Positions 1-64,000 of a stretch of DNA of 64,000 nt are shown piece after piece. Within the stretch, counting starts at the first letter, position 1; each line of letters begins with the position of its first letter. The notes below the pieces were generated by a model. The model saw only the letters and a list, made by a program, of their open reading frames with translations. It did no database searches and was not told where the DNA came from. Source of the DNA: Lacrimispora xylanolytica (GTDB lineage: Bacteria; Bacillota; Clostridia; Lachnospirales; Lachnospiraceae); NCBI RefSeq assembly GCF_026723765.1, contig NZ_CP113524.1:2713001-2777000 (forward strand). The letters run 5' to 3'. Made by a program: the position numbers and the translations under genes.

Positions 1-495
1 GTCTTCATAAATGGCTTTGGTTCTTTCCAGATTGTCTCCCCTTTCAAGCTCTGCCAAAAACTGAGCCGGAGCAGGTATGGTCTGCCTGGCTGTTACATTA
101 TCATCTTCAAACAGCTTTACAAACTTGAAATGCTCCACAAAGGGATGATTTTCTCCAGAAATTTTTCCTAAAAGGCCTGCGGACTCTCCTCTCGTCACCT
201 CATCGTGAAATGTATAACCATGGGACAGTTCCAGCTTTTCTACGCCTTTAAGCCCCCACATAAAATCAAGATGCCACCAGCTTCTTCGAAATTCTCCATC
301 TGTAATTACGGGAAGTCCAACTTCCTTCTGCTTTTCAATCAGTTCCTTAATGGCTTTGTCTTCCGTTGCTCTTAATTCCTCTGCAGTAACAGTTCCATTT
401 TTAAAACCTTCTCTTGCTTCTTTTAAATACTCCGGTCTTAAGAAGCTTCCAATAATATCAAATTTAAAAGGGGCTCTATTTTTTATCTGACTCAT
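1..495 (-). CDS. B12-independent methionine synthase-like protein (5' part, truncated by window edge)
   Basis: The first 165 residues of a gene that runs off the left edge. My translation begins MSQIKNRAPFKFDIIGSFLR, and the early IGSFLRP plus ITDGEFRRSWWHLDF segments are typical of the YxjG/YxjH branch of the MetE C-terminal domain family (usually about 370 residues). Characterised relatives move a methyl group to homocysteine or a related thiol without cobalamin; the exact methyl donor here is unknown. The ATG at 495 has a good ribosome site (GGAGG, about 7 bases upstream). It is divergent from a LysR regulator with an operator-like dyad between them, so regulation by that LysR protein is likely but inferred. 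The metal-binding Cys/His residues of the family lie in the part outside the window and cannot be checked. Confidence 0.8.
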   Translation of the reverse strand, partial: MSQIKNRAPFKFDIIGSFLRPEYLKEAREGFKNGTVTAEELRATEDKAIKELIEKQKEVGLPVITDGEFRRSWWHLDFMWGLKGVEKLELSHGYTFHDEVTRGESAGLLGKISGENHPFVEHFKFVKLFEDDNVTARQTIPAPAQFLAELERGDNLERTKAIYED

Positions 496-580
496 ATTTT
501 AATCCTCCATGTTTTCTTCTCTTTCCTAAATAATATCTTATGATGGAGAATCTGTAAAATTCTATTAAATTATAGCCTGA

Positions 581-597
581 TATAGTTTTAAACTATA
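581..597. promoter_or_regulatory. LysR-type operator dyad
   Basis: TATAGTTT-T-AAACTATA is a perfect 8-bp inverted repeat around one base, of the T-N11-A form that LysR regulators bind. A further TATAG half-site starts at 571. It sits between the divergent methionine-synthase-like gene and the lysR gene, the usual place for autoregulation and control of the divergent target. Seen directly; the function is inferred. Confidence 0.55.
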
Positions 598-643
598 GCG
601 ATCTGTGGTAAACTACAAAAAACCCCAAAAGGAAAGGACCCCC

Positions 644-1573
644 ATGACCTTACAACAGCTTCGCTACATCATAACCATTGTCAACTGCGGTTCCATATCA
701 GAAGCAGCCAAACAACTGTATATCACTCAGCCCAGCCTTTCAAATGCTGTGAAGGAGCTGGAACAGGAGTATGGTATCTCTATCTTTAACAGAACCTCCA
801 AGGGCATTTCTTTATCCTCCGATGGGACGGAATTTCTTTCCTATGCCAGACAGGTGCTGGAACAGACGGATTTAATGGAGCAGCATTACTTACACAAAAA
901 ACCTTTGAAACGAATCTGTTCTATTTCCACTCAGCATTATGCCTTTGCCGTAAATGCGTTTGTAAATCTGGTGTCCAGGCAGGATCATGAGGAATACGAA
1001 TTTACCCTTCGGGAAGCCAGGACTTATGAAATCATTGAAGATGTGAAAAATTTCAGAAGTGAGCTTGGAATCTTATATCTGAACGATTTCAATGAAAAGG
1101 TTTTAAGAAAATTGTTTAAAGAAAGCGGAATTTTATTTCATCCTTTATTTGACGCATCTCCTCATGTATTTATAAGCTCTTCTCATCCTCTCTCTTCCAG
1201 GGAGTTTGTTACAATGAATGATTTGGATCCATTCCCATTTCTGGCCTTTGAACAGGGAGAAAAGAACTCCTTTTATTTTTCTGAAGAAATACTTAGTACG
1301 GTTCCCCGTAAAAAAATCATCTATGTCAGCGACCGTGCCACCCTCTTTAACCTGCTCATTGGCTTAAATGGCTATACCATATGCAGCGGAATCTTAAACA
1401 GCAATTTAAACGGAGATAACATCATAGCCATTCCATTAAAGACCACTGAATATATGAGGATTGGCTGGATTGAAAATCCCAGAGTTCATTTAAGCATCTT
1501 TGCGGAAAATTATCTGGAAGAACTGAAACGCCTGATTCTGTGTGACGGCCTTCAACTGTGTAATGAGGAATGA
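644..1573 (+). CDS. LysR family transcriptional regulator
   Basis: A 309-residue LysR-type regulator. The N-terminal winged helix begins MTLQQLRYIITIV and continues through SISEAAKQLYITQPSLSNAV, the standard LysR recognition helix region (about residues 1-60); the remainder is the periplasmic-binding-protein-like effector domain. A GTG at 605 would give 13 more residues, but the ATG at 644 follows AGGAAAGG at good spacing and matches the family start. It is divergent from the methionine-synthase-like gene and has a dyad operator upstream, so it probably senses a sulfur or methyl metabolite, which is inference from position only. A stem-loop with a T-run follows the stop codon. Confidence 0.9.
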   Translation: MTLQQLRYIITIVNCGSISEAAKQLYITQPSLSNAVKELEQEYGISIFNRTSKGISLSSDGTEFLSYARQVLEQTDLMEQHYLHKKPLKRICSISTQHYAFAVNAFVNLVSRQDHEEYEFTLREARTYEIIEDVKNFRSELGILYLNDFNEKVLRKLFKESGILFHPLFDASPHVFISSSHPLSSREFVTMNDLDPFPFLAFEQGEKNSFYFSEEILSTVPRKKIIYVSDRATLFNLLIGLNGYTICSGILNSNLNGDNIIAIPLKTTEYMRIGWIENPRVHLSIFAENYLEELKRLILCDGLQLCNEE

Positions 1574-1580
1574 TACGATA

Positions 1581-1618
1581 AAAAGCAGCATTGCCTTTTT
1601 TGACAATGCTGCTTTTTT
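1581..1618. terminator. Bidirectional terminator, lysR / eutS
   Basis: A 13-bp stem (AAAAGCAGCATTG pairing with CAATGCTGCTTTT) with a 10-base loop and T-run on the plus strand, and an A-rich 5' arm giving a T-run on the minus strand. It lies between convergent lysR and the second eutS gene and overlaps the end of the latter. Confidence 0.85.
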
Positions 1619-2048
1619 ATCGCTCCGTTACCGGGCAGGTCTTATATTTAAGTTCTTCTTTAAAGTAAGTCACAATTTCTTCCACAGCCGTTTTAACTTC
1701 AATCCGGGGGCCGGTAAGTATTAAAGTTCCACTGAACCGATCCAGGAAGCCAATGGTAACATCTGCACTTTTCACCCCGATATCTGCCCCTATCACAGCG
1801 GATTCCGGAGGTGTTATATTAATGGTCCCTATGGACATACCAGTAAAATCAACATCAGCATTGGTACCGATGTCAAGTCCCAGATTCCTATATACCGACG
1901 CCTCGGAAACACCAATTACATGGGCCAGAGAAATCTCCCGTCCTGCCACAGTCATATTAACCACGCGCCGCCGTCTGGTACTTGCAGATCCATTTCCCTG
2001 TGCAAAGACACTTAGTACGTCCATTTCAGTTTCTATCTTATCTGACAT
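1617..2048 (-). CDS. eutS: EutS/PduU-type microcompartment shell protein (second copy, N-terminally extended)
   Basis: A 143-residue circularly permuted BMC-domain protein of the EutS/PduU type, which forms hexamers in the facets of bacterial microcompartments. Diagnostic segments are TVAGREISLAHVIG and INITPPESAVIGADIGVKSADV, followed by IGFLDRFSGTLILTG. It carries about 25 extra N-terminal residues, including a run of arginines (STRRRRVV), that the upstream copy at 2584 lacks. The ATG at 2048 has only a weak ribosome site (GTGATAAG); a second ATG eight codons in is possible. It is the last gene of a three-gene run eutS-eutP-eutS with a 33-base gap after eutP. No enzyme genes of a microcompartment are next to it. 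Confidence 0.88.
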   Translation of the reverse strand: MSDKIETEMDVLSVFAQGNGSASTRRRRVVNMTVAGREISLAHVIGVSEASVYRNLGLDIGTNADVDFTGMSIGTINITPPESAVIGADIGVKSADVTIGFLDRFSGTLILTGPRIEVKTAVEEIVTYFKEELKYKTCPVTER

Positions 2049-2081
2049 CTTATCACACTTTCATCCTTGATGTTTTACTGC

Positions 2082-2579
2082 TTATAAATCCCACTCCCGA
2101 AGGCCTTTTTCCTGGGCCTCCATAATTTCTTCCCAGGTCAGTGCTTCTTTTTCTTCCTTTAAGAAGGAAAGGAGATCATCCATTCCCTCCCCCGTTATGC
2201 TGCTCACAGGAAATATCTTCTCACAGCCAGCTTCCTCCAGCCATTGTCGGACCATAGGAACCTTAGCATCCTTGCAGTCGATTTTTGTAATAATGCCGAT
2301 GACCGGCCGGTTGCAGGCATTGGAAACACCGGGAGGAAATAGGTTAAAAGGTTCATTGGCGCTGCAAAGAAGACCTATGACGTCTGATTCATAGGTAAAA
2401 CAACAAAGGCCCTGGAGGGCCAGATTTTTATTTTCCACGTATTCGCCTGGCGTATCTATGGTAATATCCCAATGATTGACGTACTGAGTCTTATGATAGA
2501 CCACCGGCTCTCCTTTTAATGCCTGAGTGAGGGATGTTTTACCGGCTTCACTCCTGCCGCACAAAAATAATTTCTTCAT
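2082..2579 (-). CDS. eutP: EutP/PduV-like small GTPase
   Basis: A 165-residue P-loop GTPase of the EutP/PduV family, associated with microcompartment operons; PduV has been linked to microcompartment positioning, while EutP was described as having acetate kinase activity. The Walker A is GRSEAGKTSLTQAL near residues 8-21, the switch II region has DTPGEY, and the base-recognition motif is TKID. The ATG lies four bases after the stop of the upstream eutS, so translation is probably coupled. Length is normal for the family. Which of the two reported activities applies here cannot be read from the sequence. Confidence 0.9.
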   Translation of the reverse strand: MKKLFLCGRSEAGKTSLTQALKGEPVVYHKTQYVNHWDITIDTPGEYVENKNLALQGLCCFTYESDVIGLLCSANEPFNLFPPGVSNACNRPVIGIITKIDCKDAKVPMVRQWLEEAGCEKIFPVSSITGEGMDDLLSFLKEEKEALTWEEIMEAQEKGLREWDL

Positions 2580-2583
2580 AGCA

Positions 2584-2949
2584 TCACCGCTTTGTAATCG
2601 GACAGGTCACGTATCCTAAGGAATTGTGAAAATAATCCACAATTTCCGTGATTGCAGCCATTACATCTGCGATTTCCCCTGTGATGATAAGAGTTCCGCT
2701 GAATCTGTCTGCAAAGCCAAGATAAATATCTCCGCTCTTTACTGCAATATCAGAAGCTATGACTGCGGATTCCGGAGGCGTCATGTTCATAATTCCAATT
2801 GCAGAGGAACGGTAATCAATCTCCGGATTAAGGCCCAGTTTGCGGTATACAATTGGCAACGGACCTCCAATGATATGTGCCAGCGTGATCTCTCTTCCGG
2901 CTACGGTTTCCTGTACGATGCGGATCTGCTCTCCGTTTTCTTTTTCCAT
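2584..2949 (-). CDS. eutS: EutS/PduU-type microcompartment shell protein (first copy)
   Basis: A 121-residue circularly permuted BMC shell protein, first gene of the eutS-eutP-eutS run. It shares the core with the copy at 1617 (TVAGREITLAHIIG, MNMTPPESAVIASDIAVKSGD, GFADRFSGTLIITGE) but lacks its arginine-bearing N-terminal extension. I chose the ATG at 2949, preceded by GAGGTGG at five bases; a GTG three codons upstream is part of that ribosome site. About 40 bases upstream are promoter-like elements arranged around an inverted repeat. Having two paralogues suggests mixed hexamers or two facet types, which is inference. Confidence 0.88.
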   Translation of the reverse strand: MEKENGEQIRIVQETVAGREITLAHIIGGPLPIVYRKLGLNPEIDYRSSAIGIMNMTPPESAVIASDIAVKSGDIYLGFADRFSGTLIITGEIADVMAAITEIVDYFHNSLGYVTCPITKR

Positions 2950-2991
2950 TACAACCACCTCATTTTTTCTAAAAAGTATATCTATGGATTA

Positions 2992-3032
2992 ATTATAACC
3001 ATTGACCATGAGGGCAATGTCAATGGTATAAT
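2992..3032. promoter_or_regulatory. Divergent promoter-like elements around a 9-bp inverted repeat
   Basis: ACCATTGAC (2998-3006) and GTCAATGGT (3019-3027) form a perfect inverted repeat. Minus strand: TTGACA at 3018-3023 and TATAAT at 2992-2997 face the eut genes, but the spacer is 20 bases, longer than usual. Plus strand: TTGACC at 3003-3008 and TATAAT at 3027-3032 with an 18-base spacer, pointing away from any annotated plus-strand gene. A regulator binding the dyad would cover both promoters. Confidence 0.45.
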
Positions 3033-3170
3033 GCATAAATTCATCCCGTTTTTATTGTAATTTACTTATTTTCCTATGCTGAAAACGAAAATATTATAAA
3101 TAATACCGGAAATCATTTTGACTTCCTCTATCCGTTTTTCTCTCCTGAGTAACAAGCTTCTCAAACAAGC

Positions 3171-3200
3171 AAAAAACCTTCCCCATAGAAGGAAGGTTCT
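3171..3200 (-). terminator. Terminator after the DUF4914 gene
   Basis: AACCTTCC (3175-3182) pairs with GGAAGGTT (3191-3198); read on the minus strand the stem is followed by a run of six T. On the plus strand the downstream tract is TCTTTGTTTCTT, so weaker termination in that direction is possible. Confidence 0.8.
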
Positions 3201-3214
3201 TTGTTTCTTACTAT

Positions 3215-5089
3215 TTAATATCTCATAGGAATTACATTCATGTAATCTTCTACGGTAGCTCCGTTATAGAACATCTCAATAATTTGTCTTCCCAGAGGAT
3301 TTAATTCTTCTGTGTTAAACTGCTCAAGTTCCTGCTTAAAGAAATCTGTCAGTATCTTTGCACCGGCATCGTAGCCTTCCAGACCAACTTCCGGCTGGGT
3401 TTCAGGTCTTAAGAATGCTCTGCTGATATACTGTCCATCAATCTTTAAGGATTCCAGACCAAAGCCTAATAAAGGACAACGGCATTCCACCAGATGCTCT
3501 GGCTTAAACTTCGCGCTTCCACGGCGTGCAATGTATTCTCTGGATACCCACTGAGGCATAAAGCTTACTTCATAAGCTCCAATATGCTGGTTAGGGATTA
3601 ATACATACCGGGTATTGCTGGAATTCACGATCTGATCCAGAAGAAGATTTGCCTGGGTTACTCTCTTACCAGTTGCGAATGGCCAGTAGGATCCAACACC
3701 TTCGCTTGTCATCTCCAGGGAGTCGATAATGCTTGGGTTATTATAACCACGGGGTGCAACCAGACGCCACAGCCATGCCAGTGCAGGAGGCAGGACCTGG
3801 AAGATTCCCATGATACCATAGGATGGATTCTCCTTGGTACATGCAGGAGTTCGAACACCAAAGCTTCTCACATCTACTTCAACAGTTCCCTGATAAGCTT
3901 TCTCGATCATCTTTCTCGGCAGGATAACTCTTGGGTTAGGACATGGCTTTCCATTGGAATCCAGCGTATGCTCCCATGGAAGGCTGGTTGCACCAGGAAT
4001 TGCCTTCATATTTAGATAGACAAGTGGTTCTTTCGTCTGAATCAGTAATTTTTCATACTGTGGAGAAGATCCATAGCTCTTGATATTATCAAGACGGATA
4101 AACCAGGATGACTCTGCATCAGCTACAACCAGTTTCTTGCTTTCATTCTGGATATTCGGAGGGCATAAAGCCATATCGTCAGTTACCGGAATCAAATCAC
4201 AGGTCTCGCTGAGTACAAGATAATTCTTTTCTCCAGTGACCGTGTTGGTTCCAAATACAGTTCTTCCATCCATCTCTCTGTGGATATCCTCGATCATCTC
4301 ACTTTTTCCACCACCAGAAGCACCTTCATGCATGATTACGATCTCATTGTCGTAAGGAGTAATCACCTTAACCGTTGAGGCATGTGCTGTTACCCAGCCT
4401 TCCGTCTCTCCGATATTTAACAATACGCCGTAGATACCTTTCTTTGCACTTGGTCCTGGATAAAGGTTGTAAGAATAAACCTCGTGAATACCGTCAAGAC
4501 GGTTATGGATGACTGCCTGCTTTCCATTAAAATGCGTATGACGGAACGGAGGTGCCAGATAAACAATTGCTTTTAAATCAAAATCAGTGATGTCATCAAT
4601 ATTTTCAAATCCCTGAAGGTCTGCTAATCCAGCAGCAAAAAAGCCTGCATTTAACGGAGAGATGAGTACAGAATCATAACCGTATTCTACCCCGCCTGAT
4701 TTAAACGGGAAGAAAATCAGCTCCTGTTCTTTCAGCCATTCAAAGGTTTCTGTTCTTAAGGAATCAAAATTGCTATGAAAAACCTCCTCATATCTTGGTT
4801 TATCGGTAGGTTTGTTATCTGCAATGTACATACAGTTTGGATCACGTCTTCTCATGTAATCTTCTACATAATTAACTACGATACCATTGGTACAGCGGGT
4901 TGCAGTTGCTTCCAGTACCCTGCCTTTGCCCTTAACATCATATTCGATCTCATACTCGTTATTTGTCCCATTTCCCATGGCAAGCTCGATAAGCTCTTCC
5001 CTCGTCTTTGGAACAATAACCCCTTTGGAATGGTTCAATATTTCCTGTACATACTCCGGCAAATTCAATTTACGTAAACATTCAAGCAT
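3215..5089 (-). CDS. DUF4914 family protein with PEPCK-like P-loop
   Basis: A 624-residue soluble protein that I recognise as the uncharacterised DUF4914 family. A glycine-rich nucleotide-binding loop, GASGGGKS, lies near residues 256-263 in the context IVIMHEGASGGGKSEMIEDI; it resembles the kinase-1 loop of phosphoenolpyruvate carboxykinase and HPr kinase (GxSGxGKS). A downstream ILPRKMIEKAY segment and a late Cys pair (VECRCPLLGFG) are visible, but I cannot assign a substrate. The ATG at 5089 has a strong GGAGG five bases upstream; a TTG four codons earlier is inside that ribosome site. It stands alone with its own terminator and a long upstream gap. An ATP- or GTP-dependent phosphotransfer on a small acid is a reasonable but unproven guess. 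Confidence 0.75.
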   Translation of the reverse strand: MLECLRKLNLPEYVQEILNHSKGVIVPKTREELIELAMGNGTNNEYEIEYDVKGKGRVLEATATRCTNGIVVNYVEDYMRRRDPNCMYIADNKPTDKPRYEEVFHSNFDSLRTETFEWLKEQELIFFPFKSGGVEYGYDSVLISPLNAGFFAAGLADLQGFENIDDITDFDLKAIVYLAPPFRHTHFNGKQAVIHNRLDGIHEVYSYNLYPGPSAKKGIYGVLLNIGETEGWVTAHASTVKVITPYDNEIVIMHEGASGGGKSEMIEDIHREMDGRTVFGTNTVTGEKNYLVLSETCDLIPVTDDMALCPPNIQNESKKLVVADAESSWFIRLDNIKSYGSSPQYEKLLIQTKEPLVYLNMKAIPGATSLPWEHTLDSNGKPCPNPRVILPRKMIEKAYQGTVEVDVRSFGVRTPACTKENPSYGIMGIFQVLPPALAWLWRLVAPRGYNNPSIIDSLEMTSEGVGSYWPFATGKRVTQANLLLDQIVNSSNTRYVLIPNQHIGAYEVSFMPQWVSREYIARRGSAKFKPEHLVECRCPLLGFGLESLKIDGQYISRAFLRPETQPEVGLEGYDAGAKILTDFFKQELEQFNTEELNPLGRQIIEMFYNGATVEDYMNVIPMRY

Positions 5090-5867
5090 TTTTTCCTCCA
5101 ATCCTGCGCATATCTATGCACATCTTACACTTAAACCGAAGGTTCCTCCGATCAAAGCTAGTAGTTAATTACCCAATTTCCCAAGTATTACTAATCCCCT
5201 TTTAAAGCGGAAACATATAGTTAATAATTTTTCCTGAAATCCTTTCCTGTCTTTCTTAGAATCCATTTTCTCAAACCAGTTCCTTACTTACTATGAATCA
5301 TTGATCAGCCTCCTTTACGGCTAAAATTATAAAAAGCCGATATCCAAAACTTGGATATCGGCTTACCTACAACTTAGAACAATCCCTACTTTGTGATGTC
5401 TTCCGGTACTATTTAACTGTATTAGGCGTTTCTTAATATCTATTCACAGTTATAAGAATAACCATTCACCTGTTTTGGTTTTATATCAGAGTGGGTACTT
5501 GTGATTACAACATCCATGATATCCGTTACTATTTTCAAATGTCTTCGTTTGTTAAAATAAGTAAAATCCTGTATATAAAAAACCGTTTGTAAAGGCTCCG
5601 CCATTCTGATACAATTGCGAAAAAACGCCTGTATCACTGACAATTATGCGATTATGAACCAGCTGGTACCTATAGAATTACAGCATCCGACTCATGATAA
5701 AAAATGTAGATTTCCAGAATTTGTCCATGATATGACATACACCTTTTATATGCTCCATATACATCACGCATTAGAAATAACATATCATGAAATAGGCATC
5801 ATGTCAACGATTTTTTAACAAACCAGGCCATTTTTATTAATATTTATTAAGATATTATAAATTTCAT
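5090..5867. other. Gene-poor stretch between the DUF4914 gene and purD
   Basis: 778 bases with no convincing gene. It holds the upstream region of the DUF4914 gene, including an AAAGGAGG followed by a five-codon reading frame (minus strand, near 5300-5315), and a strong minus-strand terminator at 5333-5364. A 67-codon minus frame (5440-5643) starts with TTG, has no ribosome site and matches nothing I know. The stretch is AT-rich. It may be a long 3' untranslated region of the pur transcript or hold a small RNA. Confidence 0.5.
5333..5364 (-). terminator. Strong intrinsic terminator in the purD-DUF4914 gap
   Basis: A perfect 14-bp stem, AAGCCGATATCCAA with TTGGATATCGGCTT, and a 3-base loop. 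On the minus strand it is followed by TTTTTATAATTTT. It lies about 500 bases beyond the purD stop, where no closer terminator is visible, so it may end the purEMND transcript or an independent small RNA. Confidence 0.85.
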
Positions 5868-7142
5868 TCAGACATCATCAATTGCTTTTCCAATATCATT
5901 TCTCATGTATTTATTTTCAAAAGAAACCCACTGGGCAGCTTCATAGGCATGCTTTCTCGCTTCTTTTAGGTCCGAACCAAGAGCAGTGATACCAAGAACC
6001 CTGCCTCCATTTGTGACAGGTTCCCCCTTTTCATTGAAACAGCTGCCAGCATGGAAGGCATAATAGCCGTCTTTTTTTCGAAAGCTTGAAAGTCCTTTTA
6101 TGGGGAAGCCCTTCTCGTAGTGCTCCGGATAGCCATTGGATGCCAGAACCACACAGACCGCTGCATTTTCTTCAAACCGCAGATCAATCTGATCCAGGGT
6201 TCCGTCAATACAGGCTTCAAATACTTCCACTATATCATTTTTCATACGGGGAAGCACTACCTGAGTCTCAGGGTCACCGAATCTGGCATTGTATTCAAGG
6301 ACCTTAGGCCCGTCTTCTGTCAGCATGAGCCCAAAGAATATGATGCCCTTAAACTCAATCCCTTCAGACCTTAATGCCCGAACGGTTGGCTCATAAATAT
6401 GCTTTTGGCAATAGTCTTCTATTTCCGTCGTATAGAATGGGCTTGGAGAAAAAGTACCCATTCCTCCTGTGTTAAGTCCCTCATCCCCATCCTTCGCCCT
6501 TTTATGATCCTGGGCAGAGGTCATGATCTTAACGGTTTTTCCATCAACAAAAGAAAGAACCGATACTTCCCGTCCGGTCATAAATTCCTCGGCCACAATC
6601 CGGTCACCGGAAGAACCAAACTGCTTATCCAGCATAAGAGCTTTTACTCCCTCTTTGGCCTCTTCCCTCGTATTGCAGATGAGAACTCCTTTTCCAAGTG
6701 CCAGTCCGTCTGCCTTCAGTACAATGGGCATTCTGGCGGTTTCTAAGTAGCTTAAAGCCTCCTCCGGGGAATCAAAGGTCTCATATCCAGCAGTGGGAAT
6801 CCCATATTTTTTCATCAGATCCTTAGAAAAGGATTTAGAACCCTCCAAACGGGCAGCGTCTTTATTCGGTCCAAAAACACGAAGACCTGCTTTTGCAAAT
6901 GCATCTGCTGCGCCAGCAACCAAAGGATCGTCAGGGCCTACTATGGTCAAGTCAATCTCATGCTCCCTGGCAAAAGCCACCTGTCTGTCAAAATCCAGAA
7001 CAGAAATATCCACACACTCTGCAAATTCTGCAATCCCAGCATTTCCAGGTGCGCAATAAATCGTTTCAACCTTTGGGCTTTGAGCTATTTTCCAAGCAAT
7101 GGCATGCTCTCTTCCGCCGCCTCCTATGATCAGAACTTTCAT
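5868..7142 (-). CDS. purD: Phosphoribosylamine-glycine ligase (GARS)
   Basis: A 424-residue ATP-grasp enzyme joining glycine to 5-phosphoribosylamine, second step of purine synthesis. It starts [18 protein letters not shown], the family N-terminus; the ATP-grasp core shows VLKADGLALGKGV and GVILCNT-like strands, and the C-terminal half has LEYNARFGDPETQVVLPR, which binds metal and ATP. I placed the start at the ATG at 7142, preceded by AGGAGGAGATAGG; the frame stays open upstream only because it overlaps purN. The start overlaps the purN stop as ATGA, so translation is coupled. Last gene of purE-M-N-D. Length is normal. Confidence 0.97.
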   Translation of the reverse strand: MKVLIIGGGGREHAIAWKIAQSPKVETIYCAPGNAGIAEFAECVDISVLDFDRQVAFAREHEIDLTIVGPDDPLVAGAADAFAKAGLRVFGPNKDAARLEGSKSFSKDLMKKYGIPTAGYETFDSPEEALSYLETARMPIVLKADGLALGKGVLICNTREEAKEGVKALMLDKQFGSSGDRIVAEEFMTGREVSVLSFVDGKTVKIMTSAQDHKRAKDGDEGLNTGGMGTFSPSPFYTTEIEDYCQKHIYEPTVRALRSEGIEFKGIIFFGLMLTEDGPKVLEYNARFGDPETQVVLPRMKNDIVEVFEACIDGTLDQIDLRFEENAAVCVVLASNGYPEHYEKGFPIKGLSSFRKKDGYYAFHAGSCFNEKGEPVTNGGRVLGITALGSDLKEARKHAYEAAQWVSFENKYMRNDIGKAIDDV

Positions 7143-7741
7143 CCTATCTCCTCCTGTCCATTTGCAATCATATGAATGGCCTTGGGCAAAATGACCCATT
7201 CTGCCTCTTCCATCACTCTTTGTTGGAGTTCCTTCGGAGTATCTCCTTTATGCACCTCTACTGCTTTTTGAAGAATAATTGGTCCGGTATCCGTTCCCTC
7301 ATCTACATAATGTACAGTTGCTCCCGTTATCTTCACGCCCCGCTCCAAGGCAGCCTCATGGACCTTCAGCCCATAGTATCCCACGCCGCAGAATGCTGGT
7401 ATGAGAGACGGGTGTACGTTAATAATCCGATTGCGGTATTTTTTAATCATGGCCTCTGGTATGGCAACAAGGAAACCGGCAAGAACAATAAGATCAAGCC
7501 GGTATTCATCGGTTTTTTCAAGCAGGGCGTGATAAAACTCTTCTCTGCTATCAAAGTCTTTGGGGGAAATACAAACCGCATCAATTCCACGCTCTCCGGC
7601 CCGTTTCAGTGCATAAGCATTCTTATTGTTACTTATGACTACATTCACTTCTGCGTTTGTAATGGCTCCTTCTTCAATGGCATCTAACACGGCCTGAAGA
7701 TTGGTGCCTCCCCCGGAAACAAGTACGCCGATCCTTAGCAT
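7139..7741 (-). CDS. purN: Phosphoribosylglycinamide formyltransferase (10-formyl-THF dependent)
   Basis: A 200-residue enzyme transferring a formyl group from 10-formyltetrahydrofolate to GAR. The N-terminal [19 protein letters not shown] is the phosphate-binding region; the catalytic Asn-His-Asp set is visible as [11 protein letters not shown] (Asn and His) and [13 protein letters not shown] (Asp). The motif usually reads HPSLLPxFxG; here [20 protein letters not shown] follows. The start overlaps the purM end by seven bases and the end overlaps purD by four, marking one tightly packed operon. Confidence 0.97.
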
Positions 7742-8760
7742 AGAGTCACACCCTTTTCGCCCTCAGCTGTGCGTCCGATAACATAAGCAGTCTCTCCAGC
7801 CTTACCAATGGCTTCCATGGCTGCGTCCACATCCGTTTCATCCACTGCCAGAATCATTCCAATTCCCATGTTGTAGGTGTTATACATCATCTCTTCTGCA
7901 ATGTCACCCTTCTTTGCCATAAGCTTAAAAATCGCCGGCACTTCATAGCTGTTCTTTTCCACTATTGCAGTGATACCATCTGGAAGCATCCTGGGAATAT
8001 TCTCATAAAAACCACCGCCGGTAATATGGCTGCAAGCCTTGATTACCACACCGCTTTCCTTTACACTCTTAAGAGCTTTTACATAAATCTTTGTAGGAAC
8101 TATGAGGGCTTCTCCAAGTGTTTTACCAAGCTCCTCATAATAAGTGCCAAGGCTTTCTTTGGAAACATCAAACACTTTGCGGACCAGAGAAAAACCGTTG
8201 CTGTGAACACCGGAGGATGCAATTCCTATGAGTACGTCTCCAGCCTTTAAGGAAGCTCCCGTAATTAAATCCTTTTCATCCACTACACCAACCGCGAATC
8301 CTGCAAGGTCATATTCATCTTCCGGGTAAAAGCCTGGCATCTCGGCAGTCTCTCCACCGATCAAAGCTGCACCAGCCTGCTTACAGCCTTCTGCAACTCC
8401 GCCTACAATCTCAGCGATTTTTTCCGGGAAATTCTTTCCGCAGGCAATGTAATCAAGGAAAAATAAGGGCTCACCGCCTGCGCAGGCAATGTCGTTGACA
8501 CACATAGCCACACAGTCAATGCCTACGGTATCATGCTTGTCCATAAGAAATGCCAGCTTAAGCTTAGTCCCAACCCCATCGGTACCAGAAACCAGAGTGG
8601 GTTTTTCCATATTTTTAAATGCTGACATGGAAAATGCGCCTGAGAATCCTCCAAGGCCTCCAAGTACTTCTGGTCTCATGGTTTCCTTTACATGCTTTTT
8701 CATCAATTCCACTGACCGGTATCCGGCCTCTATGTCAACTCCGGCATTCTTATAATCCAT
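7735..8760 (-). CDS. purM: Phosphoribosylformylglycinamidine cyclo-ligase (AIR synthetase)
   Basis: A 341-residue ATP-dependent cyclase making AIR from FGAM. The family start [20 protein letters not shown] is intact, followed by [16 protein letters not shown], which binds ATP and substrate, and the [19 protein letters not shown] and [11 protein letters not shown] motifs. [15 protein letters not shown] lies in the C-terminal half. It lies 26 bases downstream of purE and overlaps purN. No unusual features. Confidence 0.97.
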
Positions 8761-8786
8761 ACCTTTTTTCCTCCGCTTCTGATATT

Positions 8787-9305
8787 TTACTTTTTCATCT
8801 GGGCTACATATTCCTTATAACCGATCTGGTCCAGCTTTTCGGCCTTCTTCACAACATCGTTCTTTAAATTCTCAGAATAGTCCTTTAATCTCTTTAAAAG
8901 CTCTTCATCACTGGCAGCCAGAATTTTAGCAGCCAGAATACCTGCATTGGTTCCTCCATTAATGGCAACGGTAGCTACCGGTATGCCAGATGGCATCTGA
9001 ACGATGGAATAAAGAGAATCCACTCCGCCAAGATCAGAAGTTTTCATGGGTATTCCGATGACTGGCATTGGAAAGAGAGCTGCACACATGCCTGGAAGAT
9101 GAGCAGCTTTACCGGCACCGGCAATGATTACCTTTACTCCTCTTGCCTCTGCTGTCTTTGCATATTCAAAAAATATATCAGGCTCTCTGTGGGCTGAAAT
9201 TACAGTCATCTCGAACTCCACACCAAGCTTCTCTAAAATCTCTGCCGCCTGAGCCATAATAGGCATATCAGAATCGCTTCCCATAACAATTGATACCTTT
9301 GCCAT
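8787..9305 (-). CDS. purE: N5-carboxyaminoimidazole ribonucleotide mutase (class I PurE)
   Basis: A 172-residue PurE. The sequence from the ATG at 9305 reads [17 protein letters not shown], with the SDSD substrate-binding motif, then SAHREPD, which carries the catalytic histidine of the family, and [14 protein letters not shown]. Length fits class I enzymes, which rearrange N5-CAIR to CAIR; a purK partner is not in the window. The start has GGAGAA ten bases upstream; a frame opening 32 codons earlier has no ribosome site. First gene of purE-M-N-D, behind a good vegetative promoter. Confidence 0.96.
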
Positions 9306-9417
9306 AGTAAATTCTCCTTTTCGCTTTGTATGATATGATAATTCATTATTAACGGTTATATCATTAATTAGTTTAATTAATATATTGCGCTTATAAATCA
9401 ATCACTACTTATTAATT

Positions 9418-9446
9418 ATAATACTAGTTTTTCTCTCCTTCGTCAA
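9418..9446 (-). promoter_or_regulatory. Vegetative promoter of purEMND
   Basis: On the minus strand TTGACG (9441-9446), a 17-base spacer and TATTAT (9418-9423). The 110-base leader to purE is AT-rich; I looked for a purine riboswitch core and saw none. An AT-only inverted repeat (ATTAATT...AATTAAT) lies in the leader. Confidence 0.7.
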
Positions 9447-9492
9447 TGGTTTTCTTTTTATTTTTAAGTATATCCAAAATGGCAAAAACAAT

Positions 9493-9529
9493 GGCGCATG
9501 ACAGGAAGTTAATCCTTCCGCCATGCGCC
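9493..9529 (-). terminator. Terminator after the chemoreceptor gene
   Basis: GGCGCATG (9493-9500) pairs with CATGCGCC (9522-9529), with an inner GGAAG/CTTCC stem; on the minus strand ATTGTTTTTGCC follows. It lies 13 bases past the chemoreceptor stop codon. Confidence 0.8.
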
Positions 9530-9542
9530 TCACTATGTAATA

Positions 9543-11354
9543 TTAATATTTGCTGCCACCATAAGAAGACGTATCTTCAAAATATACCGGATCAATTTCT
9601 ATCTGTGGAAGCTCAGCTTCTTCCTCATATTGTGTAATCTGAGACAAAGGCTCTTCTTTGGCAGTAACACTTTCACTTCCATCGTAGAGTCTAAACTGCT
9701 GTACCAGCCCCTTCATAATCTGGGCCTGGCCCGACAGCTCTTCGCTGGCTGCCGCACTCTGTTCTGCCGTTGCTGAATTTGTCTGTACCACGCTGGAAAT
9801 CTGGTCGATTCCCTGGGTAACCTGATTGACAGCAATTGCCTGCATATCGGAAGCTTCTGCAACATTCTCAATAATCGTGTTGATGCGCTTTGTTCCTTCT
9901 ACCACCTGCTGCATGGATTTTGCTGTCTCCGTGGAGATTCTGGTGCCGTTTTCTACTGCATGCATGCTCTCTTCAATGAGTAATGTGGTATTCTTTGCTG
10001 CTTCCCCAGACTTGCTGGCAAGATTACGTACCTCATCAGCAACGACTGCAAAACCTTTCCCTGCCTCACCTGCCCTGGCTGCCTCTACAGCAGCGTTAAG
10101 GGCCAGAATATTGGTCTGGAATGCAATATCTTCGATGGTCTTAATAATCTTACCAATTTCATTGGACTTATCGCTGATCTGCATCATGGCCTGATTCATC
10201 TCTACCATCTTCTCATTGCTGGCCATTACATTCTGCTCTGCTTTCTCAGCTTCCATTCGGGCTTCTTTGGCATTCTGAGCATTGCTGTTGATCTGGTTTG
10301 AGATATCGTTAATCGTAGCCGCAAGCTCCTGAATGGAAGACGCCTGCTCTGTTGCTCCCTGAGACAGGGCCTGGGCACCAGAAGAGACCTGCTCCGAACC
10401 ACTAGCGACCTGATCAGCTGATTCATTGATGCGGAAAAGAGCATCGCTTAAATTATTACGGATATTACGAAGTGCTTCCATAATTGGCTCATAATCATAG
10501 ACATACTGCTCTCTGCACTTAGACCCCACCTGGAAATCCCCAGAAGCCATTGCGCCTAACAGATACGTAATATCATCAATGATATTGCCTATATTTGATA
10601 TCGTCTTTCTCATGCTGTCTGCAAGACTTCCAAGCTCATCCTTTGACTCGTAGTTTAAATCCACATGCAGACTTCCCTTTGACATCTCTCCGGCTGCCTT
10701 TTCAATCTCACGTACCGGCTTTACAATACTCCTTGTAATGGTAGTTGCAAGCACTATAGTTGCAACCGCTGCTAAGATCTGAAATAGAACAATGATGATC
10801 TCAGACACCATCATAAGGGACTGGGACTGTTTATAGTCCTGATCCGCGCTGGCCTGGGCGGTATCGCTGATCTTCACAAGATCATCCTGCATTTTGTTGA
10901 ACAGCGGTTCCAGCTTATCAAAAAAAAGATTGGAAGCCTGACGGTTTTTATTCTCCTTTGACTGATTATACACCTCTTCCTTAAATGGCTCTGCCTCTTT
11001 TAAGGTATTGGCAATATCATCAACAAGAGCCTGATCCCCTTTGAAGTTCTCCCTTAAATACTGAATTCCTTCGTCAAGCTTTTTAAAATCACCTTCTGCG
11101 GTCTCAATGTACTTATTCGTTGTATTAATATCAAGACTCATGGTCGCATAGCTTACGTTCTTGGCAGAAGACTGTAAATCTCGTCTCATATCAGCCGCCA
11201 GCAGGGTAATCTCATGACCATTATTATAAAACTTTACAAATTTACTGTTATTTGTTATTAAGCCATACAAAGAAGTACAAGAAACAATCAAAAACAAAGC
11301 AAAAACAATTCCAAACGCAATTGTAATTCTTTTACCAATCTTTAAATTTTTCAT
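9543..11354 (-). CDS. Methyl-accepting chemotaxis protein
   Basis: A 603-residue transmembrane chemoreceptor. Transmembrane helix 1 lies near residues 9-29; the extracellular sensor is mostly helical, of four-helix-bundle type; helix 2 lies near 180-205 ([18 protein letters not shown]), followed by a HAMP domain ([21 protein letters not shown]). The cytoplasmic signalling tip is intact: [20 protein letters not shown] and [18 protein letters not shown]. There is no obvious CheR pentapeptide at the C-terminus (ends YGGSKY). The ATG at 11354 has GGAGGG upstream. It stands alone with its own terminator and a sigma-D-like promoter, which implies co-expression with late motility genes. The ligand is unknown. 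Confidence 0.95.
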
Positions 11355-11401
11355 CTAGTTCCCTCCATGAGATATCATCTTTCTTTGTATCTTCTATGCC
11401 A

Positions 11402-11428
11402 TTATCGGCATCTTAGTGGAATTCTTAA
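11402..11428 (-). promoter_or_regulatory. Sigma-D (FliA/sigma-28) type promoter of the chemoreceptor
   Basis: Minus strand: TTAA (11425-11428), a 15-base spacer, then GCCGATAA (11402-11409). The consensus is TAAA-N15-GCCGATAT, so the -10 matches 7 of 8 and the spacing is exact. It lies about 50 bases upstream of the chemoreceptor ATG. Confidence 0.75.
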
Positions 11429-11483
11429 GTATTTTTACATTTTTTCTGGCAATCATTGTATTTTTTTGTTCAGTTTGTATTAT

Positions 11484-13568
11484 TTATGACTGAGAAACCT
11501 CTAATAACGGAAGATTTAACTCCTCAATTCCGTCTAACACAAACTTACCGTCCTTAATAATCGCAACTCTTTTGCCATCTTTCGCTACGGTTTCAATGGT
11601 ATCCAGCTCTGCATAGGGAATGGTAATATCCGTGTGACAGCTATAATACGCCTTTGTTAAATCCAGCTTTCTAAGCTCTGACACTTCGTTATCCCTGGCA
11701 ATCACTTCTTTTCCATTGGGATTATACACAGGACTGTCCTCTGACCAGCTGTAACACGTATCTCCCACTGCAAAATGAGGTCCCATCTTCTCTACAATTA
11801 AAATAGGAAGCTTATCCAGAATACCAAACTTTCTTGCCATCTTATAAGCCGTGGTATTGGTTCCAATGGCAAACTCTCCCATAGGAAGGGTTTCGTGATT
11901 CTTTAATATCACCTGCTTTATCAAAGCTTTTCCCTGGCTTGGATCTTCAAAATTGCTACAGGAATAATCCTTAATCATACCGTTTTCAAAGGTCATCATA
12001 AGGTCTTTAAACTGAAAATCACCAATGTATACTGTACTTACAAACAGCGTACCTTCTGTACCGGCAAGCACTGGGGACGTGAACACTTCTCCCAGAGGGA
12101 TATTCACATCAGCCACACAGTTCTCGAAATTGGTTTCTTTTTCCCTGTTATTAAGGGCGTGAAGAGCCACCCGTAAGTTAGTCTTATTATCCCCGCTTCC
12201 GGTCACCTCCACATACTCCGCTTCGTCAAGGGCATCGATGATAATCTGCTGAAGGTCTTTATACTTTTCATAATCCAGAGTATTGATGGCAATGGTCTCA
12301 TCAAAAATCTCTTCAAACCGTTCTCCGATTTCAGGAACAGGGAACGCAATAATGGTAAAACTGATTTCATCTCCGCGGACAAACTGGTTTACGATTCTTG
12401 AAGATTCGTTGGCCATCTCTGCCGCCAGTTTTTCCTGCTTTGCATCAAGGATATTTGCCTCGGCTTTATTCACTGGCTTAAAGCCTTCTTTTCCAAAGGT
12501 CTCCATAACTGCAGGTCCTGCGAACTCAGAAGCAAGGTCCTTATAAGTTTCATAGGCCACCTTCATCACAGCAGCTCTGCGGTCCTTAAATGCTTTATTT
12601 AAATAGATAGCATTGTCATAGCGGTGATCGTAATCATACTGCCGGTTGGCAGACGTTCCAAAAAATCCGCCTCTGCGTCCCACGTTTACATTTACAGACC
12701 AAACGGCTGCACGGCAGAGAATAATTTTAAGGCCCATCTTTTCAAAATTTTCCATGGCGTATTTAATCATACGTTCAAATCCAAGCTCGTAACGGATCTG
12801 TACCGATTTTTTCTTTGATAAATCCCTGCCCATGACCTCAAATCCCTTGCGATAACCCTCGGTGTAAGTGTCTGCCATGAGGCGGACTTTTTCCTCTGGA
12901 AGTGAATTTAAGTAAGCGGCTATCTTAAGTTCCGAATCGGAAATATAATCTCCAAAGTAATAGAGATAACGAAGGTCATTAAGATCATTCTCCTTAATAA
13001 TATCCGCTGCATAGGATAAGGAGGGATCAAGGCTTTCCCTGATCCGATATGAAACCGTATGGTCAGTATAATCACTGACAAACCAGTAGAGAACTTCCTT
13101 AATGGCAGAAACCTCCGGAGCCTCTTCTTCAAACATATTATAAATTTCTATAAAGGCTTCATTTAAGATGGTGATATCTGTAAGCCTGTATTCGTGTACA
13201 AAAATAATGTCGCCCCGTATTTCCTTATACAAATAGGAAAGGAGCTTTCCATATTCTTCTCCCAGCTTGACTGCCGCATAGGCTGGGTCTGCATAGCTGT
13301 GCTCATAATTTCCCGGGAAAATATCCTCATACAGCTTATGATTCCAGGTCTTTAACTCCTCAATGGAAGCGGCCTTTTGCTTTCCTTCTTCCAAAAACTG
13401 ATAGTATTCTCCTATCATCTGAATGAATGAAGCTGTCTTTTTAAAATAATCCAGATATGGTTCCTTCACCGTATCTTCTAAAACAATTTCCTTAATTCTG
13501 TCCATTGACAGTTCAAAACGTTCCATCACAGTTTCATTGTCCTGTTGAAACATCTTGCGATAATCCAT
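11484..13568 (-). CDS. M29-family metallo-aminopeptidase with long N-terminal extension
   Basis: A 694-residue protein whose C-terminal 400 residues are an M29 (thermophilic aminopeptidase, AmpS/PepS-like) domain. Putative metal ligands are conserved in order: Glu in PLGEVFTSP, Glu in MGEFAIGTNT, His in MGPHFAVGDTCYS, and His and Asp in SCHTDITIPY. Family members are usually about 410 residues; here about 280 extra helical residues precede the peptidase. I do not recognise this part; similar long forms occur in Lachnospiraceae to my knowledge. It is cytoplasmic, with no signal peptide. It lies four bases downstream of the small membrane protein at 13573, so it is probably the last gene of the VanZ-DUF6142-peptidase run. 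Confidence 0.88.
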   Translation of the reverse strand: MDYRKMFQQDNETVMERFELSMDRIKEIVLEDTVKEPYLDYFKKTASFIQMIGEYYQFLEEGKQKAASIEELKTWNHKLYEDIFPGNYEHSYADPAYAAVKLGEEYGKLLSYLYKEIRGDIIFVHEYRLTDITILNEAFIEIYNMFEEEAPEVSAIKEVLYWFVSDYTDHTVSYRIRESLDPSLSYAADIIKENDLNDLRYLYYFGDYISDSELKIAAYLNSLPEEKVRLMADTYTEGYRKGFEVMGRDLSKKKSVQIRYELGFERMIKYAMENFEKMGLKIILCRAAVWSVNVNVGRRGGFFGTSANRQYDYDHRYDNAIYLNKAFKDRRAAVMKVAYETYKDLASEFAGPAVMETFGKEGFKPVNKAEANILDAKQEKLAAEMANESSRIVNQFVRGDEISFTIIAFPVPEIGERFEEIFDETIAINTLDYEKYKDLQQIIIDALDEAEYVEVTGSGDNKTNLRVALHALNNREKETNFENCVADVNIPLGEVFTSPVLAGTEGTLFVSTVYIGDFQFKDLMMTFENGMIKDYSCSNFEDPSQGKALIKQVILKNHETLPMGEFAIGTNTTAYKMARKFGILDKLPILIVEKMGPHFAVGDTCYSWSEDSPVYNPNGKEVIARDNEVSELRKLDLTKAYYSCHTDITIPYAELDTIETVAKDGKRVAIIKDGKFVLDGIEELNLPLLEVSQS

Positions 13569-13572
13569 AGTA

Positions 13573-13893
13573 CTACCCCCTTATTCCTATTATAATGAGT
13601 ACCACCCAGAGAATGACAAGGACAGCACTGACTGCTATGCCAATCTGGGCCAGTATATATTTCTTTTCCTTTTCAAAAAAGGAAAGGACGCCGTAACCAA
13701 TGGAAAAAAAAGAGATCAACAAACTGCAAAAGCAGACAGCCGCAACATTAAGCTGCGCCTGCCCTGCCGCCATTACAGAGCTTGTGATTCCAATGATTCC
13801 CAATACCAGCGCTCCCACAGAAAGTCCCAGGGACAGAAAGCTCTTTTTCGCAAAGGGCTTTCTAATGTAGGATACTTTTTTCTGCTTTTTCAC
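13573..13893 (-). CDS. Small membrane protein, DUF6142-like
   Basis: A 106-residue protein with a basic N-terminus and three predicted membrane helices (about residues 18-42, 45-70 and 80-103). It resembles the DUF6142 family, whose function is unknown; that assignment is from memory and moderate. It overlaps the end of the VanZ-like gene by 32 bases and is followed after four bases by the M29 peptidase gene, so the three are probably co-transcribed. Confidence 0.7.
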   Translation of the reverse strand: MKKQKKVSYIRKPFAKKSFLSLGLSVGALVLGIIGITSSVMAAGQAQLNVAAVCFCSLLISFFSIGYGVLSFFEKEKKYILAQIGIAVSAVLVILWVVLIIIGIRG

Positions 13894-14353
13894 GCCTTTT
13901 CCTCCTTACTCTTATGCGCTGCACAATCTTATACAGAATATAACCGAGGATACCTCCGGCCGTGTTTAAAATCATGTCGTCCACATCAAAGCTGCCAACT
14001 TTAAACACAAGCTGAATGGTCTCAATACTTAAGCTGAAAAGAAAGCTTAAAAGTACCGTATTAAAAAAACGGCGGCTCCTGCGGCTAATGACAGGAAGGA
14101 AAAAACCAAACGGCATAAATCCTGCTATATTTCCTACGATATTAAGAAGAAAAGACTCCAGTCCAACCACTTTTCGGTAAACAATAAAACGCCGTATCTC
14201 CTTGAATGGGACCAGGTTGTAGGCGTAATTTTCCCGGATATGACTTCCTCTTCCGAAATAATCAGAAAAAAACAGAAAGTAGACCAAAAAGATTACGTAT
14301 ACTAAAAAGATTACCCAGCCCATCTTCTGCCGCTTTGTCGCATTTTTAATCAT
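13862..14353 (-). CDS. VanZ-like family membrane protein
   Basis: A 163-residue VanZ-like protein. Four membrane helices are visible, with the family hallmarks NLVPFKEIRRF, NIVGNIAGFMPFGFFLP, ETIQLVFKVGSFDVDDMILNTAGGILGY and a basic C-terminal tail. VanZ itself gives low-level teicoplanin resistance in enterococci, but most homologues are of unknown role and this one is not linked to van genes. The start has GGAG about five bases upstream. It is followed by an overlapping small membrane protein. Confidence 0.88.
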   Translation of the reverse strand: MIKNATKRQKMGWVIFLVYVIFLVYFLFFSDYFGRGSHIRENYAYNLVPFKEIRRFIVYRKVVGLESFLLNIVGNIAGFMPFGFFLPVISRRSRRFFNTVLLSFLFSLSIETIQLVFKVGSFDVDDMILNTAGGILGYILYKIVQRIRVRRKRREKAEKSILH

Positions 14354-14369
14354 AACAGCTCCATCTTTA

Positions 14370-14416
14370 TAAAAAGAGAAAGGCTGCTGGAAAACTATTG
14401 TTTCCTACAGCTTCCT
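14370..14416 (-). terminator. Terminator of the pyrimidine operon
   Basis: An imperfect stem of GGAAGCTGTAGGAAAC with GTTTTCCAGCAGCC, read on the minus strand, followed by CTTTTTATAAAG. It lies 16 bases past the stop of the small gene that follows pyrE. Confidence 0.7.
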
Positions 14417-14431
14417 CTAAACTTAATAACA

Positions 14432-14581
14432 TTAGAATGTGATTTCAGATTTTCTTTTCAGTAGAAATGCTCCATTGATGATGGATATAATTCCTGCAGC
14501 AAGGCCAATTACAGTTACAACAATACCAACTCCAAGGCTTAACGCTCCTACATTTCTCATAGTCTTGTAAACTCTTTCCAT
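14432..14581 (-). CDS. 49-residue single-pass membrane protein at the end of the pyr operon
   Basis: A short gene I read directly: it begins MERVYKTMRNVG and ends LLKRKSEITF, with one strongly hydrophobic segment of about 25 residues (VGALSLGVGIVVTVIGLAAG and on). The ATG at 14581 has AAGGAGAG eight bases upstream, and it starts 12 bases after the pyrE stop; the terminator follows immediately, so it is the last gene of the pyr operon. A positive N-terminus and basic tail around one helix suggest membrane insertion with both short ends exposed. I do not recognise a family. The good ribosome site and operon placement support it being real. Confidence 0.7.
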   Translation of the reverse strand: MERVYKTMRNVGALSLGVGIVVTVIGLAAGIISIINGAFLLKRKSEITF

Positions 14582-14593
14582 ATCAGGCTCTCC

Positions 14594-15268
14594 TTATCTC
14601 ACTCCATAGATTTCATAATAAGTATCAATCGCAGCTTTCAGAGCATCATCAATGATGATTTTACCGTCATATTCTCTATTGTATAAATGTTCGATGACCT
14701 CTGCCATAGAAACGATGGCTGACGCCTTAAATCCATACTTTTCCTGGATTTCATCAAGGGCGCTTTTATCACCCTTTCCTTTTTCCATTCGGTTTAGGGA
14801 AACCATAAGTCCTAATATTTCTACATCTCCCTGTGCCTTAATAATAGGAAATGTTTCTTCAATGGATTTACCAGAGGTGGTCACATCTTCAATAATTACC
14901 ACACGGTCCCCATCCTTTATAGGACTTCCAAGAAGAATTCCTGTATCGCCATGATCCTTTTCTTCTTTCCGGTTGGAACAATATTTAATTTCCTTGCCAT
15001 AGAGTTCATGAAAGGCAATGGTCGTAGCAACACTTAAGGGAATTCCTTTATAGGCAGGCCCGAATAATACGTCAAAATCATCGCCAAAGGTTTCGTGTAT
15101 GGCCTTTGCATAATATTCTCCCAGTTTTTTTAACTGGGCTCCTGTTACATAAGAACCTGCATTCATAAAAAATGGCGATTTTCTTCCGCTTTTCAGTGTA
15201 AAGTCGCCGAATTTAAGAACATTGCTGTCCACCATAAATTCTATAAATTCCTGTTTATACTGTTCCAT
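14594..15268 (-). CDS. pyrE: Orotate phosphoribosyltransferase
   Basis: A 224-residue enzyme joining orotate to PRPP to give OMP. The type I phosphoribosyltransferase loop VVIIEDVTTSGKSIEE and the upstream FGPAYKGIPLSV, which binds phosphate, are intact; KSPFFMNAG lies near residue 30. The length (about 220) matches the long form found in clostridia and enterobacteria. It lies 45 bases downstream of pyrD with GAGAGGA upstream of its ATG. Confidence 0.97.
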   Translation of the reverse strand: MEQYKQEFIEFMVDSNVLKFGDFTLKSGRKSPFFMNAGSYVTGAQLKKLGEYYAKAIHETFGDDFDVLFGPAYKGIPLSVATTIAFHELYGKEIKYCSNRKEEKDHGDTGILLGSPIKDGDRVVIIEDVTTSGKSIEETFPIIKAQGDVEILGLMVSLNRMEKGKGDKSALDEIQEKYGFKASAIVSMAEVIEHLYNREYDGKIIIDDALKAAIDTYYEIYGVR

Positions 15269-15313
15269 TTTTATCCTCTCTATTCAAAAAGTTCTTGCTT
15301 AAATTCCTGTCAT

Positions 15314-16216
15314 CTACCTTACAGCACCGATCAGTTCCTTAATATCTTTCACACCGTATCGCTCCATATAAGCCTCAATGCCTTTAACCACCTCTTCGGC
15401 TGCATATGGATTTCTGAAATTGACGGTTCCTACAGATACCGCAGTTGCTCCTGCCAGAATAAATTCGATGGCATCATTCGCATCCATAATACCACCCATA
15501 CCGATGACTGGAATCTTCACTGCATTGGCTGCCTGGTATACCATACGGACTGCAATGGGTTTAATCGCGGGACCGGAAAGTCCGCCTGTTTTATTGGCAA
15601 CAGAAAAGGTACGGCGGTTAATATCGATCTTCATTCCAGTCAATGTGTTAATAAGGGAAATAACATCAGCACCGCCAGCTTCTGCCGCTTTTGCCATGAC
15701 TCCAATATCAGTCACGTTGGGACTTAATTTCATGATAACCGGCTGCTTCGCATACTTTTTTACGTCACGGGTAATGGCTTCCACTGCTTTTGGATCCTGT
15801 CCGAAGGCGATTCCGCCCTCCTTCACATTGGGACAGGAGATATTTATCTCCAGCATATCCACCGGCTCCTCAGAAAGCCGCTCCACTACTGCAAGATAAT
15901 CTTCTGTTGTCTTTCCGCAGACATTGACGATTATCTTTGTATCATACTTCTTTAAAAACGGAATGTCTCTTTGAGCAAAAACCTCCATACCAGGATTTTG
16001 AAGTCCAATGGCATTGAGCATACCGCCATATGTTTCCGCGATTCTTGGCGTAGGATTGCCCGGCCAGGGCACATTTGCAACGCCTTTTGTGACGACAGCA
16101 CCAAGATGACTTAAATCAAACATCTCACTGTACTCTTCCCCTGAGCCAAAGGTTCCAGAAGCTGTCATAACAGGATTTTTCAGTTCAATTCCAGCCAGAT
16201 TTACTTTTGTATTCAT
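15314..16216 (-). CDS. pyrD: Dihydroorotate dehydrogenase, class 1B catalytic subunit
   Basis: A 300-residue FMN enzyme oxidising dihydroorotate, using PyrK to pass electrons to NAD+. It starts MNTKVNLAGIELKNPVMTAS; the catalytic Cys is in LEINISCPNVKEGG (class 1 enzymes use Cys), and the FMN-binding GMGGIMDANDAIEFILAGA is at the C-terminal end. The ATG follows directly on the pyrK stop codon, so the two subunits are translationally coupled, as expected for a heterotetramer. Confidence 0.97.
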   Translation of the reverse strand: MNTKVNLAGIELKNPVMTASGTFGSGEEYSEMFDLSHLGAVVTKGVANVPWPGNPTPRIAETYGGMLNAIGLQNPGMEVFAQRDIPFLKKYDTKIIVNVCGKTTEDYLAVVERLSEEPVDMLEINISCPNVKEGGIAFGQDPKAVEAITRDVKKYAKQPVIMKLSPNVTDIGVMAKAAEAGGADVISLINTLTGMKIDINRRTFSVANKTGGLSGPAIKPIAVRMVYQAANAVKIPVIGMGGIMDANDAIEFILAGATAVSVGTVNFRNPYAAEEVVKGIEAYMERYGVKDIKELIGAVR

Positions 16217-16993
16217 CTAAAAGTCTACCTCCTCTGCCCGGAATACCGGGCCGTCTTTGCAGACCCGCTTATTATGAACCATGGAATGCTCATCCACCTC
16301 ACTGCTTTTGCAGACACAGGCCAGACACGCACCGATACCACATGCCATACGTTCCTCCAAAGAGAGATAGCACTCAATTTCGTTCTCCATGGCATATGCC
16401 TTTATCGCTTTTAACATGGGGGTTGGCCCACAGGCAAAAATTACATCTGCGCTCAGGCCATGCTCTCTCACTGCGTCCAGTACATTCCCTTTTGTTCCCT
16501 GACTGCCATCTTCTGTGGCTACAAAGGTGGTACCATAAGGAGTGAATTCATCTTCCAGGAACATGGTGTCCCGGTAACCAAGAATAATCTGTTTTTCACA
16601 GGCAAGATGCTTAGACAGCTCCAGCATAGGAGGGATTCCAATTCCTCCGCCTATGATGAATGCCCGTTTTCCTGCTGCCCCGGGTTCCAGAGGGAAACCA
16701 TTGCCCAGGGGGCCAAGGATCTCTGCATAATCCCCTTCTTTATAATAGGAGAATTCCTCTGTACCACTGCCTAACACCCGGTATACAATTCGGATCAGGC
16801 CCTTTTCCCTGTCAATCTCACAAATACTGATGGGACGGGGCAGAAGTTTGGAATTATCCTTTGTATACAAAGAAATAAACTGGCCTGGTACTGCTTCTTT
16901 TGCAAACTTCTCTGTTTCAATCCACATGCTGTATACGCCATCAGCCAGCTTATCCTGACTGGCGACTCTTGCTGATTCCATTACTTTCGCCAT
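16217..16993 (-). CDS. pyrK: Dihydroorotate dehydrogenase B, electron transfer subunit
   Basis: A 258-residue iron-sulfur flavoprotein. FAD is bound through LLPRPISICEID; the NAD-binding part has FIIGGGIGIPPMLELSKHL and FACGPTPMLKAI; the 2Fe-2S cluster is held by four Cys in ACGIGACLACVCKS plus a fourth in NKRVCKDGPVF. All are present. It lies ten bases after pyrF and directly before pyrD. Confidence 0.97.
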   Translation of the reverse strand: MAKVMESARVASQDKLADGVYSMWIETEKFAKEAVPGQFISLYTKDNSKLLPRPISICEIDREKGLIRIVYRVLGSGTEEFSYYKEGDYAEILGPLGNGFPLEPGAAGKRAFIIGGGIGIPPMLELSKHLACEKQIILGYRDTMFLEDEFTPYGTTFVATEDGSQGTKGNVLDAVREHGLSADVIFACGPTPMLKAIKAYAMENEIECYLSLEERMACGIGACLACVCKSSEVDEHSMVHNKRVCKDGPVFRAEEVDF

Positions 16994-17002
16994 GATGTCC
17001 CC

Positions 17003-17920
17003 CTATAATACCCGGTTGATGTCTGTTACCATATCGATGACTGCCTGCCTTGAGGCCTCACCAAAGTGCTCTGCACCATATTTCTTATATTTATCCTGCT
17101 TATATGCAGCGATGATTCCTCTGGAGGAATTTACCACAGCGCCTAATCCATCTTCATTAAAACAAGGTTTTAAATCCTCAGCAGTTCCGCCCTGGGCACC
17201 ATAGCCTGGAACCAGAAAATAAGTATTGGGCATAAGCTTACGGAGAATTCTGCTCATCTCGGGATAAGTGGCTCCTACCACTGCGCCTACGTTGCTGTAG
17301 GTTCCGTCCATGGACTGGGCACCCCATTCTACTACCTTTTCGGCTACCATCTCATACAAAGGACGTCCATCAATCAGCCGGTCCTGAAATTCTCCACTGG
17401 AGGGATTGGAGGTCTTAACAAGAACAAAAAGTCCCTTGTCCTCTTCCTTACATACGTCCACAAAAGGTTTCACGCCATCAGTTCCCAGATACGGATTGAT
17501 GGTAAGAAAATCTGTCCCAAATGCGGTGAAACGATTGCTTCCTACCTGTACTTTACCAATATGAGCCGTAGCATAAGCAGATGAAGTAGAACCGATATCG
17601 CCTCGTTTTGCATCGCCAATCACAAGAAGGCCTTTTTCCTGACAATAATTTACTGTTTTTACATAAGCCTGCAATCCTTCAATGCCAAACTGTTCATACA
17701 TGGCAATCTGAGGCTTTACGGAGGGGATTAAATCGTATACATGATCTATAATTTCTTTATTATACTGCCAGATTGCTTCTGCAGCACCTTCCAGAGTCTC
17801 ACCAAACTCTTCCAATGCCTTACTTAAGACATGTTCCGGTATATAGTCAAGCATGGGGTCAAGTCCTACACAGATTGGTGCCTTTGTCTTCTGGATTTTT
17901 TCAATTAATTGCCTGATCAT
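17003..17920 (-). CDS. pyrF: Orotidine 5'-phosphate decarboxylase (type 2)
   Basis: A 305-residue OMP decarboxylase of the longer type 2 group. The substrate and catalytic region GLLVIGDAKRGDIGSTSSAYA contains the Lys and Asp residues of the active site, and FLTINPYLGTDGVKPF and FLVPGYGAQGG are the other family motifs. First gene of pyrF-K-D-E; AGGAGG lies six bases upstream of the ATG. No pyr attenuator is visible in the 54-base gap to the upstream gene. Confidence 0.96.
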   Translation of the reverse strand: MIRQLIEKIQKTKAPICVGLDPMLDYIPEHVLSKALEEFGETLEGAAEAIWQYNKEIIDHVYDLIPSVKPQIAMYEQFGIEGLQAYVKTVNYCQEKGLLVIGDAKRGDIGSTSSAYATAHIGKVQVGSNRFTAFGTDFLTINPYLGTDGVKPFVDVCKEEDKGLFVLVKTSNPSSGEFQDRLIDGRPLYEMVAEKVVEWGAQSMDGTYSNVGAVVGATYPEMSRILRKLMPNTYFLVPGYGAQGGTAEDLKPCFNEDGLGAVVNSSRGIIAAYKQDKYKKYGAEHFGEASRQAVIDMVTDINRVL

Positions 17921-17974
17921 TGTCTCCTCCTGGGTTCCATTTATTCTTATTATTCTCTATTCTTACCAATTCTA

Positions 17975-18631
17975 TCATAAGAAGGTACTCGCTTCAAGCC
18001 TTCTTTCAAACTGACTATAAAAATCCTGTTCCATTTGATAGGGTATCAAATAAAAGTTTTTTAACACATACATGCTCACCTGATTAGCAAAGGATGGGTC
18101 ATTTTCTGTCTTGATGCGTTTTTCTAAATGTTTCAAATAATGATACCATTTTAGCACAAAGGCTTCGTACTGTTTTACATCAGATGTATCCAGCCACTTT
18201 TTTACCTTGACCTTTGTCCGCTCTTCCATTCTGCACTCATGCAATTGGAGAATATACTTCATTTCCTGTTCCCCGTAAACCCTGCCTAAGGGAAACAGAC
18301 GGCAGATTCCAGGACGGAAGCTATGGATGCTGCATCTTCCCTCATGATTTAGGAAACTGCATCGTTCATCCTCACCTGCCATTTTTAGATTGGGAAGTAC
18401 GATTCCATCAACTACATTTAATTCAAGCTTATCCTGAAGCAATGCTTCCATGGTACAGGATAGATTCTCACACAAACGGTAACAATCAAGAGGATCCAGG
18501 GTGACAGATTGTCCCATCCCCTGACAGCAGTCAGAACAGCCCCTGCAATCCTTGCAGTCTGCCTTTACCATATCATTTATGCCATATAATTTCCCATCGG
18601 AAATCTCATTTAAGTCAACTTCCCGTTTCAT
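17975..18631 (-). CDS. YkgJ-type cysteine cluster protein
   Basis: A 218-residue protein with the Cys cluster of the YkgJ (UPF0153) family: CKDCRGCSDCCQGMGQ near residues 28-43, then CSFLNHEGRCSIHSFRPGIC with the conserved RPxxCRLFPLG. Such proteins probably bind a zinc or an iron-sulfur cluster; the function is unknown. I took the second ATG (18631) because GTGAGGA is too close to the first (18640). The gap to pyrF is 54 bases, so it may be co-transcribed with the pyr genes. Confidence 0.88.
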   Translation of the reverse strand: MKREVDLNEISDGKLYGINDMVKADCKDCRGCSDCCQGMGQSVTLDPLDCYRLCENLSCTMEALLQDKLELNVVDGIVLPNLKMAGEDERCSFLNHEGRCSIHSFRPGICRLFPLGRVYGEQEMKYILQLHECRMEERTKVKVKKWLDTSDVKQYEAFVLKWYHYLKHLEKRIKTENDPSFANQVSMYVLKNFYLIPYQMEQDFYSQFERRLEASTFL

Positions 18632-18719
18632 GGATCCCATTCCTCACTTTAAAATATTTCAAACATGGTTATTTTATCATTTTCTATTCATACTAGCAAC
18701 GTAGTTTCAATGAAAAATA

Positions 18720-18746
18720 TTAGCACTCACCTGTTGACAGTGCTAA
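18720..18746 (+). promoter_or_regulatory. CIRCE element (HrcA operator)
   Basis: TTAGCACTC-N9-CAGTGCTAA. The consensus is TTAGCACTC-N9-GAGTGCTAA, so there is one mismatch, in the innermost base of the right arm. It overlaps the -35 box of the hsp20 promoter, so HrcA binding would block polymerase. Confidence 0.92.
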
Positions 18747-18762
18747 CAATGTGTGTTATATT
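18734..18762 (+). promoter_or_regulatory. Vegetative promoter of hsp20
   Basis: TTGACA (18734-18739), a 17-base spacer and TATATT (18757-18762). The -35 lies inside the spacer and right arm of the CIRCE element. Confidence 0.85.
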
Positions 18763-18830
18763 ACATATATAACAAATAGAAAACACCAATGAGTGGTGCT
18801 GCATCTATCGAATGAAAAGGAGGAACTGAT

Positions 18831-19244
18831 ATGTTATTATCCAGAAGAAACAATTTATTTGATGACTTTTTCAATGATCCGTTTTTTACAGATGCATACT
18901 TCAACAAGCAATCCTTAATGAAAACCGATATTGAAGACGGCGGTGACCATTATGTTATAGATATGGAACTGCCTGGCTTTCAGAAGGAAATGGTAAAGGC
19001 AGAGCTAAAAGATGGGTATCTCACCATCCTTGCTGAAAACAATTCAGAAAATAACTCCGACGAAGAAAAGAACTATATCCGCAGAGAACGGTATCACAGT
19101 TCTTTAAAAAGAAGCTTTTACGTAGGAACCAAAATCAGACAGGAAGATATCAAGGCATCGTTTGAAAACGGAATCTTAAAGCTTATGCTTCCCAAGGAAG
19201 CTCCTAAGGAAATTGAAGAAAACCGATATATTCCAATTGAATAA
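18831..19244 (+). CDS. Hsp20/alpha-crystallin small heat shock protein
   Basis: A 137-residue ATP-independent holdase chaperone of the Hsp18/Hsp20 type. A short N-terminal arm (NNLFDDFFNDPFF) leads into the alpha-crystallin domain, MKTDIEDGGDHYVIDMELPG to the family GxLxL-like IEDIKASFENGILKLMLPK region (read here as FENGILKLMLPKE), ending with an I-x-I-like IPIE tail used in oligomerisation. AAAGGAGG lies seven bases upstream of the ATG. A CIRCE element covers its promoter, so it belongs to the HrcA regulon, whereas many Bacillus relatives are not HrcA-controlled. Confidence 0.95.
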   Translation: MLLSRRNNLFDDFFNDPFFTDAYFNKQSLMKTDIEDGGDHYVIDMELPGFQKEMVKAELKDGYLTILAENNSENNSDEEKNYIRRERYHSSLKRSFYVGTKIRQEDIKASFENGILKLMLPKEAPKEIEENRYIPIE

Positions 19245-19250
19245 GCATGC

Positions 19251-19290
19251 AAAAGGAGAAGGTCCATACCATCGGACCTTCTCCTTTTTA
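19251..19290. terminator. Bidirectional terminator, hsp20 / nitroreductase
   Basis: A perfect 15-bp stem, AAAAGGAGAAGGTCC with GGACCTTCTCCTTTT, with an 8-base loop and T/A runs on both sides, between convergent genes. Confidence 0.9.
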
Positions 19291-19307
19291 TACGAGATAA
19301 CATATAA

Positions 19308-20081
19308 TCAGCAGTTGAATTCTTTGACATACGCAGTCGTAACATAAGTCCCGCTTTTAAAGGACTTTTTAAGCATTGTCTCTTCGGCTTCCAGCTTGAT
19401 GTTCATCCACATCTCTTCCGCGGCAATGGTTAGATGGGACAGCATAATCCCGATACTGATATCACGCATGGAAACTAAGGGCGCAGAAGGCAGAAATTCT
19501 CTGCAGGCAAAGATATAAATCCTGTCGTGGTATACAATAAACCGCCAGGGCTGGTTATTCATAGCCGACGGAGACAGCCTTGCTGCTTTTAAAATATTTT
19601 TCATTGGCTCACCGATTTCTTCCTTAAATACACAAAGTTCCTTTAATGGTAAGCGCTTTGCCGTAGCCGGATCCCGGTACAGAAGTGTTTTTGGATAGCC
19701 AAAAGCAACTGCAACGACCTGCTTAACCCCTTCCATCTCATGACCAGTGATTCTGGTATTCCCCAGATAGCAGGATCCAATGCCTTTCCCTGTCATATAT
19801 AAGAGAATCGGCTCCAGAATATATCCTGCGTTTGTCAGATACCCTTCTTTCTCCTCGGAATAAAATACCAGATAATAGGGAGCCTCTACTTTCCATAAGC
19901 CTTTTACCGGAAGATGGCCATCCAGGTTGTCGCATATTTCCATTTTCACTGAAATGTCCGCATGAAGCTTCAATACACAGTTTCCGAAATAAAGTATATC
20001 CTTTAAAAGCTGTTCCGGAATCTGTTCCTTTTTAAATTTTCTGATGGATCTTCTTTTAAATATCATCTGATAAAGATTCAT
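19308..20081 (-). CDS. Nitroreductase-like flavoprotein
   Basis: A 257-residue protein of the nitroreductase (FMN-dependent oxidoreductase) fold, in the larger two-part subgroup sometimes called TM-nitroreductase. The N-terminal MIFKRRSIRKFKKEQI and later ILKAARLSPSAMNNQPWRF are the two FMN-binding motifs; here the second comes near residue 165, much later than in small nitroreductases. Substrate unknown. The ATG at 20081 is preceded by GGGGAGCAGG; an in-frame start seven codons earlier lacks a ribosome site. It ends at a terminator shared with hsp20. Confidence 0.82.
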   Translation of the reverse strand: MNLYQMIFKRRSIRKFKKEQIPEQLLKDILYFGNCVLKLHADISVKMEICDNLDGHLPVKGLWKVEAPYYLVFYSEEKEGYLTNAGYILEPILLYMTGKGIGSCYLGNTRITGHEMEGVKQVVAVAFGYPKTLLYRDPATAKRLPLKELCVFKEEIGEPMKNILKAARLSPSAMNNQPWRFIVYHDRIYIFACREFLPSAPLVSMRDISIGIMLSHLTIAAEEMWMNIKLEAEETMLKKSFKSGTYVTTAYVKEFNC

Positions 20082-20115
20082 ACCTGCTCCCCTCTTTCCC
20101 AACCAGCAATTGGAC

Positions 20116-21900
20116 CTAAATCAGCCCTCTCATTTCTTTTAATAGCCCGGCAAATACCAAAAGCGCATCCTTTACCGGCTCTGCTGTGGACATATCCACC
20201 CCGCAAAGCTTTAATAAGTCTATGGGAGTCATGGAATTTCCGCCGCTTAAAAATTTAAAATAACCCTCAATTACTTCCTGATCCCCGGAAAGGATCTTGC
20301 TGCTGATGGCTACAGCAGCAGAAAAGCCTGTAGCATACTGATATACATAAAATGGCGTATAGAAATGAGGAATTCTGGACCATTCGTAATCAATCTCGGG
20401 ATCAACCACCATATCCGGACCAAAATAAAATTCATTGAGCTTATGGTATGTCTGACCAAGAAGATCCGCCGTCAGTATCTGCCCCTCTTTTACAAGGCGA
20501 TGGGTCTCAGCCTCAAACTCCGCAAACATTGCCTGACGGTAAAGGGTTCCACGGAAGCTATCCATAAAATGATTTACCAGATAAGCACGCTCACTCTTAT
20601 CTTTCGTTGTATCTAAAAGGTGGCGGATTAAGAGAGCTTCATTACAGGTGGAAGCCACCTCTGCAACAAAAATCTTATAACCTGCATCCACATAGGACTG
20701 ATTTTTATCCGAAAACCAGCTATGAAGTGCATGCCCCATCTCATGAGCCAGGGTAAATACGCTGTCTAAGGTTCCATTAAAATTAAGGAGAACATAAGGA
20801 TGGATTCCATAAACTCCCCAGGAATAAGCTCCGCTTCTCTTTCCTTCATTCTCATACACATCGATCCATCGGTTATCAAATCCTTCTTTTAAAAGAGCCA
20901 GATATTCCTCTCCCAAAGGCTTTAGTCCCTCCAGAACCATGGTTTTCGCTTCGTCAAAGGATATTTTCTTTTCTTCCAAAGATACCATGGGCACGTATAA
21001 ATCATACATATGAAGTTCATCTACTCCGAGAGCTTCCTTACGAATGGAGACGTACTCATGAAGATAGGAAATCCCTTCCCTTACAGCCTTAATCAAATTG
21101 TCATAGACTTCTTCCGGTATTTCATTCTCGGATAGGGAATGTGCCCTTGACGATGAGTAATTTCTTGCAGATGCATAAAAAGCTGCCTTTTTTACATTGG
21201 AAAAAAAGGTAGACGCAAGTGTATTTCCAAACTGCCTATAAACACTGTAAAGCGCCTCAAATGCTGACTTTCGCACGCTTCTGTCCTGTTTTTCCATAAG
21301 GGCGATATAGTTACCGTGGGTAATTTTAACCGGTTCCTGGTTCTCATCAAGAATCTCAGGGAATTTGGCATCTGCATTATTGAACATATTGAAAATATCA
21401 GATGCCCCTGACGTCGCTTCCAGGGATTTTGCAAGAAGGGCCTCTTCCGCAGCGGATAAGGTATGCTCCTTCTTTTTCATAATAATTTCCAGGGTTCTTT
21501 TATAACGCTTTAGCTCCGGTATATTCTCCTGGTATTCCCGAAGGGTATTTTCTGGAATTGTCAATATCTCAGGTACTAGAAAAGCAGAAAGACTGGCCGC
21601 CTGATAGGATAAGGCTCTTGCTTTTGCTGCAAATTCCTGATATCTTGCATTCCCTGTATCTTCATCTGACTTCTGCTTTCCATATACGAACAGAGTCTCT
21701 ATCTTTAAGGATACCTCCTCGTCAAATTTCAGACAGGAAAAAAGCATCTCGCCGGAATCTGCAAGATGTCCTTCATATTTTTTATAACCTGCAATTGCCT
21801 GCTCTGTTTCACGGAATAAATCCTCCCAGGCTGTTTCAGACGGCAATATATCCGCCAGGTTCCAGGTGTCGCTTACCGGTATTTCATCTCTCTTTTTCAA
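20116..21900 (-). CDS. pepF: Oligoendopeptidase F (M3 family)
   Basis: A 594-residue zinc metallopeptidase of family M3 that cleaves short peptides in the cytoplasm. The zinc site HEMGHALHSWFSD (HExxH) and the downstream Glu in FVAEVASTCNEALL are intact, and the C-terminal HFYTPFYVYQYATGFSAA substrate segment is present. I chose the TTG start at 21900 because GGAGGG lies six bases upstream, while the ATG at 21945 has no ribosome site and adds 15 residues outside the family. It lies 34 bases upstream of the nitroreductase gene. Confidence 0.93.
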   Translation of the reverse strand: MKKRDEIPVSDTWNLADILPSETAWEDLFRETEQAIAGYKKYEGHLADSGEMLFSCLKFDEEVSLKIETLFVYGKQKSDEDTGNARYQEFAAKARALSYQAASLSAFLVPEILTIPENTLREYQENIPELKRYKRTLEIIMKKKEHTLSAAEEALLAKSLEATSGASDIFNMFNNADAKFPEILDENQEPVKITHGNYIALMEKQDRSVRKSAFEALYSVYRQFGNTLASTFFSNVKKAAFYASARNYSSSRAHSLSENEIPEEVYDNLIKAVREGISYLHEYVSIRKEALGVDELHMYDLYVPMVSLEEKKISFDEAKTMVLEGLKPLGEEYLALLKEGFDNRWIDVYENEGKRSGAYSWGVYGIHPYVLLNFNGTLDSVFTLAHEMGHALHSWFSDKNQSYVDAGYKIFVAEVASTCNEALLIRHLLDTTKDKSERAYLVNHFMDSFRGTLYRQAMFAEFEAETHRLVKEGQILTADLLGQTYHKLNEFYFGPDMVVDPEIDYEWSRIPHFYTPFYVYQYATGFSAAVAISSKILSGDQEVIEGYFKFLSGGNSMTPIDLLKLCGVDMSTAEPVKDALLVFAGLLKEMRGLI

Positions 21901-21982
21901 TGATATCCCTCCAACTGCTTTACTTGTGTTTATTCTATCACCCATATTTCAAAGAAACAACTGGAAATATGGAAATATTTCA

Positions 21983-22012
21983 TTGAATTTTCATGTTTTT
22001 TTGTATTATACT
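21983..22012 (+). promoter_or_regulatory. Vegetative promoter of the tandem GNAT gene
   Basis: TTGAAT (21983-21988), an 18-base spacer and TATACT (22007-22012), about 28 bases before the ATG at 22040. Confidence 0.65.
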
Positions 22013-22039
22013 ATAGGAAAACAAATCAGGAGCCATGAT

Positions 22040-22807
22040 ATGAATGTAATCCGCACCAATGCCCCCAGTCAAACACAAAAAAATGATGCAATCACGCTAC
22101 AGGAAGTTTGCAGAAGCCATGATCATATTTCTCTGACACTTCCAATGGAAGAAGATTGTATTTACTTCTTATTATACGACGAAGAAACCCTCTTATCCGT
22201 CCTCTGTGCATTTTTTACCGAAAATATGGATTATGAATGCAGTGGATTCACTCACCCCGGACACAGACAAAAAGGATATTTTACCAAGCTGATCGAAACG
22301 CTTTTAGATGAAACAGGAGACAGTGATTTGATTTTCCCCGTAGATGAATCCTGTAAGGATACCATCCACGCATTACAAGCCATGGATGCTTCCTTTTGGT
22401 ATCAGGAACACATCATGGAACTACCGCTGACCCAATCCATAAAGACAAGCCGTCTAAAAGAGGGGTCTTCTTTTGATGCCCTCTCCCTCTCCATTGCCTC
22501 TTCTCCGGAAGAGACCCCGATTCAGTGCGTCTTTTTGCTTGATGGAAAGCAGGTGGGTTCCTGCTGTCTCGACGCTCTGGAACATGGAGCTTATTTTTAT
22601 GGTTTTGAAATATCAGAACCTTATAGAAACCAGGGGCTGGGAAGTGCCTGCCTTTCTCTTTTTTTAGATACGTATTTTGCCCATCCCAATGCAAGACGAT
22701 ACAAAAAGTTGTTTCTCCAGGTTTCCGGTCTTAACAAGCCAGCCATTTCACTCTATAAAAAAGCAGGATTTCAGATCACTGAAAGCCTGTCCTATTATGT
22801 ATATTAA
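22040..22807 (+). CDS. GNAT acetyltransferase with two GNAT-like halves
   Basis: A 255-residue protein. The C-terminal half is a clear GNAT domain with the acetyl-CoA loop FEISEPYRNQGLGSACLSLF and the closing SGLNKPAISLYKKAGFQI. The N-terminal half has a second, weaker acetyl-CoA-like loop, FTHPGHRQKGYFTKLIETLL, so I read it as a tandem GNAT. Substrate unknown. The start at 22040 has AGGAG at eight bases; the frame is open upstream across the pepF 5' end but without a ribosome site. It is convergent with a single-domain GNAT gene, with two bases between the stop codons. Confidence 0.82.
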   Translation: MNVIRTNAPSQTQKNDAITLQEVCRSHDHISLTLPMEEDCIYFLLYDEETLLSVLCAFFTENMDYECSGFTHPGHRQKGYFTKLIETLLDETGDSDLIFPVDESCKDTIHALQAMDASFWYQEHIMELPLTQSIKTSRLKEGSSFDALSLSIASSPEETPIQCVFLLDGKQVGSCCLDALEHGAYFYGFEISEPYRNQGLGSACLSLFLDTYFAHPNARRYKKLFLQVSGLNKPAISLYKKAGFQITESLSYYVY

Positions 22808-22809
22808 AC

Positions 22810-23445
22810 TCAATTATGATAACGAATCAAGCAATACTGTTTTAAGTTAAATTGCTTTTCAACTACTTCATATAGTTCAAAGCCAAAATGCTGATAATAA
22901 GAAACATTCCCCTCGTTATGGGTTTCCAGGGTGATTATTAGCTTGTTCTTATCCGCATATTCCATCGTTTCCTTTAACAGAAAGGCAGAAATGCCATGAT
23001 GCTGCATGGTAGGTCTCACCGCAAGATATATGATATGCAGCCTGTTTTGGGTATGGAGCTTTTCTGTCCATTTGGAGTTTAAATAATCCCTGAACTGAAA
23101 GAAATTCCACAAGGTTTTAAGAGATGGGTCCTCCTTAATCAGATACCCTTTTGTCTTTACATATGCCAGGGCCTCCGAGACATAACGTTTTAAGGAATGA
23201 AAGGATTCTGATTCATCCTCCACTACGATAATGCCATGAATTTCTTCGCTGTCTGCATAAATCTCACAGGTAAGAAGAAATTCTTCCATATCGCAGGCGA
23301 ACAGCTCCGGCAGTAAGCGGTCTCTTGTCTCCTTATCAGGAATAAGCCTGCTATAGAGAGGATCGGATCCAAAGCATTCCGTAAGCAGTTCCTTTAATTT
23401 GTCCACATCAACTTTTTTTACCCGGTACAATCGGTCACTGTCCAT
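22810..23445 (-). CDS. GNAT family N-acetyltransferase
   Basis: A 211-residue GNAT-fold protein. The acetyl-CoA motif is IIYLAVRPTMQHHGISAFLL, where the usual Arg/Gln-x-x-Gly-x-Gly/Ala is QHHGIS, followed by VSYYQHFGFELYEV, the standard end of the fold. The N-terminal 80 residues hold a conserved-looking ECFGSDPLYSRLIPD segment seen in related Lachnospiraceae proteins. Substrate unknown. Its stop codon nearly abuts that of the tandem GNAT gene, with no terminator between them. Confidence 0.82.
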   Translation of the reverse strand: MDSDRLYRVKKVDVDKLKELLTECFGSDPLYSRLIPDKETRDRLLPELFACDMEEFLLTCEIYADSEEIHGIIVVEDESESFHSLKRYVSEALAYVKTKGYLIKEDPSLKTLWNFFQFRDYLNSKWTEKLHTQNRLHIIYLAVRPTMQHHGISAFLLKETMEYADKNKLIITLETHNEGNVSYYQHFGFELYEVVEKQFNLKQYCLIRYHN

Positions 23446-23554
23446 AGTCTTACGCCTCTTTTTCTTCTTTTTACTACTTTTGACACGGTCGATTGCAGCA
23501 CAATCGTTTGCCTTGTTCCATGGGTTTTTACAAACTATATTCCATCTTCCTTAC

Positions 23555-23583
23555 TTGTATTTACTCTACTAATATTATATAAT
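23555..23583 (+). promoter_or_regulatory. Promoter of the PocR-type chemosensor
   Basis: TTGTAT (23555-23560), a 17-base spacer and TATAAT (23578-23583); the ATG lies 50 bases downstream. Confidence 0.6.
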
Positions 23584-23632
23584 AATATTTACAATCGTTT
23601 CCAATTCTTATAGGAGAAGGCGGGGAATACAT

Positions 23633-24412
23633 ATGATAGACTTAAGAAAATTTATTGATCTTGATGCGCTTCAAAAAATCCAGGATCAGTTTTCCGAGGC
23701 CACGGGTCTGGCAGCCATCGCAGTGGATGGAGAAGGCAAATACCTAACCAAGGGAAGTAATTTCACAGATTTTTGCATGAAGCATACCAGAAAGAATGAA
23801 GAAGGGGCAAAGCGGTGTCAGAAATGTGACGCAGAAGGAAGCGGCACTTATTACTGCCATGCAGGGCTGATGGATTTTTCCACAGATATCATCGTTCATG
23901 GAGAGAAAGCTGGAGCCATTATCGGGGGACAAGTTTTACCAGGAGTTCCAGATGAAAACAAATTCAGGGATATTGCCAGAGAGCTTGGCATACCAGAAAA
24001 CGATTACCTGGCTGCTTTAAAAAAGGTTCCGGTTCGTTCGGAATCCATGATTCGGGCATCTGCAGAGATGCTTGGCAATGTAGTAAATCAGCTGGTCAAC
24101 TTAGAATACATGAAAACAGTAACGCAAAAAAGAAACGATATTCTCGATGTGGAAATTGAACATATTCAAAAATCATTGGATGAAGTCACAGAAAAGACCC
24201 GGGATCTGCAAAAGGTTGCCTCCATGGAAAATATACTATCCATAAACGCCTCCATTGAAGCCGCAAGAGCCGGGGAGGCTGGAGTAGGATTTGCTGTGGT
24301 CGCAAGGGAGTTTGGTGAAATCTCAAAAAACTCAGGAGGTGTCTACCAGAGAATTCATGAGCTGGTTGGATCCATAAACACGTCTGTTAGTAAGTTAACT
24401 GGTACCATATAG
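23633..24412 (+). CDS. Soluble PocR-domain sensor with short MCP signalling tip
   Basis: A 259-residue protein without membrane helices. Residues 1-165 form a PocR ligand-binding domain, with Cys in CMKHTRKNEEGAKRCQKCD and YYCHAGLMDF. In PocR this domain is linked to sensing 1,2-propanediol and similar small molecules. Then comes a coiled coil and a reduced chemoreceptor signalling tip: [20 protein letters not shown] and GFAVVAREFGEISKNSGG. The tip keeps the CheA/CheW contact hairpin but only about 90 residues of coiled coil remain, with no methylation helices recognisable. GGAGAAGG lies upstream of the ATG, and a strong terminator follows, so it is monocistronic. Confidence 0.88.
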   Translation: MIDLRKFIDLDALQKIQDQFSEATGLAAIAVDGEGKYLTKGSNFTDFCMKHTRKNEEGAKRCQKCDAEGSGTYYCHAGLMDFSTDIIVHGEKAGAIIGGQVLPGVPDENKFRDIARELGIPENDYLAALKKVPVRSESMIRASAEMLGNVVNQLVNLEYMKTVTQKRNDILDVEIEHIQKSLDEVTEKTRDLQKVASMENILSINASIEAARAGEAGVGFAVVAREFGEISKNSGGVYQRIHELVGSINTSVSKLTGTI

Positions 24413-24416
24413 GAAA

Positions 24417-24443
24417 GAGCGGGAAAACTTTGTTTTCCCGCTC
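24417..24443. terminator. Terminator, PocR sensor / yebC
   Basis: A perfect 12-bp stem, GAGCGGGAAAAC with GTTTTCCCGCTC, with a 3-base loop, followed by CTTCTATTCTT on the plus strand. It lies between convergent genes. Confidence 0.85.
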
Positions 24444-24456
24444 CTTCTATTCTTAT

Positions 24457-25185
24457 TTATTCGTCCCAGTTATGATAGGTCGCCTGTACATCATCTTCCG
24501 CATCAAGAAGGTCTAAAATTCGGTTCATCTTCTTAATGGAATCTTCATCGGTAAGCTCGGCCCAGGTCTGAGGAATCATGGTGATATCTGCTTCAACCAT
24601 AGGAATTTTCGCTGCCTCCAGCGCTTCTCTAACCGCACTGAACTCTTCTGGTGCAGTTACTACTTCAAAGCTGTCCTCTTCCTCAGAGAAGTCTTCGGCG
24701 CCAGCATCCAGAGCGATCATCATAAGCTCATCCGGATCCATATCACATTCTTCTTTATCTATAATAATCTGACCTTTTTTATCAAACATAAAGGAAACAC
24801 AACCTGGTGTTCCTACATTACCGCCGCCCTTAGTAAATGCATTCTTTACATTTGCCGCCGTACGGTTTTTATTGTCTGTCAATGTATCTACGATAATTGC
24901 GACTCCATTGGGGCCGTAACCTTCGTATGTAATGGTTTCATAGTTGACAGTACCAGCATCACCAGCCGCTTTTTTGATTCCGCGGTCAATGGTATCATTC
25001 GGCATATTGTTAGCCTTGGCCTTTGCAATCACGTCACGGAGCCTACTATTGTTTGCAGGGTCTGGTCCGCCTTCTTTTACTGCAACTGCAATCTCCCTGC
25101 CGATGACAGTAAAGATCTTACCTTTTGCAGAATCGTTTCTCTCTTTTTTGTGTTTGATATTTGCGAACTTTGAATGTCCTGACAT
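24457..25185 (-). CDS. YebC/PmpR family regulator
   Basis: A 242-residue YebC/PmpR protein. The N-terminal [21 protein letters not shown] and the [24 protein letters not shown] region are family signatures. Members act as transcription factors in some bacteria, and YebC has also been tied to translation of proline-rich stretches, so the role here is open. The C-terminal domain is strongly acidic ([10 protein letters not shown]). Single gene with normal length and its own promoter region. Confidence 0.96.
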
Positions 25186-25289
25186 TGTTTAAAGCACTCC
25201 TTTTCTTTCTCTATTTCGTCCTTTATTTTTCAGAAAATACATCTTTTCTATTTTAGCACTTATTATTTCATCTGGCAAGAAAAAATAAT

Positions 25290-25342
25290 GCACAGTCTCC
25301 GGGAGTTCCTGCATAACAGCGGGAATTCTCTGGAGACTGTGC
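25290..25342 (-). terminator. Terminator after the CorC-type gene
   Basis: An 11-bp stem, GCACAGTCTCC with GGAGACTGTGC, enclosing an inner GGAA/TTCC arm; read on the minus strand it is followed by ATTATTTTTTCTT. Confidence 0.9.
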
Positions 25343-25347
25343 AAGTA

Positions 25348-26754
25348 TTAAGTCAGAGCTTCGGAATGTTCCTTCTCTGTTTCCATCTTATTTAACGAAT
25401 CCTCTTCTGCCTTAGGCTCATCGGTTTCTTCTTTCCGGACCAGAATTGACTGAATGATTTTATTTTTCACCTGGAGAATCTTAAACCGGTATCCAAGAAT
25501 TGATACCTCCGTCTGTTCTCCCTCCTGAGGGATTCGGTCCAGCTTTGAAATCAAAAGGCCGCTTATGGTATCGTAGGAATCAAAATCCTCTTCCTCAAAT
25601 TCAATATCCAATGCCTTTTCCACATCTTCCAGAAGCGTCATACCATTCATGATATAGGAACCATCCTCGGAAGGAATAATATACTCCTCATCCAAATCAT
25701 ATTCATCTAAAATATTGCCTACAATTTCTTCCAGAATATCTTCCATGGTAACGATACCTGCCGTCTGGCCATACTCATCTACCACAATTACCATATGAAT
25801 TTTCTCGGACTGCATCTCTTTAAACAGTTCGTTGATATTTCTGGTTTCCGGAATAAAGACAGCCTCTCGCAAAAGACCTTCTATCTCCCACAGCTTCCGG
25901 GACACATTCTTTCTGTGCTCCACGGCAATTAGGGCATCTTTCATATGAAGGATACCAATGATGTCATCCACATCTTTTCTGTAGATGGGATAACGGGAAT
26001 TAAGCCCTTCCTTGAGAATAAAATCAACTGCTTCCCGAAGGGGCATATCTCCATCCAAAGCCACAAGGCTTTTTCTATGAGTCATGATATCACCGGCCTC
26101 TTTGTCGTTTAGCTCAAAGATGTTGGTAATCATCTCCGCTTCCCTGGCCTCTAACACGCCTTGCTCATGACCCTCGTTAACCATAGACATGATGTCCTCT
26201 TCTGTAACGTTCTCATTATCATTTGCCATACCGATTCCAAGCAGTTTCAAGACAAAAAATGCTACCAGGTTTGCAAGCCAGGCCACTGGCCTGACCGGAA
26301 TCATAAGGATGCTTACTACCGGCAAAAGACCAAATCCCCACTTTTCTGGATTCTTTGCTGCACAGCGTTTCGGTATAATGATGCCAAAGCTGATGAGCAT
26401 TACAATCAGTGCCAATGCCACTACAAAAAGACTTAAAAGAGAGATCCACTTTCCAGGAAATGCATGATTTCCAATTAAAATATTCTCTAAGTTAGCTCCC
26501 AGCTCTTCCAGTACAAAGGCTCCGGTAATCATACCGATTAAATTAGTAGTAATCTGAATGGTATTTACGAAAGGCGTTGGTCTGTTAACAATATGTAACA
26601 GCTTCCTGGCCTTTTCACTCCCATTCTCCATCTGGTGCTCCAGTTCGCTTGAATTCACATTTTGGATTGCTGCTCCAAAACCATAAAATATTGCGTCTAA
26701 TACGATAAAAGCAATAAAAATAATCACGCGTATAAGCGGATTGCCATCGTCCAT
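25348..26754 (-). CDS. Hemolysin-like CNNM/CBS/CorC membrane protein
   Basis: A protein of about 468 residues in the HlyC/CorC family. The CNNM membrane domain (about residues 1-190) holds three or four helices; a CBS pair follows (about 210-330, with DIMTHRKSLVALDG and MVIVVDEYGQTAGIVTMEDI), then a CorC_HlyC domain and an acidic tail. Relatives affect Mg2+ or Co2+ efflux; the ion here is unknown. An ATG at 26799 gives 15 more residues but no ribosome site; at 26754 AAAGGAG lies 12 bases upstream, longer than ideal, so the start is uncertain. Monocistronic with its own terminator. Confidence 0.9.
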   Translation of the reverse strand: MDDGNPLIRVIIFIAFIVLDAIFYGFGAAIQNVNSSELEHQMENGSEKARKLLHIVNRPTPFVNTIQITTNLIGMITGAFVLEELGANLENILIGNHAFPGKWISLLSLFVVALALIVMLISFGIIIPKRCAAKNPEKWGFGLLPVVSILMIPVRPVAWLANLVAFFVLKLLGIGMANDNENVTEEDIMSMVNEGHEQGVLEAREAEMITNIFELNDKEAGDIMTHRKSLVALDGDMPLREAVDFILKEGLNSRYPIYRKDVDDIIGILHMKDALIAVEHRKNVSRKLWEIEGLLREAVFIPETRNINELFKEMQSEKIHMVIVVDEYGQTAGIVTMEDILEEIVGNILDEYDLDEEYIIPSEDGSYIMNGMTLLEDVEKALDIEFEEEDFDSYDTISGLLISKLDRIPQEGEQTEVSILGYRFKILQVKNKIIQSILVRKEETDEPKAEEDSLNKMETEKEHSEALT

Positions 26755-26848
26755 TCTAACTATCGACTCCTTTTGTTCATTATCATTCGTATTTTTCATG
26801 CAACTAATTAAAAATATACCATTTTATCAGCATTCCGTCAATAATGAA

Positions 26849-27196
26849 CTATGTACCCAGTTCCAGGCTGACCCTCAATGCACAGTCCACTTCCTGCTGA
26901 AGTTCTTCATCGATATGGCAAATCTTCTCTTTCAGCCTCTGCTTGTCAATGGTGCGCAGCTGCTCTAGAAGAATTACCGAATCTTTAATCATGTCGCATT
27001 TTTTTGTATCGAGCTCCACATGGGTGGGGAGCTTAGCCTTGTTCATTCTGGAAGTAATCGCTGCACAGATCACCGTTGGGCTGTGCTTATTCCCTATGTC
27101 ATTCTGTATAATAAGAACTGGGCGAATACCGCCTTGTTCAGAACCTACCACCGGTCTTAGATCGGCATAATAGATGTCTCCACGTCTGATTATCAC
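26849..27196 (-). CDS. mazF: MazF/PemK family endoribonuclease toxin
   Basis: A 115-residue MazF-type sequence-specific mRNA interferase. It begins [32 protein letters not shown], with the catalytic Arg in GGIRPVL, and the Thr in VICAAITSR at the usual place. I chose the GTG at 27196, with GGAG at nine bases; an ATG 27 codons upstream has a poor ribosome site and adds non-family sequence. It lies 115 bases downstream of alr, as in Bacillus and Clostridium, but the mazE antitoxin gene usually found between alr and mazF is absent here: the gap holds no frame long enough. Confidence 0.92.
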
Positions 27197-27311
27197 ATTC
27201 TCACACTCCGTCAATTTATTTAAGTCTATTATTGACCTTCTTTGACTCGTGTATACACTTAAGTTTTTCCACCGCATACCTTATGATATGTTTTGGACAT
27301 GGAGTTTGTTA

Positions 27312-28499
27312 TCACACCTTTTGAAACCCTTTATAAATATCATCAAAATAATCCTTGGTACCTACGACCTCGCCTCCCTGAATATAGACTCTCGGGACCC
27401 GTTTGCCGATATCACATAAAATTTCGTAATGAAATCCACCGCAGGCTTCTGCTATGTCCTCTACGGTAATCTCATTCTCTCCGTGTTTCCCAATCAAAAC
27501 AGCTTCGTCATCTTCCTCCACGCCTTCAATGTCTGTGACATCAACCATGAACTGATCCATGCACACCCTTCCAAGAATTCTGGCTCTCTGCTCCCGGATC
27601 AGTACCTCACCTTTACCGGAAAGATTCCTGGGATACCCGTCCCCATATCCAACGGGTATGGTGGCTATCACCATTTCTTTATCCGCAACAAAGGTGCCTC
27701 CATAGCTTACGGCTGTACCTGGTGCAATTGTTTTTATGTAAGTAACGACGCTTTTTAACCCCATGACAGGTCTAAGCTTTACGGTCTCTTTGTCAACCTC
27801 ATGGGAAGGATAAAGGCCATAAATAGAGATGCCGGCCCGGACCGCATGGAAATTAGCAGCTGGTAGATCCAGGATGCCTGCACTGTTGGAACAGTGAAGG
27901 ATGGGAATTTCAACCCCTCTTTCCAAAAGAAGGTCTGTAAATTTCCGGTACGATTCCATCTGCCTGTTGGTAGCCGTTTTATCTGTCTCATCTGCCTTTG
28001 CAAAATGAGTGAACAATCCTTCCACTTCAATCCCTGAAAGACTTTTTATCTTCACCGCCTCGTCGGCAGCTTCCTCCGTTACAGGAAGTCCGATCCGGCT
28101 CATACCAGTATCCACCACTAAATGAATGACAGCTTTTTTCCCTGCCCTCAGAGCTGCTTCTGAAAGGAGGCTGGCTCTTTTATATTGAAACACTGCCGAT
28201 GCAATTTTGTACTCAACCAAAAGGTCGTAGCCGTCAGCAGGAACGACACCAAGCACCAGAATGGGCTTTTCAATGCCGTGCTTTCTTAGAATAACCCCTT
28301 CCTCTACGGTAGCGACTGCATATCCCCACACATAAGGGTCGATTGCCATGGCAACAGGAACCGATCCGTGTCCATAACCATCTGACTTCACAACGCCGAT
28401 CATCTTCGTTCCTTCTGTCAGATTTGCTCTCATGGCCTCCATATTGTGCCTGACTGCATCCAAATCCACCGTTTCAAAAACCCTGCCATATAATCTCAT
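27312..28499 (-). CDS. alr: Alanine racemase
   Basis: A 395-residue PLP enzyme converting L- to D-alanine for peptidoglycan. The PLP lysine is Lys38 in MIGVVKSDGYGHGS. The second base, Tyr, is in TAVSYGGTFVADKEMV; RVCMDQFMVDVTD is the other C-terminal family motif. It starts MRLYGRVFETVDLDAVRHN and lies eight bases after nnrD. A clostridial arrangement: rex, nnrD, alr, mazF run in the same direction. Confidence 0.96.
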   Translation of the reverse strand: MRLYGRVFETVDLDAVRHNMEAMRANLTEGTKMIGVVKSDGYGHGSVPVAMAIDPYVWGYAVATVEEGVILRKHGIEKPILVLGVVPADGYDLLVEYKIASAVFQYKRASLLSEAALRAGKKAVIHLVVDTGMSRIGLPVTEEAADEAVKIKSLSGIEVEGLFTHFAKADETDKTATNRQMESYRKFTDLLLERGVEIPILHCSNSAGILDLPAANFHAVRAGISIYGLYPSHEVDKETVKLRPVMGLKSVVTYIKTIAPGTAVSYGGTFVADKEMVIATIPVGYGDGYPRNLSGKGEVLIREQRARILGRVCMDQFMVDVTDIEGVEEDDEAVLIGKHGENEITVEDIAEACGGFHYEILCDIGKRVPRVYIQGGEVVGTKDYFDDIYKGFQKV

Positions 28500-28506
28500 C
28501 TTCCTG

Positions 28507-30030
28507 TTACCTCGTTTGCTCCTGCAATATTGTATAAATTTCTTCTGTCAGCTGACTTGCTAAAAGACTGTAACTTCCGTATTTTTCCCGCACGGCATCT
28601 CCGGCCCGCCCATGAAGCCAGACCCCCAAAGCTGCCCCATCGGATTCCTCAAGCCCAAGAGCTAAAAGCCCGGCTATGATCCCTGTTAAAACATCACCGG
28701 ATCCTGCTTTTGCCATGGCACTGTTTCCAGAGGAATTTACATAGGTCCTCTGATCCTTTAACGCGCCTATGGTCACGGCATCCTTTAATACACAGGTGAT
28801 GCCAAAACGGTCTGCATATTCCCTGGCTGCTGCGATTAGATTCTTCTTTATGGCCTCCACCGAGCTTCCGGTCAGTCTTGCCATCTCCCCAAGGTGGGGC
28901 GTCACTATAATATTTTCAGTGAAATATCCGGTCAGATCCGGATGATCGGCAATGGCACCCAGTCCATCTGCATCCAGGATAATCGGGACATAGGCGTTTG
29001 TAAGCACCTCTTCCACCAGATTCTTTACATAAGGCTCACGCCCAAGTCCAGGCCCAAGAACGATGACACTGGCCCACTCACACTGTTTTTTCAATAGTTC
29101 CTTAAAAGAGGCCGTATCTGCCTCTGCTTCCTCCGGGTCATACGTTGCAATAATCGCCTCCGGAAGCCCCGACTGAAGAATTGTACGGTTTTCTTCTATT
29201 GTAAATATCTTCACAAGGCCCGCCCCGGTCCGGTAAGCTGCAAGGGCGCTTAAGTAGGCTGCACCGCTCATATTACGCCCTCCCGCTACGACCAGGACCT
29301 TGCCGAAGCTGCCTTTGTTGGAATAGGCAGGACGCAAAGGAATTTCCTTTGTATCCCCAGATTCAAAGGTAAAAAAACTTGGCCTTATGGCGGAAAGACT
29401 TTGAGCAGGAAAACCGATGTCCGCTACCACAACCCTGCCACTGTAGCCTTTTCCTGGATATAGCATGGTTCCAAGCTTCTCAAAACCAAAGGTGACCGTC
29501 ACATCAGCCCGTAACGCTGTCCCCATAATCTGTCCTGAATCTGAATGTATACCGGAGGGAATATCCACTGCTACCGTAATTTCAGGTCCGTAAGTGATGA
29601 CCTTTTCCATAATTTCCTTATAGGTACCAAGTACCTCCCGGTTAAGACCAACGCCAAACAGTGCATCTACAAAAAGATTGCACTCTCCAGGGGGAAATTC
29701 CGGGAAGTTTACCAATTGGACCCCAATCTTTTCGGCTATGTCAAGCTGCGCCAGCCATTCTCTGCTACCACTCTCCCTCGTTCCAGCCAGGATTGCCCAG
29801 ATCTTGTATCCTTTTAAATGAAGGAGCCTTGCAACGGCAATGCCATCTCCGCCATTATTTCCATTGCCGCATAGAACCCAGATATTGCTTTTCTTATTAA
29901 CCAGTGCTTCTATCTCACTGACAACGGCCAAAGCCGCCCGCTCCATAAGAACCAGAGAAGGGATTCCAATGGTTTCTATGGTATAGCGATCCACTTCTTT
30001 CATCTGATCTCCTGTCACCAGATTTCTCAA
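28507..30030 (-). CDS. nnrD: Bifunctional NAD(P)H-hydrate epimerase / ADP-dependent dehydratase
   Basis: A 507-residue repair enzyme for damaged NAD(P)H. Residues 1-215 form the YjeF-N epimerase domain (WVLCGNGNNGGDGIAVARLL, FVDALFGVGLNR); residues 225-507 form the ribokinase-like dehydratase (VLVVAGGRNMSGAAYLSALA, GLGREPYVKN, and the catalytic GDxxTG-like AKAGSGDVLTGIIAGLLALG). Both halves look complete. It lies between rex and alr on the same strand; the 93-base gap to rex contains a terminator. Confidence 0.95.
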   Translation of the reverse strand: MRNLVTGDQMKEVDRYTIETIGIPSLVLMERAALAVVSEIEALVNKKSNIWVLCGNGNNGGDGIAVARLLHLKGYKIWAILAGTRESGSREWLAQLDIAEKIGVQLVNFPEFPPGECNLFVDALFGVGLNREVLGTYKEIMEKVITYGPEITVAVDIPSGIHSDSGQIMGTALRADVTVTFGFEKLGTMLYPGKGYSGRVVVADIGFPAQSLSAIRPSFFTFESGDTKEIPLRPAYSNKGSFGKVLVVAGGRNMSGAAYLSALAAYRTGAGLVKIFTIEENRTILQSGLPEAIIATYDPEEAEADTASFKELLKKQCEWASVIVLGPGLGREPYVKNLVEEVLTNAYVPIILDADGLGAIADHPDLTGYFTENIIVTPHLGEMARLTGSSVEAIKKNLIAAAREYADRFGITCVLKDAVTIGALKDQRTYVNSSGNSAMAKAGSGDVLTGIIAGLLALGLEESDGAALGVWLHGRAGDAVREKYGSYSLLASQLTEEIYTILQEQTR

Positions 30031-30060
30031 AATGCATTCACCTTTCTTTCATATAGAAAA

Positions 30061-30101
30061 CAGCCGGCAGCCAAGAGTTCTTCCTCTTTGTCTGCCGGCA
30101 G
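30061..30101 (-). terminator. Terminator after rex
   Basis: GCCGGCAG (30063-30070) pairs with CTGCCGGC (30092-30099); on the minus strand TGTTTTC follows. It separates rex from nnrD. Confidence 0.75.
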
Positions 30102-30123
30102 GCTCATTCACTATTTATCCAAA

Positions 30124-30780
30124 TTATCTGTCCTCCAGATCAGCAGTACCATCCTGCATGCTGCATACTCGGTAAGACAGACGCATAAGACTTTCTGATA
30201 AATGTACATTCTCTACTACAACATCATCAGGTACCGTTAAATCTGTATGGGCAAAATTCCAGATAGCCTTGATTCCTGCCTGAACAAGGCGGTCTGCAAT
30301 TTCCGGCGCCTTGGTCTTTGGTATGGTCAGGGCTGCAATCTGGACGTCATTCTCTCTCACAAAGGTTTCCAGATCGTCCACGCTTCTAATTTCAATTCCA
30401 CGGACAACAAGCCCGATCAGACGCGGATTGATATCGAACATTCCTTTAATCAGAAAACCACGCTTTTCAAAATTGGCATAATTGGCAATGGCCTGACCTA
30501 AGTTTCCAGCACCAATAATGACAAGATTATGCTGCCTGTCGATTCCCAGTATCTTAGCTATCTCTGTATATAAATATTTCACATTATAGCCATAGCCCTG
30601 TTGACCGAACCCACCGAAGTTATTCAAATCCTGACGGATCTGAGAAGCGGTCACCTTCATTCGTATGCTTAAATCATTGGAGGAAATCCGTTCCACTCCT
30701 TCTTCCAGCAGCTCTCCAAGATATCGGTAATATCTAGGAAGCCTGGCAATCACTGCTTTTGAAATTTCTTTATCTGCCAC
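30124..30780 (-). CDS. rex: Redox-sensing transcriptional repressor Rex
   Basis: A 218-residue NADH/NAD+ sensing repressor. The N-terminal winged helix covers ISKAVIARLPRYYRYLGELL and ISSNDLSIRMKVTASQIRQD; the Rossmann domain begins LVIIGAGNLGQAIANYANFE and includes FDINPRLIGLVVRGIEI. The start is a GTG at 30780 with GAAGGTGAA upstream. It is preceded by a near-consensus promoter and ends at its own terminator. In Firmicutes Rex controls fermentation genes; none are adjacent and I found no clear Rex operator upstream. Confidence 0.96.
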   Translation of the reverse strand: MADKEISKAVIARLPRYYRYLGELLEEGVERISSNDLSIRMKVTASQIRQDLNNFGGFGQQGYGYNVKYLYTEIAKILGIDRQHNLVIIGAGNLGQAIANYANFEKRGFLIKGMFDINPRLIGLVVRGIEIRSVDDLETFVRENDVQIAALTIPKTKAPEIADRLVQAGIKAIWNFAHTDLTVPDDVVVENVHLSESLMRLSYRVCSMQDGTADLEDR

Positions 30781-30816
30781 ATCTTCACCTTCTTTTACTC
30801 AGAATAAACTATCATT

Positions 30817-30845
30817 ATTATAACTTCACGTCAAAATAATGTCAA
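30817..30845 (-). promoter_or_regulatory. Consensus vegetative promoter of rex
   Basis: Minus strand TTGACA (30840-30845), a 17-base spacer and TATAAT (30817-30822), a perfect match. The GTG start lies about 37 bases downstream. Confidence 0.9.
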
Positions 30846-30866
30846 ACTAGTTTTTCTATTGAATCC

Positions 30867-30895
30867 TTGAAAAAACAAAAGACCTATATTATACT
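30867..30895 (+). promoter_or_regulatory. Vegetative promoter of the ABC-F gene
   Basis: TTGAAA (30867-30872), a 17-base spacer and TATACT (30890-30895). It starts about 20 bases from the divergent rex promoter. Confidence 0.75.
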
Positions 30896-30935
30896 AATCC
30901 TATTGTCTTACACTTATTCGGGAGGAAATAAAAAC

Positions 30936-32849
30936 ATGATTTTGTCATGCAGTAACATAAGCAAAGCATTTGGAAGCAATGAAGTCATAAAGCACGCTTC
31001 CTTTCATATAGAGGAGCACGAAAAAGCAGCAATTGTTGGAATCAACGGCGCTGGAAAATCTACTCTATTAAAAATCATCATTGGAGAGATGCCTTCCGAT
31101 GAAGGAGAGGTTGTCATCTCCAAAGGGAAAACCATGGGATACTTATCCCAGCATCAGGACCTTTCTGGTGAGCGCACTGTTTTTGAAGAGGTCCTTGAAA
31201 TCAAACGGCCCATTATTGAGATGGAAGCCAAAATCCGCCAGATGGAACTGGATATGAAACATCTTACAGGTGATGCGCTTAATGATATGCTATCCTCCTA
31301 CAGCCGGCTGAATCATGAATTTGAACAGCAAAACGGTTACGCCTATCAAAGTGAGGTTACCGGTGTATTAAAGGGACTTGGATTTGCCGAGGAAGATTTC
31401 AAAAAACCTGTCAGTGCTTTATCTGGTGGACAAAAGACCCGTGTTGCTTTAGGACGTCTTCTTCTGTCTAAGCCGGATATCATACTCCTTGACGAGCCCA
31501 CCAACCATCTGGATATGGAATCCATTGCCTGGCTGGAGGGCTATCTCATCAACTATGACGGCAGCGTAATCATCGTTGCCCATGACCGTTACTTCTTAGA
31601 CCGTGTGGTTACAAAAATTGTTGAGCTTGATAATGGCATTATGAGTGTTTATCAGGGAAACTATACGGATTACAGCGGCAAAAGAGCCATGATCCGGGAA
31701 GCAAAGATGAAAGCCTATCTCAATCAGCAGCAGGAAATCAAACATCAGGAAGAAGTAATCACCAAATTAAAATCCTTTAACAGGGAAAAATCCATCCGCC
31801 GTGCAGAAAGCCGGGAAAAGATGCTGGATAAAATAGAACGCCTGGATAAGCCCAGCGAAGTAAATGATGAGATGAAAATCAGGCTGGAGCCCAATATCAT
31901 CAGCGGAAATGATGTTTTGACCGTACGGGATCTAAAAAAAGCCTTTGACCAGAATCTCCTGTTCGATCACGTGGATTTTGAGATCAAGCGTGGAGAACGG
32001 GTTGCCATCATCGGCGGCAACGGCACAGGAAAAACAACTATTTTAAAGATGCTCAATGGCATTCTGGGCGCAGACCAGGGTGAAATTGTATTAGGCTCCA
32101 AGGTACATATCGGGTACTATGACCAGGAGCACCAGGTTCTTCATATGGATAAAACTCTATTTGATGAGCTTCAGGATACGTATCCTTCCATGAATAATAC
32201 CCAGATCAGAAACATACTGGCTGCCTTCTTATTTACCGGTGACGATGTGTATAAGCGGGTCAAGGACTTAAGCGGAGGAGAACGGGGACGAGTCTCTCTT
32301 GCAAAGCTTATGCTTTCTGAGGCCAACTTCCTCATCCTTGATGAGCCTACCAACCATCTGGATATTACCTCAAAGGAGATTCTTGAGGAAGCACTGAACA
32401 ATTATACAGGAACTGTACTTTACGTATCCCATGACCGTTATTTCATTAACCGGACCGCTACAAGGATCCTCGACTTAACCAACCAGACTATGGTAAATTA
32501 TATCGGTAATTACGATTATTATCTGGAAAAAAGAGAACTGATGACAAGCCTTTATGCGGCATCCCCTGTAACAGCTGATGATACCAGGGAAGATACCTCT
32601 GAAACAAAGCTGGACTGGAAGGCTCAAAAAGAAGAACAGGCCCGCTTAAGAAAGCGCCAGAACGAGCTTAAGAAGATTGAGGAAGAGATTCACAAGCTGG
32701 AGACCAGGGATGGAGAAATCGACCAGCTTCTTGTTAAAGAAGAAATTTTTACTGATGTACCAAAGCTTATGGAACTGAATCAGGAAAAAGATGCCATCGG
32801 AAAACAGCTGGAGTCGTTATATCAGCAGTGGGAGGAACTGGCGGAATAA
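30936..32849 (+). CDS. ABC-F family ATPase
   Basis: A 637-residue soluble protein with two ABC ATPase domains and no membrane part. Walker A loops are GINGAGKSTLLK and GGNGTGKTTILK; signatures are LSGGQKTRVALG and LSGGERGRVSLA; Walker B is ILLDEPTNHLDMES and LILDEPTNHLDITS. A charged linker joins the domains and a coiled-coil C-terminal extension (about residues 560-637) is rich in Glu and Lys, as in the YdiF/Uup-like groups. ABC-F proteins act on ribosomes; some protect against antibiotics, but nothing here marks it as a resistance factor. The ATG at 30936 has GGGAGGAAA upstream. Confidence 0.93.
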   Translation: MILSCSNISKAFGSNEVIKHASFHIEEHEKAAIVGINGAGKSTLLKIIIGEMPSDEGEVVISKGKTMGYLSQHQDLSGERTVFEEVLEIKRPIIEMEAKIRQMELDMKHLTGDALNDMLSSYSRLNHEFEQQNGYAYQSEVTGVLKGLGFAEEDFKKPVSALSGGQKTRVALGRLLLSKPDIILLDEPTNHLDMESIAWLEGYLINYDGSVIIVAHDRYFLDRVVTKIVELDNGIMSVYQGNYTDYSGKRAMIREAKMKAYLNQQQEIKHQEEVITKLKSFNREKSIRRAESREKMLDKIERLDKPSEVNDEMKIRLEPNIISGNDVLTVRDLKKAFDQNLLFDHVDFEIKRGERVAIIGGNGTGKTTILKMLNGILGADQGEIVLGSKVHIGYYDQEHQVLHMDKTLFDELQDTYPSMNNTQIRNILAAFLFTGDDVYKRVKDLSGGERGRVSLAKLMLSEANFLILDEPTNHLDITSKEILEEALNNYTGTVLYVSHDRYFINRTATRILDLTNQTMVNYIGNYDYYLEKRELMTSLYAASPVTADDTREDTSETKLDWKAQKEEQARLRKRQNELKKIEEEIHKLETRDGEIDQLLVKEEIFTDVPKLMELNQEKDAIGKQLESLYQQWEELAE

Positions 32850-32854
32850 AACAT

Positions 32855-32880
32855 CAGGCAGCCGAAGATTCGGCTGCCTG
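32855..32880. terminator. Bidirectional terminator, ABC-F / nitroreductase
   Basis: A perfect 12-bp stem, CAGGCAGCCGAA with TTCGGCTGCCTG, with a 2-base loop, followed by TATTTATGTT. It lies between convergent genes. Confidence 0.8.
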
Positions 32881-32890
32881 TATTTATGTT

Positions 32891-33631
32891 CTATTTATCA
32901 TTCAAAAATTTCTGTTTCTTCAAAGTCGGATACACCTCTGGATAGTATATGCTCTGGTAAATACTGGAGGTGAACTTGCTCCAGTTCCCTTCCTGCTCCC
33001 GGCCTATCTCTTTTAAGTAGTCTTCCATATTTTTATCATACTGTTCCATGGACTCTAAAAGACCACTGGTATGATAGAATTCCTCGTGCTTAAAGGTATC
33101 AAAGGGAAGCCTTGGCTTCTTATGAGAATGATCCTTCGGATATCCTAAAGCAAGACCAACGGCAGGATATGTGTATTCCGGAAGCTTTAATAATTCAATC
33201 AGCTCTGCTGGATTCTTTCGCACCCCACCAATGGGAACGATTCCAAGTCCCAGAGATTCTGCCGAAATAATAGCAGCTCCCATCTGGAGTCCTGCATCAA
33301 AGGTTCCAACCATGGTTCCCTCTACACTTTCATGGATCGCTTGTGTAAGACCATTCTTCTCAGCAGCTAATTTTGTCTTGTAAAAATCAATAAGAAACAG
33401 TAAAAATACAGGAGCATTCTCAATCCAGGTCTGGTTTCCTGTATACTCAGCTATTTTTTTCTTGGTATCTTTGTCTTTTATTACAATGACAGAAGTCTGC
33501 TGCCCATTGATGGAATTTGGCATAGCCTGAGCTGATCTTAAAATTTCATCAATTACTGCATCGTCAACCTCCTTGTCAAGAAAGCTTCTTATGGATCTGT
33601 GGTCCTGAATTAATTTGATTGTCTCGTTCAT
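32891..33631 (-). CDS. NADPH-dependent nitroreductase (NfsA/FRP-like)
   Basis: A 246-residue FMN oxidoreductase of the NfsA/NfrA branch. It opens with NETIKLIQDHRSIRSFLDKE, binding FMN phosphate through HRSIRSF; AMPNSINGQQTSVIVIKD and LGLGIVPIGGVRKNPAELIE, with the GGxRN motif, and VGLALGYP complete it. The C-terminal extension (HSHKKPRLPFDTFKHEEFYH) carries the charged residues of the NADPH-binding loop. It probably reduces flavins, quinones or nitro compounds. It precedes the DUF1304 gene's 3' side; the two are 32 bases apart. Confidence 0.9.
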   Translation of the reverse strand: MNETIKLIQDHRSIRSFLDKEVDDAVIDEILRSAQAMPNSINGQQTSVIVIKDKDTKKKIAEYTGNQTWIENAPVFLLFLIDFYKTKLAAEKNGLTQAIHESVEGTMVGTFDAGLQMGAAIISAESLGLGIVPIGGVRKNPAELIELLKLPEYTYPAVGLALGYPKDHSHKKPRLPFDTFKHEEFYHTSGLLESMEQYDKNMEDYLKEIGREQEGNWSKFTSSIYQSIYYPEVYPTLKKQKFLNDK

Positions 33632-33663
33632 GTTTTCTCTCTCCTACTTTTTTATTTTCCTCA

Positions 33664-34029
33664 TTACGGGATTAATAAAACTCCTAATAGTACCAAAAGT
33701 GCCGGCAGTGCCTGTTTGAAAAAGATTGACTTTGAGGAAGTCAGAGCACCGTAGCTTCCGGCAATGACGACGCATAACAGGAAAAATACTGCGATGTTCG
33801 ACGCCCATACGGGATCCCCAATGAATAAGGACCAAATAAGGCCGGCAGACAAAAATCCATTATACAATCCCTGATTTGCCGCAAGACCCTTTGTCTTTTC
33901 AAAAAGCGTATGGTCTATAGAGGTAAATATACGCTTACCGGTTGTTGTCCATGCAAACATTTCTACCCAAAGAATGTACAAATGCTCTGCTGCAATGACA
34001 GCTATTAATGCTTTTGTTAACAATGCCAT
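33664..34029 (-). CDS. DUF1304 membrane protein
   Basis: A 121-residue protein with four predicted membrane helices, matching the DUF1304 family: AEHLYILWVEMFAW near the start, and LAANQGLYNGFLSAGLIW in the middle, the conserved signature. Function unknown. The ATG at 34029 has AAGGAAG at suitable distance; the frame extends upstream without a ribosome site. It is 32 bases upstream of the nitroreductase gene and likely forms an operon with it. Confidence 0.9.
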   Translation of the reverse strand: MALLTKALIAVIAAEHLYILWVEMFAWTTTGKRIFTSIDHTLFEKTKGLAANQGLYNGFLSAGLIWSLFIGDPVWASNIAVFFLLCVVIAGSYGALTSSKSIFFKQALPALLVLLGVLLIP

Positions 34030-34137
34030 CGTTTCACTTCCTTTTAATTTCATTAAATTTAATTGCATAAAATCTATGTATTGATAATATACCATCTACT
34101 GCCATATGTCAATCATAATTTCACTTATTTATACGAC

Positions 34138-34170
34138 AAAAGCGGCCCCGGTTCGCCCAAAGCCGCTTAT
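34138..34170 (-). terminator. Terminator after the cell-wall-repeat gene
   Basis: AAGCGGC (34140-34146) pairs with GCCGCTT (34162-34168); on the minus strand the stem is followed by TTTGTCG, a weak T-tract. Confidence 0.6.
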
Positions 34171-35246
34171 CAATCTATTTTCTGCTGATACAAAATGTCT
34201 TTTAATATGCGAATTGCCTCCGGAGCTGCCGCCTCCATCTCCGATCTTGTGTAAGGGGATTCCACATAGGCGCCTAACAGCTTACCAAAATAAAATGTCA
34301 TATCATCGGAATAGTAATCCGGTACGTAAACAAAATCCTCCAATAGATCACGATACATCATAAGATCCGTGCCTGATTTGCTGTTACTTTTATAACAGCC
34401 AGAAGCATAACCGATATACTCACCGAATGCCTCGGAAAGCTCACCCGGGTTGCAGATCTTAATCTTTTTATAATTGATATCCAGCTTATGACCTACGTAA
34501 TAGATGCCGTTTCCTGTCATTGGCGCTTCAAAATACTGCTTATCCGGATAATAAAGAATCTGCCAGCCCTGGTCAACAAACTTCTTGACCCACTGTCTTG
34601 GAACGTTTTTAGAGGATTCTGTAAATGCCTCTTTTACATCGGCAGGCAGACTATAAGAGCTTTTCTTCGCCTTTACAATGATATCCAGCTCCCGGTTTCG
34701 TATCCCCTTCTCATCCATATAGGCAAGTCCTACATACTGATTGGCAGCCATTTGCCCGTTATCGAAAAAATAGTAACGATTTCCAGATATGTTCTTATAA
34801 CCGGAGGAAGCCATCTCTCCTTTTGTAGAGAACCAATACCAGCTGCCGTCGTCATCCTCAAACCAGCCTTTTTGCGCCTTCCCATCCTTACCGTAATAAT
34901 GCCACTTTTCATCATCTTCATTGTAGCACCAGCCAATCTCCTGCTCCCCGGTTTCAGCAAAGCAGTACTCCACTCCCTTGATCTTCAGCCAGTCCGTAGC
35001 CATATAACCATCGTTGTCAAAATAATACCAGCTGCCGTTTATACTTTCCCAGGTATTCCTTTTAAAGCCTCCCTGGCTATCTACGTATTTCCAACCATCA
35101 AAATCCTTATGCCAGTTCCACTCTGTTTCCGGAGCCAAAGATTGGTCGCTTAATGGTATAGAATCTGTTTCCTCTGCGGCAGATACCGTGACACAACCCA
35201 GGCTTATGAGGATACAGACAGACATCGTTATCCATGTTTTCTTCAA
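34170..35246 (-). CDS. Secreted protein with choline-binding-type cell wall repeats
   Basis: A 358-residue exported protein. A signal peptide (MKKTWITMSVCILISLGCVTVSA) is followed by about five 20-residue aromatic repeats of the CW_binding type, for example ESINGSWYYFDNDGYMATDW and NISGNRYYFFDNGQMAANQY (about residues 40-175), which attach proteins to cell wall choline or sugars. The remaining 185 residues form a domain I do not recognise (RQWVKKFVDQGWQILYYPDK; LSEAFGEYIGYASG), which has the size and composition of a metallopeptidase-like fold but no HExxH. The start is probably the TTG at 35246; GGAAGGGG lies about 11 bases upstream. No ATG gives a proper signal peptide. Confidence 0.8.
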   Translation of the reverse strand: MKKTWITMSVCILISLGCVTVSAAEETDSIPLSDQSLAPETEWNWHKDFDGWKYVDSQGGFKRNTWESINGSWYYFDNDGYMATDWLKIKGVEYCFAETGEQEIGWCYNEDDEKWHYYGKDGKAQKGWFEDDDGSWYWFSTKGEMASSGYKNISGNRYYFFDNGQMAANQYVGLAYMDEKGIRNRELDIIVKAKKSSYSLPADVKEAFTESSKNVPRQWVKKFVDQGWQILYYPDKQYFEAPMTGNGIYYVGHKLDINYKKIKICNPGELSEAFGEYIGYASGCYKSNSKSGTDLMMYRDLLEDFVYVPDYYSDDMTFYFGKLLGAYVESPYTRSEMEAAAPEAIRILKDILYQQKID

Positions 35247-35431
35247 GGATTGTAACACCCCTTCCAAGCAGTACCTGTTATTTAATAGAAATTCTACTAT
35301 AATTTAGGTAAAAAGTACAGGTGGGAAGCCATAACTTTTTATTAAGATTCTGTAAGGGCTTCTTTCCATTTTCCATTTTATGAGATATAATAGAGACAAT
35401 ACTCAGGTTCAGAAAGCGAGGTACCTTACCT

Positions 35432-35665
35432 ATGAAATGGAAACGCCCTCTGGCCGTGATTGGAATCATCTTAATCATGTCCATGTATATCATTGCATTG
35501 TTCGCTGCATTTTCCCGGCATCCGGATTCAAAGAACTGGCTGTTGGCTGCTATATTCTCAACGGTTGCTGTTCCTGTCTTTCTATATGTCGTGCAGCTGG
35601 TAGCCCGCATCTTAAAGCCGGAGAAACGAGATATAAAAAGCAACCGGGATGACAAAGAAGCTTAA
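35432..35665 (+). CDS. Small two-helix membrane protein
   Basis: A 77-residue protein: basic start (MKWKRPLAV), two membrane helices (about residues 6-28 and 37-58) and a charged tail ending KSNRDDKEA. No family recognised. AGCGAGG lies about eight bases upstream of the ATG, and a TATAAT is present near 35386. It is flanked by genes on the other strand and followed by a structured region at 35730-35807. Confidence 0.6.
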   Translation: MKWKRPLAVIGIILIMSMYIIALFAAFSRHPDSKNWLLAAIFSTVAVPVFLYVVQLVARILKPEKRDIKSNRDDKEA

Positions 35666-35729
35666 AATTTCTATAGGGAATGTTGGGAGATGTTTCAAAG
35701 AGCACTTCCAGCATTTTTTGTTGCAATAA

Positions 35730-35807
35730 AATACATCTATAAGAATTCCTCCCTCATGAGTCATGCCAAAGCCTCATATTTAGCGGTTGGAAACCTATAG
35801 ATGTATT
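35730..35807. repeat. 78-bp hairpin element with 12-bp perfect terminal inverted repeats
   Basis: AATACATCTATA (35730-35741) and TATAGATGTATT (35796-35807) are exact inverted repeats. The interior also pairs on the minus strand (TTTCC with GGAAA-like GGAGGAA; ATGAG with CTCAT), giving a branched or bulged stem. It lies between the 77-residue gene and a broken transporter, where it could act as a terminator in both directions, be a small structured RNA, or be a miniature transposon remnant. No clear target duplication is visible. Confidence 0.5.
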
Positions 35808-35831
35808 CTAATGATAACAAGACATTTCTGT

Positions 35832-36757
35832 TTAGAATAGTGCTGCCATAGAATGGATAAATTTTGGTACTGCACCAGCTAAAGCATATATGGTCACAAA
35901 TAAATAGAATATGTAGCTGATAGTCATACAGATCTGTAGTGCCCTTGGTTCTTTAATCCCACGGTTAATATCCTTTCTCCAGATCATCCTTGTAATAAAT
36001 AATCCTGCAACAGGTGTTGCTACCCCAGTGGCAACATTGGATAAATAGATCAATTGTACCGGAGATTTTCCATAGCTGAAACAAATGGCCGTACCAATGG
36101 CAAGAACAATCATGGAACCAATTTTAATGTTTTTTCCATCCAATGCCGTTGGCTGATTCACACCTGCACTAAACAGCACAACTCCTCTTGCAGTATTTCC
36201 TAAAATAGCGGAGAACGCTGCGGAAAGGAGGGCAATCCCCATAACAAACGGAGCTGCATTTCCCAGTACCGGAATCAGCATAGCGGCCAGATCAGCCGGA
36301 GCGTTAATGGTGGCTCCCGTGGGATTCATGACGATGGCGCCAACCAGGATAATTGCAATACTGATAACGACAACTCCAAAAATATGTGCCATAAATTCCA
36401 GTGGTTAACGAGGCACTGGAACCAATGAATCCAATGATCACCGGAAGACTCCCCGCTGGGAACTTCCACTGAATAAGTCCTCTGGCTGTTTCTCTGGTAT
36501 CAGGCCCCCCAGACATTACTAAAACAACCAGAAAAGCAATTGTCATAGCACATAGTGCGACCATAATTCCTTTTTCTATCTTGTTATAAACATTCTTGGA
36601 AAAATAGCAGAATATTACAGCGGCCATGATAATAACAGCACCCAGCTTCCAGTTGATTCCGAAAATCAAATTCATTCCGGCTCCGATGCCAGAGATGTTT
36701 CCTATTGTAAAAAACATGCAGGCTAAGAATGTAGCAATGCCAACAAATCCACAGCCA
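35832..36757 (-). pseudogene. Nramp-family divalent metal transporter, broken
   Basis: Remains of an Nramp-type transporter. The upstream piece (GFVGIATFLACMFFTIGNISGIGAGMN... to GFIGSSASLTTG) and the downstream piece (AHIFGVVVISIAIILVGAIV ... to PKFIHSMAALF) are in different frames that overlap at 36304-36392. The change of frame comes just after SASLTTG, and the family has a cytoplasmic loop of about 20 residues at this point, so a small deletion with frameshift is likely. The N-terminal third is missing: at 36757 the frame runs into a stop and into the end of a LacI-type gene on the other strand. The product cannot be a working carrier. Confidence 0.8.
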
Positions 36758-36879
36758 TGAAAATGGGAAGTAAGGCGGTTCAGCTTTTAATCGGGGAAAT
36801 GGAGTCAGAACAGGAAATCGTGCCGGCATACCAGCACATTATATTACACGCTTCTTTAGCAGAACGGGAAACAACATAA
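36757..36879 (+). pseudogene. C-terminal remnant of a LacI-type regulator
   Basis: Forty codons on the plus strand reading MKMGSKAVQLLIGEMES and ending LHASLAERETT, then a stop codon. This is the typical last helix and strand of LacI/PurR family regulators (GxxAVxLLL... LVxRxST). There is no ribosome site or DNA-binding domain, and upstream of 36757 the sequence belongs to the truncated transporter on the opposite strand. A terminator follows at 36914. I read it as the 3' end left by a deletion that joined two formerly separate loci. Confidence 0.65.
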
Positions 36880-36913
36880 ACATAATCGCTTGAAACGTAA
36901 ACTCTATCATATA

Positions 36914-36967
36914 AAAAAACGGAGAACAGGACCGGGCATATGCTCTTATCCTTGTTCTCCGTTTTAT
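36914..36967. terminator. Bidirectional terminator, LacI remnant / purA
   Basis: AAAACGGAGAACAGGA pairs with TCCTTGTTCTCCGTTTT (one bulge), with A and T runs at both ends. It follows purA on the minus strand. Confidence 0.88.
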
Positions 36968-36981
36968 TTAAAACGTTTATT

Positions 36982-38259
36982 TTACTTACGATAAATAATC
37001 TCATCTCTTCCAGGACCATTTGAAACCATAGTAATTGGTGTCTCCAGTTCCTTTTCAATGAATTCGATGTATTTTCTACAGTTTTCCGGAAGCTCTTCGT
37101 ATTTTGTAATTCCACGAATCTCACATTTCCAGCCAGGAAGTGTGGTGTATACTGGCTTCGCTTTGTTAAGCTTAGAGGTTGTTGGGAAATCCTTTGTGAT
37201 TTCACCGTCAATCTCATATCCGATACATACTGGAAGCTCATCAAGATAACCCAATACATCGAGTACTGTTAAAGCAACCTCTGTAGCTCCCTGAATCCGG
37301 CATCCATATCTGGAAGCAACGGCATCAAACCAGCCCATACGTCTAGGGCGTCCTGTGGTCGCGCCAAATTCGCCGCCATCTCCGCCTCTTTTTCTCAGTT
37401 CATCCGCTTCCTCACCAAAAATCTCACTGACAAATGCGCCGGCACCAACTGCACTGGAATATGCCTTAACAACGGTAGTGATATTTTTGATTTCATATGG
37501 AGGAATTCCAGCACCAATAGCACCATAAGCTGCAAGGGTGGAGGAAGAGGTTACCATCGGATAGATTCCATGATCCGTATCCTTTAATGATCCAAGCTGG
37601 CCTTCCAAAAGAATGCTCTTTCCTTCCTTAATTGCATCATGAAGATACTTGGATACATCGCATACGAACGGTTCTACCATCTCGCGATACTCTAAAAGAG
37701 TCGCGAGCAATTCGTCTGGATTAATCAATGGCTTATGATATAAATGCTCTAAAAGAATATTTTTTGTTTCACATACACGAACTACTTTTTCTTTTAACGC
37801 TTCCTCATCAAACAACTCGCTTACCTGAAAACCGATCTTTGCGTATTTATCTGAATAAAATGGAGCAATTCCTGATTTCGTAGAACCAAAAGACTGTTTA
37901 CCAAGACGCTCTTCTTCATACTGATCAAAGAGAATGTGGTATGGCATCAGAATCTGTGCGCGGTCAGATACAAGTACCTGTGGTCTTGGAACGCCCTTGC
38001 TTACCAGATCACCCACTTCCTTTACAAGAAACGGAATGTTTAATGCAACACCATTGCCAATGATGCTTGTTGTATGATTGTAGAATACGCCGGAAGGCAG
38101 AAGGTGTAGCGCGAACTTGCCATAATTATTGATAATTGTATGACCAGCGTTGCTACCTCCCTGGTAACGTACAATAATATCAGATTCCTTTGCCAGCATG
38201 TCTGTAATCTTGCCTTTTCCTTCGTCGCCCCAGTTGGCGCCTACGATTGCTCTTACCAT
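36982..38259 (-). CDS. purA: Adenylosuccinate synthetase
   Basis: A 425-residue GTP-dependent enzyme converting IMP and aspartate to adenylosuccinate. Visible motifs: GANWGDEGKGKITD, with the catalytic Asp; QGGSNAGHTI; GSTKSGIAPFYSDK; ATTGRPRRMGWFDAV. The start has GAAGGAGG eight bases upstream. The terminal part GYEIDGEITKDFPTTSKL is normal. It is separate from purC-purF-purB by a LysR gene and has its own upstream region. Confidence 0.97.
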   Translation of the reverse strand: MVRAIVGANWGDEGKGKITDMLAKESDIIVRYQGGSNAGHTIINNYGKFALHLLPSGVFYNHTTSIIGNGVALNIPFLVKEVGDLVSKGVPRPQVLVSDRAQILMPYHILFDQYEEERLGKQSFGSTKSGIAPFYSDKYAKIGFQVSELFDEEALKEKVVRVCETKNILLEHLYHKPLINPDELLATLLEYREMVEPFVCDVSKYLHDAIKEGKSILLEGQLGSLKDTDHGIYPMVTSSSTLAAYGAIGAGIPPYEIKNITTVVKAYSSAVGAGAFVSEIFGEEADELRKRGGDGGEFGATTGRPRRMGWFDAVASRYGCRIQGATEVALTVLDVLGYLDELPVCIGYEIDGEITKDFPTTSKLNKAKPVYTTLPGWKCEIRGITKYEELPENCRKYIEFIEKELETPITMVSNGPGRDEIIYRK

Positions 38260-38359
38260 TTGATTGTTCCTCCTTCGAGTGAAAAATACCTTTTACTTCT
38301 ATATGATATCGTAAAGAGCCACATAAGTAAAATCAATATTATTTATATTTGTCATAATC

Positions 38360-39253
38360 TTAGCTTATATCATTATTCATGAGCTGCAATAGCCCCTTGC
38401 CAGCCGGTGACACAGGCGTTTTTTTATCTGTAATAATGGAAAAATGACGCTTGGGCATTTCCTCCTGAAACTTTAATTGTATCAGATTTCCCCGTTCCAG
38501 CTCCACCTTTGCAAATCCCGACATCACACAACCAATCCCAAGGTTTCGCATGGCAAACTGTACGATCATATCACTGGTGGACAGTTCAAATTCCGGTTCC
38601 AGCTCCACACCTCTCTCCGCCAGGAATCCATCCATAAACGCTCTTGTACTCGTATTTTTCTCCAGAAAAATACAAGGAAGTTCTTTTAAGTCTTCATAGT
38701 TAAGCTTTTTCCCTTTCAAATACCGAAACTTATCTCCAGCTACAAAAACATTCTCTATTTCCTTTACTGGGGTGGAAATGACCTCAGGTCTTGCATCAAA
38801 AGGAGTACTCACCACTCCAAAATCAATTTTTCCCTCATAGAGAAAGCGAAGGGTTTCCGAGGTTGGTCCGTTGGATACCGTTACCTTAATTCCAGGATGA
38901 AGCTCATGGAACTTTTCGAGATATGGAAGCAGATAAAATTGCAGGGTCATATCGCTAGCCCCAATTCGCACCTCACCGGTATCCAGCCCCTTCATACGGC
39001 TAAGCATATTCTCCCCATGCCAGATGCTGTCCAAACCGGTTTTCACATAATCGTAGAAAAATTCTCCTTCTCTGGTCAGCCGGACACCTTTCGAGGTCCT
39101 TAAAAAAAGCTGGCTGTCTAAGGCCTGCTCCAATTGTCTCACCGCCTGACTAACCGCCGGCTGGGAGATGCACAGCTTTTCTGCTGCCAATGTTATACTT
39201 CCCAGTTGAGCCACATAATAAAACACTTTATAGTATTCCAGATTAATGCTCAT
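38360..39253 (-). CDS. LysR family transcriptional regulator
   Basis: A 297-residue LysR-type regulator. Winged helix: INLEYYKVFYYVAQLGSITL and EKLCISQPAVSQAVRQLEQA; effector domain from about residue 90 (VRIGASDMTLQFYLLPYLE). It resembles the CysL/YwfK-like group, but that is a soft call. It lies between purB and purA on the same strand, with a terminator between it and purB. No target gene is obvious; autoregulation or regulation of purA cannot be excluded. Confidence 0.9.
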   Translation of the reverse strand: MSINLEYYKVFYYVAQLGSITLAAEKLCISQPAVSQAVRQLEQALDSQLFLRTSKGVRLTREGEFFYDYVKTGLDSIWHGENMLSRMKGLDTGEVRIGASDMTLQFYLLPYLEKFHELHPGIKVTVSNGPTSETLRFLYEGKIDFGVVSTPFDARPEVISTPVKEIENVFVAGDKFRYLKGKKLNYEDLKELPCIFLEKNTSTRAFMDGFLAERGVELEPEFELSTSDMIVQFAMRNLGIGCVMSGFAKVELERGNLIQLKFQEEMPKRHFSIITDKKTPVSPAGKGLLQLMNNDIS

Positions 39254-39275
39254 GAATTCCTCCTGATAACGACAA

Positions 39276-39308
39276 AAGGCAGGCAGACTAAAATAATTTC
39301 AGTCTGCC
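39276..39308 (-). terminator. Terminator after purB
   Basis: GGCAGACT (39282-39289) pairs with AGTCTGCC (39301-39308), with a further AAAT/ATTT inside; on the minus strand TGCCTTTTG follows. It separates purB from the lysR gene. Confidence 0.8.
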
Positions 39309-39318
39309 CGCACTATGA

Positions 39319-40749
39319 CTACACGTTAATTTCTGCTGTCATACCAAGGATCTCTTTATTCTTCTCAAGAAGAGGATTGATAATCTCCTCCAGATAGTTG
39401 GATACCTGATATGGGGCACAGCCAACGTATTTTTTCATCTCCATGCTCTTATTTAAATCTTCAAGCGTCAGATTAAAGGTAGGATCTGCTGCAATCAGCT
39501 CCAGAAGATTATTGTCAAGACCACGCTCTTTTACATTACGTCCCGCTTCCATGGATAACTCACGGATTCTCTCATGAAGCTCCTGGCGGTCTCCTCCAGC
39601 CTTTACAGCGTCCATCATAATGTTTTCTGTTGCCATAAATGGAAGTTCTGCCATCATATGCTTTTCGATTACTTTTGGATAAACAACAAGTCCATCCACA
39701 ACATTTAAGTAAAGATCTAAAATTCCGTCAATGGCCAAAAATCCTTCTGGAATGCTAAGGCGTTTGTTGGCAGAATCGTCAAGAGTACGTTCAAACCACT
39801 GAGTGGAAGAAACAAGCATTGGGTTCATCACATCTGCCATTACATAGTTGGAAAGGGATGCAATTCTCTCGCTTCTCATCGGGTTTCTTTTATATGCCAT
39901 GGCAGAAGAACCAATCTGGCTCTTCTCAAAAGGCTCTTCAATTTCCTTTAAATGCTGTAACAGACGGATGTCGTTGGAAAATTTATGGGCGCTCTGAGCA
40001 ATCCCTGCTAACACATTGACCACACGGCTGTCCACTTTTCTGGAATAGGTCTGTCCGGAAACCGGATAGCAGCCGGCATATCCCATCTTATCCGCTATCA
40101 GGATATCCACCATCTTTACCTTTTCCATATCTCCGTCAAACAGCTCTAAAAAACTTGCCTGCGTTCCTGTCGTTCCTTTGGAACCAAGAAGACGAATGGA
40201 ATCTAATAGAAAATCTAAGTCTTCTAAATCCATGGTCAAATCATGAATCCAAAGAGTGGCACGCTTTCCTACTGTGGTTGGCTGTGCCGGCTGGAAATGA
40301 GTAAATGCCAGGGTAGGCAGTTCTTTGTATTCATCTGCAAATTTTGCTAACTCTCCAATTACATTAATCAGCTTCGTTCTCACAAGCTTAAGGGCCTCTG
40401 CCATTACAATAATATCCGTATTATCCCCAACGTAGCAGGATGTTGCTCCTAAATGAATGATGCCCTTTGCCTTAGGACACTGAACACCATATGCGTAAAC
40501 ATGGGACATAACATCATGACGGACCTCTTTTTCCCTTTGTCTGGCCACATCATAATTAATCTCATCCTGGTGCGCCTTTAACTCTTCTATCTGTTCTTCC
40601 GTTACTGGAAGACCCAGTTCTTTTTCTGCTTCCGCAAGTGCAATCCAGAGCTTTCTCCATGTCTTAAATTTCTTATCCGGTGAAAAAATGTACTGCATCT
40701 CTTTGCTGGCATATCGCTCAGACAGCGGGCTTTGGTAACGATCTGTCAT
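39319..40749 (-). CDS. purB: Adenylosuccinate lyase
   Basis: A 476-residue fumarase/aspartase superfamily enzyme used twice in purine synthesis: SAICAR to AICAR and adenylosuccinate to AMP. The signature loop QIGSSAMAYKRNPMRSERI is intact, as are HLGATSCYVGDN and LAFTHFQPAQPTTVG with the catalytic His. It lies 82 bases downstream of purF with no terminator between, so co-transcription with purC-purF is likely. Confidence 0.97.
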   Translation of the reverse strand: MTDRYQSPLSERYASKEMQYIFSPDKKFKTWRKLWIALAEAEKELGLPVTEEQIEELKAHQDEINYDVARQREKEVRHDVMSHVYAYGVQCPKAKGIIHLGATSCYVGDNTDIIVMAEALKLVRTKLINVIGELAKFADEYKELPTLAFTHFQPAQPTTVGKRATLWIHDLTMDLEDLDFLLDSIRLLGSKGTTGTQASFLELFDGDMEKVKMVDILIADKMGYAGCYPVSGQTYSRKVDSRVVNVLAGIAQSAHKFSNDIRLLQHLKEIEEPFEKSQIGSSAMAYKRNPMRSERIASLSNYVMADVMNPMLVSSTQWFERTLDDSANKRLSIPEGFLAIDGILDLYLNVVDGLVVYPKVIEKHMMAELPFMATENIMMDAVKAGGDRQELHERIRELSMEAGRNVKERGLDNNLLELIAADPTFNLTLEDLNKSMEMKKYVGCAPYQVSNYLEEIINPLLEKNKEILGMTAEINV

Positions 40750-40831
40750 GTTTCCTATATTCCTCCTTGGGTGATGTTAATGTAATGGTATCATATTTTT
40801 AAACATTTGGGAAGAGGAAGGGAAATCGCTA

Positions 40832-42274
40832 TTATTTGTTGTATTCTCCCCTGATATCCTCTTTTGGCGGTTCAATGGGATAATTGCCGCTAAAGCATGC
40901 GGTACAGATAGGCAGTCCTTCTGCCATGCCTGCAAGCCGCTCAATCTTCAAATAAGAAAGAGAATCCGCTCCCAAAAGCTCCCTGATCTCATCAACGGTC
41001 CGGTTATGGGCAATGAGCTGGTCCTGGTCTGGAATGTCGGTTCCAAAGTAACATGGGTGTAGAAACGGAGGAGCACTGATCCGAACATGTACTTCTTTTG
41101 CACCTGCTTCCCGAAGCATATTGACGATAAGTGCACTGGTGGTGCCTCTTACAATGGAATCGTCAATCATTATGACACGTTTCCCTGCCACCGCCTCTTT
41201 TAAAACATTTAACTTGATTCTTACGGAGGATTCCCGGTTGCTCTGCTTTGGCTTAATAAAGGTTCTGCCCACGTAAGAGTTCTTTACAAATGCAGTTCCA
41301 TAGGGAATCCCTGACTGAAGGGAATAGCCAAGAGCTGCTGCATTGCCGGATTCAGGCACTCCTACTACAAGATCCGCATCGATAGGCGAATCCATAGCCA
41401 GGGCACGTCCTGCACTGATTCTGGCATGATAAACACTGACTCCGTCAAACACACTGTCAGGTCTTGCGAAATAAATATATTCAAAGACGCATCTTGCTTC
41501 TTTTGATTTATCCTTTGAACAAAGGCTGGTATCCGATTTAATGCCTTCTTTTGTAATGGTAACAATCTCTCCTGGCCTTACGTCCCTTACAAACTCAGCT
41601 CCAATGGTATCAAGAGCACAGCTTTCCGATACGATAATATAAGCATTGTCTCTCTTTCCAATACATAATGGTTTGAAACCATAAGGATCTCTGGCCCCGA
41701 TCAGTTTACGTGGGCTCATTACCACGAGAGAATAAGCTCCCACAATCTTTTTCATGGCATTGGCCACAGCTGCCTCAACAGAAGGTGTTTTTACACGCTC
41801 CCTGGCGATGTGATAAGCAATTACTTCGGAATCTATGGTGGTCTGGAAGATAGCTCCGTCATACTCAAGCTCTCTGCGCAGCTCCGGTGCATTCACCAGA
41901 TTACCGTTATGAGCCATGGCAAGAGTACCCTTTACATAATTAAGAACAAGAGGCTGTGCATTCTCTCTGGTACTGCTTCCTGCTGTGGAATAACGAACAT
42001 GACCTACTCCGATATTGCCATGAAGGCCTTCTACTATCTCTGGAGTAAATACCTCATTACATAACCCCATCCCTTTATGGGCACTTACTTTCCCTTTGGG
42101 ACCTTCTGTATCGCTGACGGCAATTCCGCAGCTCTCCTGGCCTCTGTGCTGTAAAGCAAATAATCCGTAATAAATGGTAGATGCAACGTCAGCGCCGTCA
42201 AAATCATACATACCGAAGACGCCGCATTCCTCATGCAGCTCTTCCTCAATGTTGAAGTTCAATTCGTTACTCAT
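40832..42274 (-). CDS. purF: Amidophosphoribosyltransferase
   Basis: A 480-residue Ntn-type glutamine amidotransferase and the committed step of purine synthesis. A propeptide of about 16 residues (ending EELHEE) precedes the catalytic Cys in ECGVFGMYDFDGADV. The PRPP loop is RVIMIDDSIVRGTTSALIV. Late Cys residues (CTACFSGNYP and others such as HPCYFGTDIP) match the 4Fe-4S binding set of Bacillus PurF, where oxygen loss of the cluster inactivates the enzyme. It lies 25 bases after purC. Confidence 0.97.
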   Translation of the reverse strand: MSNELNFNIEEELHEECGVFGMYDFDGADVASTIYYGLFALQHRGQESCGIAVSDTEGPKGKVSAHKGMGLCNEVFTPEIVEGLHGNIGVGHVRYSTAGSSTRENAQPLVLNYVKGTLAMAHNGNLVNAPELRRELEYDGAIFQTTIDSEVIAYHIARERVKTPSVEAAVANAMKKIVGAYSLVVMSPRKLIGARDPYGFKPLCIGKRDNAYIIVSESCALDTIGAEFVRDVRPGEIVTITKEGIKSDTSLCSKDKSKEARCVFEYIYFARPDSVFDGVSVYHARISAGRALAMDSPIDADLVVGVPESGNAAALGYSLQSGIPYGTAFVKNSYVGRTFIKPKQSNRESSVRIKLNVLKEAVAGKRVIMIDDSIVRGTTSALIVNMLREAGAKEVHVRISAPPFLHPCYFGTDIPDQDQLIAHNRTVDEIRELLGADSLSYLKIERLAGMAEGLPICTACFSGNYPIEPPKEDIRGEYNK

Positions 42275-42299
42275 CTAATAATTTTCCCTCTCTGTGCGT

Positions 42300-43007
42300 T
42301 TACTGAATTCCAAGACGGCGGAAAACTTCCTCGTATGCGCCTTCCACATCTCCCATATCTCTGCGGAAACGGTCTTTGTCCAGTTTTTCATGGGTATCCT
42401 TATCCCATAATCTACAGGTGTCCGGAGAAATCTCATCAGCCAGAATGATGCTTCCATGATATCGGCCGAATTCTATCTTAAAATCAATGAGATCAATATT
42501 TAAAGCGTCAAAATATTCAATCAGCACTTCATTTACCTTAAATGCATACTTTGAAATGGCATCAATTTCTTCCTGAGTTGCGAGGTTTAGGGCAAGTGCG
42601 TAGTAATCGTTGATAAAGGGGTCTCCCAGATCATCGTTTTTATAGCTGAATTCAAGAGTCGGACAAGAAAACTTTATGCCTTCTTCCATTCCCATCTTTT
42701 TGGCGAAGCTGCCGGCGGAGAAATTTCTGATAATTACTTCAAGAGGTACGATCTCCACTTTTTTTACCGCTGTTTCACGGTCATTTAATTCTTCTACCAG
42801 ATGCGTAGGAACACCTTTGGCCTCTAACTTTTTGAAGATAAAATTGGTCATTCTGTTGTTAATCGCACCTTTTCCAACAATAGTGCCTTTTTTCTGACCA
42901 TTAAACGCTGTAGCATCATCTTTATATGAAACAATTAATACGTCCGGATCTTCCGTCGTATAAACCTTCTTTGCTTTTCCTTCATACAGCATTTCTTTTT
43001 TCTCCAT
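42300..43007 (-). CDS. purC: SAICAR synthetase
   Basis: A 235-residue ATP-dependent ligase joining aspartate to [47 protein letters not shown] and [23 protein letters not shown] are the family motifs. I chose the ATG at 43007, with AGGTGG at five to six bases; the in-frame GTG three codons upstream lies within that site. First gene of purC-purF-purB, behind a good promoter; no purine riboswitch is seen in the 70-base leader. Confidence 0.96.
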
Positions 43008-43076
43008 GGCATCCACCTGTCCTTTTCTGAATTAATTTATAAGTTTTTCAAATAAAACTCTGGTGTTTCAGTAGAA

Positions 43077-43105
43077 ATTATAATACAGTAAAAATAGGAA
43101 TGCAA
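43077..43105 (-). promoter_or_regulatory. Vegetative promoter of purC-purF-purB
   Basis: Minus strand TTGCAT (43100-43105), a 17-base spacer and TATAAT (43077-43082). Confidence 0.75.
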
Positions 43106-43153
43106 CTGATTTTCTTATTATAAATACTAATGACCAACCCATGGTTCTGTTTC

Positions 43154-43516
43154 TCAATCAGGTTTTAAGAACGTTGAACGCTCTACCTTCTTCCAAAGTT
43201 TCACCTTTCCTTCCTTTAGATCCAGGAAAAATCCACTTTCCTTACTTTCGCCTTCCCTGCCAGAGTTTAAGCCATTGTCTTTTGTCTCAAGCTCCAGCTC
43301 CTGATTCATAGAAAACAAAAATCTGGAATAATAAAGGATGTCTTTTTTGTATTTCGGAAAAAGGAGGAAGGATTCTAAAAATAAAAGCAAAATTAAGCAG
43401 ATTCTGGCAGAATATAATAAGCCCTTTCCTTTGTCAGCAGTCAGATGAACATTTCTCCAGGGCTTTCTTCTATGGTTATAACAATAAACTCTATACTTTT
43501 TAAATCTCTCTGTCAT
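43154..43516 (-). CDS. Hypothetical single-pass membrane protein
   Basis: A 120-residue protein of unknown function. A basic N-terminal segment of about 30 residues (MTERFKKYRVYCYNHRRKPW) precedes one membrane helix (SARICLILLLFLESFLLF, about residues 34-53); the rest is polar and charged. The ATG at 43516 has AGGAG nine bases upstream. It lies between purC and a lipoprotein gene, both on the same strand, and no terminator follows it. I see no known family; it could be an expressed but poorly conserved gene. Confidence 0.5.
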   Translation of the reverse strand: MTERFKKYRVYCYNHRRKPWRNVHLTADKGKGLLYSARICLILLLFLESFLLFPKYKKDILYYSRFLFSMNQELELETKDNGLNSGREGESKESGFFLDLKEGKVKLWKKVERSTFLKPD

Positions 43517-43638
43517 AAAAAACGACTCCTGAAAAAGCAATTGATTGAGGGGAACAATGATATGGGAAAGGTTGATAAGTAAAGAAACAGCCTAAAATGA
43601 GGCGAGATATGTTGCACTTAATTATACCTTATAACAAA

Positions 43639-43672
43639 AAAAGCTTCAAGCACAAAATTTTGCCTGAAGCTC
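43639..43672 (-). terminator. Terminator after the Thr/Ala-rich lipoprotein gene
   Basis: AGCTTCAGGCAAAA pairs with TTTTGTGCTTGAAGCT on the minus strand, followed by seven T. Confidence 0.88.
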
Positions 43673-43690
43673 TTTCCATTATAATCCAGT

Positions 43691-43999
43691 TTATTTCGCT
43701 ACTGTAGTCTCAGTGGTTGGCTGGCCATTGCTTTCGCCTGTAATTTTGTCCACACCTTTTTCTACATCATTGACAACACCATTCACAACTCCAGTGCTTT
43801 CAGTTCCTGCTCCAGCGGCTCCTGATGTAGTTTCCTTTGCTGTTGAAGATTCCATTTTAGTAGCTGCTGCTGTGGTTGTTGTTGCTCCAGTGGTAGCTGC
43901 GGAAGTACCGCCGTTTTTCTTTGTTGTTCCGCAAGCGGAAAGAGACAAAACTGTAATAATTACAAGAAGGGCAATAACATATGGTTTTATTCTTTTCAT
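43691..43999 (-). CDS. Thr/Ala-rich lipoprotein, possibly sporulation-expressed
   Basis: A 102-residue lipoprotein. Signal peptide MKRIKPYVIALLVIITVLSL with lipobox LSAC, cleavage before Cys near residue 23. The mature part is low-complexity, rich in Thr, Ala and Gly (TTGATTTTAAATK), then VVNGVVNDVEKGVDKITGES, which faintly recalls the YhcN/YlaJ spore lipoproteins. The ATG at 43999 has AAAGGAG at eight bases. A sequence matching the forespore sigma-G consensus lies 29-58 bases upstream. Its own terminator follows. Role unknown; a forespore or spore membrane location is inferred from the promoter. Confidence 0.75.
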   Translation of the reverse strand: MKRIKPYVIALLVIITVLSLSACGTTKKNGGTSAATTGATTTTAAATKMESSTAKETTSGAAGAGTESTGVVNGVVNDVEKGVDKITGESNGQPTTETTVAK

Positions 44000-44027
44000 A
44001 ATACATTCTCCTTTCATTTTCTACGAT

Positions 44028-44057
44028 TAGTATGTGTAAAGGCAGAATGAATTATAG
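44028..44057 (-). promoter_or_regulatory. Sigma-G/sigma-F-like promoter of the lipoprotein gene
   Basis: Minus strand CTATA (44053-44057), an 18-base spacer and CATACTA (44028-44034). The Bacillus sigma-G consensus is GHATR-N18-CATACTA, so the -10 is perfect and the -35 has one mismatch. Confidence 0.55.
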
Positions 44058-44075
44058 TGGAAAATTTTGGAAAAT

Positions 44076-44834
44076 TTAGGATTCGATTACATCTTTCATG
44101 GTATATAATCCCGGTCCTTTTCCTGCCAGGAATTTTGCAGCAGATACGGCTCCCTGTGCAAAAATCGCCTTGGAATAAGCAGTGTGATTGAAGGTAACCA
44201 CTTCGTCTTTTCCTGCAAAAATCACATCATGCTCTCCTACGATCGTACCACCGCGTACCGCCTGAATTCCGATCTCTTTCCGATCTCTGGCTTTTCTTAC
44301 CTGACTTCTGTCATAAACGTAATGGTATTCCTGGTCCATTGCTTCATTAATAGAATCTGCCAGCGCCAGCGCAGTCCCGCTTGGAGCATCCAGCTTCTTA
44401 TTATGATGCTTTTCTAAAATTTCAATATCAAATCCAGCAACAGCAAGTACTTCTGCAGCTTCCTTAACCAGCTTCATAAGCAGATTTACACCCAGAGACA
44501 TATTGGCCGACCGAAGTACTGCAACATGATTAGAAGTCTCTTCTATCTTTTTGATCTGTTCTTCCGACAGACCAGTGGTACAAACCACTACAGGAATCTT
44601 ATGGTCCCTGCTATAGTCAAGAAGTCCATCCACTGCTTTGGCAGAAGCGAAGTCAACAATCACATCAGCTGGAACATCACATTCTTCCAGGGAAGAGAAT
44701 ACGGGATAGGAATCATTCTTCCTGTCCTGTGGATCGATTCCTGCCACAATCGTAATATTCTTTTCTTCTGCTGCAAGCCCGGTAATGACCTGTCCCATTG
44801 CCCCGTTGCAGCCGTGCATTATCATCTTAATCAT
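44076..44834 (-). CDS. dapB: 4-Hydroxy-tetrahydrodipicolinate reductase
   Basis: A 252-residue NAD(P)H-dependent enzyme in the lysine and diaminopimelate pathway. IKMIMHGCNGAMGQVITGLA is the nucleotide loop; EILEKHHNKKLDAPSGTALAL carries the catalytic His pair and Lys. GGAGG lies upstream of the ATG and it starts 29 bases after dapA, so the two form an operon under the lysine riboswitch. In spore formers the pathway also feeds dipicolinate. Confidence 0.97.
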   Translation of the reverse strand: MIKMIMHGCNGAMGQVITGLAAEEKNITIVAGIDPQDRKNDSYPVFSSLEECDVPADVIVDFASAKAVDGLLDYSRDHKIPVVVCTTGLSEEQIKKIEETSNHVAVLRSANMSLGVNLLMKLVKEAAEVLAVAGFDIEILEKHHNKKLDAPSGTALALADSINEAMDQEYHYVYDRSQVRKARDRKEIGIQAVRGGTIVGEHDVIFAGKDEVVTFNHTAYSKAIFAQGAVSAAKFLAGKGPGLYTMKDVIES

Positions 44835-44863
44835 GTTTTCCTCCTAAGTATATCTTTTACCGA

Positions 44864-45748
44864 TTATAAAATTCCATACTCTATCATGGTTTTTTTCAAA
44901 CACTCCTGATTCTTCGGTTCCATCTCTGTAAGAGGCAGTCGAAGCGGTCCTGCATTCTTACCCATTAAATTTAAGGCAGCCTTAACTGGAATTGGATTCA
45001 CTTCACAAAAGAGAGCATTGATCAGAGGAATGGCATCAAGCTGTAATTTGGCACTTCGCTTTACATCACCGTCAAAATAAGCCTGGCAAATCTCATGAGT
45101 CTGGGAAGGCGCCACATTGGAAAGGACTGAGATCACACCTTTTCCGCCAAGGGATAAGATAGGTACGATCTGATTGTCGTTGCCGGAATATACGTCAGCC
45201 TTTCCGTCAGTTAAGTACATTAAGTCTGCGATAGCACAGAAATTGCCGCTTGCTTCCTTTACGCCTAAAATATTCGGCACATTCAGGCATAAATCAGCTA
45301 TGGTCTCTGCTTTAATATCCACACCGGTTCTGGAAGGAACATTGTATAATAAAATAGGAATCTTTACCTGATCAGCAATGGTTTTAAAATGAATTTTCAA
45401 ACCCTTTTGAGTTGCTTTATTATAGTAAGGAGACACTAAAAGAAGTCCGTCAGCACCATATTTTTCCGCCTCCTGGGACAGATAAACTGCGGTATCGGTA
45501 CAATTAGAGCCTGTTCCGGCAATTACTGGAATTCTCTTTTTGGTTACCTCACATACGAATTTGATCACATCCACATGCTCCTCATGAGTCATAGTAGAAG
45601 CTTCTCCTGTAGTCCCACAGGCTATGATGGAATCCGTTCCTCCTGCAATCTGTTCCTCGACCAGCTCTTCCAGCTTTTCGTAGTTTACTTCTCCGTTTTC
45701 CTTAAATGGTGTTACCAGCGCAACACCGGCGCCTTCAAAAATTGCCAT
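44864..45748 (-). CDS. dapA: 4-Hydroxy-tetrahydrodipicolinate synthase
   Basis: A 294-residue class I aldolase-type enzyme condensing pyruvate and aspartate semialdehyde. GVALVTPFKENGEVN, ACGTTGEASTMTHEEH, VPSRTGVDI with the Tyr in LLYNVPSRTG, and the Schiff-base Lys in LGVKEASGNF are present. I placed the start at the ATG at 45748 with AGGAGG ten bases upstream; the frame is open further upstream only through the riboswitch leader. Operon dapA-dapB. Confidence 0.97.
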   Translation of the reverse strand: MAIFEGAGVALVTPFKENGEVNYEKLEELVEEQIAGGTDSIIACGTTGEASTMTHEEHVDVIKFVCEVTKKRIPVIAGTGSNCTDTAVYLSQEAEKYGADGLLLVSPYYNKATQKGLKIHFKTIADQVKIPILLYNVPSRTGVDIKAETIADLCLNVPNILGVKEASGNFCAIADLMYLTDGKADVYSGNDNQIVPILSLGGKGVISVLSNVAPSQTHEICQAYFDGDVKRSAKLQLDAIPLINALFCEVNPIPVKAALNLMGKNAGPLRLPLTEMEPKNQECLKKTMIEYGIL

Positions 45749-45884
45749 GATCTCATCCTCCTGATCCATTTTCATCATACATAGTAAACCTTCATCCGGC
45801 AAAAAAGCCTTCTTACTGTTTTCCTGTAGGCAGTCTCCAAAAGCCACCAGGTGTATTGGCTGGCGCATTTGAATGGCTGTAAAC

Positions 45885-45915
45885 GAAAAAACAGAGCTGA
45901 CAGCAGGGTCAGCTC
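45885..45915 (-). terminator. Attenuator terminator of the lysine riboswitch
   Basis: GAGCTGAC (45894-45901) pairs with GTCAGCTC (45908-45915); on the minus strand TGTTTTTTCG follows. It lies 35 bases past the aptamer and 137 bases before dapA, the expected place for lysine-induced termination. Confidence 0.88.
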
Positions 45916-45950
45916 TTAAAGTGCAGAATTTGGTAATATCATCTCTCTTT

Positions 45951-46116
45951 AAGTAGCTCCCCATCCAACTTGGATGACAGTCATATGGCTCTTAACCATA
46001 TGCCCAGAACGGATACGCTCAGGACGTACCGAACTTCGGCGTCTCTTCCTTCCCTCTGCCCTCATCTGTACCTGATACATCGGACAGAGTACTAATAAGC
46101 AACGCAACCTCTACTC
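45951..46116 (-). ncRNA. Lysine riboswitch (L box)
   Basis: Read on the minus strand the leader carries the conserved parts in order: AGTAGAGGTTGCG at the 5' P1/J1-2 side, TATTAGTA, GAGGGCAGAGGGAAGGAAGA then GACGCCGAAG, CTGGGCATATGG, GACTGTCA and GGGGAGCTACTT closing P1. This is the L-box aptamer. It is followed by an intrinsic terminator and then dapA-dapB. Lysine binding is expected to favour the terminator and shut off the operon. Confidence 0.95.
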
Positions 46117-46132
46117 TATTATGTATGTTACC

Positions 46133-46161
46133 ATACTATCATTATTGTTTTGTGTTGTCAA
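46133..46161 (-). promoter_or_regulatory. Promoter of the lysine riboswitch-dapAB transcript
   Basis: Minus strand TTGACA (46156-46161), a 17-base spacer and TAGTAT (46133-46138). The -35 box lies inside the last codons of the corrinoid adenosyltransferase gene. Confidence 0.8.
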
Positions 46162-46648
46162 CTTTAACATGATTGATTTCCAAAATGCTGTCAACATAAG
46201 GTTCCATCTCTTTGGAAAATACCTTACCGGTCAATATGACCTCCATGTCATCAACCTTTGACTGTAACAGGCGGATCAGCTCCTCAGCCTCTACAATGTT
46301 TTGGTCCAGTATTCCAAGAATCTCATCGAGGATCAGTAAATCGCATTCCCCTGTGGAGAGGACTTTTCTGGCGAAATTAAGACCATTGCGGATGTTCATC
46401 CGCTCCTCTTCCTGCTCTTCCTTTGACAGATTTTCAAAGAAACCATCACTTTTTTCGAAACGGAATATCTTCATCTCCGGTTCCAGGCGCTTGATAATAT
46501 CAAGGGAACCCCTTCCGGTACAGCCTTTTAAAAACTGTATAATGATAACACTCCTGTTTTTCATAAGAGCTTCGATTCCCATACCAAATGCAGCTGTGGT
46601 CTTTCCTTTTCCTTCGCCGCATATTACTTGTATCGTACCTCTATTCAT
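46142..46648 (-). CDS. Corrinoid adenosyltransferase, CobA/CobO type
   Basis: A 168-residue ATP:corrinoid adenosyltransferase of the CobA/CobO/BtuR family, making adenosylcobalamin. The P-loop GEGKGKTTAAFGMG is in the reversed style typical of this family, followed by IIQFLKGCTGRGS and LLILDEILGILDQN. I used the ATG at 46648 with GAGG nine bases upstream; a second in-frame ATG five codons earlier has none. The rest of a cobalamin pathway is not in the window. It could serve B12-dependent enzymes such as those in microcompartments elsewhere, which is speculation. Confidence 0.92.
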   Translation of the reverse strand: MNRGTIQVICGEGKGKTTAAFGMGIEALMKNRSVIIIQFLKGCTGRGSLDIIKRLEPEMKIFRFEKSDGFFENLSKEEQEEERMNIRNGLNFARKVLSTGECDLLILDEILGILDQNIVEAEELIRLLQSKVDDMEVILTGKVFSKEMEPYVDSILEINHVKVDNTKQ

Positions 46649-46775
46649 CCTTTCGCACCTCATAACAGCTAAAATGCAATAACATACATATTACGTTAGA
46701 ACCTGCTTATAGTATCATAATTTTAAAACTTTTGCAAGTTTTCTTACCATTTTCTTAATATATGAGTCACAGTTT

Positions 46776-47402
46776 TTACTCTGTACATTCCAGTTTGCTA
46801 ACGGAGACTTCATAAGCAATGCGCTTTTCACATTCTGTCTCACTTAATTTTTTGGTATACTCCCTGCTTTGAACCCTGCCCCATACCTTAACTCTGGTGC
46901 CTACGTTAAAACCGGAAGCATATCTGGCATTTCTTCCCCATGCAATACAGGGTATGTAATCGGATTTTCCATAGGGCCGGTTCACTGCCAGCAGCAAATC
47001 AGCGATTTCCCTTCCAAGGGGAGTCTTTCTATAGATGGGAGCTTTACATATGTATCCATCCAGTAAAATCTGATTGGTCTTTGTATAATCGGTAAATTCT
47101 TCCATAAAATGGATCTCTCTTACAAACACAGAAAGCACCAGGCGGTTTTTCGTTCCTTCATGGCGATTGTATGAACGGAACTGTCCAACTGCCTCGATTG
47201 TACATCCAGAGTAATCTCCATTGACATCGATCAGGCGTTCTGAAATCATGAGAGGTATGACATCAGCTTGATCGCTTAAACGGTTTACTGCCAGATCCAC
47301 CATATAGAATCCTTCTCCAAACACCTCATGGCTAAAGGTGAAGCCGGAGACAATCTCCCCGATAACGCTTACTTTGTTGTTTTCAATCATTTTTTCTGAC
47401 AT
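46776..47402 (-). CDS. Single-stranded DNA-binding protein-like (two OB folds)
   Basis: A 208-residue protein with SSB-like OB-fold motifs. The first (about residues 5-95) includes NKVSVIGEIVSGFTFSHEVF; the second (about 105-205) includes QILLDGYICKAPIYRKTPLG, IADLLLAVNRPYGKSDYIPC and IAWGRNARYASGFNVGTRVKV, which matches SSB proteins closely. There is no acidic C-terminal tip (it ends KLECTE). The usual ssb is separate, so this may be a specialised second SSB found in Lachnospiraceae. Role uncertain. GAGGAGAA lies before the ATG. Confidence 0.8.
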   Translation of the reverse strand: MSEKMIENNKVSVIGEIVSGFTFSHEVFGEGFYMVDLAVNRLSDQADVIPLMISERLIDVNGDYSGCTIEAVGQFRSYNRHEGTKNRLVLSVFVREIHFMEEFTDYTKTNQILLDGYICKAPIYRKTPLGREIADLLLAVNRPYGKSDYIPCIAWGRNARYASGFNVGTRVKVWGRVQSREYTKKLSETECEKRIAYEVSVSKLECTE

Positions 47403-47537
47403 TGTATTTCTCCTCTTCTTTCACTTATTTGCTAATACGCTTCACAGCTATTATTAAATTTATGAGGCAGAACACACAAAAATGATATAAAACAATCCAA
47501 AAATATCGACAGGACCAGGCATAATGCACAAAAAATA

Positions 47538-47593
47538 ATGGGGAATGCTGGTCCAACACCGTTTTCTCGGCGATGAACGTCAGCATTCCCCAT
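47538..47593 (-). terminator. Terminator after typA
   Basis: GGGGAATGCTG (47540-47550) pairs with CAGCATTCCCC (47581-47591) around a smaller CCG/CGG hairpin; on the minus strand ATTATTTTTTGTG follows. Confidence 0.9.
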
Positions 47594-47604
47594 GATATTA
47601 CAGA

Positions 47605-49446
47605 TTAACCTAAAGATTTTTTATTTGCAGTTGTTCTTTTTCTTACGGTCGGGTCAAGAATCTTTTTTCTGATACGAAGGCTTACAGGAGTGATCTCTAA
47701 AAGCTCATCGGTATCAATGAAATCAAGACACTGCTCTAAGCTCATATCTCTTGGAGGAGTCAGCTTAAGAGCATCGTCTGCACCAGAAGAACGAGTGTTG
47801 GTCAGCTTTTTGGATTTGCAGACATTGATTTCCATGTCTTCTGCCTTTGGATTCTGTCCGATAACCATACCAGAGTAAACCTTTACACCTGCGCCAATGA
47901 AAAGAGTACCTCTTTCCTGAGCATTGTAAAGACCATAGGTAATGGATTCTCCTGATTCATAAGCGATTAAGGAACCGGTCTTTCTGTAAGAGATTTCTCC
48001 CTTAAATGGTGCATAACCGTCAAAAGCAGTATTCATAATACCATTTCCCTTAGTATCTGTCATGAATTCCCCACGGTAACCAATAAGACCTCTGGAAGGA
48101 ATGGAGATTTCCAGTCTTGTATAGCCGCCGTTGGCAGGACTCATGCCCTGAAGCTCACCCTTACGGCTGGTAAGCTTTTGAATAACAGCTCCGGTAAATT
48201 CTTCGGGAACATCGATGTAAGCGATTTCCATAGGCTCAAGCTTCTGATTTCTCTCATCATAATGATAGAGAACCTCTGCCTTACTAACTGCGAATTCAAA
48301 GCCTTCTCTTCTCATGTTTTCGATTAAAACAGATAAGTGAAGCTCTCCTCTACCGGATACCTTAAAGCTGTCCGGAGAATCTGTCTCTTCTACACGAAGG
48401 CTGACGTCTGTATTTAATTCTCTGAACAGACGCTCTCTGATATGACGGGAGGTTACGAATTTTCCTTCCTGACCAGCGAGAGGGCTGTCATTGATAATAA
48501 AGTTCATAGCAATGGTAGGCTCAGAAATCTTCTGGAATGGGATAGCTTCCGGATTCTCTGTCGAGCAGAGGGTGTCACCGATATGGATATCAGCAATACC
48601 AGAGATGGCTACGATTGCACCGATGGAGGCTTCCTGTACTTCTACTTTATTTAAGCCTTCATACTCATAAAGCTTACCTACTTTAACCTTGCGGAATTTG
48701 TCAGGTTCATGATGATTTACGATAACACAGTCCTGATTGACACGAATTTTGCCGTTATCCACTTTACCTACACCAATACGGCCTACATACTCATTGTAAT
48801 CGATAGTACTGATTAATAGCTGAGTAGAAGCATCCGGATCACCTTCTGGTGCTGGAATCTGGTCGATAATGGTCTGGAATAAAGGAGCCATATCCTCTGA
48901 TGGGTCATCCAGAGTCTTTTTCGCAAATCCTGATTTCGCAGATGCGTAAACAAATGGGCAGTCAAGCTGCTCTTCAGTCGCATCAAGATCCATAAGAAGC
49001 TCTAAGATTTCTTCCTCAACTTCTTCTGCTCTTGCTTCCGGACGGTCAATTTTATTGATACAGGTAACGACGGAAAGTCCCAGCTCTAACGCTTTTCTAA
49101 GTACAAACTTTGTCTGAGGCATAACACCTTCATAAGCATCAACGACTAGAACAACACCGTTAACAAGCTTTAAAACTCGTTCTACTTCTCCACCGAAATC
49201 GGCATGTCCAGGTGTATCAATGATGTTGATTTTGGTATCTTTGTAGTGAACTGCTGTATTTTTTGACAGAATCGTGATTCCACGCTCTCGTTCAATATCA
49301 TTGGAGTCCATGACGCGCTCCATAACTTCCTGATTTTCACGGAAAATACCGCTTTGCTTTAACAAGGCATCTACTAATGTGGTTTTACCGTGGTCGACGT
49401 GGGCAATAATTGCCACATTTCTTACGTCTTCTCTTTTCATCTTCAT
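47605..49446 (-). CDS. typA: Ribosome-associated translational GTPase TypA/BipA
   Basis: A 613-residue translation-factor-like GTPase. G1 is [14 protein letters not shown] (residues 15-28), G2 is in [15 protein letters not shown]3 is [12 protein letters not shown] and G4 is NKIDRPEAR. The domains are those of EF-G without domain IV, plus the TypA-specific C-terminal part ([20 protein letters not shown]). BipA helps 50S subunit assembly and stress adaptation. The start is the ATG at 49446; 20 codons of open frame upstream do not belong. A dyad overlaps the presumed -10 region upstream. Confidence 0.97.
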
Positions 49447-49554
49447 AAAATGTACTCTTCTTTCTCTTCTTTCAACAAAGAATGCCCCCCAGCCGTCAAA
49501 AAGCACAGTGCCAGAGAACCTTTTTATAATACAGGTTCTGCTATCCTATATCAT

Positions 49555-49584
49555 AAAAAACTAAGGACATTTTTGCCCTTAGTT
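49555..49584 (-). terminator. Terminator after the yigZ gene
   Basis: AACTAAGG (49559-49566) pairs with CCTTAGTT (49577-49584); on the minus strand TTTTATG follows. It lies between yigZ and typA. Confidence 0.75.
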
Positions 49585-49669
49585 CCATTAACATTATCAC
49601 AATTAGCAAGTATAACATCCAGCTTTTCATATTGCAAGATTTTTTTCTTGTTTTTTTATAGGAACGTTC

Positions 49670-50338
49670 CTATTCCTCAAACAGAATCACTTCCTTATTC
49701 AGTATGCTGTAATAGACTTCAAATAATTCAGTCATCACAGCTTTTCCGCTGGTAGCCTCTGTAATTTCGGCATTTAATTTGCCAAGCTTCTCATCCGGCA
49801 CAAGTACAATGAGTTCCACCCGGTCCGTATAATTACTTTCCAGCGTTTTCATATCCAACTGGCCAAGAATGTACTGTATTTTACCAATTCCATTATAATC
49901 TGTCAGGATGGAAACTTTTTTTGCCGGTTCGATGGTAAGCACCGTACAGGCATTCAGTCCTTCCTTTACAGCACTGGAATAAGCTCTTACAAGGCCGCCT
50001 GTCCCTAAGAGAGTTCCTCCGAAATAACGGGTCACCACCACACAGATATTGACGATATTCTCTCGTTCCAGAACATCTAACATGGGCTTTCCCGCCGTCT
50101 GGCTGGGTTCTCCGTCATCACTGGAACGTTTTTCTTCCCCGTTCTTTCCTATGATCCAGGCATAGCAGTTATGGCTGGCATCCCAATATTTCTTCCTAAG
50201 CTCATCAATGAAAGCCGCTGCTTCCTCTTCTGTTTTTACCGGCCGGAACGTTGCAATAAAACGGGATTTTTTCTCTGTAATCTCTCCCACTGCTCCTTCA
50301 TATAAAATCCGGTAAGCGTTTCTCATAAGCATCCTCAT
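49670..50338 (-). CDS. YigZ/IMPACT family protein
   Basis: A 222-residue protein of the YigZ/IMPACT (UPF0029) family. KKSRFIATFRPVKTEEEAAA and HNCYAWIIG, then DDGEPSQTAGKPMLDVLE and VVVTRYFGGTLLGTGGLVRAY are the family motifs, followed by the short C-terminal ferredoxin-like domain. Function unclear; the eukaryotic relative controls GCN2. AAGGAAGAA precedes the ATG; two more ATGs within five codons are possible starts. Its own terminator follows. Confidence 0.93.
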   Translation of the reverse strand: MRMLMRNAYRILYEGAVGEITEKKSRFIATFRPVKTEEEAAAFIDELRKKYWDASHNCYAWIIGKNGEEKRSSDDGEPSQTAGKPMLDVLERENIVNICVVVTRYFGGTLLGTGGLVRAYSSAVKEGLNACTVLTIEPAKKVSILTDYNGIGKIQYILGQLDMKTLESNYTDRVELIVLVPDEKLGKLNAEITEATSGKAVMTELFEVYYSILNKEVILFEE

Positions 50339-50448
50339 TTCTTCCTTATTTCCTGATCTCGGAAATTTTCTCTCATTATAACTAAAATTGTGTCACCAAT
50401 CAAGCCTGCATGTATATTTCCCCATTTTTTCTCCGAAAATGGTAAGTG

Positions 50449-50477
50449 TTGAATTGCTATACAATTTTTGGTATAAT
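50449..50477 (+). promoter_or_regulatory. Vegetative promoter of the class A PBP gene
   Basis: TTGAAT (50449-50454), a 17-base spacer and TATAAT (50472-50477). The ATG at 50500 has AAAGGAGG at normal distance. Confidence 0.8.
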
Positions 50478-50499
50478 GAACCGGTAAAGGAGGTTTCCT

Positions 50500-53151
50500 A
50501 TGAATTACGGCAAACACGCGACAGAGAAGAAAATTCGATCTGCCAATTCAAAAGCAAGGAAATATACCACCAAGGTTTTTCTGGCTTTTATAAAAAGTCT
50601 ATTTGTACTATGCTTATTCGGCGGTATTGTAGCTGCCAGTGTGGGAATCGGCATGGTAAAAGGAATCATAGACAATACTCCTAATGTAGATATCTCTACA
50701 ATCGTACCTAATGAATACGCTTCCACCGTCTATGACAGCGCAGGCAATGTAACAGAAACCCTGGTTACAGCTGGTTCTAACAGAGAGGAAGCTACTTATG
50801 AGGAACTTCCAAAGAATTTAATAAATGCATTCGTAGCCTATGAAGATTCCAGGTACTGGGAGCACAACGGCATTGACTTACGGTCCATACTCCGGGCCAT
50901 AAGAGGTGTTCTGACTGGCGATTCTTCCGCAGGTGGAGGCAGCACCATCACCCAGCAGCTGATTAAGAACAGTGTATTTGGCGGCGGCATGGAAAAAAGC
51001 TTCGGAGAGCGGCTGGAACGTAAGTTTCAGGAATGGTATTTAGCGGTCAAGCTTGACGGTGCCATGTCAAAGGAACAGATTATTACCAATTATTTAAACA
51101 CCATTAATCTGGGCAATAACACCCTGGGCGTAAAGGTAGCCGCAAAGAGATATTTTAATAAGGATGTAAAGGATTTATCCCTGTCAGAATGTGCTGTTTT
51201 GGCTGGAATTACACAGAATCCTTCTAAATTTAACCCAATTTCAGAACAAAAGGCCAACGCTGCCAAGCGGAAGGTAATTCTTCAATATATGAATGACCAA
51301 GGCTATATTTCAAACGATGAGGAAGAAAAGGCTTTGGCCGATGATGTCTATTCCATAATCCAAAATGTGGACACGGCTGCCAAGGAAACTTCCACTCCCT
51401 ATAGCTACTTTACCGATGAGCTTGTAGAGCAGGTCATTCAGGCCATGAAATCAGAGCTTGGATATACGGAAACACAGGCCCACAACATGCTCTACAGCGG
51501 TGGACTTTCCATTTATACCACCCAGGACCCTAATATTCAGTCCATTGTGGATGAAGAAATCAACAATCCGGAGAATTATTCGGCTGCCCGCTATTCCATT
51601 GAATACCGTCTTTCCGTTACTCATAAGGATGGCACCACCAAGCATTATTCTGACAAAAACGTCTTAAGCTTTCATAAGGAGATTAAGAATCAACAATTTG
51701 ACGGCCTTTATAATAATGAGGATGAAATCAATGCGGATATCAATGATTACAAGGCAGAAGTAGTCAAAGACGGGGATACCATTATCGGGGAACGGCTCCA
51801 TAAGACCCTGGAACCTCAGGCTTCCTTTGTCCTTATGGACCAACATACCGGTGAAGTAAAGGCAATCAGCGGAGGAAGAGGTCCAAAGGTCGCCAGCCTC
51901 ACTTTAAACCGGGCCACCGGCACGTTTCGTCAGCCTGGTTCTACCTTTAAGATTCTTACTTCGTTTGCGCCTGCTATGGATACAAGCGGTGCAACGTTAG
52001 GAACCGTTTACTACGATTCACTTTATAAGGTAGGTAATAAAACATTTTCCAACTGGTATAGCTCTGGCTATCAGGGATATTCAAGCATAAGGGATGGTAT
52101 CGTCTACTCCATGAATATTGTTGCAGTCCGCTGCTTGATGGAGACCGTTACGCCTCAGCTTGGAGTGGAATATGCCAAAAACTTTGGAATTACGTCCCTT
52201 ACGGATACAGATTTTAATCCGGCCCTTGCACTTGGAGGTATTACAAAGGGCGTTTCTAACCTGGAGCTGACCGGAGCTTTTGCTACTGTGGCAAACGGCG
52301 GCGTTTATACAAAGCCTGTATTTTTCACAAAGATTCTGGATCACGACGGAAAGATCCTGATTGAAAACAAGCCGGAAACCCACCGGGTGTTAAAGGACTC
52401 TACTGCGTTTCTCCTGACAGATGCTATGGCAGACTCCATGAAAAGCAGCAGGAAGTTTTCAAGCAACGGCCCGTCTTCAACCAGTACGGCTGCCAGCATA
52501 CCTGGTATGTCTGCGGCTGGAAAAAGCGGAACTACGTCAGCGAATAATGATATCTGGTTCGTGGGATACTCTCCCTACTATACTGCTGGTATCTGGGGCG
52601 GATGTGATGACAATCAAAAGCTTACCAAACAAAATGGTGGTACCTCGTTTCATAAGGCAATCTGGCGCAAAATAATGACCCGGGTTCACGAGGGCATGTC
52701 AGATCCCGGCTTTCCAGTCCCGGACAGTGTTGAAACGGCCCAGATTTGCAGAAAATCAGGAAAACTTGCTGTTACAGGTGTCTGTACCGATGATCCCAGA
52801 GGCAATGCCGTATATACAGAATATTTTGCAAAAGGGACAGTTCCTACGGAAGTATGCAACAATCATGTAAGGGCAACGGTTTGCTCTGTTTCCCACAAGC
52901 TTCCAACTCCTTACTGCCCAGTACGGACCACCGCAGTATTTATCGCACTCCCTTCCGGAGATGAAACAGCTACTGATGATTCGAAATATGCAATGCCTGG
53001 CTATTGTACCATCCATTCCGCAAATTCCTTTATCATACCACCGGGCAATGATACGGAAGTTCCTGAAGCAGGAGAAGACAGGCCCAGTCAGTCCCCGCCA
53101 GGATATGTACCCCAGACTCCAGGTGGAGTGTTTGGACCATGGGGATTTTAA
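50500..53151 (+). CDS. Class A penicillin-binding protein (transglycosylase/transpeptidase)
   Basis: An 883-residue bifunctional PBP of the PBP1a type. A short cytoplasmic part precedes one membrane helix (about residues 25-50). The GT51 transglycosylase has the catalytic Glu115 in YEDSRYWEHNGIDLRSILRA and GGSTITQQLIKN. The transpeptidase has Ser481 and Lys484 in QPGSTFKI, Ser537 and Asn539 in YSMN, and Lys675 in GKSGTTSAN. The C-terminal tail is rich in Pro, Gly and Cys, ending PPGYVPQTPGGVFGPWGF, and carries several Cys that may form disulfides outside the membrane. It builds and cross-links peptidoglycan. It is convergent with spoVAE and shares a terminator. Confidence 0.96.
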   Translation: MNYGKHATEKKIRSANSKARKYTTKVFLAFIKSLFVLCLFGGIVAASVGIGMVKGIIDNTPNVDISTIVPNEYASTVYDSAGNVTETLVTAGSNREEATYEELPKNLINAFVAYEDSRYWEHNGIDLRSILRAIRGVLTGDSSAGGGSTITQQLIKNSVFGGGMEKSFGERLERKFQEWYLAVKLDGAMSKEQIITNYLNTINLGNNTLGVKVAAKRYFNKDVKDLSLSECAVLAGITQNPSKFNPISEQKANAAKRKVILQYMNDQGYISNDEEEKALADDVYSIIQNVDTAAKETSTPYSYFTDELVEQVIQAMKSELGYTETQAHNMLYSGGLSIYTTQDPNIQSIVDEEINNPENYSAARYSIEYRLSVTHKDGTTKHYSDKNVLSFHKEIKNQQFDGLYNNEDEINADINDYKAEVVKDGDTIIGERLHKTLEPQASFVLMDQHTGEVKAISGGRGPKVASLTLNRATGTFRQPGSTFKILTSFAPAMDTSGATLGTVYYDSLYKVGNKTFSNWYSSGYQGYSSIRDGIVYSMNIVAVRCLMETVTPQLGVEYAKNFGITSLTDTDFNPALALGGITKGVSNLELTGAFATVANGGVYTKPVFFTKILDHDGKILIENKPETHRVLKDSTAFLLTDAMADSMKSSRKFSSNGPSSTSTAASIPGMSAAGKSGTTSANNDIWFVGYSPYYTAGIWGGCDDNQKLTKQNGGTSFHKAIWRKIMTRVHEGMSDPGFPVPDSVETAQICRKSGKLAVTGVCTDDPRGNAVYTEYFAKGTVPTEVCNNHVRATVCSVSHKLPTPYCPVRTTAVFIALPSGDETATDDSKYAMPGYCTIHSANSFIIPPGNDTEVPEAGEDRPSQSPPGYVPQTPGGVFGPWGF

Positions 53152-53176
53152 TTGAAAGATAAGATATATAAATGTA

Positions 53177-53216
53177 AAGAGGAACGCTACTATTTCAGCG
53201 TTCCTCTTGCTTTTTT
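53177..53216. terminator. Bidirectional terminator, PBP / spoVAE
   Basis: AAGAGGAACGCT (53177-53188) pairs with AGCGTTCCTCTT (53097-class arm at 53197-53208), followed by GCTTTTTTT on the plus strand. It lies between convergent genes. Confidence 0.88.
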
Positions 53217-53218
53217 TA

Positions 53219-53575
53219 TTAACTCTTCATCTTCGGCTTAAATATGACAGAGCCAAGATATCCAAAAATCAATGCACCTGATATGCCTACTGCGCTGGCA
53301 GTAAATCCGCCTTTAAATATTCCAAGGAACCCATCTTCCCCCATGCTCTTCCATACGCCCTTCCAAAGGCTGTTACCAAAGCCAAGAAGTGGAACCGTGG
53401 CTCCGGCTCCTGCCCATTCTGCAAAGGGCTGGTAAATTCCTATGGCACCTAATATACTTCCGGTGACCACCAGGAGCACCATAATGCGCCCAGGCATAAG
53501 TTTCGTGTTGTCCATCAAAATCTGAATCAGTGCACAGATCAGACCCCCTACAACAAATGCTTTCACGTAGTCCAT
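53219..53575 (-). CDS. spoVAE: Stage V sporulation protein AE
   Basis: A 118-residue membrane protein with three or four helices, part of the SpoVA channel that moves dipicolinic acid into the forespore and out on germination. It begins MDYVKAFVVGGLICALIQIL and has VTGSILGAIGIYQPFAEWAGAGATVPLLGFGNSL; this is the SpoVAC/AE (SpoVAEb) signature. GGAGAA lies before the ATG. It is the last gene of the spoVA operon; SpoVAEa and SpoVAF found in Bacillus are not present here. Confidence 0.95.
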   Translation of the reverse strand: MDYVKAFVVGGLICALIQILMDNTKLMPGRIMVLLVVTGSILGAIGIYQPFAEWAGAGATVPLLGFGNSLWKGVWKSMGEDGFLGIFKGGFTASAVGISGALIFGYLGSVIFKPKMKS

Positions 53576-53598
53576 AGCGTTCTCCTTTCTTCTTTTGA

Positions 53599-54615
53599 TT
53601 AGCTGCCTATATGCTCTATTACCACACCGTGTGCAATTCCTGGAATCGACTCTCCCTCATTGAAGCTGACCGTGGATAAAAGTGCGCCGGTGGGTACAAA
53701 TAAAACCCGCTTCCACTCTCCGCTGTGCACCTTGGGAAGAATGTAGGAGCACAGTGTGGAAGCTGCACAGCCGCAGCCGCTTCCTCCATTATGAGTATCC
53801 TGAGTTTCACTGTCAAAAATCTCAATTCCACAATCCGTATGAACGCTTTCCAGATTATGGCCTTTATTTTTCATGAAATCCAGTAAAATGGTTCGTCCAA
53901 CGCTTCCTAAATCTCCTGTTATTATCTTATCATAGTAGGACTCATCTACATTAAAATCTTCAAAGTTCTGCTGGATGGTATGAAAGGCCGAAGGTGCCAT
54001 GGCAGCTCCCATATTCATGGAGTCTTTAATGCCCATATCCACCATACGACCGGTTGTAATTCCTGATATTGCTGCGATGCCTTCATTTTTATTTTTTCCA
54101 AGAATCACAGAACCACAGCCCGTTACGGTCCATGAAGATGAAAATGGTCTCTGATTTCCATAGCTTAATGGAAAACGAAACTGTTTTTCCGCCGTAGCAA
54201 AATGACTGGAGGCCATAGCCATAACTTTATCTGCAAAGCCACCTGCAACCGCCATGGCTCCTAGATTTAACGCCTCTCCCATGGTGGAACAGGCACCGAA
54301 CAAACCAAACAACGGAATCTCAAGATCTACGGTTCCAAATGAGGTTGCAATCAGCTGTCCCAGCAAATCTCCGGCAAACAGATAACGTATATCCTTTCTT
54401 CTTATATCTCTTTTTTCAATGGCCAGATCAGCTGTCTGCTTCTGGAGCGCACTTTCTGCTTTTTCCCAGGTATCGGCTCCAAACATATCATCCTGCTCTA
54501 CCATATCAAACAATTTACCAAGGGGACCATCCCCTTCCTTTTTGCCTACAATGGAAGCCATGCTTTCAATGATCGGCGGTTCCTCAAATTTGATACTTGC
54601 TTTTCCTAGCTGCAT
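53599..54615 (-). CDS. spoVAD: Stage V sporulation protein AD
   Basis: A 338-residue soluble protein of the thiolase-like fold that binds dipicolinic acid in the SpoVA complex. Hallmarks are FEEPPIIESMASIVGKKEGDGPLG, FGACSTMGEALNLGAMAVAG, NQRPFSSSWTVTGCGSVIL and HNGGSGCGCAASTL. The start is the ATG at 54615 with GGAGAG upstream; an in-frame start 15 codons earlier has no ribosome site. It lies 31 bases downstream of spoVAC and 23 bases before spoVAE. Confidence 0.96.
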   Translation of the reverse strand: MQLGKASIKFEEPPIIESMASIVGKKEGDGPLGKLFDMVEQDDMFGADTWEKAESALQKQTADLAIEKRDIRRKDIRYLFAGDLLGQLIATSFGTVDLEIPLFGLFGACSTMGEALNLGAMAVAGGFADKVMAMASSHFATAEKQFRFPLSYGNQRPFSSSWTVTGCGSVILGKNKNEGIAAISGITTGRMVDMGIKDSMNMGAAMAPSAFHTIQQNFEDFNVDESYYDKIITGDLGSVGRTILLDFMKNKGHNLESVHTDCGIEIFDSETQDTHNGGSGCGCAASTLCSYILPKVHSGEWKRVLFVPTGALLSTVSFNEGESIPGIAHGVVIEHIGS

Positions 54616-54646
54616 ATTCTCTCTCCATTTCTCTGATTGTTCATTC

Positions 54647-55099
54647 CTACAGTATGCCAAAAGCCTTTAATACATAGGCGATGACTCCAAGAATCCAGGA
54701 GCTTAAAATCCCATATAAAATAACAGGTCCGGCTATGGTGAAAATCTTACAGCCAATACCAAATATCTGTCCTTCTGACTTAAACTCAACGGCAGGTGCT
54801 ACCACTGAATTAGCAAAGCCTGTAATTGGCACCAATGCACCAGCTCCTCCGAATTTTACAATTTTGGGATAAATATTAAAACCGGTCAAAATCACACTGG
54901 CTGCAATCAATAGTAAGGTAGTCCATGCGGAAGCAGCCTCTTTCTCCAGCCCTCCGTTCATAAACATGTTTGTACTGAACTGACCGATGGTACAGATGAT
55001 TCCTCCCACCAGAAAAGCTTTTACGATGTTTGGCCACTTTTTATTTACTGGCGTTACTTCTTTTACATAAGCTTCATAAGCTTTTTTGTTAATTTCCAT
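54647..55099 (-). CDS. spoVAC: Stage V sporulation protein AC
   Basis: A 150-residue membrane protein that forms the mechanosensitive pore of the SpoVA channel in Bacillus. Four helices; IVKAFLVGGIICTIGQFSTN and YPKIVKFGGAGALVPITGFANSVV are the family motifs, related to SpoVAE. The start is the ATG at 55099, with GGAGG five bases upstream; the frame opens 18 codons earlier without a site. It lies 31 bases after spoVAB. Confidence 0.96.
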   Translation of the reverse strand: MEINKKAYEAYVKEVTPVNKKWPNIVKAFLVGGIICTIGQFSTNMFMNGGLEKEAASAWTTLLLIAASVILTGFNIYPKIVKFGGAGALVPITGFANSVVAPAVEFKSEGQIFGIGCKIFTIAGPVILYGILSSWILGVIAYVLKAFGIL

Positions 55100-55130
55100 T
55101 TTTTCCTCCATTCTGTATGATCGTTCCCGT

Positions 55131-55559
55131 TTATTTTCCGAACCGTTCGGCAAAAAATACTAGAGACCCTAGCAGCTTGCCGATTCCTATGGAAAGAATA
55201 ATGTACTGCAAGCCTACTCCAAGATTAATTCTTCGGCAAAAAATAGGCAGCGCCTTTAATGTTTCTGCTAAAGACATGACTAAACACCCTATGAAAACGC
55301 CTACGGATAAACCGTAGATTCCCAGCACCAGATTTCCTCCATAACCGATCGGAAATTTATAAAGATCCAGGACATTTCCAGTGATTCCGCCTAAAATAAT
55401 GCATGTTTCAAAAAGAATAATGTGATTACTTGTCTTCGTTGCACTGATAATTCTGGGAAATATTCCAATCATTACCAAAAATGCAAAAACGCCGGCTGCG
55501 ATAATGCCGCCAGCGCTTAACCCGATCAGACAAAGAAATACTTCATTAAGAGATATCAA
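55131..55559 (-). CDS. spoVAB: Stage V sporulation protein AB
   Basis: A 142-residue protein with four membrane helices, matching SpoVAB: AGGIIAAGVFAFLVMIGIFPR and FPIGYGGNLVLGIYGLSVGVFIGCL. I chose a TTG start at 55559, with AAGGAG seven bases upstream; an ATG seven codons earlier has no ribosome site. The start overlaps the end of spoVAA by 14 bases. Its biochemical role within the SpoVA complex is unknown. Confidence 0.9.
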   Translation of the reverse strand: MISLNEVFLCLIGLSAGGIIAAGVFAFLVMIGIFPRIISATKTSNHIILFETCIILGGITGNVLDLYKFPIGYGGNLVLGIYGLSVGVFIGCLVMSLAETLKALPIFCRRINLGVGLQYIILSIGIGKLLGSLVFFAERFGK

Positions 55560-56172
55560 TGTCCTGCTCCTTTCTTCCATCGTTCTGGATTAAGGTTTTG
55601 CTGACGTTGTCCTCGTAAAGCCGCATTTCAACCTCTATAGGTGTCGGATCGGAAGTAATCTTAAACTTTGCAAAATGATTAAAAAAGCCTATAATTCCAA
55701 GGGCCAGACCTACAGAATAGCTGACTTCCAGTATTGTAAATCCACTGGACTCCTTCCTCATAATGATTTGATAGATTTCCTTAAAAACATCTCCTACGCT
55801 GACGTCATTGTTAAATGTCATAATTGCAAATGAAGCTCCACAAAAGGAAATAATGCATACTACAATGGTTTTAATCCATTGCCAGACCCAGTTGGGCTTT
55901 TTCTTTTTGTGGTAATCAATGATGTAATTAACTTCTCCCACATTATTTACAGAGATAGAAGGATCCATCTCCACCAGCTTTTTGATAACGTCAAGAGTGC
56001 TTTCAATATAACGTTCATTCTTATCCAGGTGAATGGTCTTAATGCGCAGAGCTTTGCATTTATTCATAACAGCCGTATCATCACAGTAAACATCTGCTAC
56101 GTCCTTTAACTGGATCTCCTTATGATGAACCTCTGTGATCTCGCTGATATTTAAGTAAACGGTTTTGCTCAT
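55546..56172 (-). CDS. spoVAA: Stage V sporulation protein AA
   Basis: A 208-residue protein: an N-terminal soluble domain (about residues 1-92, beginning MSKTVYLNISEITEVHHKEI) and two membrane helices (PNWVWQWIKTIVVCIISFCG and the EVSYSVGLALGIIGFFNHFA region), ending in a conserved short tail around PTPIEVEMRLYED. The ATG overlaps the stop of the upstream 53-residue gene as ATGA, so it is translationally coupled to it. Confidence 0.93.
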   Translation of the reverse strand: MSKTVYLNISEITEVHHKEIQLKDVADVYCDDTAVMNKCKALRIKTIHLDKNERYIESTLDVIKKLVEMDPSISVNNVGEVNYIIDYHKKKKPNWVWQWIKTIVVCIISFCGASFAIMTFNNDVSVGDVFKEIYQIIMRKESSGFTILEVSYSVGLALGIIGFFNHFAKFKITSDPTPIEVEMRLYEDNVSKTLIQNDGRKEQDIDIS

Positions 56173-56330
56173 AACATCATCATCCCCAATCCTGGAAATG
56201 CCTTTACAAGAGTACCTTCCTTTTCAAGCCCATCCGGCATAACTGCAATCATATACCAGATAGCAACCGCAATTGCAATCAGGCACAAAACAAGTAACGC
56301 CATGACCAGCTTATGTTTTACGGATTCCAT
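56169..56330 (-). CDS. 53-residue membrane protein heading the spoVA operon
   Basis: A gene I read directly: it starts MESVKHKLVMALLVLCLIAI and ends VKAFPGLGMMML, with one membrane helix (about residues 8-31) and a short outer tail. Its ATGA stop overlaps the spoVAA start. AAAGGATGTGAG lies upstream of the ATG, and a sigma-G/F-like promoter lies about 36-65 bases upstream. It is therefore predicted to be the first gene of the forespore spoVA transcript. No gene of this position is part of the Bacillus spoVA operon as I know it. It may help SpoVA assembly; this is inference from position. Confidence 0.75.
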   Translation of the reverse strand: MESVKHKLVMALLVLCLIAIAVAIWYMIAVMPDGLEKEGTLVKAFPGLGMMML

Positions 56331-56365
56331 ACGTGCTCACATCCTTTTCTCTGGTTTTTCATGTT

Positions 56366-56395
56366 TAGTATGAGCCGTAGGATTTTTTTTATTCT
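56366..56395 (-). promoter_or_regulatory. Sigma-G (or sigma-F) promoter of the spoVA operon
   Basis: Minus strand AGAATA (56390-56395), a 17-base spacer and CATACTA (56366-56372). The Bacillus forespore consensus is TGAATA-N17/18-CATACTA; the -10 is perfect and the -35 matches five of six. The -35 overlaps the sigF stop codon. Confidence 0.75.
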
Positions 56396-57107
56396 ATAAT
56401 TTTTCTCGCATTTGCTTTAAAATCTTTTTTTCCAGTCTTGAAACCTGAACCTGGGAAATGCCAAGTTTTGTCGCGATTTGACTTTGTGTTTCATTGTAAT
56501 AATAGCGTCTGATGATGATCTCTCTGTCTTTATCCGAAAGCTGAGAAAGCAGATCCCGAAGCACCATGCGATTTAAAAGTTCTTCCTGGGCTGAGCTTTC
56601 CTCTTCGATCTTATCAATGAGCAAAATGCTGTTTTCATCATTTTTATTGACAGAACGGTATAGAGACTCTACCTCTGCTCCTGCTTCAATGGAGGCCGCA
56701 ACTTCTTCTTTACTGGCCCCGATTTCTCCGGCGATCTCCTCCACCGTAGGTTCTCTTCCAAAACGAAATATGAGTTCTTCCCGGACGCGCTTTACCTTAA
56801 GAGCCGTTTCCTTGATGGAACGGCTGACCTTTATGATTCCATCGTCTCTTAAAAAACGTTTGATTTCACCTGTTATCATAGGCACTGCGTACGTAGAGAA
56901 TTTTACATCATAGGATAAATCGAACTTATCAATTGCTTTCATCAGTCCGATAGATCCAATTTGAAATAAATCCTCTGGTTCGTAGCCGCGCCCCGTAAAT
57001 CTGCGCACAATACTCCAGATCAAGCCGAAATTGTCGGTTACAAGCTGATCTCTTGCCGCTTTATCTCCTTCGTGAGCCATTTCTATCAATCTCATGGTCT
57101 CATCCAT
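56394..57107 (-). CDS. sigF: Forespore RNA polymerase sigma factor F
   Basis: A 237-residue sigma-70 family factor, the first forespore sigma. Region 2 has NFGLIWSIVRRFTGRGYEPEDLFQIGSIGLMKAIDKFD and STYAVPMITGEIKRFLRDDG; region 4 has YYYNETQSQIATKLGISQVQVSRLEKKIL. The GTG at 57116 overlaps the spoIIAB stop; the ATG three codons further is preceded by GGGTGA at five bases, which I prefer. Either way translation is coupled to spoIIAB, the anti-sigma factor. A separate promoter at its 3' end serves spoVA. Confidence 0.95.
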   Translation of the reverse strand: MDETMRLIEMAHEGDKAARDQLVTDNFGLIWSIVRRFTGRGYEPEDLFQIGSIGLMKAIDKFDLSYDVKFSTYAVPMITGEIKRFLRDDGIIKVSRSIKETALKVKRVREELIFRFGREPTVEEIAGEIGASKEEVAASIEAGAEVESLYRSVNKNDENSILLIDKIEEESSAQEELLNRMVLRDLLSQLSDKDREIIIRRYYYNETQSQIATKLGISQVQVSRLEKKILKQMREKL

Positions 57108-57112
57108 AAGGC

Positions 57113-57547
57113 TCACCCGCTGATCTTCTTTTTCATGGTCACGGCAGTTCCTTCTCCTGGCGCCGATAGTACCTCCACCTGATCCATAAATGCTTCCATG
57201 AAGGAAAATCCCATTCCTGAGCGTTCTCCATCCGGATCCGTGGTATACATCGGCTCCATTGCCTGCTTAATATCTGGTATCCCTACCCCTGTGTCCCGGA
57301 TAGTGATAGAGATTTCCTGATCAATAACCGCTACCTCCAGGTAGATGATTCCTCCTTCTCCCCGATATCCATGAATGACTGCATTGGTAACTGCCTCCGA
57401 CACGGCTGTTTTCACATCATCCACCTCTTCCAGAGTCGGATTGAGTCTTGCCATAAAGACTACAACTGCGACTCTGGCAAACTCCTCATTTTTCGATAAG
57501 GCTTCTAATTCCATTTTTAGAATTTCTGGTTTATTCTGTTCAGACAT
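57113..57547 (-). CDS. spoIIAB: Anti-sigma F factor SpoIIAB
   Basis: A 144-residue GHKL-type kinase that binds sigma F and phosphorylates SpoIIAA. ATP-binding motifs: the Asn in AVTNAVIHGY, DTGVGIPDIKQAMEPMYTT, and GMGFSFMEAFMD. GAGGAGG lies before the ATG at 57547; the frame extends 14 codons upstream over the spoIIAA end without a site. Middle gene of spoIIAA-spoIIAB-sigF. Confidence 0.97.
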   Translation of the reverse strand: MSEQNKPEILKMELEALSKNEEFARVAVVVFMARLNPTLEEVDDVKTAVSEAVTNAVIHGYRGEGGIIYLEVAVIDQEISITIRDTGVGIPDIKQAMEPMYTTDPDGERSGMGFSFMEAFMDQVEVLSAPGEGTAVTMKKKISG

Positions 57548-57557
57548 ATGTTCCTCC

Positions 57558-57899
57558 TCAACCTGTGACTGCAGCTTCTTTTGAGTCATATAGTTTCATT
57601 AATTTTAAAATGCCTCCCATTTTAAGAATGCGGAGAGCCTGGGCTCCTGCACCATAGATCGCAACGGTTCCCCCGCTTAAAGCCATTTGTTTATAACGAT
57701 TCAGCAAAATTCCTAAACCCGAAGAATCCATAAATCTGGTTTTTGAGAAGTCAAACAAGATGCGTTTGATATAGTTCTCAGACAGGATTAAATCGGTTTC
57801 ATATTTAAGCCCTGAGCAGTTATGATGATCCAGCTCCTCCGGCAGATGTACGATCAGGGTATGACCTTCTGCCTCATATGTAAAGTGCGGTTGATTCAT
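57558..57899 (-). CDS. spoIIAA: Anti-sigma F factor antagonist SpoIIAA
   Basis: A 113-residue STAS-domain protein. It releases sigma F from SpoIIAB when dephosphorylated by SpoIIE. The phosphorylated Ser lies in TRFMDSSGLGILLNRYKQM. GGAGGAG lies seven bases before the ATG at 57899. Only 40 bases separate it from the terminator of the TPR gene, and I see no clear sigma-H promoter in that space; if the terminator leaks, the genes upstream may help drive it. Confidence 0.96.
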   Translation of the reverse strand: MNQPHFTYEAEGHTLIVHLPEELDHHNCSGLKYETDLILSENYIKRILFDFSKTRFMDSSGLGILLNRYKQMALSGGTVAIYGAGAQALRILKMGGILKLMKLYDSKEAAVTG

Positions 57900-57940
57900 A
57901 TGCAATCTCCTCCATTCCTAATTTTCTGCCCGTAATAGAA

Positions 57941-57985
57941 AAAAAAGACACTACAAAAAAAGTGTTTTCTTCTGTAGTGTCTTTC
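57941..57985 (-). terminator. Terminator after the TPR membrane protein gene
   Basis: AAGACACTAC (57945-57954) pairs with GTAGTGTCTT (57974-57983); on the minus strand a run of eight T follows. Confidence 0.88.
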
Positions 57986-57999
57986 TTTAATACTGCATC

Positions 58000-59316
58000 T
58001 TAAAAACCGCGTTCGGTTTTTGCCTTAGTTGTTAATTCTGGGTCCTTGCTGTTATTGATAACATCGGAGAACAGTCCATTGGCCTGATCCTTTTGTCCCA
58101 TTCCTTTGTAGATAACTGCTGCCTTATATTTAGCCTGCCAGCTTGCTGGCTTTAGCTCAAAGCACTTTGAGTAGTAGACAAGAGCAGTAGGGCTATCTCC
58201 TGCTACCATGGATTTGTCTCCAAGGCCTTCCAGGATGGTAACGCCATTTTCTGCCATATCTTTTCTGATTTCCCCTATCACAGCCTGTACCCCTTCTGCC
58301 GTTATCAGAGTCGGATCCAAACCGGCATACAGCTTAACTGCGGTTGGAAAATCATTCTTTTTGTAAGCATTGAGAATGCCGATGACTGCCTGATACTGGG
58401 CAAGAATGTTATCTGCATTGTTGGTCAGAGAGGCAAGGGAATCCTCTGCTGCCTGTTTCTCTGTTTTTAAAGTCTCAAGCTGATCATTCAAGCTATCGGA
58501 CTTTTTATTGGCCTGACTTAATTGCTCGCTGTATTTTGAAATTTCCTTATTGTGGTTTTCGTTGATTGACTTTGTCTGGGCCGGCATGACCAGAAAAAAG
58601 ATGACCGCTGCTCCTAAGACAAGTCCTGCCAAAATATTTAATACCGCCTGATCCTTGGTATTCTCCCGGTAGCTGGGTGGAATGATTACATCATCATCTT
58701 CCATCTGCCTGTGGGATACGGCATTTTTAAACTTCCGCTTTTCCGGCTCTCGTTCTGGTTTTACCGCCACTCCAGTGGTCTTTAACAGCGACTTATAATA
58801 AAGGGCCTTCGGATTGTTGCAGTCCATCTGAAGGACCTTATTGATGGCCTTTGATGCCTTATGGTAATCTTCTCTTGCAATGCTTAAAAGAGCGAATAAC
58901 AGCTGAGCTTTTATATAGCCTGGCTTTCCTTCCACAACCTTGTTAAGCTGTAAAATCGCCAGATCTTCGCTGCCATTTTGCGCATAGACCAATGCCTGGT
59001 TAAACCTTCGCACCGTGCGGCGCTCATTATCCATGGTTCCTTTTTTTCGCTGTATCTCTCCCAGATAATAATCTGCCCGGTTGTCTTCGGGCTGTAGGTT
59101 CATACTGATTACCCACTGTACAAGAGCATCGCCCACCTCTCCGACCTCATAATAAATGAGTCCCAGAAGGTTCCTGGCATCTGTCATATACTTATTGAAA
59201 TGCAGGCTTTTTTTCAGACATTCTGCTGCTCCGGTCAAATCCCGCAGCCTTGCTCGTTCCAGTCCCATGTTGTAATAGCTGTTTGCAATCACACGGGTTT
59301 TTCTTTCATAATCCAT
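58000..59316 (-). CDS. TPR-repeat membrane protein
   Basis: A 438-residue protein: N-terminal TPR repeats (about residues 10-175, for example SYYNMGLERARLRDLTGAAE and ARNLLGLIYYEVGEVGDALV), a basic linker, one membrane helix (about 226-245), a coiled coil (about 248-305) and a second set of TPR-like helices at the C-terminus (ALVYYSKCFELKPASWQAKY). The N-terminal repeats are probably cytoplasmic and the C-terminal part outside, since there is no signal peptide. No family name recognised. It lies 11 bases after the 46-residue gene and is likely co-transcribed with it and folC. Confidence 0.85.
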   Translation of the reverse strand: MDYERKTRVIANSYYNMGLERARLRDLTGAAECLKKSLHFNKYMTDARNLLGLIYYEVGEVGDALVQWVISMNLQPEDNRADYYLGEIQRKKGTMDNERRTVRRFNQALVYAQNGSEDLAILQLNKVVEGKPGYIKAQLLFALLSIAREDYHKASKAINKVLQMDCNNPKALYYKSLLKTTGVAVKPEREPEKRKFKNAVSHRQMEDDDVIIPPSYRENTKDQAVLNILAGLVLGAAVIFFLVMPAQTKSINENHNKEISKYSEQLSQANKKSDSLNDQLETLKTEKQAAEDSLASLTNNADNILAQYQAVIGILNAYKKNDFPTAVKLYAGLDPTLITAEGVQAVIGEIRKDMAENGVTILEGLGDKSMVAGDSPTALVYYSKCFELKPASWQAKYKAAVIYKGMGQKDQANGLFSDVINNSKDPELTTKAKTERGF

Positions 59317-59327
59317 ATTTTAACCGC

Positions 59328-59468
59328 CTATTCCTTGCTGACTTCTTTTATAAGACCCATCATGATATCATTCATATCTGTAAGATCACTTTTCACAATG
59401 GCATCTTCCACTGCATCTACCTCAAGGCTTGGCCTGTATTCATTCATTTCAGCTTCAAAATCTATCAT
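59328..59468 (-). CDS. 46-residue acidic protein overlapping folC
   Basis: A short gene, read directly: it begins MIDFEAEMNEYRPSLEVDAV and ends IMMGLIKEVSKE. It is acidic (about 11 Asp/Glu), without a membrane helix, and probably helical. GGAGGAACAACT directly precedes the ATG, a strong ribosome site lying inside folC; the start overlaps the folC end by 14 bases. It lies 11 bases before the TPR membrane protein gene, so it could act with that protein. No family recognised. The ribosome site and packing support it being real. Confidence 0.72.
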   Translation of the reverse strand: MIDFEAEMNEYRPSLEVDAVEDAIVKSDLTDMNDIMMGLIKEVSKE

Positions 59469-60786
59469 AGTTGTTCCTCCTTAAAACCGCTTTTATCTCA
59501 CCCATCAGATAGAGGGATCCTACACAGAAAACCAGGCAGTCTTCATCCTTTTCATGAAGCAGAGCTTTCAGAGCTTCTTCCACAGAAGAATATCCCTTTA
59601 CCTCTCTTTTACAGACCTCCTGAAACTCATTGAGCAGAATATCTGTATCAAGTCCTCTTTCTGAATCCATATGCGCCACTGCCACCTTGTTTATTGGCAG
59701 CGATTCTGCAATTTTTTTTATCATAAGACCGTGAGCCTTATCAGCAACTGCGGAAAACAGAAGATCTGCTTTCTTTTGCCTTGTTTGGCACAGGCTTACT
59801 GCTGCTTCTATAAACGCTTCAATCCCAGCCGGATTATGGGCTCCGTCTAAAAACACCCCTGGCATGACTTCTTCCATTCTGGCCGGCCACCGCATATTGG
59901 AGAAGCCTTCTTTGATTCCTTTTATGTCTCCTATCCCGGCTGCTAATAAAGCACGGAAGGAAAGAAGGGCATTCATCACCTGATACTCTGCGTGGGAAGG
60001 AATGAATAATTCATGGTAATCTCCATTGATGTCTGAAAGTCTGACACCATATCCCTCATCCCTTTGCTCTATAATCCGGTATCCCTGCTTGTCCACCGGA
60101 TAGAAGGATACCCCCAGCTCTTTTGCCCTGTTTCGGATCACGAACGATGCCTTTGTATCATTATCGTCGAAAACGACCGGTACACCTTTTTTTATAATTC
60201 CAGCTTTTTCTCCGGCTATCTTTTCTATGGTATCTCCTAAATATTCTGTATGGTCCAGACTAATAGAGGTAACTACCGAAACAATGGGGTTCCTTACGAC
60301 GTTGGTCGTATCAAGTCTCCCTCCCATACCTGTCTCCAGGATAACGTAATCCACTTCAGCCTCACGGAACAAATCCATAGCCATATAAAAAAGAAATTCA
60401 AAATAAGTGGGATGGCAAAATCCCTTTTCCATCATCCCCTCAGAAAGCTCTTTGATCCGCTCACAGCTTTTAGAAAAAGCAGCTTCCGGAACCATCTCTC
60501 CATTGATACAAAAACGCTCTCTGATATCAACCAGATGGGGAGATGTAAACGTTCCCACCTTAAAACCTGAGCTTAGCAAAGCAGACTGGAGAAATGCACA
60601 GACCGAACCTTTTCCGTTGGTTCCAGCCACGTGAAAGATTCTCATGTTCTCATCCGGATCTCCCATTTCGTTTATGAACCTGCGGATGTCTAAAAGGGAA
60701 TTCTTCTTTTTTGCCCACATTGGAATCCGGTCTAAGTATTCTTCTGCTGTTTCGTTCACATTCATCGTAAGAGTACCAACTTCCAT
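59455..60786 (-). CDS. folC: Folylpolyglutamate synthase / dihydrofolate synthase
   Basis: A 443-residue Mur-ligase-like enzyme adding glutamates to folate. The ATP loop is HVAGTNGKGSVCAFLQSAL; LETGMGGRLDTTNVV, SLDHTEYLGDTIEKIAGEKAGI and VFLDGAHNPAGIEAF complete the signatures. An ATG seven codons later (60765) is an alternative start; neither has a good ribosome site, so the exact N-terminus is uncertain. First gene of the folC, 46-residue protein, TPR run. Confidence 0.94.
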   Translation of the reverse strand: MEVGTLTMNVNETAEEYLDRIPMWAKKKNSLLDIRRFINEMGDPDENMRIFHVAGTNGKGSVCAFLQSALLSSGFKVGTFTSPHLVDIRERFCINGEMVPEAAFSKSCERIKELSEGMMEKGFCHPTYFEFLFYMAMDLFREAEVDYVILETGMGGRLDTTNVVRNPIVSVVTSISLDHTEYLGDTIEKIAGEKAGIIKKGVPVVFDDNDTKASFVIRNRAKELGVSFYPVDKQGYRIIEQRDEGYGVRLSDINGDYHELFIPSHAEYQVMNALLSFRALLAAGIGDIKGIKEGFSNMRWPARMEEVMPGVFLDGAHNPAGIEAFIEAAVSLCQTRQKKADLLFSAVADKAHGLMIKKIAESLPINKVAVAHMDSERGLDTDILLNEFQEVCKREVKGYSSVEEALKALLHEKDEDCLVFCVGSLYLMGEIKAVLRRNNYDRF

Positions 60787-60969
60787 TATTAAATTAATCC
60801 TAATTTTCTTCCTAAAGGTAAAAACTTCCCCTCGATTCGTAATAGAATCTATCGAACTTCCTCAATTTATTATAATATAAGTCCGTCAATATGCAACCCA
60901 TTTCTTTCGCAAAAAGCCCTTAATTTCTACAAGCAGCCCCGATTTTACTCTTGGAAGCGGAATATTTAA

Positions 60970-61008
60970 AAAGGGGAGCACCGCATCCTTACCTGCTGTA
61001 CTCCCTTT
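60970..61008 (-). terminator. Terminator after ridA
   Basis: GGGAGTACAGCA pairs with TGCGGTGCTCCC (read on the minus strand, one mismatch and one bulge), followed by CTTTTTAAAT. Confidence 0.75.
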
Positions 61009-61042
61009 CATCTTTCAGTTATGTTTGATTCTATCAGGCTTT

Positions 61043-61426
61043 TTATTCTCCCAAATAAGCAACTGCTTCAATTTCAATCAGTGAATCTTTTGGAAGAGCA
61101 GCTACCTCAAACGCAGCTCTGGCAGGATATGCACCTTCGAAAAATTCAGCATACACCTCATTCATAGCACTAAAATCACTGATGTTTTTTAATAATACTG
61201 TTGTTTTTACGATATTAGCCATGGTAAGACCATCACTTTCCAGGATAGCTCTGATATTTGTCAAAGCTTGTCTTGTCTGAGAAGCAATATCTTCACCTGC
61301 AAATGCTCCAGTCGCAGGATTAATGGGAAGCTGTCCTGAAATAAATACCATATCACCGCAGCGCATTCCCTGAGAGTATGGTCCAATCGCTGCCGGAGCC
61401 TTTTCCGTCGCAAGTACTTTTTTCAT
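61043..61426 (-). CDS. ridA: RidA family enamine/imine deaminase
   Basis: A 127-residue trimeric RidA (YjgF) protein that hydrolyses reactive 2-aminoacrylate made by PLP enzymes. It starts MKKVLATEKAPAAIGPYSQG; the substrate Arg is in AYPARAAFEVAALPKDSLIE, and VFISGQLPINPATG is the other signature. Its own terminator follows. Normal length. Confidence 0.96.
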   Translation of the reverse strand: MKKVLATEKAPAAIGPYSQGMRCGDMVFISGQLPINPATGAFAGEDIASQTRQALTNIRAILESDGLTMANIVKTTVLLKNISDFSAMNEVYAEFFEGAYPARAAFEVAALPKDSLIEIEAVAYLGE

Positions 61427-61607
61427 AATTGTGTATCTCCTCTCCTAAGCTAAATGAATAGTTCTAGATTATCATACATTCTTTAAAAGTCAAGAATATC
61501 TTATTTATCACCTTTTACCTCTTGTCATCTGGTATTGAATACTATATAATATGACAAAGGGCATCATCCCTTATGTGTGGCATTCTGCACACAGAACGGA
61601 GGAACAT

Positions 61608-62222
61608 ATGAAAACAAACGACGAAAGAATGCAGGATATTTTAGAGCATCTGAAATCTCTTCAGCATATAAAGCCGGAAACTATCCCTAACATTGATTTA
61701 TATATGGATCAGGTCACGACATTCATGGATGAGCATTTAAAAGATACCAAACGCTATCCTAATGATAAGGTTCTTACAAAGACCATGATCAACAACTATG
61801 CAAAGAACAATCTTCTCCCGGCTCCTAATAAGAAGAAATATACGAGAGAGCACATTCTTTTACTGATATTTATCTATTATTTTAAGAATCTTCTTTCCTT
61901 CCATGATATTGAACAGCTTTTTAAACCAATTACGGATAAGCATTTTAATACACCCGAAGATCTGCCTTTGGAAGAAATCTACAAGGAGATCTTTTCTCAG
62001 GAAGAATCTGAGCTTAGCCGTATTAAAGAAGATATTATGGATAAATTCGAAAAATCAAAGACTGCATTTTCAGATAAGAACTTAGACCCTGAGGATCAGG
62101 AATATCTTCAGCTATTCTCCTGGATCTGCGGGCTCTCCTTTGATGTATATCTAAAAAAGCAGGTCATTGAAAAGCTTATTGACGGTTTATCCGATACGGA
62201 TTCTTTAAAGAAGAAAAAATAA
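61608..62222 (+). CDS. DUF1836 domain protein
   Basis: A 204-residue soluble protein matching DUF1836, common in clostridia and related to MerR-like helix-turn-helix folds: YPNDKVLTKTMINNYAKNNL and the downstream KKYTREHILLLIFIYYFKNL are family motifs. The middle has a basic helix-turn-helix-like part. No characterised member. The ATG at 61608 has GGAGG at suitable spacing; 19 open codons upstream are not part of it. It is convergent with the YerC-like gene. Confidence 0.9.
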   Translation: MKTNDERMQDILEHLKSLQHIKPETIPNIDLYMDQVTTFMDEHLKDTKRYPNDKVLTKTMINNYAKNNLLPAPNKKKYTREHILLLIFIYYFKNLLSFHDIEQLFKPITDKHFNTPEDLPLEEIYKEIFSQEESELSRIKEDIMDKFEKSKTAFSDKNLDPEDQEYLQLFSWICGLSFDVYLKKQVIEKLIDGLSDTDSLKKKK

Positions 62223-62227
62223 AACAT

Positions 62228-62264
62228 AACAGGGGACAGCCAGATTAGGCTTGTCCCCTGTTTT
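62228..62264. terminator. Bidirectional terminator, DUF1836 / YerC-like
   Basis: AACAGGGGACA (62228-62238) pairs with TGTCCCCTGTT (62252-62262), followed by TTTTAATC; it lies between convergent genes. Confidence 0.9.
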
Positions 62265-62564
62265 TTAATCCTGTCTTCTTTCCTCTAAACGTTTAAAGAC
62301 CATGTCATATCCGTCATTTCCGTAGTTTAATGACCGGTTGACACGGCTTATGGTTGCAGTAGAAGCACCTGTCTTTTCTGCAATCTCCAGATAAGTACGG
62401 CCCTCTCTCAGCATTTTAGCCACTTCATATCTCTGGGATAAGCTTAAAAGCTCATTCACCGTACAGACATCTTCAAAGAAAATATAACACTCTTCTGGTG
62501 TCTTTAAGGATAGTATGGCCTCAAACAGATGGTCCACCGCATCTGTCTTAATTTTTTTATTCAT
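62265..62564 (-). CDS. YerC/YecD family TrpR-like regulator
   Basis: A 99-residue protein of the YerC/YecD group, sharing the Trp repressor fold. VNELLSLSQRYEVAKMLREG and TYLEIAEKTGASTATISRVN, then RSLNYGNDGYDMVF are the helix-turn-helix region and family tail. The ATG at 62564 has GGGGA about 12 bases upstream; an open frame 15 codons earlier would add a basic stretch outside the family. Its target is unknown. Confidence 0.93.
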   Translation of the reverse strand: MNKKIKTDAVDHLFEAILSLKTPEECYIFFEDVCTVNELLSLSQRYEVAKMLREGRTYLEIAEKTGASTATISRVNRSLNYGNDGYDMVFKRLEERRQD

Positions 62565-62647
62565 AGTATTATTCAATCCCCTTTTTTTAACTTTTACTCT
62601 TAGGTACATTTTAACATATTAAAGTTTTAAAATCCACCCCTGGACTG

Positions 62648-63457
62648 TCAGGATAGCATAAATTTTTCTATCACATGAGCAATTCCATCGTCATTATTTG
62701 AGTAAGTCACATAATCAGCTGCTTTCTTTACGGGAAGAACTGCATTATCCATGGCTACCCCAAGTCCGGCATATTCAATCATGGACAAATCATTATACCC
62801 ATCTCCGCAGGCAATCATCTCATCCTTACTCATGGAAAGGCGGGATAACAACCTTTCTAGGCTTGCTGCCTTATCGATTCCTTTAGGCAGTATCTCCAGA
62901 AAAAATGGTTCAGAACGGTAAACGCTGTAATCACGGCCTAAAAATGCCTTTACCTTTGGCTCCACCATCTGGAGAATCTCTCCCTCTTCCAGCATCATGA
63001 ACTTAACCACCGGAAAGTTGGCATAATTTTCCATATCCTGGACTTCTTTTACCTTCAGCTTATTAATGAAGGCCTCCTTTTGAACGTATTCATCAGAAGC
63101 ATTGGGAGTAATGATAACATCATCTTCATAGGTAAGAACATTCACCCCATGGTCTTTGGAAAGTTTTATAATCTTCTCATTTGATTCTACAGGCAGTTCT
63201 TTTGCAAAAACTGTTTCACCTGTTTTTACATCAATGATCCGGCCACCATTAAAGGATAAGACATATCCACCTGTCTCATGAAGCTCAAGCTCTCTGGCAA
63301 GAGGCATGATGCCATAGGTGGGGCGCCCGGAGGCCAGAACAATAATACCGCCCTGTCGTTTTAATTCAAAAAGTGCCTCTTTGGTCCTGGGTGTAATCTC
63401 TTTGTTCCGATTGGTAAGAGTCCCATCCAAATCCAGCACGATCATCCGATAGTCCAT
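62648..63457 (-). CDS. Cof-type HAD-IIB phosphatase
   Basis: A 269-residue phosphatase of the Cof/YidA type. Motif I is VLDLDGTLTNRNKEITPRT, motif II is VLASGRPTYG, the Lys of motif III lies in KGIDKAASLERLLS, and motif IV is MIACGDGYNDLSMIEYAG. The long cap domain of type IIB is present. Such enzymes hydrolyse sugar phosphates or related compounds, but substrates cannot be read from sequence. Upstream is the start of a divergent region. Confidence 0.94.
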   Translation of the reverse strand: MDYRMIVLDLDGTLTNRNKEITPRTKEALFELKRQGGIIVLASGRPTYGIMPLARELELHETGGYVLSFNGGRIIDVKTGETVFAKELPVESNEKIIKLSKDHGVNVLTYEDDVIITPNASDEYVQKEAFINKLKVKEVQDMENYANFPVVKFMMLEEGEILQMVEPKVKAFLGRDYSVYRSEPFFLEILPKGIDKAASLERLLSRLSMSKDEMIACGDGYNDLSMIEYAGLGVAMDNAVLPVKKAADYVTYSNNDDGIAHVIEKFMLS

Positions 63458-63608
63458 TGTATTTCTCCTGCTTTTGTTAATTTACCATAGCAGTATACCA
63501 CAATTTGTCTTCTTATTCCAATGTATTTTATAAATTTAATAATTAAGGGAACATAGGCAAAATCGCCTTCATACAATGGTACCAGAACGAAGAAAAAGGG
63601 GGATCCAT

Positions 63609-63740
63609 GTGAATCGGCTTATTGTTTATATCCTGGCTGCTTTCATGGTTGCCGCTGCCTTAACAAGCTGCAGGCACTCCTACAGAAAGCAGATTCGTCC
63701 TCTTTTCTCTCAAATTTCCTGTGAGAATGTAAACTTATAA
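63609..63740 (+). CDS. Possible 43-residue lipoprotein
   Basis: A GTG-started frame (63609) with GGGGG six bases upstream. It begins MNRLIVYILAAFMVAAALTS and has LTSC as a possible lipobox at residue 21, then a basic and Ser-rich tail. It lies just upstream of an ABC transporter lipoprotein gene and could be a short expressed gene, a decayed copy, or chance. No family recognised. Confidence 0.35.
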   Translation: MNRLIVYILAAFMVAAALTSCRHSYRKQIRPLFSQISCENVNL

Positions 63741-63775
63741 TTTTTTATAAGACAAGGTACCATTTCAGACCTTTT

Positions 63776-63793
63776 TAATACTATGTAGTATTA
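63776..63793. promoter_or_regulatory. Perfect 8-bp dyad upstream of the ABC transporter lipoprotein
   Basis: TAATACTA-TG-TAGTATTA, an exact inverted repeat with a 2-base centre, ending 20 bases before the ATG of the following gene. It could be an operator. No -10/-35 pair in clear spacing is visible nearby. Confidence 0.4.
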
Positions 63794-63813
63794 GATTCCC
63801 TAAGGAGGATTGT

Positions 63814-64000
63814 ATGAGAAAGGTTCTACACTTTTTTCTGACCGCCATGTTCACCGGAGCTGCCATCGTAAGCCTGGCAGGCTGCGGTTCCAAAGGAACG
63901 TCATCCGATTTAACTCCGGTAACCTTAAATGAAGTCGCCCATTCCATCTTCTATGCACCTCAATATGCAGCCATTGAGCTTGGATATTTTAAAGACGAGG
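63814..64000 (+). CDS. ABC transporter substrate-binding lipoprotein (5' part, cut by window edge)
   Basis: The first 62 residues of a lipoprotein that runs off the right edge. AAGGAGG precedes the ATG; the signal peptide is MRKVLHFFLTAMFTGAAIVS with lipobox LAGC near residue 24, then SIFYAPQYAAIELGYFKDE. This last segment is the conserved N-terminus of NitT/TauT/SsuA-type and THI5-like binding proteins, so the ligand may be a sulfonate, nitrate, thiamine precursor or similar. The permease and ATPase genes are expected to follow outside the window. Confidence 0.85.
   Translation, partial: MRKVLHFFLTAMFTGAAIVSLAGCGSKGTSSDLTPVTLNEVAHSIFYAPQYAAIELGYFKDE

Follow-up and report, generated by a model that had tools for sequence, protein, structure and literature searches.

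An additional small membrane-protein gene at the head of a clostridial spoVA operon, probably encoding a helper of the dipicolinic-acid channel

The locus described herein raises the question of whether a clostridial spoVA operon contains a gene that has so far not been recognized, and if so, what its product does. The Bacillus spoVA operon is described as having seven genes, spoVAA-AB-AC-AD-AEb-AEa-AF, with spoVAA at the start of the list (PMC11841064; PMC5156672). In the first-pass annotation of this DNA, the Bacillus operon was taken to start at that gene. In the window, namely the whole stretch of 64,000 nucleotides of Lacrimispora xylanolytica DNA that was analysed, the order on the minus strand is an anti-sigma ATPase gene, which is spoIIAB by its position and HATPase domain, followed by sigF, a short open reading frame (ORF) designated X in the present study, spoVAA, spoVAB, spoVAC, spoVAD and spoVAEb. 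A short gene with one membrane helix, ATGA-coupled to spoVAA, had been claimed to lie between sigF and spoVAA, and X is found at this place, where its TGA stop shares bases with the spoVAA start codon ATG. The features of the locus, all on the minus strand, are as follows.

56394..57116, minus strand: sigF (TIGR02885 above the cut-off)
56390..56395, minus strand: -35 box AGAATA, separated from the -10 box by a 17-nt spacer and sharing two bases with the sigF stop codon
56366..56372, minus strand: forespore-type -10 box CATACTA
56336..56347, minus strand: ribosome-binding site region of X, AAAGGATGTGAG
56169..56330, minus strand: X, the ORF between sigF and spoVAA, 53 codons plus a TGA stop, with an ATG start
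56247..56309, minus strand: single membrane helix of X, approximately residues 8-28 (AlphaFold2 helix 2-30, hydropathy)
56205..56216, minus strand: conserved tail motif G-T-L-V of X, residues 39-42 (comparison with relatives)
55546..56172, minus strand: spoVAA (PF12164 above the cut-off)
55131..55580, minus strand: spoVAB (PF13782 above the cut-off)
54647..55153, minus strand: spoVAC, exact start uncertain (PF03862 above the cut-off; TIGR02838 at 155.6 bits, cut-off 164)
53599..54660, minus strand: spoVAD, exact start uncertain (PF07451 above the cut-off, TIGR02845)
53219..53575, minus strand: spoVAEb (PF03862 above the cut-off, TIGR02839)

Downstream of spoVAEb, no AEa or AF ORF is present in the window, the next long ORF being on the opposite strand. 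Regarding the product of spoVAA, the N-terminal domain of its model matched PDB entry 3g74 (E 1.7e-10, target TM 0.94), followed by a weak match to flagellar FlgA (E 0.13). Entry 3g74, which represents an Eubacterium ventriosum protein to which no function was assigned on deposition, is probably a SpoVAA domain.

Where database sources give X a name, it is that of a hypothetical or uncharacterized protein. No family in Pfam or NCBIfam covers it (no Pfam match over the cut-off and no NCBIfam match), and a comparison of 62 X members with both collections returned scattered matches, with no family in more than two members and a lone value of 2.8e-5 as the best. A fold search with the X model gave no matches, and no description of X was found in the literature searched, a body that excludes most subscription journals and all preprints.

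All 24 genomes of the genus, the window's genome included, have X at the corresponding position, 69-100% identical over the matched part and free of internal stops, and its own stop overlaps the spoVAA start in every case. Over the first 46 codons, dN/dS had a median of 0.063 and a maximum of 0.167 (254 pairs with dS >0.1), and the variable sites at codon positions 1, 2 and 3 numbered 14, 8 and 36, respectively. X is a real gene under purifying selection. The first-pass annotation had named an unconserved frame or a dN/dS near one as grounds for abandoning its proposal, and neither was observed.

Beyond the genus, a genus-level X profile gave weak matches in the family, and 13 of these loci were inspected. 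In 11 of the 13, the ORF lies directly before spoVAA, mostly with a G-T-[LF]-V-like motif after the helix, and we rejected the notion of a genus-only gene on this basis; the weak matches at L025 and L030 were dismissed as chance. In the family, 107 of 160 genomes gave a match to PF12164, as did 14 of 196 in the class, and 120 spoVAA loci were read, which correspond to 119 distinct ones because L109 is from the same genome as L173 and was counted twice. At the head of 66 of the 120 stands a one-helix ORF in which the helix is followed, 8-15 residues on, by the motif G-[TV]-[LF]-V, according to a pattern that was broad and chosen after the sequences had been seen. Seven further loci showed the helix only, among which L100, L116 and L130 look like divergent X members from their sequences, while L123 and L161 carry an X that was missed by the length filter and recovered by a later whole-genome profile search; by our own reading, X is absent at 48 of the 119 distinct loci. 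When the gap between sigF and spoVAA was at least 150 nt, a helix plus motif was detected in 51 of 59, versus 0 of 1180 dinucleotide shuffles. The length of this gap was 180-541 nt with X, and 35-153 nt in 17 of 21 loci without it.

The whole-genome profile search covered 46 genomes that have spoVAA and seemingly lack X, and 22 of them were matched at E 0.0005; two of the 22 were identified as X adjoining spoVAA (G052 and G060), and the other matches fall in frames of 91-883 codons. On the SpoVAA tree, the presence of X changed at least 18 times, with eight changes forced by well supported branches, and none of 500 shuffles was as low. This tree has 110 rows, L109 and rows without a full-length ATG-starting SpoVAA being left out, and its labels treat L100, L116 and L130 as X, though the script found the helix only, and L123 and L161 as not X. 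Among 19 further spoVAA loci at the phylum level, five (L205, L213, L215, L216 and L217) have a short one-helix ORF with a looser motif, the end of which overlaps spoVAA by 7-8 nt, and the other 14, probable Bacilli among them, have no X.

A broader profile applied to the class at E 0.02 matched 179 of 196 genomes, mostly through unrelated membrane segments, and nine short-ORF matches were read in context. In eight of the nine, which come from class genomes without PF12164, X directly precedes spoVAC-spoVAD (L269, L270, L271, L272, L278, L279, L282 and L286), with motifs such as SRGTYV and SRGVFV. Therefore, X is not limited to Lachnospiraceae-type spoVAA loci, a point on which the first-pass annotation needs correction. 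A match to spoVAC was obtained in 148 genomes and 110 loci were read, one per genome; three were unparsed and eight had spoVAB upstream, leaving 99, in which X was present in 23 and absent in 76 by eye, while a stricter script pattern on the same 99 gave 13 X and 21 helix-only loci. Upstream sigF was found in 32 of the 99, with a gap of at least 250 nt in 19; helix plus motif was detected in 17 of these 19 gaps versus 1 of 950 shuffles, using a pattern that differed from that for spoVAA loci and was broad, but applied equally to the shuffles. The script found no X in the 13 shorter gaps (33-195 nt). The profiles of spoVAA-type and spoVAC-type X aligned over the helix and motif with a probability of 96.9%, and X with a clear motif was recognized by eye under 16 family codes of the class. 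Considering this patchy presence (the 48 of 119 spoVAA loci and approximately 76 of 99 spoVAC loci without spoVAB ahead that lack it), X is dispensable in many lineages.

At five spoVAC-type loci (L269, L271, L278, L282 and L286), a GC-rich inverted repeat, with a C-rich arm and a GCGGGG arm, followed by a T run, was seen by eye to end directly at the X start codon; the repeat is terminator- or attenuator-like, although the C-rich arm could be made out in only some of the five stretches. At L341 (NRAKLV) and L385 (NKAVYV), X lies approximately 400-550 nt from spoVAC, with no obvious spoVA gene between.

As X follows sigF in the window, whether it belongs with sigF or with spoVA needs to be considered. 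Among the 45 loci for which no upstream sigF was found, X was present at spoVAA in 14 (31%), versus 52 of 75 with sigF (69%). When the sigF locus was examined in these 14 genomes and in G191, a helix plus motif ORF lay within 450 nt in 0 of 15 cases, and, hence, X is independent of sigF in the 14 genomes. The idea of a sigF-linked gene was set back by the presence of X at spoVAA without upstream sigF; however, X is rarer there, and one locus (L273, genome G372) points in the opposite direction, with an X-like ORF after sigF, neither spoVAA nor spoVAC near, and spoVAC approximately 296 kb away. A place within the spoVA cluster is indicated by the ATGA overlap with spoVAA and by the recurrent adjacency of X to spoVAA or spoVAC. 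In L226 (genome G171), X-spoVAA-spoVAB-spoVAC stand together on one strand, between sigF and an opposite-strand spoVAD-spoVAEb.

Regarding the protein, AlphaFold2 predicts one helix at residues 2-30 with high confidence (pLDDT block means of 97 and 93 for residues 11-30) and a tail of low confidence (pLDDT 50-59). The number of K/R residues was higher in the N-terminal flank of 37 of 66 X proteins and in the C-terminal flank of 11, and equal in 18, which suggests that the N-terminus is inside, on the core side. The motif starts 8-15 residues past the helix in 54 of the 56 X proteins that were measured, and its positions are mainly G/A, T/V, L/F/Y and V/I in 87 of 92 proteins.

The boxes AGAATA-N17-CATACTA, reported upstream of the small gene in the first-pass annotation, are present with a spacer of 17, and neither box varies among the 24 genomes of the genus, in which the spacer is 17 or 18. 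A small part of the conservation of AGAATA may be due to sigF coding, because the box and the sigF stop codon have two bases in common. A CATA[ACT]TA box was found within 140 nt upstream of 37 of 66 X genes (mononucleotide shuffles, 4.8%), the strict -10 box being absent upstream of the remaining 29. The box was also present upstream of 19 of 54 spoVAA genes without X. A GNATA-like element lies 17-18 nt above the -10 box in a box-aligned set of 53 promoters, while 28 mostly spoVAC-type X genes had the strict box in three cases, a looser box in 13 and none in 12. In Clostridioides difficile, the consensus sequences of sigma-F and sigma-G were described as closely alike and as closely resembling their B. 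subtilis counterparts, with spoVAC listed under sigma-G (PMC3789822), and in another paper the spoVAC promoter was found to be closer to the sigma-F consensus (PMC7438776). The forespore expression of X is likely; with respect to the earlier claim of a sigma-G/F promoter, forespore-type boxes are conserved throughout the genus, and sequence alone cannot tell sigma-F from sigma-G.

Because X is encoded first in the spoVA operon and its relatives occur at the same place in many Clostridia, it is probably an unrecognized helper of the DPA channel. The first-pass annotation had proposed a small SpoVA partner made in the forespore, and position and selection lend support to this proposal, with the partner role itself deduced from position. 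More specifically, we consider it somewhat more probable than its contrary that X is a single-span accessory subunit of the channel with a conserved tail outside the membrane. The gene, its selection, its promoter boxes and its recurrent place are established, and we infer the time of its expression, its location, its binding and its effect on DPA as follows. In Clostridia, the spoVA transcript would begin with X, which would be expressed in the forespore from the sigma-F/G-type promoter that follows sigF, its translation being joined to that of the spoVA gene behind it. The product would sit in the forespore inner membrane by one helix, with the N-terminus in the core and a tail of 20-30 residues outside, as the charges suggest. 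The helix may pack against the SpoVA membrane subunits, and the G-[TV]-[LF]-V segment, which would lie immediately beyond the membrane, may contact the outer face of these subunits and thereby stabilize or gate the channel, X staying with whichever spoVA gene comes first. A more detailed version, in which the helix packs with SpoVAC/SpoVAEb, the outer mouth is shut or clamped by the G-x-[LF]-V tail in the manner proposed for the SpoVA2 protein NJ2, and the arrangement is old, spanning lineages with and without SpoVAA/AB, is offered tentatively and may well be wrong.

The accessory-subunit reading is weakened by the patchy presence of X, its lower frequency without sigF, L273, the frequent lack of the strict box, the absence of a fold match and the inflation of the profile score by the helix part. 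Two rivals deserve most attention, namely a membrane protein of the forespore with a different task and a cis-acting leader ORF. X as a forespore inner-membrane protein with a role in sporulation or germination that is separate from the SpoVA channel, with which it merely shares a promoter, would account for its patchiness among spoVA loci, its rarity without upstream sigF and its occurrence after sigF at L273 with no spoVA genes nearby; we regard this as rather unlikely because X adjoins spoVAA at the 14 loci without upstream sigF, is found at none of the sigF loci of the same genomes, and precedes spoVAC where SpoVAA is absent. A narrower partnership, in which X serves SpoVAA/SpoVAB rather than the channel core, is in accordance with L230 and L222, where X-spoVAA-spoVAB remain together while spoVAC is convergent (L230) or 3.4 kb away; this was set back by the spoVAC-type loci, at which X precedes spoVAC-spoVAD in genomes without PF12164, and has little to recommend it.

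The translation of X may instead set that of the first spoVA gene, with the protein itself having little function, a model that may involve the nascent-chain sensing of membrane insertion, as in MifM. X is the gene nearest the promoter, whether spoVAA or spoVAC follows it, and a 4-nt stop-start overlap with spoVAA occurs in 23 of 66 loci broadly and in 24 of 24 in the genus; moreover, ribosome sites matching at least five bases were slightly less common at spoVAA starts with X (28 of 66) than at those without (31 of 54), and were found at 55 of 66 starts of X itself. Such a leader is nevertheless distinctly unlikely, given the dN/dS of 0.063 over the first 46 codons. The distance from the motif to the stop varies from 0 to 39 residues (median 11), rather than being fixed as expected of an arrest motif, and, relative to the start of the following gene, X ends anywhere from 112 nt ahead to 41 nt beyond (66 spoVAA-type loci), which suits neither arrest nor strict coupling. 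As for a chance ORF without a protein product, which would be in keeping with the short length of X and its lack of a named family, conservation and selection, the shuffles and the recurrence of X make this barely conceivable, and it was rejected.

What is new in the present study is a spoVA operon with an extra, unrecognized small-protein gene, the relatives of which extend more widely beyond the genus than was proposed. The building and closure of the SpoVA DPA channel represent an open question that has been studied mostly in Bacillus, and X provides a direct target for its investigation. If X is a subunit, some clostridial operons lacking SpoVAA/AB encode more than a three-gene core, and a protein annotated as hypothetical is a component of the spores of Lachnospiraceae in the gut.

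The window operon is similar to the Bacillus spoVA operon in its place after sigF, its forespore-type promoter and its spoVAA-AB-AC-AD-AEb order, and differs from it in having X first and no AEa/AF ORF after spoVAEb. Single-span small subunits of approximately 30-60 residues, such as KdpF, CydX and AcrZ, several of which are encoded with their complex, resemble X in its small size and one helix, a likeness by description, whereas X also carries a motif that is conserved beyond its helix. Leader peptides of the MifM type have an N-terminal helix, and their ORF lies directly before a membrane protein gene; X departs from them in its variable motif-to-stop distance and in being under purifying selection. 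A comparison closer to the channel itself is offered by NJ2, the fourth protein of the SpoVA2 system, which co-purifies with or binds the channel and is predicted to form an outer-face cap (PMC13059800). NJ2 is a YhcN/YlaJ lipoprotein, whereas X is a one-helix protein. PF09580, the family of NJ2, was matched neither by X nor by its 61 aligned relatives (E 0.01), and it had no match in the window's genome. Nevertheless, X is, like NJ2, an extra protein encoded with the channel, and the outer-face position that is predicted for NJ2 is the one that the tail of X may share.
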